Positions 1 to 39,930 of a DNA stretch of 39,930 bases are shown one piece after another. Numbering within the stretch: position 1 is the first letter of the stretch; every line of letters begins with the position of its first letter. Source of the stretch: a virus; the IMG/VR virus record IMGVR_UViG_3300045967_000353, positions 1 through 39,930 of that record. One strand, 5' to 3'. Under the pieces are notes generated by a model. That model saw only the letters and a program-made list of their open reading frames with translations, was not told where the DNA came from and searched no databases. Position numbers and translations under genes: made by a program.

Positions 1-389
1 GGCGCATACGACACGGCCAACGGATAGGTACTCTCCAGGTCCTTCAGGCCAACGCCGCGCTGGTACTCCATCGGCGTGAGCACCGCCACCGGCCAATCCA
101 GCTCGGGCGTACTGGCCAGCCGCACCAATGCCCCATCAAGTTTGAGCGGGCGGACCGAGGCAATCTGCCCACCTGGCAGCCCCCAGGTATAGGACGCCTG
201 GCCGGGCACGAGGGGCACGTCCAGGCGTGGAATGTGGTAGATCATCCAGCGCTCGAGACTCCACGACTCGACGAGCGCATTGAGACTACTCAGGCCGTCT
301 GCCGCTTCATCCGCCACCAGGGGTTCACTGGACGCAATGACCCCCAGCAGCAGCAGACTGCGGCGAATCACCGTCCGTGCGGTCACCAT
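1..389 (-). CDS. P22 gp4-like head-completion protein, allele A, C-terminus cut by the window
   Basis: The gene starts at an ATG at 389 and runs off the window at base 1, so only about 129 N-terminal codons are present. The full-length allele is at 37943-38689 (248 aa). By position after coat and before the gp10-like gene it should be a gp4-like protein, which in P22 joins the portal after packaging and carries muralytic activity. Here only the head-completion role is inferred. The first 127 bases of the window, in the middle of this gene, are identical to the other allele; the remainder differs mainly at third codon positions. Confidence 0.7.
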   Translation of the reverse strand, partial: MVTARTVIRRSLLLLGVIASSEPLVADEAADGLSSLNALVESWSLERWMIYHIPRLDVPLVPGQASYTWGLPGGQIASVRPLKLDGALVRLASTPELDWPVAVLTPMEYQRGVGLKDLESTYPLAVSYA

Positions 390-392
390 GGC

Positions 393-584
393 TTACCGCT
401 TGCGCGGCGCCGGTGCCGCCTCACTCTGCGCCGCGGCCGCCTCCTCCGGCGTATAGCCCTGCACGCGCCACAGCGGGCTCAGGGCCAGCGCGGCGTCGAC
501 CTCCTCCTGGCTGGCAAACAGCCGGGAGGGCTCCGTCGGATGGTGCAACCAGTGCGGAAATTCGGGGAGAATCAGTTCAGCCAT
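393..584 (-). CDS. Small virion-region protein, allele A (63 aa)
   Basis: A 63-residue acidic/aromatic protein between coat and the gp4-like gene. I chose the ATG at 584 because a GGAG lies just upstream on the minus strand and because residues from MAEL onward match the second allele (38693-38926). The body (residues 1 to about 50, with a PEFPHWLHHPTEPSRLF stretch) is conserved between alleles. The tail differs: short and basic here, longer and proline-rich in the other copy. Function is not recognised. Position suggests a head-associated or assembly factor. Confidence 0.65.
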   Translation of the reverse strand: MAELILPEFPHWLHHPTEPSRLFASQEEVDAALALSPLWRVQGYTPEEAAAAQSEAAPAPRKR

Positions 585-603
585 CGCCTGCTCCTTCGGA
601 GCC

Positions 604-690
604 AATGGAAAATTGAAAATGGATAATGGAGAATTATGGAGTCTATTCGGAGTTTTTCATTCTCCATTCTCCATTCTCCATTGTGCATTC
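604..690. repeat. AT-rich heptad hairpin element H1
   Basis: An inverted repeat made of ATGGAGA-like heptads. The left arm holds AATGGA/AATGGAGAAT units and the right arm their complement (ATTCTCC units), with a central linker containing ATTATGGAGTCTATTCGGAG. It sits exactly between the coat stop codon (691) and the ribosome-binding site of the next gene. It is absent from the other allele, where only 11 bp separate the same two genes (38927-38937). The linker is almost the same as that of H6 (22381-22482). Confidence 0.8.
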
Positions 691-1911
691 TTAACTCAGT
701 GGGGACCACACGCGCACGGCCATGGCGGGCCGGACACATTTCCAGCCGTAGAGGATATCCACCCGGGCCGGGTGCATATCGGTATTGATGTCACTATCCT
801 GCCAACTCCGCATACTGAGGCCCGCATCCGGATCATTGACCCGGGCAAAGCGGCCACTGTTGGGCTCCACCAGATCGACCATGGCCAGGGTAAAGGCGCG
901 GCGATGATAGGCCAGGTTCTGCGCATAGGGCGTATTGGCCGTGCCGAGGAAGGTAATGGGGGCCGAGGCGGCGGCGGCATTGCTCACCGTCTGCCGGGGA
1001 TCGGGCGCCAGAATGATCGCCGGGCTGATCGGGATGGTGGCATTGCCGGAGGCGTCGCTACTGACGTCAGCGGTCACGGTAAAGTCGCGCAGCCGCCCCG
1101 TGGTCTGGCGGCTCATCGGGTTGACCGCATAGACGCCGGCCAGTTGAATCACATCGCCTTTCTTGAGGCGCAGCGCGGCGGCGGCCGTCCAGCCGGTGGT
1201 GGCAATCGCGCTGCCCGTCTGGTTGCCGGTGGTCACGGTGGGCGTCCCGCCGCGGGCCCCGGTGGTATGGATCACAATGTTCTGGTCCATTTTCCAGGTA
1301 AAGCCGGCACTCCGGCCCATCTCGCCGGCCACGTATTGCTCGCCGATCTGCGTCGCTTGCTGGAACAGGCCCTTGTTTTCGGTCACGACATGGGCCTGCT
1401 CCATCGGCTCCAGCACCACCGAGCGCTGGCCATCGCGCGGCGTGCCTTCCTGGTCCAGGAGGGCCCCGGCCAACAGATACACCTCCCATTTGGACGTGGT
1501 GGGACTGAGGGCGGGCGACAGCACCGAATTGTACACATCGACGTAGGTTTCGAGGCCGGAGCGATCCACCGTGTTGGCCAACTGGACGCTCTGGGGCGTG
1601 CCAATCCGCCGACTCCAGTCATCCAGACTCAAGGTGCGTTCCACCGAGGAGAACGACACATCACAGTGCTTCTGCGAGGTAATGACCAGCGGCACGGACT
1701 CTTCCAGGTAGTTTTGGACGACCAGCGTGGGGCCATCCTGCACCGTAAATTGGGGCGGCAACCGGATATTGAGCGTATCGCCGATCTTCGCGCCGGCCAC
1801 GGCGAATTGATTCTCGTAGCGCCGATCCGCGCCCTCGGCAAAGACGATGTTGTTTTTCAGGATCATCAACAGTTCACGCGTGACCTGGGTGATCGTGAGC
1901 AGGGTATTCAT
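691..1911 (-). CDS. Major coat protein, P22 gp5-like, allele A
   Basis: A 406-residue protein of coat size, directly downstream of the scaffold gene. Its N-terminus (NTLLTITQVTRELLMILKNN) and the following region resemble the P22-type coat family (HK97 fold): an N-terminal helix, then a segment with matched Asn/Arg-rich strands (GDTLNIRLPPQF) and a long beta-rich core. The ATG at 1911 has a GGGAG about 10 nt upstream. The second, incomplete allele at 38938-39930 encodes a protein with only a handful of substitutions over 320 residues. The stop codon abuts repeat H1. Capsid shell role by family and position. Confidence 0.85.
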   Translation of the reverse strand: MNTLLTITQVTRELLMILKNNIVFAEGADRRYENQFAVAGAKIGDTLNIRLPPQFTVQDGPTLVVQNYLEESVPLVITSQKHCDVSFSSVERTLSLDDWSRRIGTPQSVQLANTVDRSGLETYVDVYNSVLSPALSPTTSKWEVYLLAGALLDQEGTPRDGQRSVVLEPMEQAHVVTENKGLFQQATQIGEQYVAGEMGRSAGFTWKMDQNIVIHTTGARGGTPTVTTGNQTGSAIATTGWTAAAALRLKKGDVIQLAGVYAVNPMSRQTTGRLRDFTVTADVSSDASGNATIPISPAIILAPDPRQTVSNAAAASAPITFLGTANTPYAQNLAYHRRAFTLAMVDLVEPNSGRFARVNDPDAGLSMRSWQDSDINTDMHPARVDILYGWKCVRPAMAVRVWSPLS

Positions 1912-1935
1912 TTTCGGACTACTCCCTCGGTGAAA

Positions 1936-2898
1936 TTACCGCGCCGGCCGCATCGGGGCCAGGGCCCGGCGGCGCCAGGCTTCAAACTCGGCCTGGCTCA
2001 TGTCGTCGCGGTAGTCAGTGGGCGCCCCATGGCTCCCCCCAGACACGGGCTGTGGTGGGGGTGGTGGGACGGGAGACCCCGAGGACCCCGAGGGACGAGA
2101 GGCGGGCGTGCCGTTCGTAGGACTGTTCAAGCGCATCTCCAGCTTGCCGATTTCGCGTGCCATGGCCAAGGGGGCGGTCTGCGCCACCTGGTTCAGGCGC
2201 TGGATCTCGTCGGGGTGCTGCGCCAGGTAATAGGCCAGCTCGGCGCCCAGCTCACTCTCCTGCACGCAGGCATCCAGCGCTGGGGCGCTATAGACGTCCC
2301 GCAGGCGGTCCAGCACCGTGTCAAAATCGGCGTACTTCTTCCGGGCTGCCGTGGCTTGCTCGACGAGGAGCTGCTGGCGCTGCTGGTCGGCCTGCTGCTG
2401 GCGCACCTGCTGCTGCTCGTACGCCCACTCCTGCTTGAGTTGCGCCTTGTCCCAGTCGCGCACCGCCTTGAACCACTCCTGCTGCGAGGGGTAGTCCTCT
2501 TCGCGCGGTTCCGGTTGCTGGTGCAGCGGCACCGGCTGGGGCGCCGGGTCTGGGCGCTGGTAGCCCTGTTCGTACATCTGGAGGCGCGCTTCGATCGCGG
2601 CGGCTTTGCGTTCGGCCTCATGGCGGCGGCGCACTTCGCGGTCAATGCGGCGTTGCACCCCACGCGGCACCGGCTCGGGGCGGTCCGCCTCGTCCTCGTC
2701 CTCGGTTGCATCGGGTCGATCAAGACCATCCGGGGCTGACTCGGGGGGTGCCTCCTCACCAGGAGCAGGCGCAGCCGGGGGCGCAGGCGGCGGGGCTGAG
2801 GCGCCAGGATCACCGCTCGCGGGAGGCGAGGGCGCAGCCGGGTCGGGAACGGGAGATGGCTCGGGCCCATCACGGGAACTGAGAATGGTGATCGGCAT
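1936..2898 (-). CDS. Scaffolding protein
   Basis: 320 residues, placed between portal and coat as in P22. The first ~75 residues are Pro/Ala/acidic and look disordered. Residues ~85-205 are highly charged and Gln-rich with heptad-like spacing (RQQQADQQRQQ), consistent with a long helical scaffold. The C-terminus ends in a basic segment (FEAWRRRALAPMRPAR) of the kind scaffolds use to bind coat. There is no catalytic motif. The assignment rests on composition, size and gene order, not on a sequence signature. The start ATG at 2898 is preceded by GAGCG and lies downstream of a minus-strand terminator. Confidence 0.75.
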   Translation of the reverse strand: MPITILSSRDGPEPSPVPDPAAPSPPASGDPGASAPPPAPPAAPAPGEEAPPESAPDGLDRPDATEDEDEADRPEPVPRGVQRRIDREVRRRHEAERKAAAIEARLQMYEQGYQRPDPAPQPVPLHQQPEPREEDYPSQQEWFKAVRDWDKAQLKQEWAYEQQQVRQQQADQQRQQLLVEQATAARKKYADFDTVLDRLRDVYSAPALDACVQESELGAELAYYLAQHPDEIQRLNQVAQTAPLAMAREIGKLEMRLNSPTNGTPASRPSGSSGSPVPPPPPQPVSGGSHGAPTDYRDDMSQAEFEAWRRRALAPMRPAR

Positions 2899-2982
2899 AG
2901 GATAACGCTCCTACGAGGCGATGAGCCGCCTGGATAACCCGCCAGGCGAAAGCGGGGTGATCCCGCGCCCAGAAACGGGCAC

Positions 2983-3019
2983 AAAAAAAGGCGCTCTCGC
3001 TCGTGCACGAGAACGCCTT
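2983..3019 (-). terminator. Intrinsic terminator, minus strand
   Basis: On the minus strand a stem AAGGCG-x-TCTCG pairs with CGAGA-x-CGCCTT around an 8-nt loop and is followed by a run of seven T (2983-2989 as A on the plus strand). This would end transcripts coming from the terminase/portal side before the scaffold and coat genes, or end a transcript antisense to the HNH gene. Scaffold and coat would then need read-through or a promoter of their own, which I could not identify. Confidence 0.75.
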
Positions 3020-3115
3020 GAGTACACGCCGCTCCATCGGGGATCAGCCGGTGTGGGCGCGGGGTATAAAGCAGAAAAAGCAGCGTGTGCCCTTTTTTTC
3101 TGCTATACTTTTCTT

Positions 3116-3748
3116 ATGACCTCACATACCTGTCCAACCGTACTGCCTTGTAGAGCCTGTGCCCGTCTTGAACGGCTACGGGAACGCTATCACACGGATT
3201 CGGCCTATCGGCAACGCCTCCAAGAACAAGCACGAAACCGATACGCAAAGCCACACTACCGCATGAAGAATATCGAGAACGCGAAAGCACGCTATCAGCG
3301 CATCAAAGGTGATCCAGCGTATCAAGCAAAGGAACACGACCGGAACAAAACACGTCTCAGGAAGCGTCCATCGCGTATCCATACCTGCCCAGAGACCATC
3401 CCGTGCCCTGCCTGCCTCACTGCAGAGAAAGAAGCGGCACGACATAAGGAACGCTTGCAAACCGACAGGGACTATCGCGACAAATATCGAGCCAAGGAGC
3501 GTGAACGCAATCGCATGCGAGCCAAACGCGATGGAGGTGCCCCAGGAAAAATTCTGTGGATCATGGTCATCGGGTTACTGACCGAAAGGGATGGATGGAG
3601 TTGTCACGTGTGCTCCGTGACCGTCGATTGGGAGACCGCATCGATTGATCATCTCATCCCACGGTATCGCAACGGTACGCATGACCCCAACAATCTTCGT
3701 CTGGCTCATCGCCGTTGTAACAATCGAAGAAATCGCCGCACACCATAA
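3116..3748 (+). CDS. Freestanding HNH endonuclease with repeated Cys/helix N-terminal units
   Basis: 210 residues, on the strand opposite to the surrounding head operon. The C-terminal HNH domain is clear: Cys163-x2-Cys166, IDHLIPR with Asp178-His179, an NN at 192-193, then His198 and Cys201. Residues 4-45 and 89-137 repeat a unit HTCPxxxPCxAC followed by a charged helix with a D..Y..K/R pattern. A third, Cys-less copy of the helix lies at ~58-85. I chose ATG 3116 over longer in-frame extensions because it follows a TATACT -10-like box and because the extension overlaps the terminator. Its sequence is visibly less GC-rich than its neighbours. Probably a homing-type mobile gene inserted between two head genes. 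Confidence 0.8.
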   Translation: MTSHTCPTVLPCRACARLERLRERYHTDSAYRQRLQEQARNRYAKPHYRMKNIENAKARYQRIKGDPAYQAKEHDRNKTRLRKRPSRIHTCPETIPCPACLTAEKEAARHKERLQTDRDYRDKYRAKERERNRMRAKRDGGAPGKILWIMVIGLLTERDGWSCHVCSVTVDWETASIDHLIPRYRNGTHDPNNLRLAHRRCNNRRNRRTP

Positions 3749-3852
3749 GCCGTGAAAGGCTGCGCTCAACGCTCAGTGGCCGCCGAGCGGAGCGCGAAAG
3801 TTTGCGAGCAATTCTAAAATGAGGCAGTTAGGGTGTCAAGAGAACGGCATGC

Positions 3853-4077
3853 TTAGTCCTCCACCCGAAGGCCCAGATGTTCGACCAGCTGTGCGAGCAT
3901 CCGCCGCATGTCCTCGACGCTATCCCGCAGATCCCCCAGCATCGCCAGCTGCACGAGGGTGGCGCGCGGCAGGTCGGCACAGGGGGGGCAGAGCGTCATC
4001 GACACGTCGTATCGGTGCACCAGATCCGTCTCCATCTGACAGCAGAAACAGGGGCCTGGCCCGGCCGCCTCCCGCAT
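3853..4077 (-). CDS. Small Cys-containing protein downstream of portal (74 aa)
   Basis: ATG 4077 has a strong AGGAGG about 8 nt upstream, so the longer form that would begin inside repeat H2 is not needed. Residues 10-32 hold CFCC and CPPC pairs, a possible single zinc-binding knuckle. The C-terminal half is a helical, leucine-rich segment. Function is unknown. It lies between portal and the HNH gene and was probably followed directly by scaffold before the HNH insertion. Confidence 0.6.
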   Translation of the reverse strand: MREAAGPGPCFCCQMETDLVHRYDVSMTLCPPCADLPRATLVQLAMLGDLRDSVEDMRRMLAQLVEHLGLRVED

Positions 4078-4103
4078 GGCTAGCCCTCCTGCTCCTTCGG
4101 AGC

Positions 4104-4191
4104 AAATGGAGAATGCACAATGGAGAATGCACAATGACTTAAAAATGCTCTTATCATTCTCAATTTTCCATTATGCATTGTGCATTATTCT
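4104..4191. repeat. AT-rich heptad hairpin element H2
   Basis: The left arm has two copies of AATGGAGAATGCAC. The linker is CTTAAAAATGCTCTTATCATTCTC and the right arm runs TTTTCCATTATGCATTGTGCATTATTCTCC. It begins just after a small GC hairpin (GCTCCTTCGGAGC), as H1 does, and overlaps the portal stop codon (4185-4187). Confidence 0.75.
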
Positions 4192-6143
4192 CCCTGCCCA
4201 TTGCCGGCGATTTGCGCGGCTTGCAGCGCCAGTTCCTGCTCTTTCAGGCCGACCTGCCAGACGTTGTACTCGCGTTCAATCTCCAGCTCCCGGGCCTTCA
4301 GCGCGTTCGCCTCGGTCTTATCTTTGACCTGCAACTCCAACTCCTGATTGCGCTGCGCCAGCTCCTGCGCTTGCCCTTCCATCTGCTTCGCATAGGCATT
4401 GATCGCTTCCAGTTGCTGCGTCATCTGCTGCAGGGCCTGCTGCATCTGGGCCGGATTCCCCTGGCCCTGCACCTCAGGCGGCAGGAGGAGTTTTAAACGC
4501 TCAGCCATCTCCGGGGCCCCGGGGAAATCCATGTGCTGAATCAGTTGATCGCCCAGCACTTGCAGGAGGGGCGGGAAGGCCTGCACCAGCTGGGTGAGGC
4601 GGTCGACCGCCTCTTCGCGTTGCGTGGCATAGGTGGCCCCGGTACTGATCACCACGTCATAGCGTCCCACGCCCAGCCGGTAGATGCGCTCGATCCCCTC
4701 GTTGTCGACAAAGGGCTGGTTGACCGGCACCTGTTGGGTCTGGCCGTCCTCGCCGATGATGCGCAGGATGGTGGCCCGATCGTAGAGTTTGGGGATGAGA
4801 TCAAGCAGGATGACCCCGCAGTGGCGCAGGGCATAGGTAAAATTGAGCGGGAAATGCGCCGTGGCCGTATCGCTCTCGGTTTTGCGGGCACGAATGCCCA
4901 CGCCGCTGGTTTCGTTACTGCGATTCCCAAGGGCTGCATCGTATATCCCAGTGACCGATTTTATGTCGTCGGCCGCCAGCATGCGGGCCTGGGTAATGGC
5001 CTGGACCGCGGGCTCTAACGCCATCCGCTGCGGTGGGGGGAGCGGCTGCCCGCCATGACTGGTGGGCGTGTACTCCAGGTAGGCATAGTTGCGCGTGTTG
5101 GCGTTGGCCCACTCGGTTTCATGGCCTTCAAACTGCCCTTCCGCCCCAATAAACGGCGCCCGGGGGGCGAGGGCAATGGCTTCGGTTTCCGCACTCACCC
5201 AGTAGTTGTAGAGCCGCTGCGGGTCTTGCGCGTAGCGCACAATCCCGATGTAATCGGTGCCCTCCTGGGTGACCAGTTCATCGCCAATGACCGGGATGAT
5301 CGGGATGTACTGCCCGAGCCAGCGCGTGCGTTCCAGCACCTGGTAGCCGTTGATCTTGCACCACCAGATCTGCGGGATGACCGTCGTCCGTGTCGCGACC
5401 ACGGGCACGCCCTCGGGCACATCGCGGCGGCGGAGGACCTGCCCGTCCGCGAGCTGGGCAATCTCGACCCGCACGTCCTCCCGGTAGAAATACTCGGCCA
5501 CCTGCACCTCATGCGGGCTCACCCAGGTGTCGCCGCTGCCGCTCCACACCGCCGCCTGCTCCGGCAGGCGGCCATACTGGACTTCAAAGGCGTCACGCCG
5601 CATCCGCTCGACGACAAAGGCCCACTGCATATCACTGCCGTCGGGCTGCTGAAACGTCGGGTCGACATAGACGCTGAAGCGGTTGCGGATGCGCTGAATC
5701 TTGAGGACCTGCTGAAACGACAGGGGATGTTCGTAGGCGGTGAGCACCCGGAAGAAGCCGAGCCCCTGCCCGACCTGGTGCTGGCGCGCCGTATCGTAGG
5801 CAATGTCGGCATGGCTCGAGACCTCGATATGCCGGATGACCCCCTGGAGGATTTTGGCGGTCTCGACGTCGGCCTGATCGTCGACCGGCTGAATGCGGAT
5901 GGCCGGCGGGTGCTGGCGCTGCTCGTTGGTCACCTGGTGCACGAACTGCGGCAGGCGATTGATGGTGAAGCAGGGCCGGCGATCCCGGTCGCGCTGGGCT
6001 TTGATCGACGCCTCCCACTGGTCGCCGCCTAAGAACGCCAGATCGAGTTCTTGCAAGCGCCGCGTGGTCGACTCGGCGTCCAGGGCCTGGCTAAAGCGGG
6101 AGCGCGCCACACTGAGCAGGTCGTTATCGTTTCTCTCCGCCAT
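4185..6143 (-). CDS. Portal protein, P22 gp1-like
   Basis: 652 residues from the ATG at 6143 (GGAGA upstream; an upstream TTG is less likely). The N-terminal half has the pattern of P22-type portals: a QWEASIKAQRDRDRRPCFTINRLPQFVHQV segment near residues 43-75, then NEQRQHPPAIRIQP, and repeated helix/strand units up to ~450. The C-terminal ~130 residues are Gln/Glu-rich coiled coil (QQMTQQLEAINAYAKQMEG), corresponding to the portal barrel. It forms the dodecameric channel at one capsid vertex. It overlaps the preceding 70-aa gene by 20 nt and ends inside repeat H2. Confidence 0.85.
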   Translation of the reverse strand: MAERNDNDLLSVARSRFSQALDAESTTRRLQELDLAFLGGDQWEASIKAQRDRDRRPCFTINRLPQFVHQVTNEQRQHPPAIRIQPVDDQADVETAKILQGVIRHIEVSSHADIAYDTARQHQVGQGLGFFRVLTAYEHPLSFQQVLKIQRIRNRFSVYVDPTFQQPDGSDMQWAFVVERMRRDAFEVQYGRLPEQAAVWSGSGDTWVSPHEVQVAEYFYREDVRVEIAQLADGQVLRRRDVPEGVPVVATRTTVIPQIWWCKINGYQVLERTRWLGQYIPIIPVIGDELVTQEGTDYIGIVRYAQDPQRLYNYWVSAETEAIALAPRAPFIGAEGQFEGHETEWANANTRNYAYLEYTPTSHGGQPLPPPQRMALEPAVQAITQARMLAADDIKSVTGIYDAALGNRSNETSGVGIRARKTESDTATAHFPLNFTYALRHCGVILLDLIPKLYDRATILRIIGEDGQTQQVPVNQPFVDNEGIERIYRLGVGRYDVVISTGATYATQREEAVDRLTQLVQAFPPLLQVLGDQLIQHMDFPGAPEMAERLKLLLPPEVQGQGNPAQMQQALQQMTQQLEAINAYAKQMEGQAQELAQRNQELELQVKDKTEANALKARELEIEREYNVWQVGLKEQELALQAAQIAGNGQGE

Positions 6144-6336
6144 ACCAGGCCATCTCCGCCTCAAAATGGGCGATTAAGGGCTCCAGCGCCAGGAGGGCCT
6201 GGGCGTACAGGACACGGGTGGGGGTGCCATGGGCATGGCGCTGCTGATTCTCCAGCAGGATGGTGCGCCACACCCTGGCCGCCCGCAGTTCGGCGTCGGG
6301 ATCACGGTCCAGATGAGCCATGGGGAAGGTGGGCAT
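6124..6336 (-). CDS. Small phage protein between terminase and portal (70 aa)
   Basis: ATG 6336 is preceded by AGAGGTG. The protein is alpha-helical in character with charged and Leu/Ala-rich stretches and has no recognisable motif. Its 3' end overlaps the portal start, indicating translational coupling. Unknown function, virion-assembly operon by position. Confidence 0.65.
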   Translation of the reverse strand: MPTFPMAHLDRDPDAELRAARVWRTILLENQQRHAHGTPTRVLYAQALLALEPLIAHFEAEMAWYGGEKR

Positions 6337-6345
6337 GACGCACCT

Positions 6346-6537
6346 CTAGCCTTTCTTCCTCCGGGGAATCTTCGCCCCCGCGTCTCGTGCCTTGTCAAAG
6401 GCAATCGCCTGCCGCATGGCTTCCTTGCGCGCCGGGCTCACATCGGCACGGGAGACGGTGGAGGGTTCGTGGGTATGGGTCTCCCTCATCGCCTCAGAGA
6501 CCAGCCGTTGGGATTTCGTGGGCTTGCTTTTCGCCAT
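6346..6537 (-). CDS. Small basic protein (63 aa)
   Basis: The ATG at 6537 sits 6 nt after GGAGG. The sequence is Lys/Arg-rich and ends AIAFDKARDAGAKIPRRKKG. This tail resembles small basic phage proteins of the DUF6496 type, which share an A.ArkaGAKIPkkk ending. The resemblance is from memory and weak. Possibly nucleic-acid binding. It lies between the large terminase and the portal region. Confidence 0.6.
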   Translation of the reverse strand: MAKSKPTKSQRLVSEAMRETHTHEPSTVSRADVSPARKEAMRQAIAFDKARDAGAKIPRRKKG

Positions 6538-6597
6538 CACACACCTCCTGGAGGGGGAAAGGGCAGGAACACGGCACGGAGTATACGCCGCAACGCC

Positions 6598-8061
6598 TTA
6601 GCCTGTCCATCCTGTTCCCGTCGGCAGCCCGCGCTCGCCACGCGAGGTGGAGGGCACCGGCACCGCCCGGGCCACCTCGAGTCCTGAAAGGCATAAATAG
6701 CGAGTACAGTCACACAGATGATCATCCGTTTTGACGATCCGGCCTTTCTCATCGCGGCGATAGAGGCGGGCTTCCTTGCGCCAGTTACTCAACGTGGTGA
6801 ACACTTTGAGGCGGCCCTGGGTGAGCCGTTCCAGCACCGCATAAATGCCCGCTTCGACGGCGTTCAGGGCCACCGAGAGATGCAACCCCAGCTGCTGATA
6901 CGTCTCGAGCAGGATGGTGCCGTCGGTCTGGCTGCGCCCGCGGGCCGCTGGATCGATCACGCCGGGAATCCACGCGCCAGGCGCTTTGCAGGCCGCAGCA
7001 TGCACCGAGGGTTCGGCCTCGCCCCGGTAGTGCTCATGATACAGGTACCAGGTATCCGCCTCGGCATCATAGGCGCCCCACAGGGCGGCAGTGCGGTTCC
7101 AGCCCACATCCAGCGCATAGGCGCGTTTCCAGTGTTTGGGCAGTTCAAAGGGGTCGACCAGGTAGGCCGATTCCTCGACGGGATAAATCACCCCCGCCCC
7201 GAGGACCGGAATGCCGCGCGTGCGGGCGTCGCGCTGGTAGGCCGGGATCGCCGCCAGCATGGCGGCTTTGGTGGCGGCGTCGAGATGCGGCACATCGTCC
7301 CAGGTGGCATTGCCAATCCACTTCGTGCCCTGGCTGGGCTGCTCCGGGATCTGGCCGTCCGGTAAGAAGTGCAACACCGTATCCGAGAGCCCTTCGAGGG
7401 GCGTGAAGGTGGTGAGCACCAGGCCATTGCCCTGCCCGGTGCCGGTGGTATCCATGGTGCGCATCACGCATTCCGTGTGCACCGTCAGCGGCGGCTCTTC
7501 GTCCTCCAGAATGACATCCTGGAAGGTGCCTTCAAAGGCTTCCCGGCCCTGCTCGTAATATTTCAGGGTCAGCACCGAGTGCCCCCCGCTCGTATGCCGG
7601 ATCAAGGCGCTGTCAATGAGATCCGCCACACTGCTGGCGGCTTTGGTGGGCGGCCGGACGAAGCTGTCCTGCGGCAGCACGCCGGTGCCCCACTGGCCGA
7701 CCGGGCCAAACAGTTCTTCCTGGAGAATTTCTTTGACCTTTTTACTGGTCGTGCCCGCCGCCCACGCCCGGATCGGATGCGTGAAGCGCTTCCCGGTCCA
7801 CCAGGCCGGGTACTGCCCGGTGAGATGCAAGGCCAGCTCATAGCAGGCGGCGCGCGTCTTGCCGATCCGGTTCGCGCTGATGAACAGGCGTTCTCGGTGG
7901 TCTGCCCCCGCGGCAAAAAAGGCGAGGTGCTTCGGATAGTGCGTGCGGGCAAAGCGCCCGGTGGCAGGAAACAGCGCCTGCAGCCGGTGCGTACGCTGAT
8001 AGGCGGCCTCGGCTTCCAGCAGGGTGAGCAGTTCGATCTCTTCCGCCTCACTCAGCGCCAT
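6598..8061 (-). CDS. terL: Terminase large subunit (packaging ATPase/nuclease)
   Basis: 487 residues. Walker A is ANRIGKT (63-69), Walker B VILEDEE (183-189), and the coupling motif TTFTP (217-221). The RuvC-like nuclease half has Asp318 in YALDVGWN, Asp370 in VIDPAARG, and a late acidic TDDHLCD segment. Length and motif spacing fit P22 gp2-like terminases, which cut by headful packaging. The start overlaps the small subunit by 14 nt. Headful cutting would give circularly permuted ends and agrees with the wrap-around seen in this window. Confidence 0.92.
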   Translation of the reverse strand: MALSEAEEIELLTLLEAEAAYQRTHRLQALFPATGRFARTHYPKHLAFFAAGADHRERLFISANRIGKTRAACYELALHLTGQYPAWWTGKRFTHPIRAWAAGTTSKKVKEILQEELFGPVGQWGTGVLPQDSFVRPPTKAASSVADLIDSALIRHTSGGHSVLTLKYYEQGREAFEGTFQDVILEDEEPPLTVHTECVMRTMDTTGTGQGNGLVLTTFTPLEGLSDTVLHFLPDGQIPEQPSQGTKWIGNATWDDVPHLDAATKAAMLAAIPAYQRDARTRGIPVLGAGVIYPVEESAYLVDPFELPKHWKRAYALDVGWNRTAALWGAYDAEADTWYLYHEHYRGEAEPSVHAAACKAPGAWIPGVIDPAARGRSQTDGTILLETYQQLGLHLSVALNAVEAGIYAVLERLTQGRLKVFTTLSNWRKEARLYRRDEKGRIVKTDDHLCDCTRYLCLSGLEVARAVPVPSTSRGERGLPTGTGWTG

Positions 8062-8395
8062 CGCCGTTCCTCTGGGCTAAGAGCGCCGCGATCCGCGCCT
8101 GGCGCGCTGGGGCATCGGTGAGGGTGAGGGGACGATCCGGGTCACCAGACAGCTCAAGGGCCTTCAGCCGTGGTAACAGCCGGTCAGCCAGGGCCATAGC
8201 ACACTGCACGCGCTCCCTGGGCGACTGGATCATCGTATCGACCAGCACCTGGAAGGGATTGGCGGTCTTGCCTTGCGCCACCTGGGCGTCAATGTACGCC
8301 CACAATTCCTCGCGGGTTTTGACTTGCACCTTATTGCGGCTGCCAGGCTTGCGGCCACTGCCGGGCGTTTTGGGGGCGCCTTTGGGATGCGGCAT
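8048..8395 (-). CDS. terS: Terminase small subunit
   Basis: 115 residues from ATG 8395 (a TTG at 8410 is an alternative). The N-terminus is very basic (PHPKGAPKTPGSGRKPGSRNK), typical of DNA-binding small terminases, followed by helical segments with conserved-looking ALADRLLPRLKALE. It immediately precedes and overlaps the large subunit, as expected. It would recognise the packaging site; no pac site was identified in its sequence. Confidence 0.8.
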   Translation of the reverse strand: MPHPKGAPKTPGSGRKPGSRNKVQVKTREELWAYIDAQVAQGKTANPFQVLVDTMIQSPRERVQCAMALADRLLPRLKALELSGDPDRPLTLTDAPARQARIAALLAQRNGDGAE

Positions 8396-8435
8396 GCGAA
8401 CGTATCTCAACGTATTGTAGGTTCGGATGCCGCGA

Positions 8436-8465
8436 AGCCTAGCACCACCGGCGCCGCGGCGTCAA
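8436..8465 (-). promoter_or_regulatory. Possible late promoter upstream of terminase
   Basis: On the minus strand TTGACG is followed, after 18 nt, by TAGGCT, about 40 nt before the small-terminase start. The -10 is weak, so either an activator or read-through from the repressor operon may be needed. Confidence 0.3.
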
Positions 8466-8478
8466 GGGGGAGGGCGGG

Positions 8479-8655
8479 CTAGCGGCCATTGCCCCGGTTG
8501 AGAATGTCTTTGATCGCCTGCAGCGTCACCTCCAGGCGGTCATTAATTTGGACCTGGGCCGCCATGAAGGCGCGCATGTCCTCGTTGATCGTGCGCTGGT
8601 GCTCGATGGCGCTCGCCAGGTGGCGGATGATCGTATCGGCTTCGTCCGGAGTCAT
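8479..8655 (-). CDS. Short coiled-coil protein (58 aa), paralogue of 9149-9388 and 10411-10686
   Basis: ATG 8655, stop TAG at 8479. The protein is one amphipathic helix with the core INEDMRAFMAAQVQINDRLE. It aligns with INDDIRAAIVQQTTISRRLE of the plus-strand protein at 10411. Its C-terminus (QAIKDILNRGNGR) matches the end of the 9149 protein (QAIKNILERLNGR). It is 16 nt downstream of the repressor gene, so probably co-transcribed with it. Function unknown. Confidence 0.7.
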   Translation of the reverse strand: MTPDEADTIIRHLASAIEHQRTINEDMRAFMAAQVQINDRLEVTLQAIKDILNRGNGR

Positions 8656-8671
8656 GCGGCAGGGCTCCTTT

Positions 8672-8965
8672 CTACGCCGCGTGGGCGTCGTCGTCCTCGT
8701 CGGACGGGCGGCGCTTCGGCGGGCGACCGCGGGTAATCACCGGTTCGGTATCCGCATAGGCTGGATCCGCGTGACACAGGGCATCCAGACTCACCCCGAG
8801 CACCTGGCTCAAGCGATAGAGCGTATTCGCTTCCACACGCGGTTTATGCCCCCGTTCGAGGCGTGAGAGGGTGGAGAGATCGACCTGGGACTGCTGGGAC
8901 AATTCTCGTTGACTGAGATCGCGGCGACGGCGGGCGACCAGGATATTCATCCCCAATGATTTCAT
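8672..8965 (-). CDS. XRE-family repressor (HTH)
   Basis: 97 residues from ATG 8965. A helix-turn-helix of the HTH_3/XRE type spans ~5-60 (RRDLSQRELSQQSQVDLSTLSRLERG, then LYRLSQVLGVSLDAL). The C-terminus is short, basic then acidic, with no cleavage/dimerisation domain, unlike lambda CI. Two in-frame ATGs at 9019 and 9025 lie almost at the predicted transcription start, so a leaderless longer form is possible. It faces the plus early operon across a promoter region with palindromes, and is the likely lysogeny or early-gene repressor. Confidence 0.8.
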   Translation of the reverse strand: MKSLGMNILVARRRRDLSQRELSQQSQVDLSTLSRLERGHKPRVEANTLYRLSQVLGVSLDALCHADPAYADTEPVITRGRPPKRRPSDEDDDAHAA

Positions 8966-9003
8966 ATCAAGGTCTCGCACTCTTGTCTCCCTCAGTATAT
9001 ATT

Positions 9004-9013
9004 CTATATATAG
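9004..9013. promoter_or_regulatory. Candidate repressor operator (CTATATATAG)
   Basis: A perfect 10-bp palindrome in the repressor leader, part of a wider symmetrical block TATATAT-TCT-ATATATA at 8996-9012. It is nearly the same as the 5-1-5 palindrome CTATATTATAG (9088-9098) over the plus -10, which suggests both bind the same protein. Confidence 0.45.
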
Positions 9014-9029
9014 GCTCATCGACATAAAA

Positions 9030-9058
9030 AATATACGTTGAACATCTTTTTTTGGCAA
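9030..9058 (-). promoter_or_regulatory. Promoter for the repressor gene
   Basis: On the minus strand TTGCCA (9058-9053) and TATATT (9035-9030) are 17 nt apart. The predicted start near 9023 lies just upstream of in-frame ATGs at 9025 and 9019. Confidence 0.65.
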
Positions 9059-9063
9059 TACCC

Positions 9064-9098
9064 TATTGACAATATGGGATAATTGGCCTATATTATAG
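9064..9098 (+). promoter_or_regulatory. Early promoter with overlapping operator palindromes
   Basis: TTGACA (9066-9071) and TATATT (9089-9094) are separated by 17 nt, close to the sigma-70 ideal. The palindrome TATTG-A-CAATA (9064-9074) covers the -35 and CTATA-T-TATAG (9088-9098) covers the -10. This is the layout of a repressor-controlled early promoter for the operon starting at 9149. Confidence 0.75.
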
Positions 9099-9148
9099 AC
9101 ATGACGCGGCGATGGTCGCCGCAGCGAGCGACACGAGGAGCGAGGACG

Positions 9149-9388
9149 ATGACGCAGGACGAGATGGAGCGCTGGCTGGAAGAGATGCGGCAGTTTAGCC
9201 GCGATATCGCCGCGAGCCGGCGCGAGCATGAGCAACGGCTCGGCGAGCATCAGGAACGTTTACAGGAGATCACGGGCTGGCATGCGCATCATGAAGATCG
9301 CCTGGCGTACGCGGAAGAGACGCTGCGGCAAGTGCTGATCACGCAGCAGGCGATCAAAAATATCCTGGAACGGTTGAACGGGCGCTAA
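9149..9388 (+). CDS. Coiled-coil protein, first gene of the plus early operon (79 aa)
   Basis: ATG 9149 follows GAGGAGCGAGGACG and lies about 50 nt from the early promoter. An earlier in-frame TTG lies inside the -10 and is rejected. The protein is a single long charged helix (EEMRQFSRDIAASRREHEQ) ending QAIKNILERLNGR, shared with the 58-aa protein at 8479-8655. Function unknown. As the first gene under repressor control it could be an antirepressor or an early regulatory partner, but nothing in the sequence proves this. Confidence 0.7.
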   Translation: MTQDEMERWLEEMRQFSRDIAASRREHEQRLGEHQERLQEITGWHAHHEDRLAYAEETLRQVLITQQAIKNILERLNGR

Positions 9389-9406
9389 GCCCAAGACGCA
9401 ACAACG

Positions 9407-9442
9407 CCCCCCTGAGAGTCCGTGGAAAGAAGCTCAGGAGGG
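9407..9442 (+). promoter_or_regulatory. Hairpin that covers an AGGAGG sequence
   Basis: CCTGAG (9411-9416) pairs with CTCAGG (9433-9438), extended by CCC/GGG with a one-base bulge. The 3' arm contains an AGGAGG placed just before an in-frame ATG at 9444. It is not followed by a T run, so it is more likely a translational or RNA-processing element than a terminator. Confidence 0.4.
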
Positions 9443-9482
9443 CATGTATCACGCCCCACTAGTGGGTAGTAAGGACATGAAC

Positions 9483-10370
9483 ATGACAACAGTACCAGAA
9501 CCCGGCCAGAAAATCACCCCCATCAGCAGCTATAACTGGGAGGATGGGACGACCACGTACAACGCTCCGGCCATGGACGAGGGACAGCGCATCCGTTGTG
9601 CCCTGAGCCAGGCCCTGGAAGCGGCCCGCAAGCGCTTTCCCCACAGCAGCGATCGTATCGAACGCGCCTACGAGCTCCTCACGGACGGCAAGGTCGTGCT
9701 GCATCAGGATCGCACCGCGACCGTGACCAGCAGCGATGGCACACGCACCTATCACGTCAACGGCACCTGTGAGTGCCCCGATGCCTCCCGCGCCCCCGAA
9801 GGGTACTGTAAGCACCGGCTGGGGACGGTCATCCTCAAGAAGGCGCTGGTGCTCGCGCGGGAGCTGGCGCAGGCGACCGCTCCGGTGACGGTCACCCCGA
9901 CGCCACTGGCCACGGAGGACGACGCCCCGGTGCTCCCGGTACTGGAACCCGTCACGACCCGCGTGCAGTTGCCGACGTGCCCGGAGTTTCAGGCGGCGCC
10001 TGCCCCCGTGGTCGAAGCCGAGGTGGTGCCGTACAAAGTCCCCACGGCCACGGTGCCGGCGCAGTTTGTGGCCACGATCAAGGGGAAGCCCTTCGTGCAG
10101 TTCGCCGGACTGCTCAGTGTCGCACACCAGCAGGGGCTCTTGAGCCTGACCGAGCGCGTGACGCACGTCACGGACACCTACGTCCTGGCGGAAGCGCGGG
10201 CCGAGTTCGAAGATGGCCGGGTGTTCGTGGGCGTCGGCGATAGCAGCCCCGAGAATGTTGGCAAGGAGGTGAAGCCCCATTGGAGACGCCTGGCGGGGAC
10301 CAGAGCCATGGCAAGAGCGCTGAGGCAGGCGCTGAATATCAGCATGTGTTCGTTGGAAGAGCTGGACTGA
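9483..10370 (+). CDS. SWIM zinc-finger protein with Rad52/annealing-like C-terminal region
   Basis: 295 residues from ATG 9483 (AAGGA 7 nt upstream; ATGs at 9477 and 9444 are alternatives). A SWIM motif is clear: Cys96-x-Cys98 ... Cys109-x-His111 within NGTCECPDASRAPEGYCKH. A Pro/Ala/Val linker follows (~130-195). The C-terminal part has a pattern EFEDGRVFVGVGD..ENV....PHWRRLAGTRAMARALR, resembling a group of phage proteins with a Rad52/Sak-like annealing region in which TRA.ARALR.A.NI is conserved. Proposed role: single-strand DNA binding in replication or recombination. SWIM is seen directly; the annealing role is inferred. Confidence 0.65.
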   Translation: MTTVPEPGQKITPISSYNWEDGTTTYNAPAMDEGQRIRCALSQALEAARKRFPHSSDRIERAYELLTDGKVVLHQDRTATVTSSDGTRTYHVNGTCECPDASRAPEGYCKHRLGTVILKKALVLARELAQATAPVTVTPTPLATEDDAPVLPVLEPVTTRVQLPTCPEFQAAPAPVVEAEVVPYKVPTATVPAQFVATIKGKPFVQFAGLLSVAHQQGLLSLTERVTHVTDTYVLAEARAEFEDGRVFVGVGDSSPENVGKEVKPHWRRLAGTRAMARALRQALNISMCSLEELD

Positions 10371-10410
10371 GGAACGACCGGGGGGCACACGCCCCCATGA
10401 GGAGACGACG

Positions 10411-10686
10411 ATGGAACAAAGCGCAGCCGAGGCGCTGATCAAAAGCCTCGTGGCGATTGCCGTGAAGCAAGACAGTATCAATGACGACATCCGGGCGGCG
10501 ATCGTGCAACAGACGACCATCAGCCGCCGTCTCGAAGAGACCATGTCGGACGTGAAAAACTTCGTGCAGCAACAGGGGACCGCGAACGCGCAACACACCG
10601 CCGTGGTCATGCGCATCGCCCGCACCCTGGATCTGATCGAGGAGAAATTGGAGCGGTTCATCCCGCCCCCCGAGAGGAGACCCTGA
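10411..10686 (+). CDS. Coiled-coil protein (91 aa), paralogue of the 8479 gene
   Basis: ATG 10411 follows GAGGAGACGACG. Helical throughout. The segment INDDIRAAIVQQTTISRRLEETM parallels INEDMRAFMAAQVQINDRLEVTL of the minus-strand 58-aa protein. A second helix (MRIARTLDLIEEKLERF) precedes a Pro-rich end. Function unknown. It is the last early gene before the putative attachment region. Confidence 0.65.
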   Translation: MEQSAAEALIKSLVAIAVKQDSINDDIRAAIVQQTTISRRLEETMSDVKNFVQQQGTANAQHTAVVMRIARTLDLIEEKLERFIPPPERRP

Positions 10687-10734
10687 CTATGCGCCGCCCC
10701 GGTCTGCGCCGCGGCGGCGCGGGCGTTTGTGAGG

Positions 10735-10951
10735 TGCTACCGTGGTGCTACCGGCATCGCCATGGCTGGGGAGAGAGACCGCAGTCTCCCTGGTCGTGAG
10801 AGGGTCACACCGGGAGCATGCCCTGCTGCACACCGGAGCATTGGGCTTGATGCGGAGGGCCTGCATACTGGCCTTCCCAGGTCACGGTAGCACCAGAACT
10901 TCAGACGTTTCAGCCTTTCTCCTTGCCTCCCTGCTACCGTAGTGCTACCGT
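10735..10951. other. Putative attP / integrase arm-site region
   Basis: Five copies of TGCTACCGT or TGCTACCGG lie within 217 bp upstream of the integrase. Direct pairs are at 10735-10743/10746-10754 and 10932-10940/10943-10951, each pair with an 11-bp period. One inverted copy is at 10884-10892. Helically phased paired 9-mers are the usual arrangement of arm-type sites for tyrosine integrases. A small inverted repeat GAGAC-CGCA-GTCTC lies at 10775-10788. I could not identify the core or a matching tRNA end. No convincing gene occupies 10687-11039. Confidence 0.55.
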
Positions 10952-10959
10952 ACCCACCG

Positions 10960-11004
10960 AAAAAAAACGGCACGGTGGGGTGAAGGGAAGCACCCCACCG
11001 TGCC
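10960..11004 (-). terminator. Strong intrinsic terminator, minus strand, in front of the integrase gene
   Basis: A perfect 14-bp stem (GGCACGGTGGGGTG with its complement) around an 8-nt loop. On the minus strand it is followed by eight T (10960-10967 as A). On the plus strand there is no T run, so integrase transcription should pass. It would stop transcription entering attP from the integrase side, or from flanking host DNA in a prophage. Confidence 0.75.
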
Positions 11005-11039
11005 TTGCGAGTCACCTCTGGCTTGTTGGAGACCCACCG

Positions 11040-12197
11040 GTGAGCATAGCACCCCCCCTGCGCCTGAACAAGAGTACCGTCGATGCCCTCACACCCCGGA
11101 CCACCGAGTATGTGGCCTGGGATAGCACGCTCTCCGGCTTTGGCGTGCGGGTCTACCCCAGTGGGGTCAAAACCTATCTCCTGCACATCCGGGTCCAGGG
11201 CACACAACACAAAATCCGGCTGGGACGCCATGGCGTGGTCACCGCCGACCAGGCGCGCTATGATGCCCGGCTCAGGCTCGCCGATCTGCAGCGGGGCCTC
11301 GTGGTGGACCGTACCCCACCACCCCGCACGACGTTTGCCGACCTCGCGGCGAAGTATCTCGCCGAGCATGCCGCCACGCGCAAAAAGCCGTCCTCGCAAC
11401 GCCTCGATCGCACCAATCTGCGGCTGCATCTCCTGCCCCGGCTGGGACCAATGCTGCTGGAGACGATCACCCCGCAGGATGTCCTCGCCCTCCACCATGC
11501 CATGCACGCAACGCCGGTCAGTGCCAACCGGTGTCTGAGCCTTGTATCTACCATGTTCGCCCTGGCCAAGCGCTGGGGACTCACCGCCGGCGACAACCCC
11601 GCTGCAGGGCTGCAGCCTTACCGGGAACGCCGGCGGGAGACGATGCTCACCGCGGCGCAGCGCCGGCGGGTGCTGGAGCTGCTGGACGAGTTCGCGCATG
11701 ACCGCCTGGCGTCGCCGTCCGTCCTGGCGGTCATGCGGGTCATGCTGTTTACCGGAGCCAGACCGGGCGAGCTGCTCGGGCTCACCTGGGACCGCATTGC
11801 CTGGGAGGCCCGGCTGATTCGCCTCGCCGATTCCAAGACGGGGCCGAAGGTGCTGTATCTCAATGACGAGGCGCTAGCCACCCTCCAGGGCTTGCCGCAG
11901 ACGAGTGTGTGGGTGTTTCCACGGCCGGTCGGCGCCGGGCCTGTGGTCAATGTGACCTATACCTGGCGGCGCCTGCGCCAGCTGGCCGGGCTGCCAGCAG
12001 GGACGCGGCTCTACGATTTGCGGCACACGTTTGCGAGTGTGGCGGCAGAGCAGGGCGAAAGCCTCCCGATGATTGGCGCGTTGCTCGGGCATACGCAATA
12101 TGCCACGACCAGGAGGTATATCCATCTGTTGCATGCCCCGGTGCAGGAGGCGGCGAGAAGGGTAGGGAAGGCGGTCAGGGGGGAGGAGGAGCGTTAA
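11040..12197 (+). CDS. int: Tyrosine-family integrase
   Basis: 385 residues from GTG 11040 (GGAG 8-9 nt upstream); a longer in-frame form would run through the terminator stem. The N-terminus (LNKSTVDALTPRTTEYVAWD, SGFGVRVYPSG) is the DUF4102-like arm-binding domain of P4/P22-type integrases. A SAM-like core-binding domain follows at ~95-190. Catalytic residues: Arg241 (FTGARPGELLGL), Lys266, Arg328 (YDLRHTF, with Tyr in place of the usual His), His351 (LLGHTQ), Tyr360 (TTRRYIHL). It integrates and excises the phage chromosome. The stop codon overlaps the convergent repressor-like gene in a shared TTAA. Confidence 0.92.
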   Translation: MSIAPPLRLNKSTVDALTPRTTEYVAWDSTLSGFGVRVYPSGVKTYLLHIRVQGTQHKIRLGRHGVVTADQARYDARLRLADLQRGLVVDRTPPPRTTFADLAAKYLAEHAATRKKPSSQRLDRTNLRLHLLPRLGPMLLETITPQDVLALHHAMHATPVSANRCLSLVSTMFALAKRWGLTAGDNPAAGLQPYRERRRETMLTAAQRRRVLELLDEFAHDRLASPSVLAVMRVMLFTGARPGELLGLTWDRIAWEARLIRLADSKTGPKVLYLNDEALATLQGLPQTSVWVFPRPVGAGPVVNVTYTWRRLRQLAGLPAGTRLYDLRHTFASVAAEQGESLPMIGALLGHTQYATTRRYIHLLHAPVQEAARRVGKAVRGEEER

Positions 12198-12577
12198 CCC
12201 ACGAGGGCACACAACGTGCGGTAGGCTTCCTGCCCTGAGGGGGTCATCTCGTCTTGCATCCCTTTGGTCACAAGCGCCACCACCCGGTAGACATCTGGGC
12301 GCTTGTGTTTCCGCAAGCCAAGTAACACCTGATCCATGGCTTCAAGCGCCGGATCATCACGGACGGGAGCGGGCTCGGGAACAAACGCGGCAATAGGAAA
12401 CAAAGTCCTTAATCGCTCTTGTTCCTTTACCGTCCAGGGATGCTCACCCTTTAATTTGCGCGACACCGAAGACGGAGCAATGCCGAGATATTTGGCCAAC
12501 TGCGTTTGGGTCATCCGCTGCAAGGCCATGTGCTTCAACACGTGCTCGGTGAACGTCTCCTGCTTTTTCGACTGCAT
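12194..12577 (-). CDS. XRE-family regulator, second switch (CI-like position)
   Basis: 127 residues from ATG 12577 (AGGA upstream). The helix-turn-helix spans ~10-55 (MTQTQLAKYLGIAPSSVSRKLKG). The C-terminal half is helical with no recognised domain. It diverges from the Cro-like gene at 12752 across a 174-bp region with promoters on both strands. It is convergent with, and shares its stop bases with, int. Likely a repressor of the operon starting at 12752, or of int/xis control. Confidence 0.8.
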   Translation of the reverse strand: MQSKKQETFTEHVLKHMALQRMTQTQLAKYLGIAPSSVSRKLKGEHPWTVKEQERLRTLFPIAAFVPEPAPVRDDPALEAMDQVLLGLRKHKRPDVYRVVALVTKGMQDEMTPSGQEAYRTLCALVG

Positions 12578-12632
12578 ACAATTCGATCCTGCATAAAACA
12601 ATTTACCTGCCATACATTGAATATTTTATCCA

Positions 12633-12662
12633 ATTATAGAGAGATAAGTCTTTTTATGTCAT
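12633..12662 (-). promoter_or_regulatory. Promoter for the 12194-12577 regulator
   Basis: On the minus strand ATGACA and TATAAT are 18 nt apart. The -10 matches the consensus exactly and lies about 55 nt upstream of the chosen ATG. Confidence 0.6.
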
Positions 12663-12671
12663 TATGCTTCC

Positions 12672-12687
12672 AATTTCGGAAGAAATT
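12672..12687. promoter_or_regulatory. Candidate operator palindrome between divergent promoters
   Basis: AATTTC-GGAA-GAAATT is a perfect 6-4-6 inverted repeat lying midway between the minus and plus promoters of the second switch. It also nests CTTCC..GGAAG. A fitting target for one of the two XRE proteins. Confidence 0.5.
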
Positions 12688-12698
12688 ATATTTCATTA

Positions 12699-12727
12699 TT
12701 GCACGGATAAAAAATCCGGCGTATAGT
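12699..12727 (+). promoter_or_regulatory. Promoter for the Cro-like gene and replication operon
   Basis: TTGCAC and TATAGT are exactly 17 nt apart, about 25 nt before the Cro-like start codon. It would drive 12752 onward through the replication genes. Confidence 0.7.
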
Positions 12728-12751
12728 TCTGGAAAGACATGGAGGTGGGCA

Positions 12752-12949
12752 ATGACAGCACAGCAACTTCGTGTGGCACGAGCCAGGCTGGCCATTTCGC
12801 AATATGAGCTGGCGCAATTTCTCGGCGTGCCGCAATCCCGCATCTCCAGAGCGGAGCATGGGGAAACGCGCTTAACGCCCGAGGAAAGCCATCGGGCACG
12901 GCAGTTTTTTGCCGACAAGCAGCAACAACGTCGTAAGCAGTGGAAATGA
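12752..12949 (+). CDS. Small XRE/Cro-like DNA-binding protein (65 aa)
   Basis: ATG 12752 is preceded by GGAGG at 6 nt. It is almost entirely a helix-turn-helix (RLAISQYELAQFLGVPQSRISRAEHG) with a basic tail. Size and divergent position opposite the larger XRE gene match Cro. It begins the plus operon that continues with the HTH, membrane-like and replication genes. Confidence 0.8.
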   Translation: MTAQQLRVARARLAISQYELAQFLGVPQSRISRAEHGETRLTPEESHRARQFFADKQQQRRKQWK

Positions 12950-12953
12950 CCCT

Positions 12954-13181
12954 ATGCCATGGCCTTCCCCCTCGCCCTACCTGACGCCACGCGAAGTGGC
13001 CGCGCTGACGGGCTTTGCCGTCTCGACGCTGGCGCACTGGCGCGTGCAGGGCCGTGGACAAGGATGGGGGCCACCTTACGTGAAAAAGCGTGGCCGGATA
13101 CGCTATCCCGCCCAGGAACTGGAGGCATGGATGCGCGCAGACGGGATACGCCGCACCACAGGACAGGAGGGGCACCTGTGA
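12954..13181 (+). CDS. Excisionase/AlpA-like HTH protein (75 aa)
   Basis: ATG 12954. The pattern YLTPREVAALTGFAVSTLAHWRVQGRGQGWGPPYVKKRGRIRYPAQELEAWM is a winged-helix MerR-like HTH_17 domain as in excisionases and AlpA regulators. It lies 4 nt after the Cro-like gene and overlaps the next gene in GTGA. It is a candidate Xis for the nearby integrase or a transcription regulator. Confidence 0.75.
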   Translation: MPWPSPSPYLTPREVAALTGFAVSTLAHWRVQGRGQGWGPPYVKKRGRIRYPAQELEAWMRADGIRRTTGQEGHL

Positions 13182-13468
13182 GCCTGCTCGAGCGCCTGAT
13201 CATCCGTTTGACCATCTGGCAGCTGCGGTGCCTCTGCCGCCTGATCGCCCTGCTGCCCCTGCCGTGGGTGCTGGGGCAGGATGTCGTAGAACTCACGCCA
13301 GACGAGCGTGTACGACTGGTCGCCATGCTGGGAGCCTGGACGATGGGCCGGCGGTGCTTGCGAGCGAAACGGCAGGATGACCCCCGTACCGACATGACAG
13401 GCCGGCACGGGGCAAGGAGCACAGGAACCAGAGCGAGGAGGATAGCATACGAACCAGCAGAATCATAG
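13178..13468 (+). CDS. Small protein with a hydrophobic N-terminal segment (96 aa)
   Basis: GTG 13178 follows AGGAGG at 7 nt and overlaps the preceding stop. Residues ~6-32 are mainly hydrophobic with interspersed Arg and Cys, possibly membrane-associated. The rest is polar and Arg-rich. No family recognised. Confidence 0.5.
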   Translation: MSLLERLIIRLTIWQLRCLCRLIALLPLPWVLGQDVVELTPDERVRLVAMLGAWTMGRRCLRAKRQDDPRTDMTGRHGARSTGTRARRIAYEPAES

Positions 13469-13487
13469 CCATCAACGGGGGGGTGCT

Positions 13488-14318
13488 ATGCCCATTCTCC
13501 GGGTGCAAAAGCACCGGCATAACTACGTGATTATGGACAAGTCAGGGCTGGAGGATGACCGGCTGAGTTACCGCGCCCGGGGCTTGCTGGCCGCCCTCCT
13601 CGCCAAGCCAGACGATTGGGACATCAATCTCGCGCGTCTGGCCAAGCCGAAACGGGGGGAAGGGCGCAAAGCGTTGCTGGCCGCCATGCGTGAATTGGAG
13701 CAATACGGGTATGCCGACAAACAGTTACAGCGTGACGAGAAGACAGGAAAACTCCGTGGCTATGTCACGTTCATCTACGAAACCCCTACCCTTGCCATCA
13801 CCGAAGTGCCGTTAGGGAACTTCGGTACCGAAGTGCCGTTAGCGGACGTCGGTTTACGGCACTTCGGTGACCCTTCCCCCGATGTTCCCCCTTCCCCTCG
13901 TGCTCCCCTTCCCCCTCTTAGTCCCCCTTCCCGGTCTTTGGATCCCTCTTATACCAAGGATACAAAGAAACTAACCCCCTATACGCCCCCCACGGGGGGC
14001 GCTGTGGCTGGTTCTGACGCTGCGCTGGGCTCTTTTGAAAACTGGTGGAAGGAATACCCGGCGCACCGGCGCGTAGCCAAAAAACAGTGCGCCCGGCTCT
14101 GGTCGCAGCAGGGACTGGAGGGGCGTGCCGCCGCCCTCATCGCCCATACCCAGGCCATGATCCAGAGTCCGCAATGGCGCGAGGGCAAAATTCCCAACAC
14201 GACGACGTACTTGCGAGAGGAGCGCTACGACACGCCGCCAGACCCGGGCAAGGCGGACACGTTCAGCATCGACGGCGTCTGGGCTTTGCTCGACGCCGCA
14301 GGATTCAAAGATGACTAG
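13488..14318 (+). CDS. Replication initiation protein (winged helix, O-like position)
   Basis: 276 residues. Residues ~1-105 look like a phage replication winged helix: MPILRVQKHRHNYVIMDKSGLEDDRLSYRARGLLAALLA with DDWDINLARLAK. Residues ~130-170 are Pro/Ser-rich. The C-terminal region (SFENWWKEYPAHRRVAKKQCARLW...SPQWREGKIPNTTTYLREERYD) is the conserved tail of many phage initiators. DNA repeats inside the gene (13798-13870) suggest the origin lies here, as with lambda O. The next gene overlaps its end. Confidence 0.75.
   Translation: MPILRVQKHRHNYVIMDKSGLEDDRLSYRARGLLAALLAKPDDWDINLARLAKPKRGEGRKALLAAMRELEQYGYADKQLQRDEKTGKLRGYVTFIYETPTLAITEVPLGNFGTEVPLADVGLRHFGDPSPDVPPSPRAPLPPLSPPSRSLDPSYTKDTKKLTPYTPPTGGAVAGSDAALGSFENWWKEYPAHRRVAKKQCARLWSQQGLEGRAAALIAHTQAMIQSPQWREGKIPNTTTYLREERYDTPPDPGKADTFSIDGVWALLDAAGFKDD
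13798..13870. repeat. Iteron-like repeats inside the replication gene (candidate origin)
   Basis: ACCGAAGTGCCGTTAG occurs at 13800-13815 and 13827-13842 (27-bp period). An inverted copy ACGGCACTTCGGTGA lies at 13856-13870. The palindrome ACTTCGGTACCGAAGT sits at 13819-13834. It is followed by an almost pure pyrimidine stretch (13871-13950) and then a more A/T-rich TATACCAAGGATACAAAG. Repeats plus an asymmetric tract within the initiator gene resemble lambdoid origins. Confidence 0.55.
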
Positions 14319-14832
14319 AGACGAATTTACCGCGTTCATGCAGGAGATGCGCTGCCCCCAGGAGGGGGAGCAGCAGGGCTACTATCCGCAGATGCCGTGG
14401 AACGCCCGCATGGCGGCGCTGTGGTTCCGGCACCTGCAACGCTCCCCCGCGGCCAAGGTGTGGCGCGCGCTGGAGATGCATGTCCTGTTCGATCCGGAGC
14501 ACGCCCCAACGCTGGAGACGTTTGTCGCCCAGGTCAAGGCCCTCATCCCCCCGCCGGCCACGCCCTGGCCGCAGTTTGCCCCGGCCCAGGTCGAGGCGAT
14601 GCAGCAGGACGGGTACGGCGGCGTGCTGCGGTCGCTCTTGCCCACGCCGGACAGTACTGCCTGGGCGAAGTGCTGGATCTGGCTGTTCGAGCAGAGGTTG
14701 ACGCGCCCAGGCAAGGAAGCGGACTGTGCGCAGGAATGCCGGCGCTTGGCCGAGCGCTACCCGCGTGACCGGGAAGACTGGTTGCGGGAAGCTTGGAAGT
14801 TGGAAGAACAGGCGACAAGGAGCCACCAGTGA
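14311..14832 (+). CDS. Helicase-loader-like protein (173 aa)
   Basis: Begins inside the initiator gene. The N-terminal ~80 residues (TRDEFTAFMQEM, MAALWFRHLQRSPAAKVWRALEMHV, APTLETFVAQVKAL) resemble the helical G39P/G40P-type loader pattern, a trio of helices ending in PT..F. The remainder is helical with no ATPase motif. Placement after an initiator fits a lambda P-like role, recruiting a host DnaB. No replicative helicase is encoded in the window. The resemblance is by pattern only. Confidence 0.5.
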   Translation: MTRDEFTAFMQEMRCPQEGEQQGYYPQMPWNARMAALWFRHLQRSPAAKVWRALEMHVLFDPEHAPTLETFVAQVKALIPPPATPWPQFAPAQVEAMQQDGYGGVLRSLLPTPDSTAWAKCWIWLFEQRLTRPGKEADCAQECRRLAERYPRDREDWLREAWKLEEQATRSHQ

Positions 14833-15257
14833 GCTATCGCAAACTTTTACGGGATCCCCGCTGGCAAAAGAAGCGACTGAAAATCTTGGAGCGTGACGAC
14901 TGGACGTGCCAGCGCTGTGGTTCCACCGACCGCGAATTGCAGGTCCACCATCTGGTGTATGCCGGCGCACCATGGGACGTTCCCGACGATGCGCTCGTCA
15001 CCCTGTGTGTGCGCTGCCATACCGCCCTGAAACCTCAGACACCCCCAGTGCCGACGACTGCCGAAGGCTGGGAACCGTATTTCGCCGCCTTGCGATGGGC
15101 GCAAGAGGAAGGTGACCGGCAACGATTAGTCAACTGGCATTATCGCCGCTACGAATTGCGACGGCGCTATGACCCTGAAGGAGCCGTCGAAGCCTATCAC
15201 CAATATGTCTGGTGGGCCAGAGACCTTGAGAAAAGACGGAGGCACCATGACCACTGA
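14829..15257 (+). CDS. HNH endonuclease (142 aa)
   Basis: GTG 14829 overlaps the preceding stop (GTGA). The HNH fold is clear: YRKLLRDPRWQKKRLKILERDDWTCQRCG with Cys27/Cys30, then LQVHHLVY (His40-His41), DVPDDALVTLC and VRCH with Cys60/Cys63/His64. A helical C-terminal extension follows. Present in the replication operon, so possibly a nuclease in recombination or packaging rather than homing. Confidence 0.8.
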   Translation: MSYRKLLRDPRWQKKRLKILERDDWTCQRCGSTDRELQVHHLVYAGAPWDVPDDALVTLCVRCHTALKPQTPPVPTTAEGWEPYFAALRWAQEEGDRQRLVNWHYRRYELRRRYDPEGAVEAYHQYVWWARDLEKRRRHHDH

Positions 15258-16083
15258 GTCAGTGAATCAGACGCTAACCCCTCTACCCTACACACCTGTG
15301 CAGTATACCCCGGCCATCGACCCCGAGGCGATTCAGCGGGCCCTGATGGCCGGCGATATTGCCAAACTGAGCCCGGCGGACCGGGTGCAGTTCTACGCCG
15401 CGCTGTGTCGGAGTACCGGGCTCAATGTGCTCACCCGGCCTTTTATCGTCATGCGGGGGCAAGATGGCACCTTGTCGTGGTACATCACCGCGGCGGGCTG
15501 TGAGCAGCTCCGACGGCTGCACCGCGTGTCCACGCGCATCCTGTCGCGGGAGCGGGACGGCGATCTCTACCTCGTCACCGTCCAGTGCCGCACCCCGGAT
15601 GAGCGCGTCGAAGAAGCCCAGGGCGTGGTGGTGCTGGACGGGCTCAAGCCCCTGGAGCAGGCCCATGCGCTCATGCGCTGCGAAACGAAGGCCAAACGCC
15701 GCGCCACCCTCGCCCTGCTCGGCCTCGGCGTGGCCGCCCACGACGACGACAGTGGGCAGGTGGTGCCCTTCGATCCGCAGACCGGCGTGGTCGACGAGGG
15801 CAGCACGCCCGCCATGGAAGCCGGGGTGCTGCTCACCACCATCGGCCAGTGGTTTCGGCGCCTTCCCAAAGCGGCGCGCCCGGTGGTGGCGCGGGAGGTG
15901 TGGGGCCTGGCCCTGGACGAGATCCCCCATGCCAGCCTGGATGACCTGCAGGCTGGATGGTCGCGCCTCGACGAGGGCCGGGCGCCGCTTGCGTGGCACA
16001 GTGAGACACTGGAGAGCGACCTGCAGCAGTGGCTCGGGACGCACGCGCAGGAAAGCATTGCCGACCTGTTTGGGGAGGAGTAA
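15247..16083 (+). CDS. RecT/Bet-like single-strand annealing protein (inferred)
   Basis: 278 residues from ATG 15247 (GGAGG 5-6 nt upstream). The pattern LSPADRVQFYAALCRSTGLNVLTRPF, followed by SWYITAAGCEQLRRLH, and then ALMRCETKAKRRATLALLGLG matches the arrangement found in the RecT/Redbeta-type superfamily (a catalytic-like beta core and a terminal KAKRRATL helix). The C-terminal ~90 residues are acidic and helical, as in annealases that contact SSB. Assignment is by pattern. It would act with the SWIM protein and nucleases in phage recombination. Confidence 0.55.
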   Translation: MTTESVNQTLTPLPYTPVQYTPAIDPEAIQRALMAGDIAKLSPADRVQFYAALCRSTGLNVLTRPFIVMRGQDGTLSWYITAAGCEQLRRLHRVSTRILSRERDGDLYLVTVQCRTPDERVEEAQGVVVLDGLKPLEQAHALMRCETKAKRRATLALLGLGVAAHDDDSGQVVPFDPQTGVVDEGSTPAMEAGVLLTTIGQWFRRLPKAARPVVAREVWGLALDEIPHASLDDLQAGWSRLDEGRAPLAWHSETLESDLQQWLGTHAQESIADLFGEE

Positions 16084-16087
16084 GACG

Positions 16088-16516
16088 ATGCCGGATGTGA
16101 TCGATCAGTTCCCTGATGTTAGCACGCAACCCGTCTGGGACACGATGCCGGCACGCTATCCCCCTGAGCACGGCACGCGCTACCTGCTGCCCTGCCCGGT
16201 GCTCGGCCTGGGAGGCTACTACGAATATGTGCTGATCGACCTGACGCAGGCGCGCCGGTGGCTGCTGGCCGGACCGTGCACCAGCTTTGTGACCCATCCG
16301 CTGCTCAAGCGGGCGCTCGATGGGATCATCGGCTTTTTCACGCCCCCAGGCCACGCAGGGCCTCTGCCGATGCTGGGGTATCACGATGATGCCCTCGTCT
16401 GGCAGGTGGAAGACTATGAGCTGCTGCACCTGCAGACGCGGGGCGACAGCGCCAGGATACGGAAGACGGTGGAGGCGGGCGCGTATACACTCGGCATGCT
16501 GAGGCGCCTGGCCTAG
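16088..16516 (+). CDS. Unknown early protein (142 aa)
   Basis: ATG 16088, 4 nt after the annealing-protein stop. A compact alpha/beta protein: strand-rich YLLPCPVLG and YYEYVLIDL, then ARRWLLAGPCTSFVTHPLLKRALDGIIG, and a hydrophobic strand DDALVWQVEDYELLHLQTRG. The order strand / His-containing helix / strand faintly resembles the STIV B116 (DUF1874) fold, but too little is shared to assign it. Confidence 0.55.
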   Translation: MPDVIDQFPDVSTQPVWDTMPARYPPEHGTRYLLPCPVLGLGGYYEYVLIDLTQARRWLLAGPCTSFVTHPLLKRALDGIIGFFTPPGHAGPLPMLGYHDDALVWQVEDYELLHLQTRGDSARIRKTVEAGAYTLGMLRRLA

Positions 16517-16531
16517 AAAGGAGCCCCCCCC

Positions 16532-16726
16532 ATGCCCAAACGCCCCGCCCGCCGACCGCCGACCCAGGATGCGCCGCTGGTGCAGTCCTGGCGCGAGGCG
16601 ACCTACGCATGGCCGTGTCCGGCCTGTCCCTGTCAGACCAATTTACGTGGCCTGCTGCGGGTGCAGTGCTCCCACTGCGGCCATGTGCACCAGCCGCCAG
16701 AGAAGGAGTCGCCGCATGCCGATTGA
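16532..16726 (+). CDS. Zinc-ribbon-like small protein (64 aa)
   Basis: ATG 16532 after AAAGGAG. Cys pairs CPACPC and CSHCGHVH make a four-Cys ribbon around residues 29-52. No other domain. It overlaps the next start by 11 nt. Confidence 0.6.
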   Translation: MPKRPARRPPTQDAPLVQSWREATYAWPCPACPCQTNLRGLLRVQCSHCGHVHQPPEKESPHAD

Positions 16727-17093
16727 TTACCGCCGCTACCCGCCCGACTGGCACGCCTTCAGCCGCTCGATCCGCCTGGAGCGCGCGCAGAGCCGCTGTG
16801 AGTGCACCGGGGAGTGTGGCCTGCACCGCACGCATCCCGGCCCCCGGCGCTGTGTCGAGGTGAACCACACGCCGGCGCAGTTCGCGCGCGGGCGCATCGT
16901 GCTCACCGTGGCCCATCTGTGCCCGTGTGACCCGCCGTGCGCCGAGGCGAGCCATGTCAAAGCGTGCTGTCAACGGTGCCATCTGCGGATTGACCACGAC
17001 CTGCATCGGCGCCATGCCGCCGAAACGCACCGCCGGCGCACGGAAGCCCAGGGCCAACTGACGTTCTTGGAGTCGCCGCCATGCCAACCATGA
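16716..17093 (+). CDS. Phage HNH-like protein (125 aa)
   Basis: ATG 16716 follows GAAGGAG. The pattern RCECTGECGLH, RRCVEVNHTPAQ, VLTVAHLCPCD, and VKACCQRCHLRIDHDLH is a recurring phage family with HNH-like metal ligands. An active nuclease is likely but not certain because the final His/Asn positions are relaxed. Ends 13 nt inside the next gene. Confidence 0.65.
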   Translation: MPIDYRRYPPDWHAFSRSIRLERAQSRCECTGECGLHRTHPGPRRCVEVNHTPAQFARGRIVLTVAHLCPCDPPCAEASHVKACCQRCHLRIDHDLHRRHAAETHRRRTEAQGQLTFLESPPCQP

Positions 17094-17581
17094 TTCACCT
17101 CCTGACCAGCCAGGACTTTACCCACGCCAGCGTGCAGTGTGGCGCCCACGCCAGCCACGCCAGCGTCGATCCGGCCCGCGTCACCTGCCCGGCCTGTCTG
17201 GGACGGCACTGTACCTGTGGCCCGGGCACCACGCCCTGCCCGGTCTGTCGCGCCTGGAACCGCCAGCACGGCGCCCGCCAGACCACGCCGCCCACCGGGA
17301 TCACGGCCGAGAAGGCGCTGCAAGAGGCCGTGCGGCGGCTGGCGCTCGACACGGGGTGGATGTACTACCATACGACCGATAGCCGAAAATCCCCCTCAGG
17401 CTATCCCGACGTGACGCTGGTGCGGGGGGATCGCCTGCTCTTTGCGGAACTCAAACGGCCCGGCAAGCGCCCCACGGAGGCGCAGCAGCAGTGGCTCGAG
17501 GCGCTGGCGCGGGTGACGCAGGTGTCCACATTTTTATGGACGCCCGACGACTGGGACACCATCGAGGAGGTGTTACGGTAA
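17081..17581 (+). CDS. VRR-NUC (PD-(D/E)xK) nuclease with N-terminal Cys-rich region
   Basis: 166 residues. Residues 36-56 contain CPACLGRHCTC and CPVC, a likely zinc site. The nuclease core is SPSGYPDVTLVRGDRLLFAELKRPGKRPTEAQQQWLEAL with Asp110, Glu123-x-Lys125 and Gln135, a textbook VRR-NUC signature. Such phage nucleases are usually Holliday-junction or flap processing enzymes in replication and recombination. TAATG overlap with the next gene. Confidence 0.85.
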   Translation: MPTMIHLLTSQDFTHASVQCGAHASHASVDPARVTCPACLGRHCTCGPGTTPCPVCRAWNRQHGARQTTPPTGITAEKALQEAVRRLALDTGWMYYHTTDSRKSPSGYPDVTLVRGDRLLFAELKRPGKRPTEAQQQWLEALARVTQVSTFLWTPDDWDTIEEVLR

Positions 17582-18135
17582 TGCGTGTACTCGTTGCCTG
17601 TGAACGGTCCGGTCGCGTCCGCGACGCCTTCCGCGCCCTGGGGCATGACGCGCTGAGTTGTGACCTGGAGCCCTCCTGGACGCCAGGGCCGCATTATCAG
17701 GGCGATGTGCGCGACCTGCTGCATGCCGGGTGGGATCTGCTGCTGGCGTTCCCGCCCTGTACCTATCTGGCCGCCTCCGGGGCGCGCTGGTGGGCCGGAC
17801 GGCAGGCCGAGCAGGCGGCCGCGCTGGCGTTTGTGCGCCTTCTCCTGGCCGCCCCGGTGCCGCGCATTGCCCTGGAAAATCCCGTGGGCCGGATCAGTAC
17901 GGCGCTGCGCCCCCCGGATCAGATCATTCAGCCGTATCTCTTTGGCCATGCCGAGATCAAAACGACCTGCCTGTGGCTCCAGGGGCTGCCGCTCCTGCAG
18001 CCCACTGTGCTGACCTTTGCGCCCCGCCGCCAGCCGTGCTGGCGCATGCCCCCGTGCCCAGGCCGGGCCATGGCCCGGAGCGTGACGTATGCGGGCGTTG
18101 CCAGCGCTATGGCGCAGCAGTGGGGACAGGATTGA
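17581..18135 (+). CDS. C5-cytosine-methyltransferase-like protein (184 aa)
   Basis: Begins RVLVACERSGRVRDAFRALGHDALSCDLEP, an AdoMet-binding motif with an acidic second strand. Then GDVRDLL, and FPPCTYLAASG with Cys60 in the position of the catalytic Pro-Cys. An ENPVG follows at 99-103. The usual DNMT target-recognition domain is missing, and the protein is shorter than classical cytosine methyltransferases. Similar short proteins are frequent in phages and are thought to modify pyrimidines, but specificity cannot be told. Its ribosome-binding motif GAGGTGTTACGGT is repeated just after its stop. Confidence 0.7.
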   Translation: MRVLVACERSGRVRDAFRALGHDALSCDLEPSWTPGPHYQGDVRDLLHAGWDLLLAFPPCTYLAASGARWWAGRQAEQAAALAFVRLLLAAPVPRIALENPVGRISTALRPPDQIIQPYLFGHAEIKTTCLWLQGLPLLQPTVLTFAPRRQPCWRMPPCPGRAMARSVTYAGVASAMAQQWGQD

Positions 18136-18185
18136 CGAGGTGTTACGGTGAGTGACATCATGCAACACCATGCACCACAGAAAAC

Positions 18186-18247
18186 CCTTTCAGGGGGCTG
18201 TCGACTTCAGGCGACAGGGGAATGAAAGGTTGCTCTGACAAGAGCAA
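18186..18247. repeat. Left-end hairpins of the TnpB element
   Basis: An imperfect hairpin spans 18186-18229: CCTTTCA pairs with TGAAAGG outside and CTGTCG with CGACAG inside. A second, TTGCTC-tgacaa-GAGCAA, lies at 18230-18247. Subterminal hairpins like these are recognised by Y1 TnpA in IS200/IS605-type elements, but no tnpA is present. Confidence 0.5.
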
Positions 18248-18300
18248 CATCCTCAAACTTTCCTGGTAGAACACAGCAACGGTTTTGTACAATTAGAGTT

Positions 18301-19347
18301 ATGAGCATGCTGACCTATAACTACCGGATAAAAGACGCAACCTCGCGGCATCATCTCTTGCAGATGGCCTCTGCGATCAACTACGTCTGGAACTATTGCA
18401 ATCAGGTCAGCATCAAAGCCTTCAAACGCGACAGAACCTTTCTGACTGCCTACGACCTGCACAAGCTCACTGCTGGCACGTCGAAAGACTTGCGGCTGTC
18501 TGCGGATACGATTCAACAGGTCTGTACCGAGTACGTGACGAGGCGTCGCCAGTTCAAGAAGATCAAGCTTCGGTGGCGCAGCAAGAAGAAGTCCCTGGGC
18601 TGGATTCCCTTCAAGGCCGCCTATATCCGTGTCGATGGGCCAACCGTGACCTATTGCGGCCATCGCTTTCGCCTCTGGCTGTCGCGTCCCCTCGTTGGCC
18701 AGGTCAAGACGGGCAGTTTCACGCAGGATAGTCGCGGCAGATGGTACGTCAGTTTGCAGTGTGACGTGCCCGAGCTGCATGGCCCTCCCGCTCCTGCCGA
18801 AGTCGGCATTGACCTTGGGTTGAAAGACCAGATTGCCTGTACGCATCTCCCCGAGCCCCTCAGCCGCGCCAATATCACGCGGCACTATGCCGCGCCATTG
18901 GCTCAAGCCCAACGTGCCAGGAAGAAGCGACGCGTCAAAGCCCTCCAGGCCAAGATGGCCAACGTGCGCAAGGACTGGACGCACAAGGTCACGACCGCCA
19001 TTGCCAGGGTGTCCCGCCTGATTGCCGTCGGCAACGTCTCCAGTCCCAGGCTTGCCAAAACTCGGTTTGCGAAGTCGACCTATGACGCTGCCTGGGGCAG
19101 CACCCGTACCCTTCTTGCATACAAAGCCATCAGGCTTGGAGGGCAGTACGTGGAGGTCAACGAGTTCCGGTCCAGTTGTACTTGCTCGGCTTGTGACGCG
19201 ATCACCGGCCCGAGTGGACTGAGGCAACTGGGCGTAAGAGTGTGGACGTGTAGCGCCTGTGGTGCCGTGCATCAGCGCGATATCAATAGTGCACACATTC
19301 ACCTCCGTCGCGGACGTGCGACGCTTTCAGGAATCCGCCTGCTTTAG
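18301..19347 (+). CDS. tnpB: TnpB RNA-guided endonuclease
   Basis: 348 residues. RuvC-I is EVGIDLGLKD (Asp171) and RuvC-III HQRDINSA (Asp327). The zinc finger is Cys295/Cys298 with Cys317/Cys320. At the normal RuvC-II position the catalytic Glu is Gly (Gly244 in LIAVGNVSS), while VNEFRSS holds Glu288 just before the zinc finger. This fits the TnpB branch reported to have a relocated active-site Glu, so the protein may still be active. It is full length and has no frameshift. The reRNA/omegaRNA would overlap the 3' end. Confidence 0.85.
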   Translation: MSMLTYNYRIKDATSRHHLLQMASAINYVWNYCNQVSIKAFKRDRTFLTAYDLHKLTAGTSKDLRLSADTIQQVCTEYVTRRRQFKKIKLRWRSKKKSLGWIPFKAAYIRVDGPTVTYCGHRFRLWLSRPLVGQVKTGSFTQDSRGRWYVSLQCDVPELHGPPAPAEVGIDLGLKDQIACTHLPEPLSRANITRHYAAPLAQAQRARKKRRVKALQAKMANVRKDWTHKVTTAIARVSRLIAVGNVSSPRLAKTRFAKSTYDAAWGSTRTLLAYKAIRLGGQYVEVNEFRSSCTCSACDAITGPSGLRQLGVRVWTCSACGAVHQRDINSAHIHLRRGRATLSGIRLL

Positions 19348-19355
19348 CTGGCGGA
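19334..19355. repeat. Right-end hairpin of the TnpB element
   Basis: TCCGCC pairs with GGCGGA around a loop that itself contains GCT-tt-AGC. It straddles the tnpB stop codon, as the right end and guide-RNA scaffold do in this family. Confidence 0.45.
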
Positions 19356-19480
19356 GGACGTCAAGGTGCACCATGCCTGTGATATGTGGAGGGGGGTGCC
19401 GCCGCGTGATACCGTTGACACAACTCCAGGCTTTGCTGTGGAAAAGCCCCGCCGGCAGCCTCGGCAGCTCCTGGCGGAGC

Positions 19481-19519
19481 AATGCAGAATGGAGAATGGA
19501 GAATGGAGAATGGAGCATG
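19481..19519. repeat. AT-rich heptad repeat H3 (one arm only)
   Basis: Four tandem near-copies of the heptad ATGGAGA end in an ATG that starts the next gene. There is no opposite arm. The 130 bases before it, after the TnpB element, contain no gene I can support. Confidence 0.7.
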
Positions 19520-19747
19520 AGTGAGGAGACGACCGCGAGGACCTGCCCTGGATGCCAGGGCGAGGGGTTCATGGTCACGCGCGTGCAACGCCTGACGCCG
19601 CAGGGCCGCCGCTGTACGGTGCAGCAGATTCTCTGTCTGCTCTGCCAGGGTCGCACCGCGGTCACGCCGGAAGAGATCGCCGCGTTCGAGGCGTGCTGGG
19701 GACGCCCCGGAGCCGCGCCGCCGGCCGCGAGGGAGGACGGGGGATGA
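19517..19747 (+). CDS. Small double-CxxC protein (76 aa)
   Basis: ATG 19517 is the last ATG of heptad repeat H3, whose GGAG units act as the ribosome-binding site. CPGC and CLLC pairs around residues 9-41 form a likely zinc ribbon (as in DnaJ-type CxxCxGxG knuckles). Overlaps the next start (ATGA-like junction). Unknown function. Confidence 0.55.
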   Translation: MSEETTARTCPGCQGEGFMVTRVQRLTPQGRRCTVQQILCLLCQGRTAVTPEEIAAFEACWGRPGAAPPAAREDGG

Positions 19748-20310
19748 GCGAGGCGTACGACCGCTTTCTGCAGCATCGCATCCGCGAGGAGTGGCAGTGG
19801 ATGCAAGACAATTATGAGGAGGACATCACGGAACGGGACGCGCTCGACCATCTGCTGCAGGAGTGCGGGCAGACGGATGACGGCGACTGTCTGCACGCTG
19901 GCAGCGAGTACTGCGATTTCGATTGTCCGTTTCGTGATGAACCGGTCGACGAGGACGACGCGACGCCCACCGCCGGCCGCGGGGGAGGACGAGTGATGAG
20001 CCGTCTTGACGTGCTCGATGACGCCCTGATCGCCCTCGCGCGCTGCCTGCACGCGCATGGTCCTGCCTGTGTCTGTGTGCCCTGTAGGGCCCTGACCGCC
20101 TCGCAGGCCCTGCTGCCCCGGCTGGCGCACGTGCTGGTCGTGCTGGAGGCGTGGAGCGCGGACGTGGACGGCGAACCGTATCTGGCGCAGGACCTCGGCC
20201 TGCTGCTGACCCTGCTGGACGACCGCAGCACGACACGCCCGGCGGCGCCGCCGCACGCGGGGGAGGAGGGGGAGAACAAGGGAGCATGCAGCCTGGAGAA
20301 TGCAGAATGA
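19744..20310 (+). CDS. Cys-rich protein with a second domain, possible gene fusion (188 aa)
   Basis: Residues 1-70 (RFLQHRIREEW...TERDALDHLLQEC...SEYCDFDCPFRDE) match the whole of the 67-aa protein at 21640-21843 on the other strand. Residues 85-188 are a helical region (LDVLDDALIALARCLHAHG...ACVCVPCRAL...LLPRLAHVLVVLEAW). An in-frame ATG at 19996, preceded by the ribosome-binding sequence GGAGGACGAGTG, lies exactly at the join. Either two adjacent genes fused by loss of a stop, or one gene with an internal start. Confidence 0.6.
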   Translation: MSEAYDRFLQHRIREEWQWMQDNYEEDITERDALDHLLQECGQTDDGDCLHAGSEYCDFDCPFRDEPVDEDDATPTAGRGGGRVMSRLDVLDDALIALARCLHAHGPACVCVPCRALTASQALLPRLAHVLVVLEAWSADVDGEPYLAQDLGLLLTLLDDRSTTRPAAPPHAGEEGENKGACSLENAE

Positions 20311-20558
20311 GCGAGCGAGTGTACGTGACCCCAGGTGAGATCCGCGAGGTCGCCCTGCTCAAGCGCCAGGCCCAGCGCCGGCGGGCGGCGCTGGTGCAGG
20401 CCGGGTGCAGCACCTATGCGCTGGGACGGCGTGGGGGGACGGAAGCGATCCAGTGTCTCTGTTGTGGCCTCGGCTCGGGGCATCCTACGGACATTGCCGA
20501 GCGCTTCTGTGGGTTTTGCCAGGCGTGGCACAGCGAGTGGAGGGAGGACGAGGGATAA
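20307..20558 (+). CDS. Small Cys-rich protein (83 aa)
   Basis: ATG 20307 is formed by a heptad-like GGAGAATGCAGAATG and overlaps the previous stop. A basic helix (EIREVALLKRQAQRRRAALVQ) is followed by CLCCG and FCGFCQAWH, a four-Cys ribbon. Unknown function. Confidence 0.55.
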   Translation: MSERVYVTPGEIREVALLKRQAQRRRAALVQAGCSTYALGRRGGTEAIQCLCCGLGSGHPTDIAERFCGFCQAWHSEWREDEG

Positions 20559-20560
20559 GC

Positions 20561-20953
20561 ATGCACATCTCCGAGACGCTCGAGGGCCAGATCGCCCAGC
20601 GGCTGTTTGGGTGGACCTGGGGACGGTGTTCTGAGCGGTGCCCCTACGCGCACGAAGGGTATCATACGGCAGAGGGGGCGCATGTCTGGCGCCTGCCCGC
20701 CTACACCACCGACCCGGCCGCCACGGCGCGGGTGTGGCAGTGGGTGGAGACCCGCGGCATGCCCATTCTCAGGATCCAGGTGGACTATGACGCGGTGCTC
20801 GGCATTGAGTGCATCGTGCAGTGTGGACGCCTGGAGGTGGACGGCTGGGGCGCCACCTGGCCCGAGGCCCTGTGCCGCGCGGCGCTGGCGCTCGCGGAGC
20901 GAATGGAGCATGCAGAATGGACAATGGAAAATGAGGGGAAAAAGCTCTTATAA
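20561..20953 (+). CDS. Phage ABA-sandwich-like protein (130 aa)
   Basis: ATG 20561. The pattern DPAATARVWQWVETRG, a central beta stretch and WGATWPEALCRAALALAE is that of the phage ABA sandwich domain found in many phage accessory genes. The last 16 residues (MEHAEWTMENEGKKLL) are encoded by repeat H5, so the insertion has altered or extended the C-terminus. Last plus early gene before the convergent tail operon. Confidence 0.6.
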   Translation: MHISETLEGQIAQRLFGWTWGRCSERCPYAHEGYHTAEGAHVWRLPAYTTDPAATARVWQWVETRGMPILRIQVDYDAVLGIECIVQCGRLEVDGWGATWPEALCRAALALAERMEHAEWTMENEGKKLL

Positions 20954-20986
20954 TTCTCCATTTTCCATTCTCCATTCTCCATTCTT
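20901..20986. repeat. AT-rich heptad hairpin element H5
   Basis: The left arm has AATGGAGCATGCAGAATGGACAATGGAAAATG units, the linker AAGCTCTTATAATTCTCC, and the right arm a row of ATTTTCC/ATTCTCC units. The left arm is translated as the tail of the 20561-20953 protein. It lies between convergent operons and could work as a bidirectional terminator-like hairpin. The 90 bases after it, to 21076, hold no supported gene. Confidence 0.75.
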
Positions 20987-21076
20987 CGCCTGAGCCCGCC
21001 CACCGCCGGCGCCGTCATGCCACGCGCCAGCGGTACGGACCCGCGTATCACCAGGCGCGGGGGGCGAGCGTGCGGG

Positions 21077-21397
21077 TTATTTCAGTTCTGGTTCCCCCAC
21101 CGTCACCTCGAGCGAGGCCGCCGTGGGGCTCACCACCGTCACGGTCAGCGTATCGTCCACCGGCACCACGCCGGCACCCAGATCCGCGTCACAGTGCATG
21201 GTGATCAACGAATCGCCCGGCGCACTGCCAGAGACGACGTAAGCGCTGAGGTCGTCTACGGGCGCAATCGTGCAGGTGCCCGAGGTGACGGTAAAGACGG
21301 CAGCGCCATCGACGGGGGCAGGGTTGCCGGCCTCGGTCTTTGGCTGGACCTGGACTAACACTTTTTCTTCATACGTCATGGTGACGGATTGTGGCAT
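21077..21397 (-). CDS. Ig-like (BIG) domain protein (106 aa)
   Basis: ATG 21397 after GGAGG. The pattern PKTEAGNPAPVDGAAVFTVTSGTCTIAPVDDLSAYVVSGSAPGDSLITMHCDADLG is a bacterial Ig-like fold, frequent in small phage decoration or tail proteins. No signal peptide. The downstream limit of the minus tail operon. Confidence 0.6.
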   Translation of the reverse strand: MPQSVTMTYEEKVLVQVQPKTEAGNPAPVDGAAVFTVTSGTCTIAPVDDLSAYVVSGSAPGDSLITMHCDADLGAGVVPVDDTLTVTVVSPTAASLEVTVGEPELK

Positions 21398-21415
21398 TGT
21401 CGCCTCCGTTTGTTG

Positions 21416-21643
21416 TTAGGTATGTCTCCGCGCGCGGTGCTCCGAGCCTAGCCCGCGCCAGCCGTGCGTATCCCACACGACCCGCCCGCCCGGGTCATCG
21501 ATCCGCGCCTCCGCCCGGCAGTGCGGACAGCACAGCGTACACACCAGCAGGTCGTCCGGCTGCACCCGCACGTCCAGGTGCCCGGGACAGGCGGTGCGTG
21601 GGTCGAGACTGGTCTCACAGCCGGGACACAGAAAGCGGCTCAC
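21416..21643 (-). CDS. Small Cys-rich protein (75 aa)
   Basis: GTG 21643 follows GGAGG and overlaps the preceding stop (GTGA). CPGC, a single Cys, then CTLCCPHC give a zinc-ribbon-like spacing. No known family. Confidence 0.5.
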   Translation of the reverse strand: MSRFLCPGCETSLDPRTACPGHLDVRVQPDDLLVCTLCCPHCRAEARIDDPGGRVVWDTHGWRGLGSEHRARRHT

Positions 21644-21843
21644 GACAGAACCTCCGGGCGAAAGGGACAATCGAGCCGGCAGTAGTCCGAGGCCGCGTAG
21701 CGGCACGCCCCATTCGCAAATCCGCACTGACTGCGCAGATACTCCAGCGCATCCTCCTCGGTGAGATCATAGCGCACATGCAGCCGCAGCCACACCAACT
21801 CTTCATGCAACCGATGCTGGTAAAAGCGCTCCGTTGGGGTCAT
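21640..21843 (-). CDS. Cys-rich protein (67 aa), paralogue of the 19744 gene
   Basis: The pattern RFYQHRLHEELVWL...DLTEEDALEYLRSQCG...CRYAASDYCRLDCPFRPE runs colinear with residues 1-70 of the plus-strand protein at 19744. Four Cys near the C-terminus suggest a small metal-binding unit. Overlaps the next upstream gene in ATGA. Function unknown. Confidence 0.65.
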   Translation of the reverse strand: MTPTERFYQHRLHEELVWLRLHVRYDLTEEDALEYLRSQCGFANGACRYAASDYCRLDCPFRPEVLS

Positions 21844-22088
21844 GACGCGGCTTTCCGCCTGGGCTTAAACCACGTAAAACTGCGCTTGAGCTGCGCCCGG
21901 TGGGCCTGCTGCAGGCACCCACACGAACTTTGCCGCCCCTGCTTGAGCGCCCCCATCTGGACCACTTTGGGGGCACTGCCGCAGGCGCACTGCACCAGGT
22001 ACCGGCGATTCCCGTGGCGATCGCGGTCGACTTCGCGCACCACGGTCAGCTTGCCAAAGGTCTGTCCGGTGAGATCACTCCGCGTCAT
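21840..22088 (-). CDS. Small zinc-finger protein (82 aa)
   Basis: ATG 22088. DLTGQTFGKLTVVREVDRDRHGNRRYLVQCACG, VVQMGALKQGRQSSCGCL is a widespread phage small-protein pattern, with CxCG and CGC metal-ligand pairs and a basic C-terminus. Similar modules occur beside AP2 domains of homing enzymes; here there is no nuclease domain. Confidence 0.6.
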   Translation of the reverse strand: MTRSDLTGQTFGKLTVVREVDRDRHGNRRYLVQCACGSAPKVVQMGALKQGRQSSCGCLQQAHRAQLKRSFTWFKPRRKAAS

Positions 22089-22368
22089 CGCCTCGTCCTC
22101 CCCTCCTCTGGGTCCGCGCCGCCCGCTGCGCCGCGTACTTTCTCCGGCAGGGCGCGCACCAGCCCTGCCCCCGCCAGGAGGGCTGCGCGCCACACTGCGG
22201 GCACAGCCCCGCCGCCTGGGCCCGGGCCTTGTAGCGCCGAACCGCCGCCAGGGCCAGGGCCCGGCAGGCCGCGCAGCGGGTATAACGCGCCTCGTCCAGC
22301 GGCACCCGACAGGCGACACACCGCCCCTCCTCGCGCAAACGAGCATAGCGCTCTCGGCTCACGCGCAC
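22075..22368 (-). CDS. Small Cys-rich basic protein (97 aa)
   Basis: GTG 22368 (GGAGG 5 nt upstream; another GTG at 22362). Four CxxC pairs (CVAC, CAAC, CPQC, CAPC) within a very Arg-rich chain indicate two treble zinc knuckles. Overlaps the 82-aa gene by 14 nt. Unknown role, perhaps nucleic-acid binding. Confidence 0.55.
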   Translation of the reverse strand: MRVSRERYARLREEGRCVACRVPLDEARYTRCAACRALALAAVRRYKARAQAAGLCPQCGAQPSWRGQGWCAPCRRKYAAQRAARTQRRGGRGDDAE

Positions 22369-22380
22369 GCCTCCGGCGTG

Positions 22381-22482
22381 AATGGAGACAATAATTGAAA
22401 ATGTATAATGGATAATGGAGAATTATGGAGTTTATTCGGAGTCTTCATTCTCCATTTTCCATTGTCCATTATTCATTATTCC
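22381..22482. repeat. AT-rich heptad hairpin element H6
   Basis: The left arm includes AATGGAGACAATAATTG and AATGGATAATGGAG, the linker ATTATGGAGTTTATTCGGAG, and the right arm ATTCTCCATTTTCC/ATTGTCCATTATTC. The linker matches H1 at all but one or two bases. The right end carries the stop codon of the 22469-23980 gene. Confidence 0.8.
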
Positions 22483-23980
22483 TCGCGGTGGGCGGCTGCT
22501 CCAGACACAGCCGCGTACTGGTCCAGGGGCCCTCGGTGAGCCGCAGACAGAGCGCTGGCGGCACCGCCGGCAGGGTCGCCGCGGGCTGCCACGTCTGCCC
22601 GCCATCGAGCGCGTATTCGAGCACCACGGCCGGCGAGGGCTGCGGCGGGGTGCCGGGGCGACACGCCGGCGGGATGGGGCCCAGAAGGGCTTCCATCTGG
22701 GCGGTCACATCGACCGGGGGCACCCCGGCCTGCTGCATGGCCGCCACGATGCGGGCGTTCATCGGCCAGGGCCAGAGCGGCGTGCTGGTGAGCTGCCCGG
22801 CCACCACCTGCCGGCACAGGCCGGCGTACTGCTCCCACAGCACCCCCCCGCCGGTCGCCGCGGCCAGCGTGGCGCCGTGCCGGATGGCGCTCGGGGTCCA
22901 ATTGCTCGTGAAGGTGGGCGGCGTGCCGCCGATCGCGGTCAGGTCCGTGACCCAGTTCGGCCCGCCGGCGGGGCCACTCGTCGCCACGCTGAAGCGGGCG
23001 CTGTCTTTGGCGGCCAGCTCGGGGGGGAGCCAGATGACGAGCTGGGCGATCCGGACGCCACTGGTGGGGTGGTAGTCGCCTTGCTGCCAGTGGCTGCCCG
23101 CGTCACTGGTGGCAAACACCACCGCGGCGGGGTGATAGGTGGCTCCTGGGGGCACATAGAAGATGGACGCCAGCAGCGTCGAGTCCTGCGTTGCAAACAG
23201 TTCCAGCACGCCTTCCGGCTCGGTAATGCGTCCCAACGTGTCCCACGTGCTCAGCATATTTTCCGCCCAGACGGTGTCTTGCCCGTAGCCGATTTCCAGC
23301 GACACCGTCGGGTTGCTGGTCTGATGCAGATTGGCCTCCCAGCGCGTCCAGCAGCGGCGGATGGTGTTGAAGCGCCGTCCGGCGCCCCCCGCCCCGGCGG
23401 CGATCTGCTTGCGCGCGGGACCAAAGGCGGCACAGTCTTCCAGCAGGTTGCGGTGCCCTTCGACGCGAATATTGGTATCCCCGTCGTGCCCCACATCCCA
23501 GGAGACGACCCGGCGCACGATCCAGTCCGAGCCCCGCAGGGCCAGGTTGCTGTTGTCGCCGCGCGTGACGTTGATGCCCTCCAGCACACCGTAGGCGCCT
23601 TCGAGGTCGGCGGGCCGGCGCTGATCTTCACCATCGATGGTCACCAGCCCGTCGGTGAGCGCCCGGATGGTGATGGGCTGCGCGGCCGTGCCGGCCAGCG
23701 TGGCCGGGGCATCGAGCATATTGGCACTGCCGGTGTACACGCCATCGACCAGACACAGCACACTGCCGGGCTGGGCCACGGCCCAGAAGGCGCTGATGGT
23801 GAAGGGCTGGGTCACGGATGTTCCGCTGCCTGTCCCACCAGGAGCCGCGTAGTGGGTACAGGGAGCGGCCAGCAGCAGGCGCGGCAGGAGAAGCAGGAGG
23901 CAGAAGAATGGAGAATGGACAATGGAGAATGGAGAATGGCGGAAGAAGGCTCTTATAATTCTCAATTTTCCATTCTGCAT
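22469..23980 (-). CDS. Secreted or virion beta-helix protein (503 aa)
   Basis: Starts inside repeat H8 (ATG 23980) and its last codons lie in H6. The first ~25 residues are translated heptad repeat with basic residues. They are followed by FFCLLLLLPRLLLAA, giving what looks like a signal peptide. Residues ~60-260 show short repeating strands with Asn/Gly/Val ladders (ITIRALTDGLVTIDG, WIVRRVVSW, NLLEDCAAFG) typical of a right-handed parallel beta-helix. Residues ~330-500 are a mixed domain. Enzyme activity (lyase or hydrolase) is plausible but unproven. Lies in the tail operon. Confidence 0.65.
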   Translation of the reverse strand: MQNGKLRIIRAFFRHSPFSIVHSPFFCLLLLLPRLLLAAPCTHYAAPGGTGSGTSVTQPFTISAFWAVAQPGSVLCLVDGVYTGSANMLDAPATLAGTAAQPITIRALTDGLVTIDGEDQRRPADLEGAYGVLEGINVTRGDNSNLALRGSDWIVRRVVSWDVGHDGDTNIRVEGHRNLLEDCAAFGPARKQIAAGAGGAGRRFNTIRRCWTRWEANLHQTSNPTVSLEIGYGQDTVWAENMLSTWDTLGRITEPEGVLELFATQDSTLLASIFYVPPGATYHPAAVVFATSDAGSHWQQGDYHPTSGVRIAQLVIWLPPELAAKDSARFSVATSGPAGGPNWVTDLTAIGGTPPTFTSNWTPSAIRHGATLAAATGGGVLWEQYAGLCRQVVAGQLTSTPLWPWPMNARIVAAMQQAGVPPVDVTAQMEALLGPIPPACRPGTPPQPSPAVVLEYALDGGQTWQPAATLPAVPPALCLRLTEGPWTSTRLCLEQPPTARNNE

Positions 23981-23994
23981 TGTGCATTCTTCTC
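23906..23994. repeat. AT-rich heptad hairpin element H8
   Basis: The left arm has four AATGGAGAATGGACAATGG-type units, the linker AAGGCTCTTATAATTCTC (shared with H5 and partly H2), and the right arm ATTTTCCATTCTGCATTGTGCATTCTTCTCC. On the minus strand it provides the start codon and the N-terminal codons of the beta-helix gene. Confidence 0.8.
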
Positions 23995-23995
23995 C

Positions 23996-24238
23996 TTATC
24001 TCGCGTCCAGCGGTTTACAGCGGGCGGCCAGCTCGAGGTGCGCCTGCTGGGCCTCGAGGAGCTGCGTCCACAGGATGGTATTGACGCGGTGCACGCGCTG
24101 CACCTCGCGGGTCAGGCCCCAGATGCCCATCCCGGCAAACAGCAGTGTGAACAAGAGGGTAATTGGCCCGCCGCGCTCGACGACGTAGAGCAGGATGCCG
24201 AGCCAGCCACGTGCATGCTCCGGGGCGGGCAACGCCAC
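23996..24238 (-). CDS. Small single-pass membrane protein (80 aa)
   Basis: GTG 24238 after GGAGGG. Residues ~15-42 (ILLYVVERGGPITLLFTLLFAGMGIWGL) form one likely membrane segment. A helical, coil-prone tail follows. Position after the tail spike suggests a lysis-associated protein (holin- or Rz-like), but no Rz signal or lipobox is present, so this is a guess. Confidence 0.55.
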   Translation of the reverse strand: MALPAPEHARGWLGILLYVVERGGPITLLFTLLFAGMGIWGLTREVQRVHRVNTILWTQLLEAQQAHLELAARCKPLDAR

Positions 24239-24251
24239 TGGGAGCCCTCCT

Positions 24252-26384
24252 TCAGACGTCGTGCAGGCGCCACTCCCCGACCGTTTCCCACGGCGCCTCC
24301 AGGGGCGCCGTGGGCGTAAACAGCGTGCGCGTGGCGCGCAGATACCCCGCCCAGTAGACCTCCGTCGGCGCCGGGGCGCCCTTCACCACCACTTTGACCA
24401 CCCCGGCATCGAGGATAAAGCCGGCGTTCCAGGCCGTGGCGCCGGCGGTTTCGATCGGGGGATGCAGCTCCGCCTCGAAAAAGGGATCCGCCACCACCCC
24501 CCCCAGCATCTGGAAGATCCCCACATACGAATAGGTTGCATACTGGGTCGCATCCGCCTGCGTGCCGACCATATAGACCCAGATGGCCAGGGTGCCGTCG
24601 TTGGGGAGGAAGACCTCCAGGTCAAACAGGTCGATCGCCAGGTTCACATCACTGGTGGTCGTAATACTGACGTAGCGCTGCGTAAAATCCACGTTATACG
24701 GCCCAAACTCGCGCCGCACCAGCTCGGGCACCCACGGGCCAGTCGCGGCGGGATCGCGCGTGCGGGTGCGTGTCCGGTTCAAGAAGTCATCTTTGACGAA
24801 ATTCCCCGCCAGGCTGGCCACGGGGTTGAGCGTCGAGCCGATGACGGGCACCACGATATTCTGATTGAACTGATAGACCCCATCGCGCATGAAGCAGTTT
24901 TCGAGGAGGGAGCCCTGCCCATCGCCGGAAATCCCCTCCTCCCACAGGAAGCTATTCGGGCTCACCGCGTTGATATTGCGCGGCGAGAACTGGCAGTGCC
25001 GAAACTCGATATAGCGCATGGGGTTGGAGGCCTCGGCCCCGGCATTATTCAAATACACGTGCGTGGCGTTGCCCTCGAACCAGCAGTTGATACACTGGAT
25101 GGCAAACGCCCGCTTGATCGACAGGCCGACATTATCCCCCGCCGGCACCAGCGCGTCATTGGCCTCGAACACCGTGCCATAAAACGTCAGGCGGCGAATC
25201 AGCCCCGTCCCGGCGGTGCCGTCAATGCTGTGGCCACACAGCAGGTTGGCGCTAAAGCGCCCGCCGATCCAGGTGTGCATGGTCGCGCCCTGGTCCTGGT
25301 TGATCAGCAGGTAGCCGATGCGGTTTTCCTGAAAGGTCAGGAGTTCATAGAGCTGCGTCACGGTGAAATGCTCTTTGAGTCCCACGTCGCATTGCGTAAA
25401 ATGCAGCCGCGAGTATTTGGAGCGCGTCATCTGGGTGGCCTCGATGCCGATCACCCCCACCGCTTTGTCGATCCCATCGAACCCCAGGTCTTTGATCTGC
25501 ACATCGCCGGTGGTGATCAGCGGCATGATCGAGCCAATGCTGAGCAGCGGGCCCACGTAGCCCGGGGCCCTGCGGAAGGTGGTCACCATCTTGCCCTGGC
25601 CCTGGAGGATCCAGCCCTGGAGGTGCGGCACGGTCACCTGCGAGGCCAGCGTATAGACCCCCTGGGCACAATCGACCACCATGTCATCGCGCAGACTGAG
25701 GGCGGACTGCAGCGCCGGCGCACTATCGACCGTGGGGTCATCGGTGACCGCCCCCCACCATTCCGGGAAGACCACCGCGCCGCGCGCAAAGCTGAAGGTG
25801 CCGCCACTGCTCTGGTCAAAAATCGCATAGCGGCCCGCCACCAGCTGGCCGCCAAACAGGAAGGTCACGCCGCTGCCCACCTGCAGCCGCGCCCCCGGCT
25901 CGACCACCCACAGGGCACTGCTGTGCACCGTGCGGGGCGCACTGAGGACCTCCTGGCCGGTGAGCCGCCGGCAGGCATAATCGACCACCGTGGTCACGGC
26001 CCCGCCACTCACGGTCACCTGCGCCAGCAGCACCCCCCCGGGGGGCACGGCGGGGCGGGCCAGGTGCGTGAGCCAGGCGTAGTGCGTCCCCGGCACGCCG
26101 GTCCAGCCCGCCAGGGCGCAGGCCGGGCTCACCCGTCCGGCCAGCCAGGACGTGCCCTCGCCCGGCGTGGTCAGGGCCCGCGGCACCTCCTCGCCAAACC
26201 CCACCAGGCGCGTCGGGCTGTCGGGCGCCGGCGCAAAGGCCGCCCCGGGGCTGACGGTGACGGTGGTTCCGCTACTCGCACTGACCACGCCGGTCTGCGC
26301 TCCGCACAGGTAGCCGGTGCTATAGGCGCCCCACTGCGCCTGCGTGGTGGCAGTCAGATCGCTCAGCGCCGGAAAACTGGGCAT
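24252..26384 (-). CDS. Tail spike with beta-helix body (710 aa)
   Basis: ATG 26384 has GGAGGAGG upstream. The N-terminal ~175 residues are a virion-binding region with Gly/Ala-rich strands. Near ~200 the pattern VVFPEWWGAVTDDPTVDSAPALQSALS is the classical entry to tail-spike beta-helices. The next ~300 residues alternate short strands and Asn/Gly turns (LTFYGTVFEAND, CINCWFEGNATHVYLNN, YIEFRHCQFS). The C-terminus is a beta-rich cap. No catalytic pair can be named. Probable receptor binding, possibly polysaccharide depolymerisation. Confidence 0.8.
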   Translation of the reverse strand: MPSFPALSDLTATTQAQWGAYSTGYLCGAQTGVVSASSGTTVTVSPGAAFAPAPDSPTRLVGFGEEVPRALTTPGEGTSWLAGRVSPACALAGWTGVPGTHYAWLTHLARPAVPPGGVLLAQVTVSGGAVTTVVDYACRRLTGQEVLSAPRTVHSSALWVVEPGARLQVGSGVTFLFGGQLVAGRYAIFDQSSGGTFSFARGAVVFPEWWGAVTDDPTVDSAPALQSALSLRDDMVVDCAQGVYTLASQVTVPHLQGWILQGQGKMVTTFRRAPGYVGPLLSIGSIMPLITTGDVQIKDLGFDGIDKAVGVIGIEATQMTRSKYSRLHFTQCDVGLKEHFTVTQLYELLTFQENRIGYLLINQDQGATMHTWIGGRFSANLLCGHSIDGTAGTGLIRRLTFYGTVFEANDALVPAGDNVGLSIKRAFAIQCINCWFEGNATHVYLNNAGAEASNPMRYIEFRHCQFSPRNINAVSPNSFLWEEGISGDGQGSLLENCFMRDGVYQFNQNIVVPVIGSTLNPVASLAGNFVKDDFLNRTRTRTRDPAATGPWVPELVRREFGPYNVDFTQRYVSITTTSDVNLAIDLFDLEVFLPNDGTLAIWVYMVGTQADATQYATYSYVGIFQMLGGVVADPFFEAELHPPIETAGATAWNAGFILDAGVVKVVVKGAPAPTEVYWAGYLRATRTLFTPTAPLEAPWETVGEWRLHDV

Positions 26385-26462
26385 CGGGCGGGCCTCCTCC
26401 TGTTTCAAGGTCTACAGCACGGTCGTGTGCCCGGTGACGCACACCGCATTGAGGACGTCACG

Positions 26463-28949
26463 TTAGACACACAATCCCAAATTCACCAGGGCCGTGCGCA
26501 GGCTATTGGCCAGCGCCTGCGTCGTGGTGGCGTCGCTCGCCGCCGCCGGCACCGTCTGCCGCGCCACGGCGAGCGCCCCCAGAAACCCGATCCGCGCCGC
26601 GCTGCCGTCCGCCTCCACGCGCAGCCCTTCGCGGGCCGCCGTGGCATCGTAGGCGCTCACGGTGAGGCGCCCGGTGCGGGTCGCATCCGTACTACTCACG
26701 AAACTCGCAGTCACCCCCGCGACGGCGCGCTCCTGCACACTGGATTGGCCGACGTAGAGCGTCGAGCCCTTGACGTTCAGCGCCTGATAGCTGGCCCCAC
26801 TGCCCAGCGTCGCCTCCAGCAGGGTCCCATGGCCGGTGAGATCGCCCAGCAGGTGCGGGGTCCCGTCCTCGGCCCGCAGCAGCAGGCTGCCCTTGCCGGC
26901 GATCGCGGCGCGATCGCGCACCCACAGCTGCACCGCATCGGCGGGATGGGCGGCCGTCGGGTCCGTCCCACTGCCCAGGGCCAGGACGCGACTCGCATTG
27001 GTGCCGGCACTGGCGCCGACGTGCAGGTTGCCCGCCTGGGTCAAGCGCAACTTTTCGGTGATCGCGGCGGAGCCGCCGGGCGCGGTGTAGAAGGCCAGAT
27101 GGGCGCCAATGCGCCCCTGCGCATCGACGCTCTCAACCCCTGAGAGCACCTGCGCGGCCCCAACAAAGGTGTGCGTGGTATCGCCCGCATCCCGGGCCCA
27201 GACGCTCCCGGAGACATTGAGACTGCGGGCGCCGCTGGCCACCACGGCGGGACTGCCCGGCGTGCCCCCGGCATGTTGCATCGCGAGAATCGGCGCGTTG
27301 GCCGTCGCCGTGTAGGCGGTGATCGTCGCAATGTAGGCCGGGTTCGTCTCGCCCTGGAGGTGCAGGCCGCTGGTCGGCGCGGCGGTCCCGACCCCGAGGC
27401 GGCCGCTAGCGTCAATGACCACGGTGGGGCTGGCTTCCAGGGTCGTGCCCCCGGCGGCATAGCGCGCCACACTGAGCGCCGTGCCGGCCGGCACCCGCGC
27501 CGCCAGCCCCGCCGGCGTCACCGCCGCCGTGGCGACACTGCCGGCGGTGGTTTCCGCCGCGGTGGCGTAGCGCGTGATCCCCGCCTGCGTCTCCGTGGCC
27601 GGGGGCAGGCTGGTGGCGATGGTGAAGGTGACGGTGACTTCCTGGTTATTGCCCAGGGCCACGGTGCCTACCGCCACGTTGGACACCGCAAAGCTCACCC
27701 AGGTGCCCTGGTCCACGCCGGCCGCAGTGACGCTATACCTGGCCCGGCGGGTCGAGTCGTTCCGGTCCTGAATATAGATGCCATCGCCCGGCAAGAGGCC
27801 GGCCAGGACGGCGCTGGTGTCGGTGCCGCCGGAGGAGGTCTTGTGGATCCTGACCTCGGTGGCCAGCGCGTAATCCGTCTGGTTGAGCGCCACATCGCCG
27901 CTGGCCGGCGCGCCGCTTACGGCGGTTTCAAAGCGCCAGAGCCCGGTGGTGGTGGTGGCGCCCGAGGCGCTGATGGCGTCATTGATGGCGGTTTTCACCC
28001 CGGCCGGATGGGTGGCGACGGTGCGCAGCGTGCCGGTCACGGTCTCGGCGTCGGTGCCATAGCGCGTGATCCCGACGGTGAGTTCACTGGCGGGCGAGAT
28101 GACTGGCAGGGTGTCCCACCTGGCCTGCAACCCCTCCGGGGTACAGACCACATCGCCGCGCAGCCCGTCCAGGTGTTCGGGCACGGTGGCCAGTTCGACC
28201 AGGCCGGGACTGTCCACCGTCGCCGGGGGCAGGGGCTGCACCACGCCGCCCGCCGGCGGCACATAACTACTGCCGAGCTGCTGACTCGGGGTGAGGGTCA
28301 AAAAATGCCCGGTGAGATAGACCGCCCCGGCCCCGTCAAACAGCCCCCCATAGGCGGTGAGCGTCACCAGGCCGGGCGTGGGCTGAGGCTGGCCGCTGTA
28401 CGCCTGAAAGGCGCCCGCGGTGGTGTCGGTCGCCGCCGTGAGGGTGGGCAGAACGCCCCACTGGTCGGGCTGGAGCGCGGTGCCAATCCCGACCTGTTGG
28501 AGCCCGCGACTGACGCCAAACGTCTCGCTAATCCACAGGGTGAGGCCAATGGCCAGCACGTCGGGGGGAAACACACTCGCGGCAGCCTGTGCGGCGCCGT
28601 TGGCCGGACGCAGCTCCACCGTGTTCTGGCCCCAGCCGACGCCGGCACTGGCGCCGGCACTGCCGCCCCCGGTGCCGGTCACCGGGTCAATCACCCACAG
28701 CGGCACGTCGGCGGCGTCATGGAGGGCGAGGCGATACGTAGCAGGACCGTAAAAATAGGTGGCCTCCCCAGAGGAGTCGAGCACTAAAGGATTCTCCCAC
28801 TCGCTGGTGAGCTGGGCGTCATGATATAGTGCTAAAGGAGTAGAAGTACCAGATAAAAATGAGTATAACTTACCACCTTCAAGCGGGTTTCCATCACGGT
28901 CGTCTGCCCTAAAACGTGGGTAAATTCCGAGTGTTCCTGATGCAGGCAT
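26463..28949 (-). CDS. Tail fibre protein (828 aa)
   Basis: ATG 28949 after GAGGA. The N-terminus PRFRADDRDGNPLEGGKLYSFLSGTSTPLALYHDAQLTSEWENPLVLDSSGEA is the common adaptor domain of phage fibres. The rest is Ala/Thr/Gly-rich with repeated AGITRYATAAET-type and ASGRLGVGTAAPTSGLHL-type motifs found in fibre shafts. It ends with ANSLRTALVNLGL, a frequent fibre terminus. No peptidase/chaperone domain visible. Faces the plus-strand module across a 78-bp gap with a promoter. Confidence 0.85.
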   Translation of the reverse strand: MPASGTLGIYPRFRADDRDGNPLEGGKLYSFLSGTSTPLALYHDAQLTSEWENPLVLDSSGEATYFYGPATYRLALHDAADVPLWVIDPVTGTGGGSAGASAGVGWGQNTVELRPANGAAQAAASVFPPDVLAIGLTLWISETFGVSRGLQQVGIGTALQPDQWGVLPTLTAATDTTAGAFQAYSGQPQPTPGLVTLTAYGGLFDGAGAVYLTGHFLTLTPSQQLGSSYVPPAGGVVQPLPPATVDSPGLVELATVPEHLDGLRGDVVCTPEGLQARWDTLPVISPASELTVGITRYGTDAETVTGTLRTVATHPAGVKTAINDAISASGATTTTGLWRFETAVSGAPASGDVALNQTDYALATEVRIHKTSSGGTDTSAVLAGLLPGDGIYIQDRNDSTRRARYSVTAAGVDQGTWVSFAVSNVAVGTVALGNNQEVTVTFTIATSLPPATETQAGITRYATAAETTAGSVATAAVTPAGLAARVPAGTALSVARYAAGGTTLEASPTVVIDASGRLGVGTAAPTSGLHLQGETNPAYIATITAYTATANAPILAMQHAGGTPGSPAVVASGARSLNVSGSVWARDAGDTTHTFVGAAQVLSGVESVDAQGRIGAHLAFYTAPGGSAAITEKLRLTQAGNLHVGASAGTNASRVLALGSGTDPTAAHPADAVQLWVRDRAAIAGKGSLLLRAEDGTPHLLGDLTGHGTLLEATLGSGASYQALNVKGSTLYVGQSSVQERAVAGVTASFVSSTDATRTGRLTVSAYDATAAREGLRVEADGSAARIGFLGALAVARQTVPAAASDATTTQALANSLRTALVNLGLCV

Positions 28950-28978
28950 AGAAAAAAGTCCTCAAGGTTTCCTCAGAC

Positions 28979-29012
28979 TTGCCGATGTATACTGCTATAG
29001 GGTAAAATACCC
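28979..29012 (+). promoter_or_regulatory. Promoter with operator-like palindrome for the plus module
   Basis: TTGCCG (28979-28984) and TAAAAT (29003-29008) are 18 nt apart. The 5-3-5 palindrome GGGTA-AAA-TACCC (29000-29012) covers the -10, a natural site for an autoregulating ribbon-helix-helix protein. Confidence 0.6.
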
Positions 29013-29027
29013 TCTGAGGAGGTTGAT

Positions 29028-29189
29028 ATGGATGCCAAGCTCGTCAATATGAAAATCAAGCCGGACGCCTTACGGCTCTTGCGACTGATCGCAGCCACGA
29101 CCGGCGAAAAACAATACGCGATTCTGCAACGCCTCCTGACCATGGAATGGACCCGGGTGCAATCGCAGGCGATCGCCAAGGAGTCGTAA
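29028..29189 (+). CDS. Ribbon-helix-helix-like small protein (53 aa)
   Basis: ATG 29028 follows GAGGAGG at 6 nt. The N-terminal strand KLVNMKIKPDALRLLRLIAATTGEKQYAILQRLL has the strand-helix-helix pattern of Arc/MetJ proteins. It lies between the ejection-protein operon and the tail-fibre operon, on the opposite strand, where P22 encodes Arc and Mnt. Likely an autoregulated repressor of the plus module or of the fibre genes. Short and not confirmed by homology search. Confidence 0.6.
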   Translation: MDAKLVNMKIKPDALRLLRLIAATTGEKQYAILQRLLTMEWTRVQSQAIAKES

Positions 29190-29190
29190 C

Positions 29191-29466
29191 ATGATCCGTC
29201 GTCTCGTCCTCTCGCTCGTCGTCCTCACTGCCCTGGCCAGCACTGTCGCTGCTCAGGTGCACGTCAACGGCTACACCCGTCGGGATGGCACGTATGTGCA
29301 GCCGCATTATCGGACATACCCCGATGGCAACCCCTCCAACAACTGGAGTACCAGGGGCAACGTCAACCCGTATACCGGCCAGTACGGCACGCACCAGCCG
29401 CTCACGCCGTACACGCCGCTGCCCACGTCGCCGTACGACGCGGGCTATCTGGTGCCACGGCGCTAA
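29191..29466 (+). CDS. Exported small protein (91 aa)
   Basis: A clear signal peptide (MIRRLVLSLVVLTALASTVAA, cleavage likely after AA). The rest has the pattern VNGYTRRDGTYVQPHYRTYPDGNPSNNWSTRGNVNPYTGQYGT, a family of small exported proteins seen in bacteria and phages. It could be a periplasmic moron product altering the lysogen's surface. Start has AAGGAG upstream. Confidence 0.75.
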   Translation: MIRRLVLSLVVLTALASTVAAQVHVNGYTRRDGTYVQPHYRTYPDGNPSNNWSTRGNVNPYTGQYGTHQPLTPYTPLPTSPYDAGYLVPRR

Positions 29467-29476
29467 GGAGGCCAGG

Positions 29477-29707
29477 ATGGATACCCAGATTCTCCAACTC
29501 TTGCTCCACGTGATGGCCGCCAATCTCGGGTTGACCATCCTGAGTCTGCTGCTCACGTTCGTCTACTTTTTCCTGATGGTGCGCTATATGAACCGGGGCT
29601 TGCGGGAACAACACGCCAGCCTGGAACGCATCGAAGCCAGTGCGGAACGCATTACCCAGATCGCCGAACACATCGCCGCCATGGTGCGCGACCTGCACCG
29701 GCGCTAG
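29477..29707 (+). CDS. Membrane-anchored coiled-coil protein (76 aa)
   Basis: ATG 29477. Residues ~7-37 are hydrophobic (LLLHVMAANLGLTILSLLLTFVYFFLMV), one membrane segment, followed by a helical, charged tail (SLERIEASAERITQIAEHIAAM). Holin-like topology is possible, but the size and coil also fit an accessory membrane protein. Confidence 0.6.
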   Translation: MDTQILQLLLHVMAANLGLTILSLLLTFVYFFLMVRYMNRGLREQHASLERIEASAERITQIAEHIAAMVRDLHRR

Positions 29708-29720
29708 AAGGAGTCGCCTC

Positions 29721-29942
29721 ATGTGTATTGATCTGTCGTTTCTCTGCATCGCTCTCCTCAGCGCTGCCCTCTATGGCATCTGGGAGAGCACGTCCCAACG
29801 CCTCTCGCCGCCGCCGCCTCCAGACCCTGAAAAGATCGCCCGCATGGTGCGGACGAGCATGCTCCAGAAGTATGGCCCCACTCGGCTCCGTATTATGGAA
29901 AAGGAGTTGGCTCGGCAACGCGCTGCAGGCTATGTCCCTTAA
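29721..29942 (+). CDS. Small membrane or exported protein (73 aa)
   Basis: ATG 29721 after GAAGGAG. Residues ~4-24 are hydrophobic (DLSFLCIALLSAALYGIW), followed by a Pro-rich linker (PPPPPDPEK) and a basic amphipathic helix. Its stop codon shares TTAA with the end of the convergent ejection gene. Function unknown. Confidence 0.6.
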   Translation: MCIDLSFLCIALLSAALYGIWESTSQRLSPPPPPDPEKIARMVRTSMLQKYGPTRLRIMEKELARQRAAGYVP

Positions 29943-32800
29943 CGCGTGACTCGGCCCGGTTCCACCTGTACCTGAGTGCCCTCCTGCACGCCTTCCCCGC
30001 CTTCGGTCGCCAGCACCCGGGCACCCTGCACGCCAATCTCCCGGAGAATATTCTGCATCGCCAGCGTCTCCTGCCCAACGCGATGCGCACGGAGCAGTAA
30101 GCGGCTGCCTGCTGGCGAGGTGAGAAGCCAGGACAGCCCTCGCGTGGCCGCCGCTGTGCCTGCCAGCGCGCCGGGCGCCATGGCCGCCCCGGCGCCCGCG
30201 CCGCCCAGAATGAGCCACGGAATGACGCGCTGTCCCGTCGGGGGATTCTCCGCAAATTGTCCGGCCCGTTCTGCAGCCCGCATCACGCGGGTCAAGCCGT
30301 CGAGTTGCCAGGCGTCCTGGCCCCGAAAGAACACGCCGCGTGCCTCGCGAATGCGTTCCAGTTCCCCGGCAAACTTGGCCGGACTGAACAGCCCGGTCGT
30401 GGGCTGCATGGCCTTCTCCATGGCCTCACTGACCATGCCATACTGCACCGCGGCCCGGCCCCGCTGATCGAGGGCCGTGTAAAAGTTCTGCGCCCGGTCG
30501 CGGTGTCCCCGTTGGATAAAGGCGCGATAAATTTCATCGGGGGTCTCGCTGGCGAGAGCCTGCGCTAAGGCCTTATCTTCATACGGGATCACCGTCCGCT
30601 GGTAAAACCGATTGGCCCGCCGTACCGCTTCTTGCACTTCTGGTACACCACTCTGGAGGGCAAACGTATCCATGTCTTCCCGGATCGCCGCCCGCAGCCG
30701 GGTCACACTGCCCACGCCTTTGGCGCCCACCACGGCATTTGTGCCCTGATAATAATCGCGGACCATATCCCCCACGTCACTATCAAATTGGCGCATCTGT
30801 TGATACGTCCGTGGTTGCGCCAGGAGGCGTTCCCGCATCTGCTCAAACAGGCGCTGGGTGCCAGGGTCAGGCACCACGGCGGTATCGAGTTCCTGAATCA
30901 CCGTATCAAGCACCTGGGTACTGCGTGCGGGCTCGATATACCCCATCCCCTGGGTCAGTTGCTCTACCCGGTTATAGAGCCGATTGGCGACTTGTCTGGC
31001 ACGGTAGGCCCGCAAATTGCCACTGGCCTGCACGATGCGGGGCCAATCCTCCCCCGCACGGTTGAGGTCATCAAGGACCTGTTGCGCCTGGCGGTTCCCT
31101 TGCTGCGCGGCCTGCTGCACCTCCGCCAGCCCGCGCCAAGGGGTCTGGACCATTTGCTCCCGCAACCACGTTGCTTCGGCAGTCGCCGCCTGCGTCACCG
31201 CCTCTTGTTGCCGGCGTCGTGCGCCAGACGTCCCCACGAAGGGCACCTGTTCTAAGGCGGTCTCCGCGCGTTTGACGAGCGGTTGATTGGTCATTTCGCC
31301 ATAGCTCAGCGGCACCCCCGCGGCTTGCGCTTCAGCGGCCATCTGCTCCCGCCCACGGGGGACCATGGGAATATTGGGACCAGGCGCTTGCCGCAAGCCG
31401 CGTACCACGCCCCGCAGACCAAAGATGCCCGGCGTGGCGACACTGAGCACATCCCCAAGCGTTCCTGGGTCTTCGAGTCCCAACGCCACATTGGCCTGAC
31501 GCGCCAGATAACTCCCGGCCATCTCGCCCACCAGCGGGATAGCCGGCGCCGCCGGGCCGAAAAAGGGCGCGGCGAGCGTGCCCGCCGCGGTGCCCAGCAT
31601 CGCGCCCGTGGCACTGATCCCGGTCGCCGCCGCGCCCCGACCCAGTTCGGCCAGGGTCGGCGCCGGCCGGGTGGGACTGCCCACCGTCCGTTCGGCGGCG
31701 AGGCGGCCCTGTTCCTGCTGCTCCAGCATCTGCATCTGGGTCGCGGCGGTCGGCGGGCCCGCCACGGGTGCCGCGGCCGCCGCTGGCGGGGCACTGGGGG
31801 GAGGTGCTGGTGTGGCACTCGGCGCATCAGGCAGACTGGGAAGTAAGGATTTGAGGTGCTGCAACCGCTGTTCAAGGGCCTGCCGATCCGGTGCACTCAC
31901 AGGGGATGCGGGCATAAGCTCTCCTCGCCTTTCCGATCCAGAGGGCGCAGGGGGAGAAGCCGCTTCTGCGCTTGCCGGGCTGACCGCTCCGATCACCCGC
32001 GACAGCAGCCCAGGACGAGAGCCAGGACGCGAGGCAGGAGCAGGCTGGCTTCCGGGATAATACTGCATCACATGCGCGTAATAGTCGGGATCACCCCCCC
32101 GGTTGTAGTGCTGCTCAAGTGCCGCTCTGGTATTCCCCCCAAAACGCTCCAGCCCTTGTTTGAGATAGCGCACCCCGCCGCGCACATTCTCGCGAATGTT
32201 GCCACGGCGGCGCGGATCAATCCCGGCATCGATCGCGGCCGCTTCCTGGAGTTGAAACAGTCCCAGACTCTTGCCGTTGTCGCCCACCTTGCCGGGATCC
32301 AGGCTCGATTCCTGCGTGGCCACCGCCACCGCCAGATCGGGATCCACGCCCTCAGCCACGGCATGGAGTTGAATCAGCCGAGTTATTAAGGCCCGCTGGT
32401 TCCCTCCAGCGCCGGGCACTGGTCGATTCTCCGCTGTGGAAGCCAACTCAAAATGTGGCCGGTCTTTCAAGCGTGTAAAACGGCCCCCCCAGCGCAACCC
32501 CAGAGATTCCCCGAGTGCGCCCAGCCGCTCCCAATGCGGGCTGTTCCAATCGGGCTGGCCGTCTTTCAAGGGCACCAGGTCAAGCGCTGTGCCGAGCTGA
32601 TGCCGCGAGGCCCCTGGTTTGGCATAGGTCACGATCTTGCCCGGCGCACTCCGCCCCTGGGCATAGAGCCGTGCCTGCTCCTCGGGCGAACGGTACCCCG
32701 TGGTGATGCGTACCGGAATGCCTTCCTGGGCCGCAAGCCGTTCGAACTGCCGGGCTTTCTCCCCCAGCGTAGGGTCGAGCTGGGCGTACACATCGGCCAT
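29939..32800 (-). CDS. Ejection protein with N-terminal M15 peptidase and lytic transglycosylase domains (953 aa)
   Basis: Residues ~30-120 are a VanY/M15-type zinc D,D- or L,D-peptidase: TTGYRSPEEQARLYAQG, SRHQLGTALDL (His67, Asp74), and RPHFEL (His116). Residues ~145-240 are an SLT-type lytic transglycosylase: TQESSLDPG with catalytic Glu164, SLGLFQLQ, and YLKQGLERFGGNTRAALEQHYNRG. The rest is a long, Ala/Gln/Arg-rich, probably alpha-helical region, as in P22 gp16-like ejection proteins. It would cut peptidoglycan while entering the cell with the DNA. No separate endolysin was recognised elsewhere. Confidence 0.85.
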   Translation of the reverse strand: MADVYAQLDPTLGEKARQFERLAAQEGIPVRITTGYRSPEEQARLYAQGRSAPGKIVTYAKPGASRHQLGTALDLVPLKDGQPDWNSPHWERLGALGESLGLRWGGRFTRLKDRPHFELASTAENRPVPGAGGNQRALITRLIQLHAVAEGVDPDLAVAVATQESSLDPGKVGDNGKSLGLFQLQEAAAIDAGIDPRRRGNIRENVRGGVRYLKQGLERFGGNTRAALEQHYNRGGDPDYYAHVMQYYPGSQPAPASRPGSRPGLLSRVIGAVSPASAEAASPPAPSGSERRGELMPASPVSAPDRQALEQRLQHLKSLLPSLPDAPSATPAPPPSAPPAAAAAPVAGPPTAATQMQMLEQQEQGRLAAERTVGSPTRPAPTLAELGRGAAATGISATGAMLGTAAGTLAAPFFGPAAPAIPLVGEMAGSYLARQANVALGLEDPGTLGDVLSVATPGIFGLRGVVRGLRQAPGPNIPMVPRGREQMAAEAQAAGVPLSYGEMTNQPLVKRAETALEQVPFVGTSGARRRQQEAVTQAATAEATWLREQMVQTPWRGLAEVQQAAQQGNRQAQQVLDDLNRAGEDWPRIVQASGNLRAYRARQVANRLYNRVEQLTQGMGYIEPARSTQVLDTVIQELDTAVVPDPGTQRLFEQMRERLLAQPRTYQQMRQFDSDVGDMVRDYYQGTNAVVGAKGVGSVTRLRAAIREDMDTFALQSGVPEVQEAVRRANRFYQRTVIPYEDKALAQALASETPDEIYRAFIQRGHRDRAQNFYTALDQRGRAAVQYGMVSEAMEKAMQPTTGLFSPAKFAGELERIREARGVFFRGQDAWQLDGLTRVMRAAERAGQFAENPPTGQRVIPWLILGGAGAGAAMAPGALAGTAAATRGLSWLLTSPAGSRLLLRAHRVGQETLAMQNILREIGVQGARVLATEGGEGVQEGTQVQVEPGRVTR

Positions 32801-32803
32801 GGA

Positions 32804-34225
32804 TTATTGCCCTTGCAGTTGGCGTTCAATGTCGGCAATTTCCCGCAAGGCGTCCTGTTTCGTGGTCGGGAGCGGCGGACTCCCCGCCCCGCTGGCGCCG
32901 CCGCTGCCCGGCAACGGCGTGACGCCTGGTTGCTGCTCCCTGAGTGGCCCACGCCCCGTCGTGGCCGCTTCCAGGCGTGACTGTTTCGTCTGGTCCAGCG
33001 CCCGCCGAAACCCCAGCAGCTTCGCCTGAAATGTCTCGTCCGCATCCGTCACGTTGGGGACAATCTGACTGAGTCGTTCATACTCTTGCTGGGTAATCGC
33101 GGCGCCCGACCTGGCCCGCAACAGTTGATCTTTCATGTCCTGCACAATGCGCCGAAACACCACCTCGCGCCTTGACGCATTGCCGGCCCACTGCTTGACC
33201 GCCCCCCACCGCCCTTCCCATTGGCCGGTATAGCCCGGCTGGAAGAGATCGGTCACGTCATCGGTCATCTTTTGCAACGTATCGAGTTCCGCCACCGCTT
33301 TGGCGGCCTCGCCCTCTAACGGCTTGTCCGTGCGGGCAATGCGGGCTGCCTCGGCTCCCTGCGCCCCGGAGACCGCGCGTTCATTGGCCACCACGTCCGC
33401 CGCCGCCTGGCTCATCTCTGCCTGCGTATAGCCCTGCCCCGCTGGTCGTGAGCCATACCGGGCTAACAGGGCATCCTGGAGTTTCTGCCCGGGAGACACG
33501 TCAGGCTTGGCCGCCTCCCGCAGGTCTTTCCGCTCCTGGAGATCCAGGCGCCGTCTTTCCAACGCGGTGCGCTGCGTCGTGTTGGCGATTTCATACTCCC
33601 GCAGTTGCTGGTTGGTCCGATCCAGTTGATTCTTGATGCCCTCGTTATACGTTTGCCCCTGCGCCGCCAGCTGGAGCACGACACTGCGGTCATACGTCGG
33701 CGGCATGCCCGGAATCTGCGGCACCCCCAGATCCTGGGCCGCTTGCCGCATCGTCTGCTGATACGCCGTCTGCACGTCGCCGCCTTGCTCTTCGACCGCC
33801 AGCAGCCCATTGGCGAGCTGCGACACATAGTCGTTGCGCTTCTGCGCCGTTTCAAGCTGCACTTTGCGGGCTTCCAGCGTGTCTTTGGCACTGCCGGCCT
33901 GCTGCTTCTCGTAGGCTTGCTGCGCCTTGAACACGGTGAGCGGGTCACTCGTGGTGCGATACGCCTCGGAAAACGCCCGCGGCATATCCACCCGGGTCTC
34001 CCCGGTGGCCGGGTCCGTCACCAGCGCCCCCCGGAAGGCTTGCGCCAGGGTGCCGCGTTCACGTTCCTCGCGCTGCGCCTCGGCCAGTTGCATCTGTTCC
34101 ACCTGGCCCTGGCGCTGGGCGGACTGGAGCTGTAAGGCCGCCTGCTGGCCCCGCTGAAAGGCCAACGGGTCAATCGGGGTCACGCCCTGGCCGGCCATCA
34201 GCGCGAGACGTGGATCGAGTGGCAT
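32804..34225 (-). CDS. Internal ejection protein (473 aa)
   Basis: ATG 34225. Almost wholly helical, with Gln/Ala/Arg-rich stretches (GQQAALQLQSAQRQGQVEQM, LERRRLDLQERKDL) and a low-complexity Pro/Gly end. Its position between two other ejection proteins, and composition, suggest a P22 gp20-like injected protein. No motif. Spaced 3 nt from the next gene. Confidence 0.65.
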   Translation of the reverse strand: MPLDPRLALMAGQGVTPIDPLAFQRGQQAALQLQSAQRQGQVEQMQLAEAQREERERGTLAQAFRGALVTDPATGETRVDMPRAFSEAYRTTSDPLTVFKAQQAYEKQQAGSAKDTLEARKVQLETAQKRNDYVSQLANGLLAVEEQGGDVQTAYQQTMRQAAQDLGVPQIPGMPPTYDRSVVLQLAAQGQTYNEGIKNQLDRTNQQLREYEIANTTQRTALERRRLDLQERKDLREAAKPDVSPGQKLQDALLARYGSRPAGQGYTQAEMSQAAADVVANERAVSGAQGAEAARIARTDKPLEGEAAKAVAELDTLQKMTDDVTDLFQPGYTGQWEGRWGAVKQWAGNASRREVVFRRIVQDMKDQLLRARSGAAITQQEYERLSQIVPNVTDADETFQAKLLGFRRALDQTKQSRLEAATTGRGPLREQQPGVTPLPGSGGASGAGSPPLPTTKQDALREIADIERQLQGQ

Positions 34226-34239
34226 ACGGTGCTCCTCGG

Positions 34240-35175
34240 CTATTCGCCCATGAATTCCCAGGGGTCGTAGGGAGCGCTGTTGGGGTTATACCCCACCTGG
34301 GCCGGCGGAGGCGGCGCGAACCGTTGCTGATACATGCCGGCAAGCCCGCCGATGGTGTTGACCCCCTGATTGATCGCACTGCCCCACGCATTCGAGGCGC
34401 CTACCTGCCCAGCCGCCAGCACATTGCCGCGTTGCAGCGCCAGGTTGCCGGCGTTCTGGGCGTACTGCGAGCCGAGCTGCCCCAACGCCTGCCCGGTCTG
34501 TTGCCCGACCCCCGAGAGCCCGGCCAGCCGGTTATACTGCGCCTGGTTGAGGCCCTGCCCGGCCTGCCACTGGGTCAACGCCCGGTTGTACCGATCCTGA
34601 TTGGCGGCCAGATCCCGGCTATAGCGCAGTTCGTTGCCGGCGAGGGCGCGTCCATAGCCGAGCTGGTTCTGTTGCAAGGCGCGGCCGTAGGCCTGTTGAT
34701 ACTCCTGCGAGCCCAGCTCCTGGCCAAACTCGGTCAGCCGCCGCGCCGCGCCGCCACTCAAGAGCCCGCCCCGCGCCGCGGCACTCGACTCCAGAGCCTG
34801 CTGGCCCGTGCGCAAACGGAACTGATAGCCCGGATCATTGGCGAGGCTCTCCGGCGTCGGCGGGGTAAACTGGAAGCGCGCCGCGTTGAACTGGTACTGG
34901 CGCGGATCGAGGCCGCGGGGCGCCCGGAAGCCCCGCCCCGGGCCCTGCTCGATCATCTCCTGCAAGCGTGGCAAGGCCCACTGCCCGGCTTCCCGCCACG
35001 GGCCCAGGTCCTCCCGCTGCTGCTCCCACATCTCGCGTTGCAGTTGGGTGGCTTGATCGGCAGAGGCGGCTTGCGTCTGCGCCGCCTCCTTGGAAGCTTT
35101 GGCCTGCATGGAGGCACTCAGGGCTGCGCCGCCAATGGCGACCGCCCCGGCCACGCCGGCCGCAATAAATGACAT
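34240..35175 (-). CDS. DNA-transfer/ejection protein (311 aa)
   Basis: ATG 35175. A Gly/Ala-rich hydrophobic N-terminus (FIAAGVAGAVAIGGAALSASMQAKASKEAAQTQA) precedes long helices and repeated Q..YNR / NQ.G..GR motifs, typical of phage DNA-transfer proteins (P22 gp7-like). RTGQQALESSAAARGGLLSGGAARRLTEFGQELGSQEY is the hallmark stretch. Injected into the periplasm during entry. Confidence 0.75.
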   Translation of the reverse strand: MSFIAAGVAGAVAIGGAALSASMQAKASKEAAQTQAASADQATQLQREMWEQQREDLGPWREAGQWALPRLQEMIEQGPGRGFRAPRGLDPRQYQFNAARFQFTPPTPESLANDPGYQFRLRTGQQALESSAAARGGLLSGGAARRLTEFGQELGSQEYQQAYGRALQQNQLGYGRALAGNELRYSRDLAANQDRYNRALTQWQAGQGLNQAQYNRLAGLSGVGQQTGQALGQLGSQYAQNAGNLALQRGNVLAAGQVGASNAWGSAINQGVNTIGGLAGMYQQRFAPPPPAQVGYNPNSAPYDPWEFMGE

Positions 35176-35684
35176 GCGTCGTCTCCTTCTGTTCCCGGCT
35201 CGCTTCCCGCCTCCAGCGCCGCCCGATAGGCCTCGTATTCCGCAAAGGAGGGGGCAATAATCTGCGTTTCTAACTGGTCCAGGTCCTGCGTATCGGTCGG
35301 GTTGGCATGACAGGTGATCCACACGGTATCGGCCAGGGCCAGCGCCGCCCGTTTCGCCCCTGGCGGCGACCGCAGCACCTGCGGGGCGTGCACCTCCTGC
35401 AGCCCGCCGGCCTCGGTATACAGGCGGAGCGCCCCTTGCAGGAGCACAATGAGATGCTCCTCCTTGTGAATTTTCCCCACCACGAGCGAGCCCGCCGGGA
35501 TGGCGATGGCCCGGAGATACACGCCGGGCGCAAAGTAATGCGTCAGCGGAAACTGGGGACTATCCCCGTGTACCGCCTCCGGATGCTGCGCCAGTGCCGC
35601 TTCAAAGGCCAGGATGTGCGCCCGACGGTGGACCGGGGCCATGGTCTGGGAACCTGGGAGCACGGGCAGGTCGCAGGAGGACAT
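35118..35684 (-). CDS. Cupin-like phage protein (188 aa)
   Basis: ATG 35684 after AAGGAG. The central part (YLRAIAIPAGSLVVGKIHKEEHLIVLLQGALRLYTEAG...LRSPPGAKRAALALADTVWITCHANPT) is a cupin beta-barrel with His at the metal-type positions. Similar proteins occur beside virion genes of other podoviruses. A structural or assembly role is likely; an enzyme role cannot be ruled out. Its end overlaps the start of the next gene by 58 nt. Confidence 0.7.
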   Translation of the reverse strand: MSSCDLPVLPGSQTMAPVHRRAHILAFEAALAQHPEAVHGDSPQFPLTHYFAPGVYLRAIAIPAGSLVVGKIHKEEHLIVLLQGALRLYTEAGGLQEVHAPQVLRSPPGAKRAALALADTVWITCHANPTDTQDLDQLETQIIAPSFAEYEAYRAALEAGSEPGTEGDDACHLLRPAWPGRSPLAAQP

Positions 35685-35865
35685 GGAGCATCTCCTTGAC
35701 TTCGTCCACCACAGCCAGCGGCACCGTGTGCACCGAGGCCGGCTGATAACCCGGATGGCGCCGGATCAGTTCGGCCTGCACCATACAGGCCACCGCAAAC
35801 AGCCGCCACACACGGTCTGGGTGGCGCCACGCCACCAGCGGCTCCACCAGCGTCCAGAGCTGCAT
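35602..35865 (-). CDS. Small virion-operon protein (87 aa)
   Basis: ATG 35865. It fills the gap between the coiled-coil and cupin genes and overlaps the cupin by 83 nt. Helical N-terminal two thirds (WRHPDRVWRLFAVACMVQAELI) and a Pro/Arg-rich tail. The tail may be shadow coding within the overlap. No family recognised. Confidence 0.45.
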   Translation of the reverse strand: MQLWTLVEPLVAWRHPDRVWRLFAVACMVQAELIRRHPGYQPASVHTVPLAVVDEVKEMLHVLLRPARAPRFPDHGPGPPSGAHPGL

Positions 35866-35867
35866 GG

Positions 35868-36458
35868 TTAGGCTGCCAGGGCATTTCTGACCGCGTTCAC
35901 CGCGCTGGCCAGCCCGGAATCATTCGTATTCAGTGGACTGCGCCAGTTGGCCGTCAAATCATTTTCCAATAACGTTGCCGTCGCAGGATCGTTGGCTAAG
36001 GCCGGGACGTTCGTCACACTCACCACCGCTGGCAGTCCAGCCACCACCGCTGTCCGCCACGCCTCGAGCGCGTCCAGCCGGGTTTCGTGCGCCGCAACGG
36101 TGGTCTCCAGCGTGTCCACCCGGCCCTCGAGCGCCGTCACCTCGCCTTCCAGCGTGGTCACACGCTCCGTGAGGGCTTCGACGTCACTGGCCAGTTGCAG
36201 GAAGGCCGTTTGCAGGCTGTCCAGTTCGGCCGCCAGGTCGGCGACGCTCGTATTGGTGTCGCCCAGGTCACTCTCGACCTGGCTGATATGCCCGGCATTG
36301 CTCAGCGTCGCCCCGGCCAACTCGGTGTTGCTGGCTGCCTCCTGGCCACCCTGCCGGAGATACGATTCTTGCAGCCAGCCTGTCGCGGCCCGGGTCAAAT
36401 AGCCTCGGGCATCGACAAACGGCGCATTGGCGAGCACCGGGGCTAAGGTCGTCGGCAT
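35868..36458 (-). CDS. Coiled-coil protein in tail-needle position (196 aa)
   Basis: ATG 36458 (GAGGAG upstream). The N-terminus LANAPFVDARGYLTRAATGWLQ resembles small phage adaptor sequences. Residues ~65-150 are a regular heptad coil (LEGEVTALEGRVDTLETTVAAHETRLDALEAW). The C-terminal ~45 residues are non-helical. Size, coil and place directly after the gp10-like gene match the P22 gp26 tail needle. Inferred from position and architecture. Confidence 0.6.
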   Translation of the reverse strand: MPTTLAPVLANAPFVDARGYLTRAATGWLQESYLRQGGQEAASNTELAGATLSNAGHISQVESDLGDTNTSVADLAAELDSLQTAFLQLASDVEALTERVTTLEGEVTALEGRVDTLETTVAAHETRLDALEAWRTAVVAGLPAVVSVTNVPALANDPATATLLENDLTANWRSPLNTNDSGLASAVNAVRNALAA

Positions 36459-36471
36459 CGTCGACTCCTCC

Positions 36472-37905
36472 TCACGCAATACTCGCACCAAAAAATGCCA
36501 CGGGCACCGGGTCAGATACCGTGACCTCGAAACACCATTGCCTCGCCCGCCCCAGCCTGCGCCATTCAGCTGTACGCCCATGCTCACCTTGCCGGCCTGC
36601 CGACACCCAGCGGGCATTCTCCCAGGTATGGCCGTTCGTGCGGCTCACGCGCAACATGACCTGCGGCTCCACTCCTGGCTCCTGGCCGCCGTCCCGCCCC
36701 ACGCCGGTTTCAAGGAGCACCCGCAAGCGCTGCACCTGCAGCCACTCCTGCTCCTGCCGCAGGACCGGGGTGACGCGTTGACGCACCAACGGCCGCTCAG
36801 CGTCGGTGTAACAGTCTGCGGCCAGCTCATAAATCGTGCCCGTCTCCCAACTTCCCACCAGATGCTGCCCGAAGCCAAAGGTGTGCACATAGGGCCGCCA
36901 GGGATAGAACACCGGATCACTGCCGATCATCTGGAGACTATTGGCCCACAGCGTGCCCCGCTCCGCCCACTGTTTTGAAGTTACGTCGTAAAACCAGCTC
37001 GTCTCCAGGTCCGGCACATACAGCCCATAGTAGGCATGCCCCTCCTGGGTGTAGGTCATCCCCACCGCCTCCCGCAGCCGCTTCGACTGACTGAGCGCCC
37101 ACTCGACCGGGGGCGTCGAGATGCGCTGGGGCTGATAGCCCTGCGCCTGGACCACAATGCCGTCGCCGCGCGGGCTGCTGGTGACCCAGAACACCTGATT
37201 CGAGAGCGAGCGCGCCACATGGGGCCCCACGCTACCCTGCTCGAGGAGCCCAGCCGGCAAGCGCTGGAACGGCGTGAACGGATCGCCCGTCGAGTACAGC
37301 ACCTCCGTCGTCTGGGTGCCAAACAGCCACAATTCGCGGTGATCCACCAGCAGGCCCACCAGCGGATCGGCCCGCGCTTCGGCGGTGGCAAAGGCCAGGC
37401 CATCAATGTCGGGGCTGTAGAGTTCGCTCCACTGGTACTGGCCCGTGCCGGGGATGTTGACCACAAAGCGGCCATCGAGAAAGCCGATAGTCTCCCCACC
37501 CTGGAAGTCTGGATCGGTGAACACACTGAAGCGGTTGGTGGCAAAGGTCAGCCCATACCCGCGCGTCCCATCGACGAGCGCCAGCATGAGGCCGTTATCC
37601 GTCATACTCACCACGCCGGAGGACGACTGCAATCCCCCCATGGCGAGGCCCTGGCCCGCCGCCGTGATTTCGTACAGCCCACGGCCTGCAACACACCAGA
37701 CGCGGCCATTGGTGGCGGTGTACAGGCCCCGGATGGGCGCCTGCGGCAGGGTCCAGCCCACGCGCAAGCCCGGAATGCCGTACAGGGCCAGCGTCGGGCG
37801 ACTCACGCCGCTCTCGACGGGCTCACTGACCATGTTGATCGTGCGGTCAGGGCTCACGTCCAGACTGCGCGACCGGTAGGAAGGTCCTGCAAACGGCAGT
37901 TCCAT
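36472..37905 (-). CDS. P22 gp10-like packaged-DNA stabilisation protein (477 aa)
   Basis: ATG 37905 lies in heptad repeat H7, and its ribosome-binding site (GAGAA) comes from the repeat. The N-terminus LPFAGPSYRSRSLDVSPDRTINMV is highly typical of gp10-like proteins (head-tail connector). The middle has repeated beta-sheet segments with Gly-rich turns (beta-propeller-like). It plugs the portal after packaging and links it to the tail. Confidence 0.85.
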   Translation of the reverse strand: MELPFAGPSYRSRSLDVSPDRTINMVSEPVESGVSRPTLALYGIPGLRVGWTLPQAPIRGLYTATNGRVWCVAGRGLYEITAAGQGLAMGGLQSSSGVVSMTDNGLMLALVDGTRGYGLTFATNRFSVFTDPDFQGGETIGFLDGRFVVNIPGTGQYQWSELYSPDIDGLAFATAEARADPLVGLLVDHRELWLFGTQTTEVLYSTGDPFTPFQRLPAGLLEQGSVGPHVARSLSNQVFWVTSSPRGDGIVVQAQGYQPQRISTPPVEWALSQSKRLREAVGMTYTQEGHAYYGLYVPDLETSWFYDVTSKQWAERGTLWANSLQMIGSDPVFYPWRPYVHTFGFGQHLVGSWETGTIYELAADCYTDAERPLVRQRVTPVLRQEQEWLQVQRLRVLLETGVGRDGGQEPGVEPQVMLRVSRTNGHTWENARWVSAGRQGEHGRTAEWRRLGRARQWCFEVTVSDPVPVAFFGASIA

Positions 37906-37937
37906 TCTCAATTATCCATTCTGCATGCTGCATTATT
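37903..37937. repeat. AT-rich heptad repeat H7 (one arm)
   Basis: ATTCTCAATTATCC/ATTCTGCATGCTGC heptads (minus strand: GCAGAATGGATAATTGAGAATGG). It fills the gap between the gp4-like stop and the gp10-like start codon, and contributes that start codon. Confidence 0.7.
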
Positions 37938-37942
37938 CTCGC

Positions 37943-38689
37943 CTATCTCCCCCAGCCTGTATCCATGCCGCCACTGGTGAAGCCGGCGAGATCGCTGGTC
38001 CCGTACGCCGGGGTCTGGAGTGCCGGATCACAGCCCAGGACGGGTGTTACAGCGTTAAGACGCTTGACGTTGCTTCTGGCCTCTGAGAGCATCGCCGCAA
38101 TCGTGACCGGCACCTCTTTGCCGTACATCGGCGCCTGTTCGGTGGCGAGCCCGGCCACCAGCAGCCGTTCATACCCCGGCGGCAGATTCACCACCGTATC
38201 GAGGGAGGCAAACCCGGTGAGCGGGACCCACGGAAACAGCCCCAGCGTATCGGCGGACTGCGGGACCGGCCACACGGACAGGACGCCGAGCGGCCAGCTC
38301 GGCGCATACGACACGGCCAACGGATAGGTACTCTCCAGGTCCTTCAGGCCAACGCCGCGCTGGTACTCCATCGGCGTGAGCACCGCCACCGGCCAATCCA
38401 GCTCGGGCGTACTGGCCAGCCGCACCAGGGCCCCGTCCAACTTCAGCGGACGCACGGACGCAATCTGCCCCCCCGGCAGGCCCCACGTATAGGCCGCCTG
38501 GCCGGGCACCAGCGGCACGTCCAGGCGTGGAATATGGTACATCATCCAGCGCTCGAGGCTCCACGACTCGACGAGCGCATTGAGACTACTCAGGCCGTCT
38601 GCCGCTTCCTCCGCCACCAGGGGTTCACTGGACGCCATGACCCCCAGCAGCAGCAGACTGCGGCGAATCACTGTCCGTGCGGTCACCAC
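37943..38689 (-). CDS. P22 gp4-like head-completion protein, allele B (248 aa)
   Basis: GTG 38689 (a second GTG follows at once). VTARTVIRRSLLLLGVMASSEPLVAEEAADGLSSLNALVESW, RLDVPLVPGQAAYTWGLPGGQI and GLKDLESTYP match the general layout of gp4-like tail-accessory proteins: an N-terminal helical bundle, then a mixed core with an ALVRLASTPELDWPVAVLTPMEY stretch. The C-terminus is Gly/Ser-rich. Forms the ring beneath the portal in P22. Confidence 0.75.
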   Translation of the reverse strand: MVTARTVIRRSLLLLGVMASSEPLVAEEAADGLSSLNALVESWSLERWMMYHIPRLDVPLVPGQAAYTWGLPGGQIASVRPLKLDGALVRLASTPELDWPVAVLTPMEYQRGVGLKDLESTYPLAVSYAPSWPLGVLSVWPVPQSADTLGLFPWVPLTGFASLDTVVNLPPGYERLLVAGLATEQAPMYGKEVPVTIAAMLSEARSNVKRLNAVTPVLGCDPALQTPAYGTSDLAGFTSGGMDTGWGR

Positions 38690-38692
38690 GGC

Positions 38693-38926
38693 TTACTTCC
38701 TCCGTGACGCGGGCGGCGGCGGGGTCTCGCTCGGCTCGTCGGCCTCGTCACGGTGCGTCCCCTGCGCTTGGGCCGCAGCCGCCTCCTCCGGCGTATAGCC
38801 CTGCACGCGCCACAGCGGGCTGGCAGCGAGCGCCGCATCGACCTCCTCTTGACTCTCGAACAGCCGGGAGGGCTCCGTCGGATGGTGCAACCAGTGCGGA
38901 AATTCGGGGAGAATCAGTTCAGCCAC
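38693..38926 (-). CDS. Small virion-region protein, allele B (77 aa)
   Basis: Same gene as 393-584, starting at GTG 38926 after GGAG. The conserved body is followed by a longer Pro/Glu-rich, basic-ended tail (SETPPPPASRRK) than allele A. The coat stop lies only 11 nt upstream, giving a tightly packed junction without the hairpin element. Confidence 0.65.
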   Translation of the reverse strand: MAELILPEFPHWLHHPTEPSRLFESQEEVDAALAASPLWRVQGYTPEEAAAAQAQGTHRDEADEPSETPPPPASRRK

Positions 38927-38937
38927 GACGAGACTCC

Positions 38938-39930
38938 TTAGCTGAGGGGCGACCACACGCGCACCGCCATGGCCGGGCGCACGCATTTCCAGCCGTAGAG
39001 AATATCCACCCGCGCCGGGTGCATATCGGTATTGATGTCACTATCCTGCCAACTCCGCATACTGAGGCCCGCATCCGGGTCATTCAGGCGGGCAAAGCGG
39101 CCACTGTTGGGCTCCACCAGATCGACCATGGCCAGGGTAAAGGCGCGACGATGATAGGCCAGATTCTGCGCATAGGGCGTATTGGCCGTGCCGAGGAAGG
39201 TAATCGGGGCCGAGGCGGCGGCGGCATTGCTCACCGTCTGCCGGGGATCGGGCGCCAGAATGATCGCCGGGCTGATCGGGATGGTGGCATTGCCGGAGGC
39301 GTCGCTGCTCACGTCAGCGGTCACGGTAAAGTCGCGCAGCCGCCCGGTGGTCTGGCGGCTCATCGGGTTGACCGCATACACGCCGGCCAGTTGGATCACA
39401 TCGCCTTTCTTGAGGCGCAGCGCGGCGGCGGCCGTCCAGCCGGTGGTCGCAATCGTGCTGCCCGTCTGATTGCCGGTGGTCACGGTGGGCGTCCCGCCGC
39501 GCTGCCCGGTGGTATGGATCACAATGTTCTGGTCCATTTTCCAGGTAAAGCCGGCACTGCGGCCCATCTCGCCGGCCACGTATTGCTCGCCGATCTGGGT
39601 CGCTTGCTGGAACAAGCCCTTGTTTTCCGTCACGACGTGGGCCTGCTCCATTGGCTCCAGCACCACCGAGCGCTGGCCATCGCGCGGCGTGCCTTCCTGG
39701 TCCAGGATGGCTCCGGCCAACAGATACACCTCCCATTTGGACGTGGTGGGACTGAGGGCGGGCGACAGCACCGAATTGTACACATCGACGTAGGTTTCGA
39801 GGCCGGAGCGATCCACCGTGTTGGCCAGTTGCACGCTCTGTGGCTGGCCAATCCGCCGACTCCAGTCATCCAGACTCAAGGTGCGTTCCACCGAGGAGAA
39901 CGACACATCACAGTGCTTCTGCGAGGTAAT
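38938..39930 (-). CDS. Major coat protein, allele B, N-terminus cut by the window
   Basis: About 330 codons of the coat gene; the N-terminal ~75 residues lie beyond the window. Differs from allele A (691-1911) at a few residues, for example GQ for GT after RRI, I for L in LAGAILD, Q for A in TTGQRGG, T for A in GSTIA, and L for V in FARLND. The changes are scattered and conservative, as expected of a working allele. Confidence 0.8.
   Translation of the reverse strand: MTSQKHCDVSFSSVERTLSLDDWSRRIGQPQSVQLANTVDRSGLETYVDVYNSVLSPALSPTTSKWEVYLLAGAILDQEGTPRDGQRSVVLEPMEQAHVVTENKGLFQQATQIGEQYVAGEMGRSAGFTWKMDQNIVIHTTGQRGGTPTVTTGNQTGSTIATTGWTAAAALRLKKGDVIQLAGVYAVNPMSRQTTGRLRDFTVTADVSSDASGNATIPISPAIILAPDPRQTVSNAAAASAPITFLGTANTPYAQNLAYHRRAFTLAMVDLVEPNSGRFARLNDPDAGLSMRSWQDSDINTDMHPARVDILYGWKCVRPAMAVRVWSPLS

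What the first reader, a model, noticed from the sequence alone, without database searches (positions are those of the whole stretch)
18301..19347. TnpB with Gly at the usual RuvC-II Glu and a Glu next to the zinc finger
Asp171 and Asp327 are kept, but the RuvC-II position reads VGNVSS. Glu288 in VNEFRSS is where a relocated catalytic Glu has been reported in some TnpB clades. The protein could therefore be active with a rearranged site, or be a binding-only protein.
Basis: partly seen in the sequence, partly recalled or inferred. Interest (0 to 1): 0.55.

Follow-up and report, generated by a model that had tools for sequence, protein, structure and literature searches.

The report
Phage-borne TnpB with relocated catalytic glutamate
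A small jumping element in this phage carries a TnpB protein, probably an RNA-guided DNA cutter, whose third catalytic acid sits at an alternative place already described in other TnpB proteins and in Fanzors, so it is probably a working enzyme of a known kind rather than a broken one.

Summary
In detail: D171 and D327 are kept, the usual RuvC-II Glu is Gly244, and Glu288 lies just before the zinc finger. This is not a one-off mutation. In 87 informative relatives, Gly replaces the canonical Glu in 86, Glu288 is kept in 86, and both Asp in all 87. In 79 TnpB frames from one relative's genome plus the window, Glu never occupies both sites. Purifying selection (dN/dS 0.16), a right-end omegaRNA with strong covariation including a pseudoknot, CCAC at the left end in 12 of 13 copies, and guides that differ in every copy point to a live, mobile, RNA-guided element, not a domesticated dead repressor. 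The relocated Glu ('Ealt') is published for Fanzors and a clade of TnpBs (PMC10711439). This family is more compact: 0 of 116 unique members fit the search pattern printed there. Cleavage and atomic distances were not tested. Verdict: a new member of a known kind, tnpB-only IS200/IS605-type, probably active. The more novel lead lies in relatives whose right end supplies a start codon to the flanking phage gene.

The parts
18175..18178 (+). CCAC abutting the left end: predicted target site and TAM
   Evidence: CCAC lies at the same place before the left-end hairpin in 12 of 13 copies compared, each in a different flank; L015 lacks it
18179..19364 (+). Whole element, about 1186 bp, tnpB only
   Evidence: Left end from comparison of 13 copies; right end = last base shared by all copies...GTCAA. 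No Y1 transposase in the 39,930-base record
18301..19347 (+). tnpB, 348 aa, RNA-guided endonuclease TnpB family
   Evidence: NF040570 guided_TnpB E 8e-48, 163.6 bits against cut-off 100; PF07282 E 6.6e-17, 61.9 bits against 26.3; dN/dS 0.16 against L014 and L015
18811..18813 (+). RuvC-I Asp171 (D-L-G)
   Evidence: 87 of 87 relatives
19030..19032 (+). Gly244 at the canonical RuvC-II Glu position
   Evidence: G in 86 of 87, S in 1; aligns with Glu of ISDra2 TnpB
19162..19164 (+). Glu288, relocated catalytic Glu (Ealt)
   Evidence: E in 86 of 87, A in 1; 115 of 116 in the larger set
19183..19260 (+). Zinc finger Cys295, Cys298, Cys317, Cys320
   Evidence: 87 of 87 relatives keep all four
19279..19281 (+). 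RuvC-III Asp327
   Evidence: 87 of 87 relatives
19306..19323 (+). omegaRNA stem-loop 1, inside the tnpB 3' end; its loop carries GACGT (19313-19317)
   Evidence: 99.4% of cells paired, change on both sides at all 6 pairs
19334..19355 (+). omegaRNA terminal hairpin, spanning the tnpB stop codon
   Evidence: 90.7% of cells paired, change on both sides at 8 of 9 pairs
19358..19362 (+). ACGTC, 3' half of the pseudoknot with 19313-19317
   Evidence: 93.8% of cells paired, change on both sides at all 5 pairs
19365..19384 (+). Predicted guide: first 20 nt of the right flank
   Evidence: Sequence differs in all 13 copies compared, mean 4.8 of 20 positions matching; the length of 20 is recalled for TnpB, not measured

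Best explanation
This is a tnpB-only insertion element of IS200/IS605 type sitting in a phage. TnpB binds an omegaRNA made from its own 3' end (stem-loop 1, terminal hairpin, pseudoknot) whose guide is the DNA next to the right end. It recognises a target next to CCAC and cuts it with a RuvC site made of Asp171, Glu288 and Asp327. Glu288 takes the role of the usual RuvC-II Glu, which is Gly244 here. By analogy with known TnpBs, cutting the vacated donor site would favour retention of the element; the transposase must act in trans. Shown: the residues, their conservation, the use of one Glu site or the other but never both, the omegaRNA covariation, the shared ends, purifying selection, and Y1 transposase next to family members elsewhere. 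Inferred: cleavage, catalysis by Glu288, CCAC as TAM, guide length, and the retention role.
For: Conservation of G244, E288, D171, D327 (86, 86, 87, 87 of 87; Ealt 115 of 116). Exclusive pattern: of 80 rows, 57 have Glu only at the canonical place, 15 only at the alternative place, none at both, 7 at neither, 1 unaligned. Model pLDDT 81.7: D171 ends strand 166-171, G244 is in strand 238-245, E288 follows strand 282-287, D327 is in helix 326-343, the topology described for Fanzor, whose Glu is on the loop between the fifth strand and the TNB domain (PMC11423790, passages). Best structural matches: TnpB 8h1j Z 21.0, rmsd 9.4, 322 aligned; mimivirus Fanzor2 9b0l Z 18.8, rmsd 10.6, 334 aligned. 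omegaRNA: 94.1% of cells paired against at most 53.2% when slid; 222 cells changed on both sides against a shuffled mean of 64. dN/dS 0.16. In MAG G001 a Y1 transposase lies just upstream of a family tnpB on 4 contigs (C226, C228, C43, C236). Published: DPhiG plus Ealt is a described TnpB clade (PMC10711439, section 23).
Against: No cleavage data for this clade were found. Model pTM is only 0.48 and whole-chain rmsd to known TnpBs is 9-12 A; the distance of E288 to the two Asp was not measured. One family member (L007/L108) has Ala at 288. The sister clade in the same genome has Glu at neither place, so loss of this Glu is tolerated in mobile elements. No empty site was found to prove the ends: the guide search gave 0 hits and the nearest related phage differs downstream. 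L015 lacks CCAC.
Confidence: 0.78

Rival explanations
1. A nuclease-dead, binding-only protein (TldR-like repressor) that keeps omegaRNA and DNA binding but no longer cuts.
For: The canonical RuvC-II Glu is absent; it lies in a phage, as some TldRs do (PMC13418256, passages); a sister clade lacks Glu at both places.
Against: D-E-D remains complete with Glu288, which is kept in 86 of 87 relatives. Guides differ in all 13 copies compared, whereas TldRs are described as tied to particular target genes and linked non-transposon genes. I noticed no recurring partner gene in the loci read, but did not search for one systematically.
Confidence: 0.12
2. A decaying copy: a tnpB remnant without function in this phage.
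For: No transposase in the record; at least one relative is broken (L023), and several MAG copies contain stops.
Against: Full-length ORF, dN/dS 0.16 between the window and L014/L015, all catalytic and zinc-finger residues and all omegaRNA helices kept.
Confidence: 0.07
3. E288 is a structural residue of the TNB/zinc-finger region and the third metal ligand is another acid.
For: Distances were not measured; in most members the residue after G244 is Asp or Asn (N 48, D 38 of 87).
Against: Position 245 is Asn in the window and in about half of the family, so it is not a conserved acid; canonical TnpBs do not have Glu at 288 (0 of 57).
Confidence: 0.06

Closest known systems
Ealt TnpBs with DPhiG motif (PMC10711439, 2023)
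   Same: D-L-G at RuvC-I, no Glu at the canonical place, Glu six residues before the zinc finger.
   Different: Compact: 107-114 residues between DxG and Glu, so 0 of 116 members fit the printed search pattern that asks for 120-160. Y1-type transposase neighbours; whether their DPhiG clade holds this family could not be told.
Fanzor (Fanzor2 of mimivirus 9b0l; SpuFz1, GtFz1)
   Same: Ealt location and RuvC-TNB fold; 9b0l is the second structural match.
   Different: Fanzors have DPG, are larger, and come from eukaryotes or their viruses.
ISDra2 TnpB (8h1j, 8bf8, 8exa)
   Same: Best structural match and best match by sequence to a natural protein among solved structures; omegaRNA at the right end (recalled for ISDra2).
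   Different: Canonical Glu in RuvC-II; no Glu where E288 lies.
TldR, TnpB-like nuclease-dead repressors (PMC13418256)
   Same: TnpB descendants, some found in phages.
   Different: RuvC inactivated and linked to non-transposon genes; neither seen here.

Membership tests
TnpB (RNA-guided endonuclease TnpB family) | Scores over the curated family model | tested here: met
   NF040570 163.6 bits, cut-off 100; PF07282 61.9 bits, cut-off 26.3; PF01385 25.3 bits is under its cut-off 30.5
TnpB (RNA-guided endonuclease TnpB family) | omegaRNA encoded at the right end, overlapping the tnpB 3' end | tested here: met
   Covarying stem-loop, hairpin and pseudoknot in 52 sequences
TnpB (RNA-guided endonuclease TnpB family) | RNA-guided DNA cleavage | not testable with these tools
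   Needs a bench assay
Ealt TnpB, DPhiG clade | DPhiG at RuvC-I | tested here: met
   D171-L172-G173
Ealt TnpB, DPhiG clade | Glu six residues upstream of the zinc finger and none at the canonical place | tested here: met
   E288 x6 C295xxC298; G244
Ealt TnpB, DPhiG clade | Printed search pattern: 120-160 residues between DxG and Glu (a retrieval filter rather than a definition) | tested here: not met
   114 in the window; 107-114 in the family; 0 of 116 fit the pattern
Ealt TnpB, DPhiG clade | Falls in that clade in a tree with their sequences | not tested
   Their sequences were not on hand; my tree holds only MAG G001, IMG/VR and GTDB relatives
IS200/IS605 element | Y1 (HUH) transposase in the element | tested here: not met
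   None in the window record; present beside family members on 4 contigs of MAG G001. So tnpB-only in the window
IS200/IS605 element | Short fixed motif at the left end, no target duplication | tested here: inconclusive
   CCAC at 12 of 13 left ends; no empty site found
TldR | Inactivated RuvC triad | tested here: not met
   Triad complete if E288 counts
TldR | Guide kept between relatives | tested here: not met
   13 copies, 78 pairs, mean 4.8 and at most 10 of 20 positions matching

The most novel reading that the evidence does not exclude
In a subgroup of this same family (right ends of GTCAC type), the element's right end does three jobs: omegaRNA scaffold, transposon end, and a translated leader. 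A start codon overlaps the tnpB stop (ATGA) and reads the omegaRNA hairpin in frame (M...KPRPSGRGAVT) into the flanking phage gene, so an element inserted at the 5' edge of a gene gives that gene a new start and hides its own insertion.
Probability: 0.4. Interest if true: 0.6.

Novelty: new member of a known kind. Interest (0 to 1): 0.38.

Why it matters
It shows that loss of the canonical RuvC-II Glu should not be read as nuclease death when Glu stands six residues before the zinc finger, which matters for annotating TldR-like repressors. It points to a compact (about 345 aa), phage-rich Ealt TnpB family that the printed Ealt search pattern would miss and that could serve as small RNA-guided nucleases, with a covarying omegaRNA, a predicted CCAC motif and a clean test (E288A). 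The sister clade lacking both Glu residues, in part still paired with transposases, would allow a direct comparison.

Tried and rejected
Empty site: the 18-base start of the guide had no match in IMG/VR and only itself in the window with up to 3 mismatches; the related phage L141 (80% identical upstream gene) has unrelated DNA downstream. So the ends rest on comparison of copies only.

Structural distance: structure prediction gives no coordinates (checked), so the E288 to D171/D327 distance was not measured. The pdb_via table gives ranges only.

TldR reading: rejected as the main explanation because guides differ in every copy compared and the triad is complete.

Literature: searches. 'TnpB' with 'Ealt' gave only PMC10711439. 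Nothing on a right-end start codon feeding the flanking gene appeared (one search, listings only). Read: PMC10711439 section 23 and passages; passages of PMC10432273, PMC11423790, PMC13418256. No whole paper was read. ISXfa1 TnpB is active there, but whether it is Ecan or Ealt is not stated in what I read, so I do not use it as proof.

Limits of counts: rests on 102 loci, 106 protein rows, 89 unique, of which 2 had gaps at these positions. One search used 79 of 89 frames from 90 of the 102 places found in MAG G001; 10 frames under 240 aa were dropped, 1 locus gave no hit, and 12 places were not fetched. The alignment took 52 of about 70 right ends found: those over 90 nt, mostly the GTCAC type, and some others were left out, and 17 family members had no recognised end motif there. 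The viral scans keep only the best 80 loci, so counts are lower bounds. The frame test (13 of 16) picked the longest-reading start in two frames and is biased; with the overlapping start fixed (ATGA or GTGA, 12 elements, read by eye) the leader frame is the longest of three in 9 (binomial p 0.004). L108 and the DPG clade lacking both Glu count against a simple 'always one Glu' rule.

In one search I joined the two flanks to look at the empty-site reading frame; the left slice ended one base before the last C of CCAC, so the frames printed there are off and I draw nothing from them.

Full report
The ORF at 18301-19347 is intact and 348 aa long. It scores 163.6 bits against the NCBIfam model for RNA-guided TnpB (cut-off 100). 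Alignment with ISDra2 TnpB puts D171 and D327 on the two RuvC Asp and Gly244 on the RuvC-II Glu. Glu288 is followed by six residues and the CxxC of the zinc finger.

This arrangement is a fixed property of a family, not a lesion. In 87 informative unique relatives, the canonical place holds Gly in 86 and Ser in 1; position 288 holds Glu in 86 and Ala in 1; both Asp and the four zinc-finger Cys are in all 87. In a larger set of 116 unique proteins the residue seven before the first zinc-finger Cys is Glu in 115 and Ala in 1.

Glu is used at one place or the other. MAG G001, a Proteobacteria MAG by its record title, holds 102 TnpB-like matches. From 90 of them I obtained 79 frames of at least 240 aa. 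With the window these are 80 rows: Glu only at the canonical place in 57, only at the alternative place in 15, at both in none, at neither in 7, unaligned in 1. In the tree the window lies with family members of G001 (99/94), the family is a supported group, and its sister (100/99) is a six-copy clade with DPG and Ser at both places. A second pair with Glu at the alternative place (L266, L280) falls far away, next to canonical TnpBs, though on a long branch.

The structural evidence is partial. AlphaFold2 gave mean pLDDT 81.7 and pTM 0.48. D171 ends a strand, G244 is in the RuvC-II strand, E288 directly follows the next strand and precedes the zinc finger, and D327 is in the last helix. This is the order described for Fanzor, where the Glu lies on the loop between the fifth strand and the TNB domain (PMC11423790, passages). 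The best structural matches are TnpB 8h1j (Z 21.0, rmsd 9.4, 322 aligned) and mimivirus Fanzor2 9b0l (Z 18.8, rmsd 10.6, 334 aligned). Distances could not be measured.

The element. Copies share a right end ...GTCAA, after which the sequence differs in all 13 copies compared (mean 4.8, at most 10 of 20 positions matching in 78 pairs). At the left end CCAC abuts the shared sequence in 12 of 13 copies. This makes the element 18179-19364 with a predicted guide from 19365. There is no Y1 transposase in the record, but in G001 one lies directly upstream of a family tnpB on four contigs (C226, C228, C43, C236; two of the four transposase or tnpB frames hold stops). So the window copy is a tnpB-only, IS200/IS605-type element that must be moved in trans.

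The omegaRNA. In 52 right ends, three helices, namely stem-loop 1 inside the tnpB 3' end, a terminal hairpin, and a pseudoknot between the loop and the last bases before the guide, pair in 94.1% of 1024 cells, against at most 53.2% when slid by 1-3 columns; 222 cells are changed on both sides against a shuffled mean of 64.1. The window RNA folds better than 197 of 200 shuffles (z -2.36).

Selection. dN/dS between the window and L014 or L015 is 0.16, and 0.12-0.18 in the RuvC part (Nei-Gojobori).

Taken together, the best reading is an RNA-guided nuclease with a relocated third acid. Cleavage is inferred, not shown. The binding-only reading is less likely but remains open, and the existence of a sister clade without either Glu, in which three copies lie beside a Y1 transposase (C28, C179, C118), shows that proteins lacking both occur.

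What is known. The alternative Glu and its DPhiG and DPG clades are published (PMC10711439, section 23). The printed search pattern asks for 120-160 residues between DxG and Glu. The window has 114, the family 107-114, and 0 of 116 members fit it. The family may therefore be absent from that pattern's yield; whether it is in their tree I could not tell. I file the window protein as a new member of a known kind.

A lead outside the window. In the subgroup with GTCAC-type right ends, 16 of 17 elements have an ATG or GTG overlapping or just before the tnpB stop that reads past the right end (typically through ...KPRPSGRGAVT) into the flanking sequence. With the overlapping start fixed, the leader frame is the longest of three past the right end in 9 of 12 (p 0.004). 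The downstream proteins include a DNA methylase (L071, PF01555, residues 41-322) and a GcrA-type regulator (L332, PF07750, residues 26-188) whose domains begin soon after the leader; a third, from L052, had no Pfam hit. This suggests that the element replaces the start of the gene it interrupts. It is not a property of the window copy, whose stop has no such start.

Noticed in passing
L051, L052, L063, L071, L081, L082, L087, L322, L332, L334, L345 and others, at the tnpB stop: In the GTCAC right-end subgroup a start codon overlaps or just precedes the tnpB stop and the omegaRNA hairpin is read as a leader (KPRPSGRGAVT type) into the flanking phage gene; 16 of 17 elements.
   Followed up: partly
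L122, L124, L125, L126, L130, L131 (MAG G001): A six-copy TnpB clade with DPG at RuvC-I and Ser at both the canonical and the alternative Glu places, three of them next to a Y1 transposase; a candidate nuclease-dead or differently rearranged TnpB that still moves.
   Followed up: partly
L023:3076-4033: A relative of the window element whose tnpB middle is replaced by a 186-aa ORF (no Pfam hit) while the left end, tnpB start and right-end omegaRNA remain.
   Followed up: partly
L002-L006, L010 upstream of tnpB: MAG copies carry a small ORF just upstream of the tnpB start, resembling a ribbon-helix-helix protein by eye (recalled resemblance, not searched); there is no room for it in the window copy.
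   Followed up: no
window 657-683, 19487-19513, 20915-20984, 23906-23939: A 7-base repeat unit (GAATGGA type) recurs at four places on both strands, 14 matches against 0.04 expected; one array lies about 120 bases downstream of the element.
   Followed up: no
L075 and L016/L031: Some phage contigs hold two family elements close together, with different right-end types in L075.
   Followed up: no
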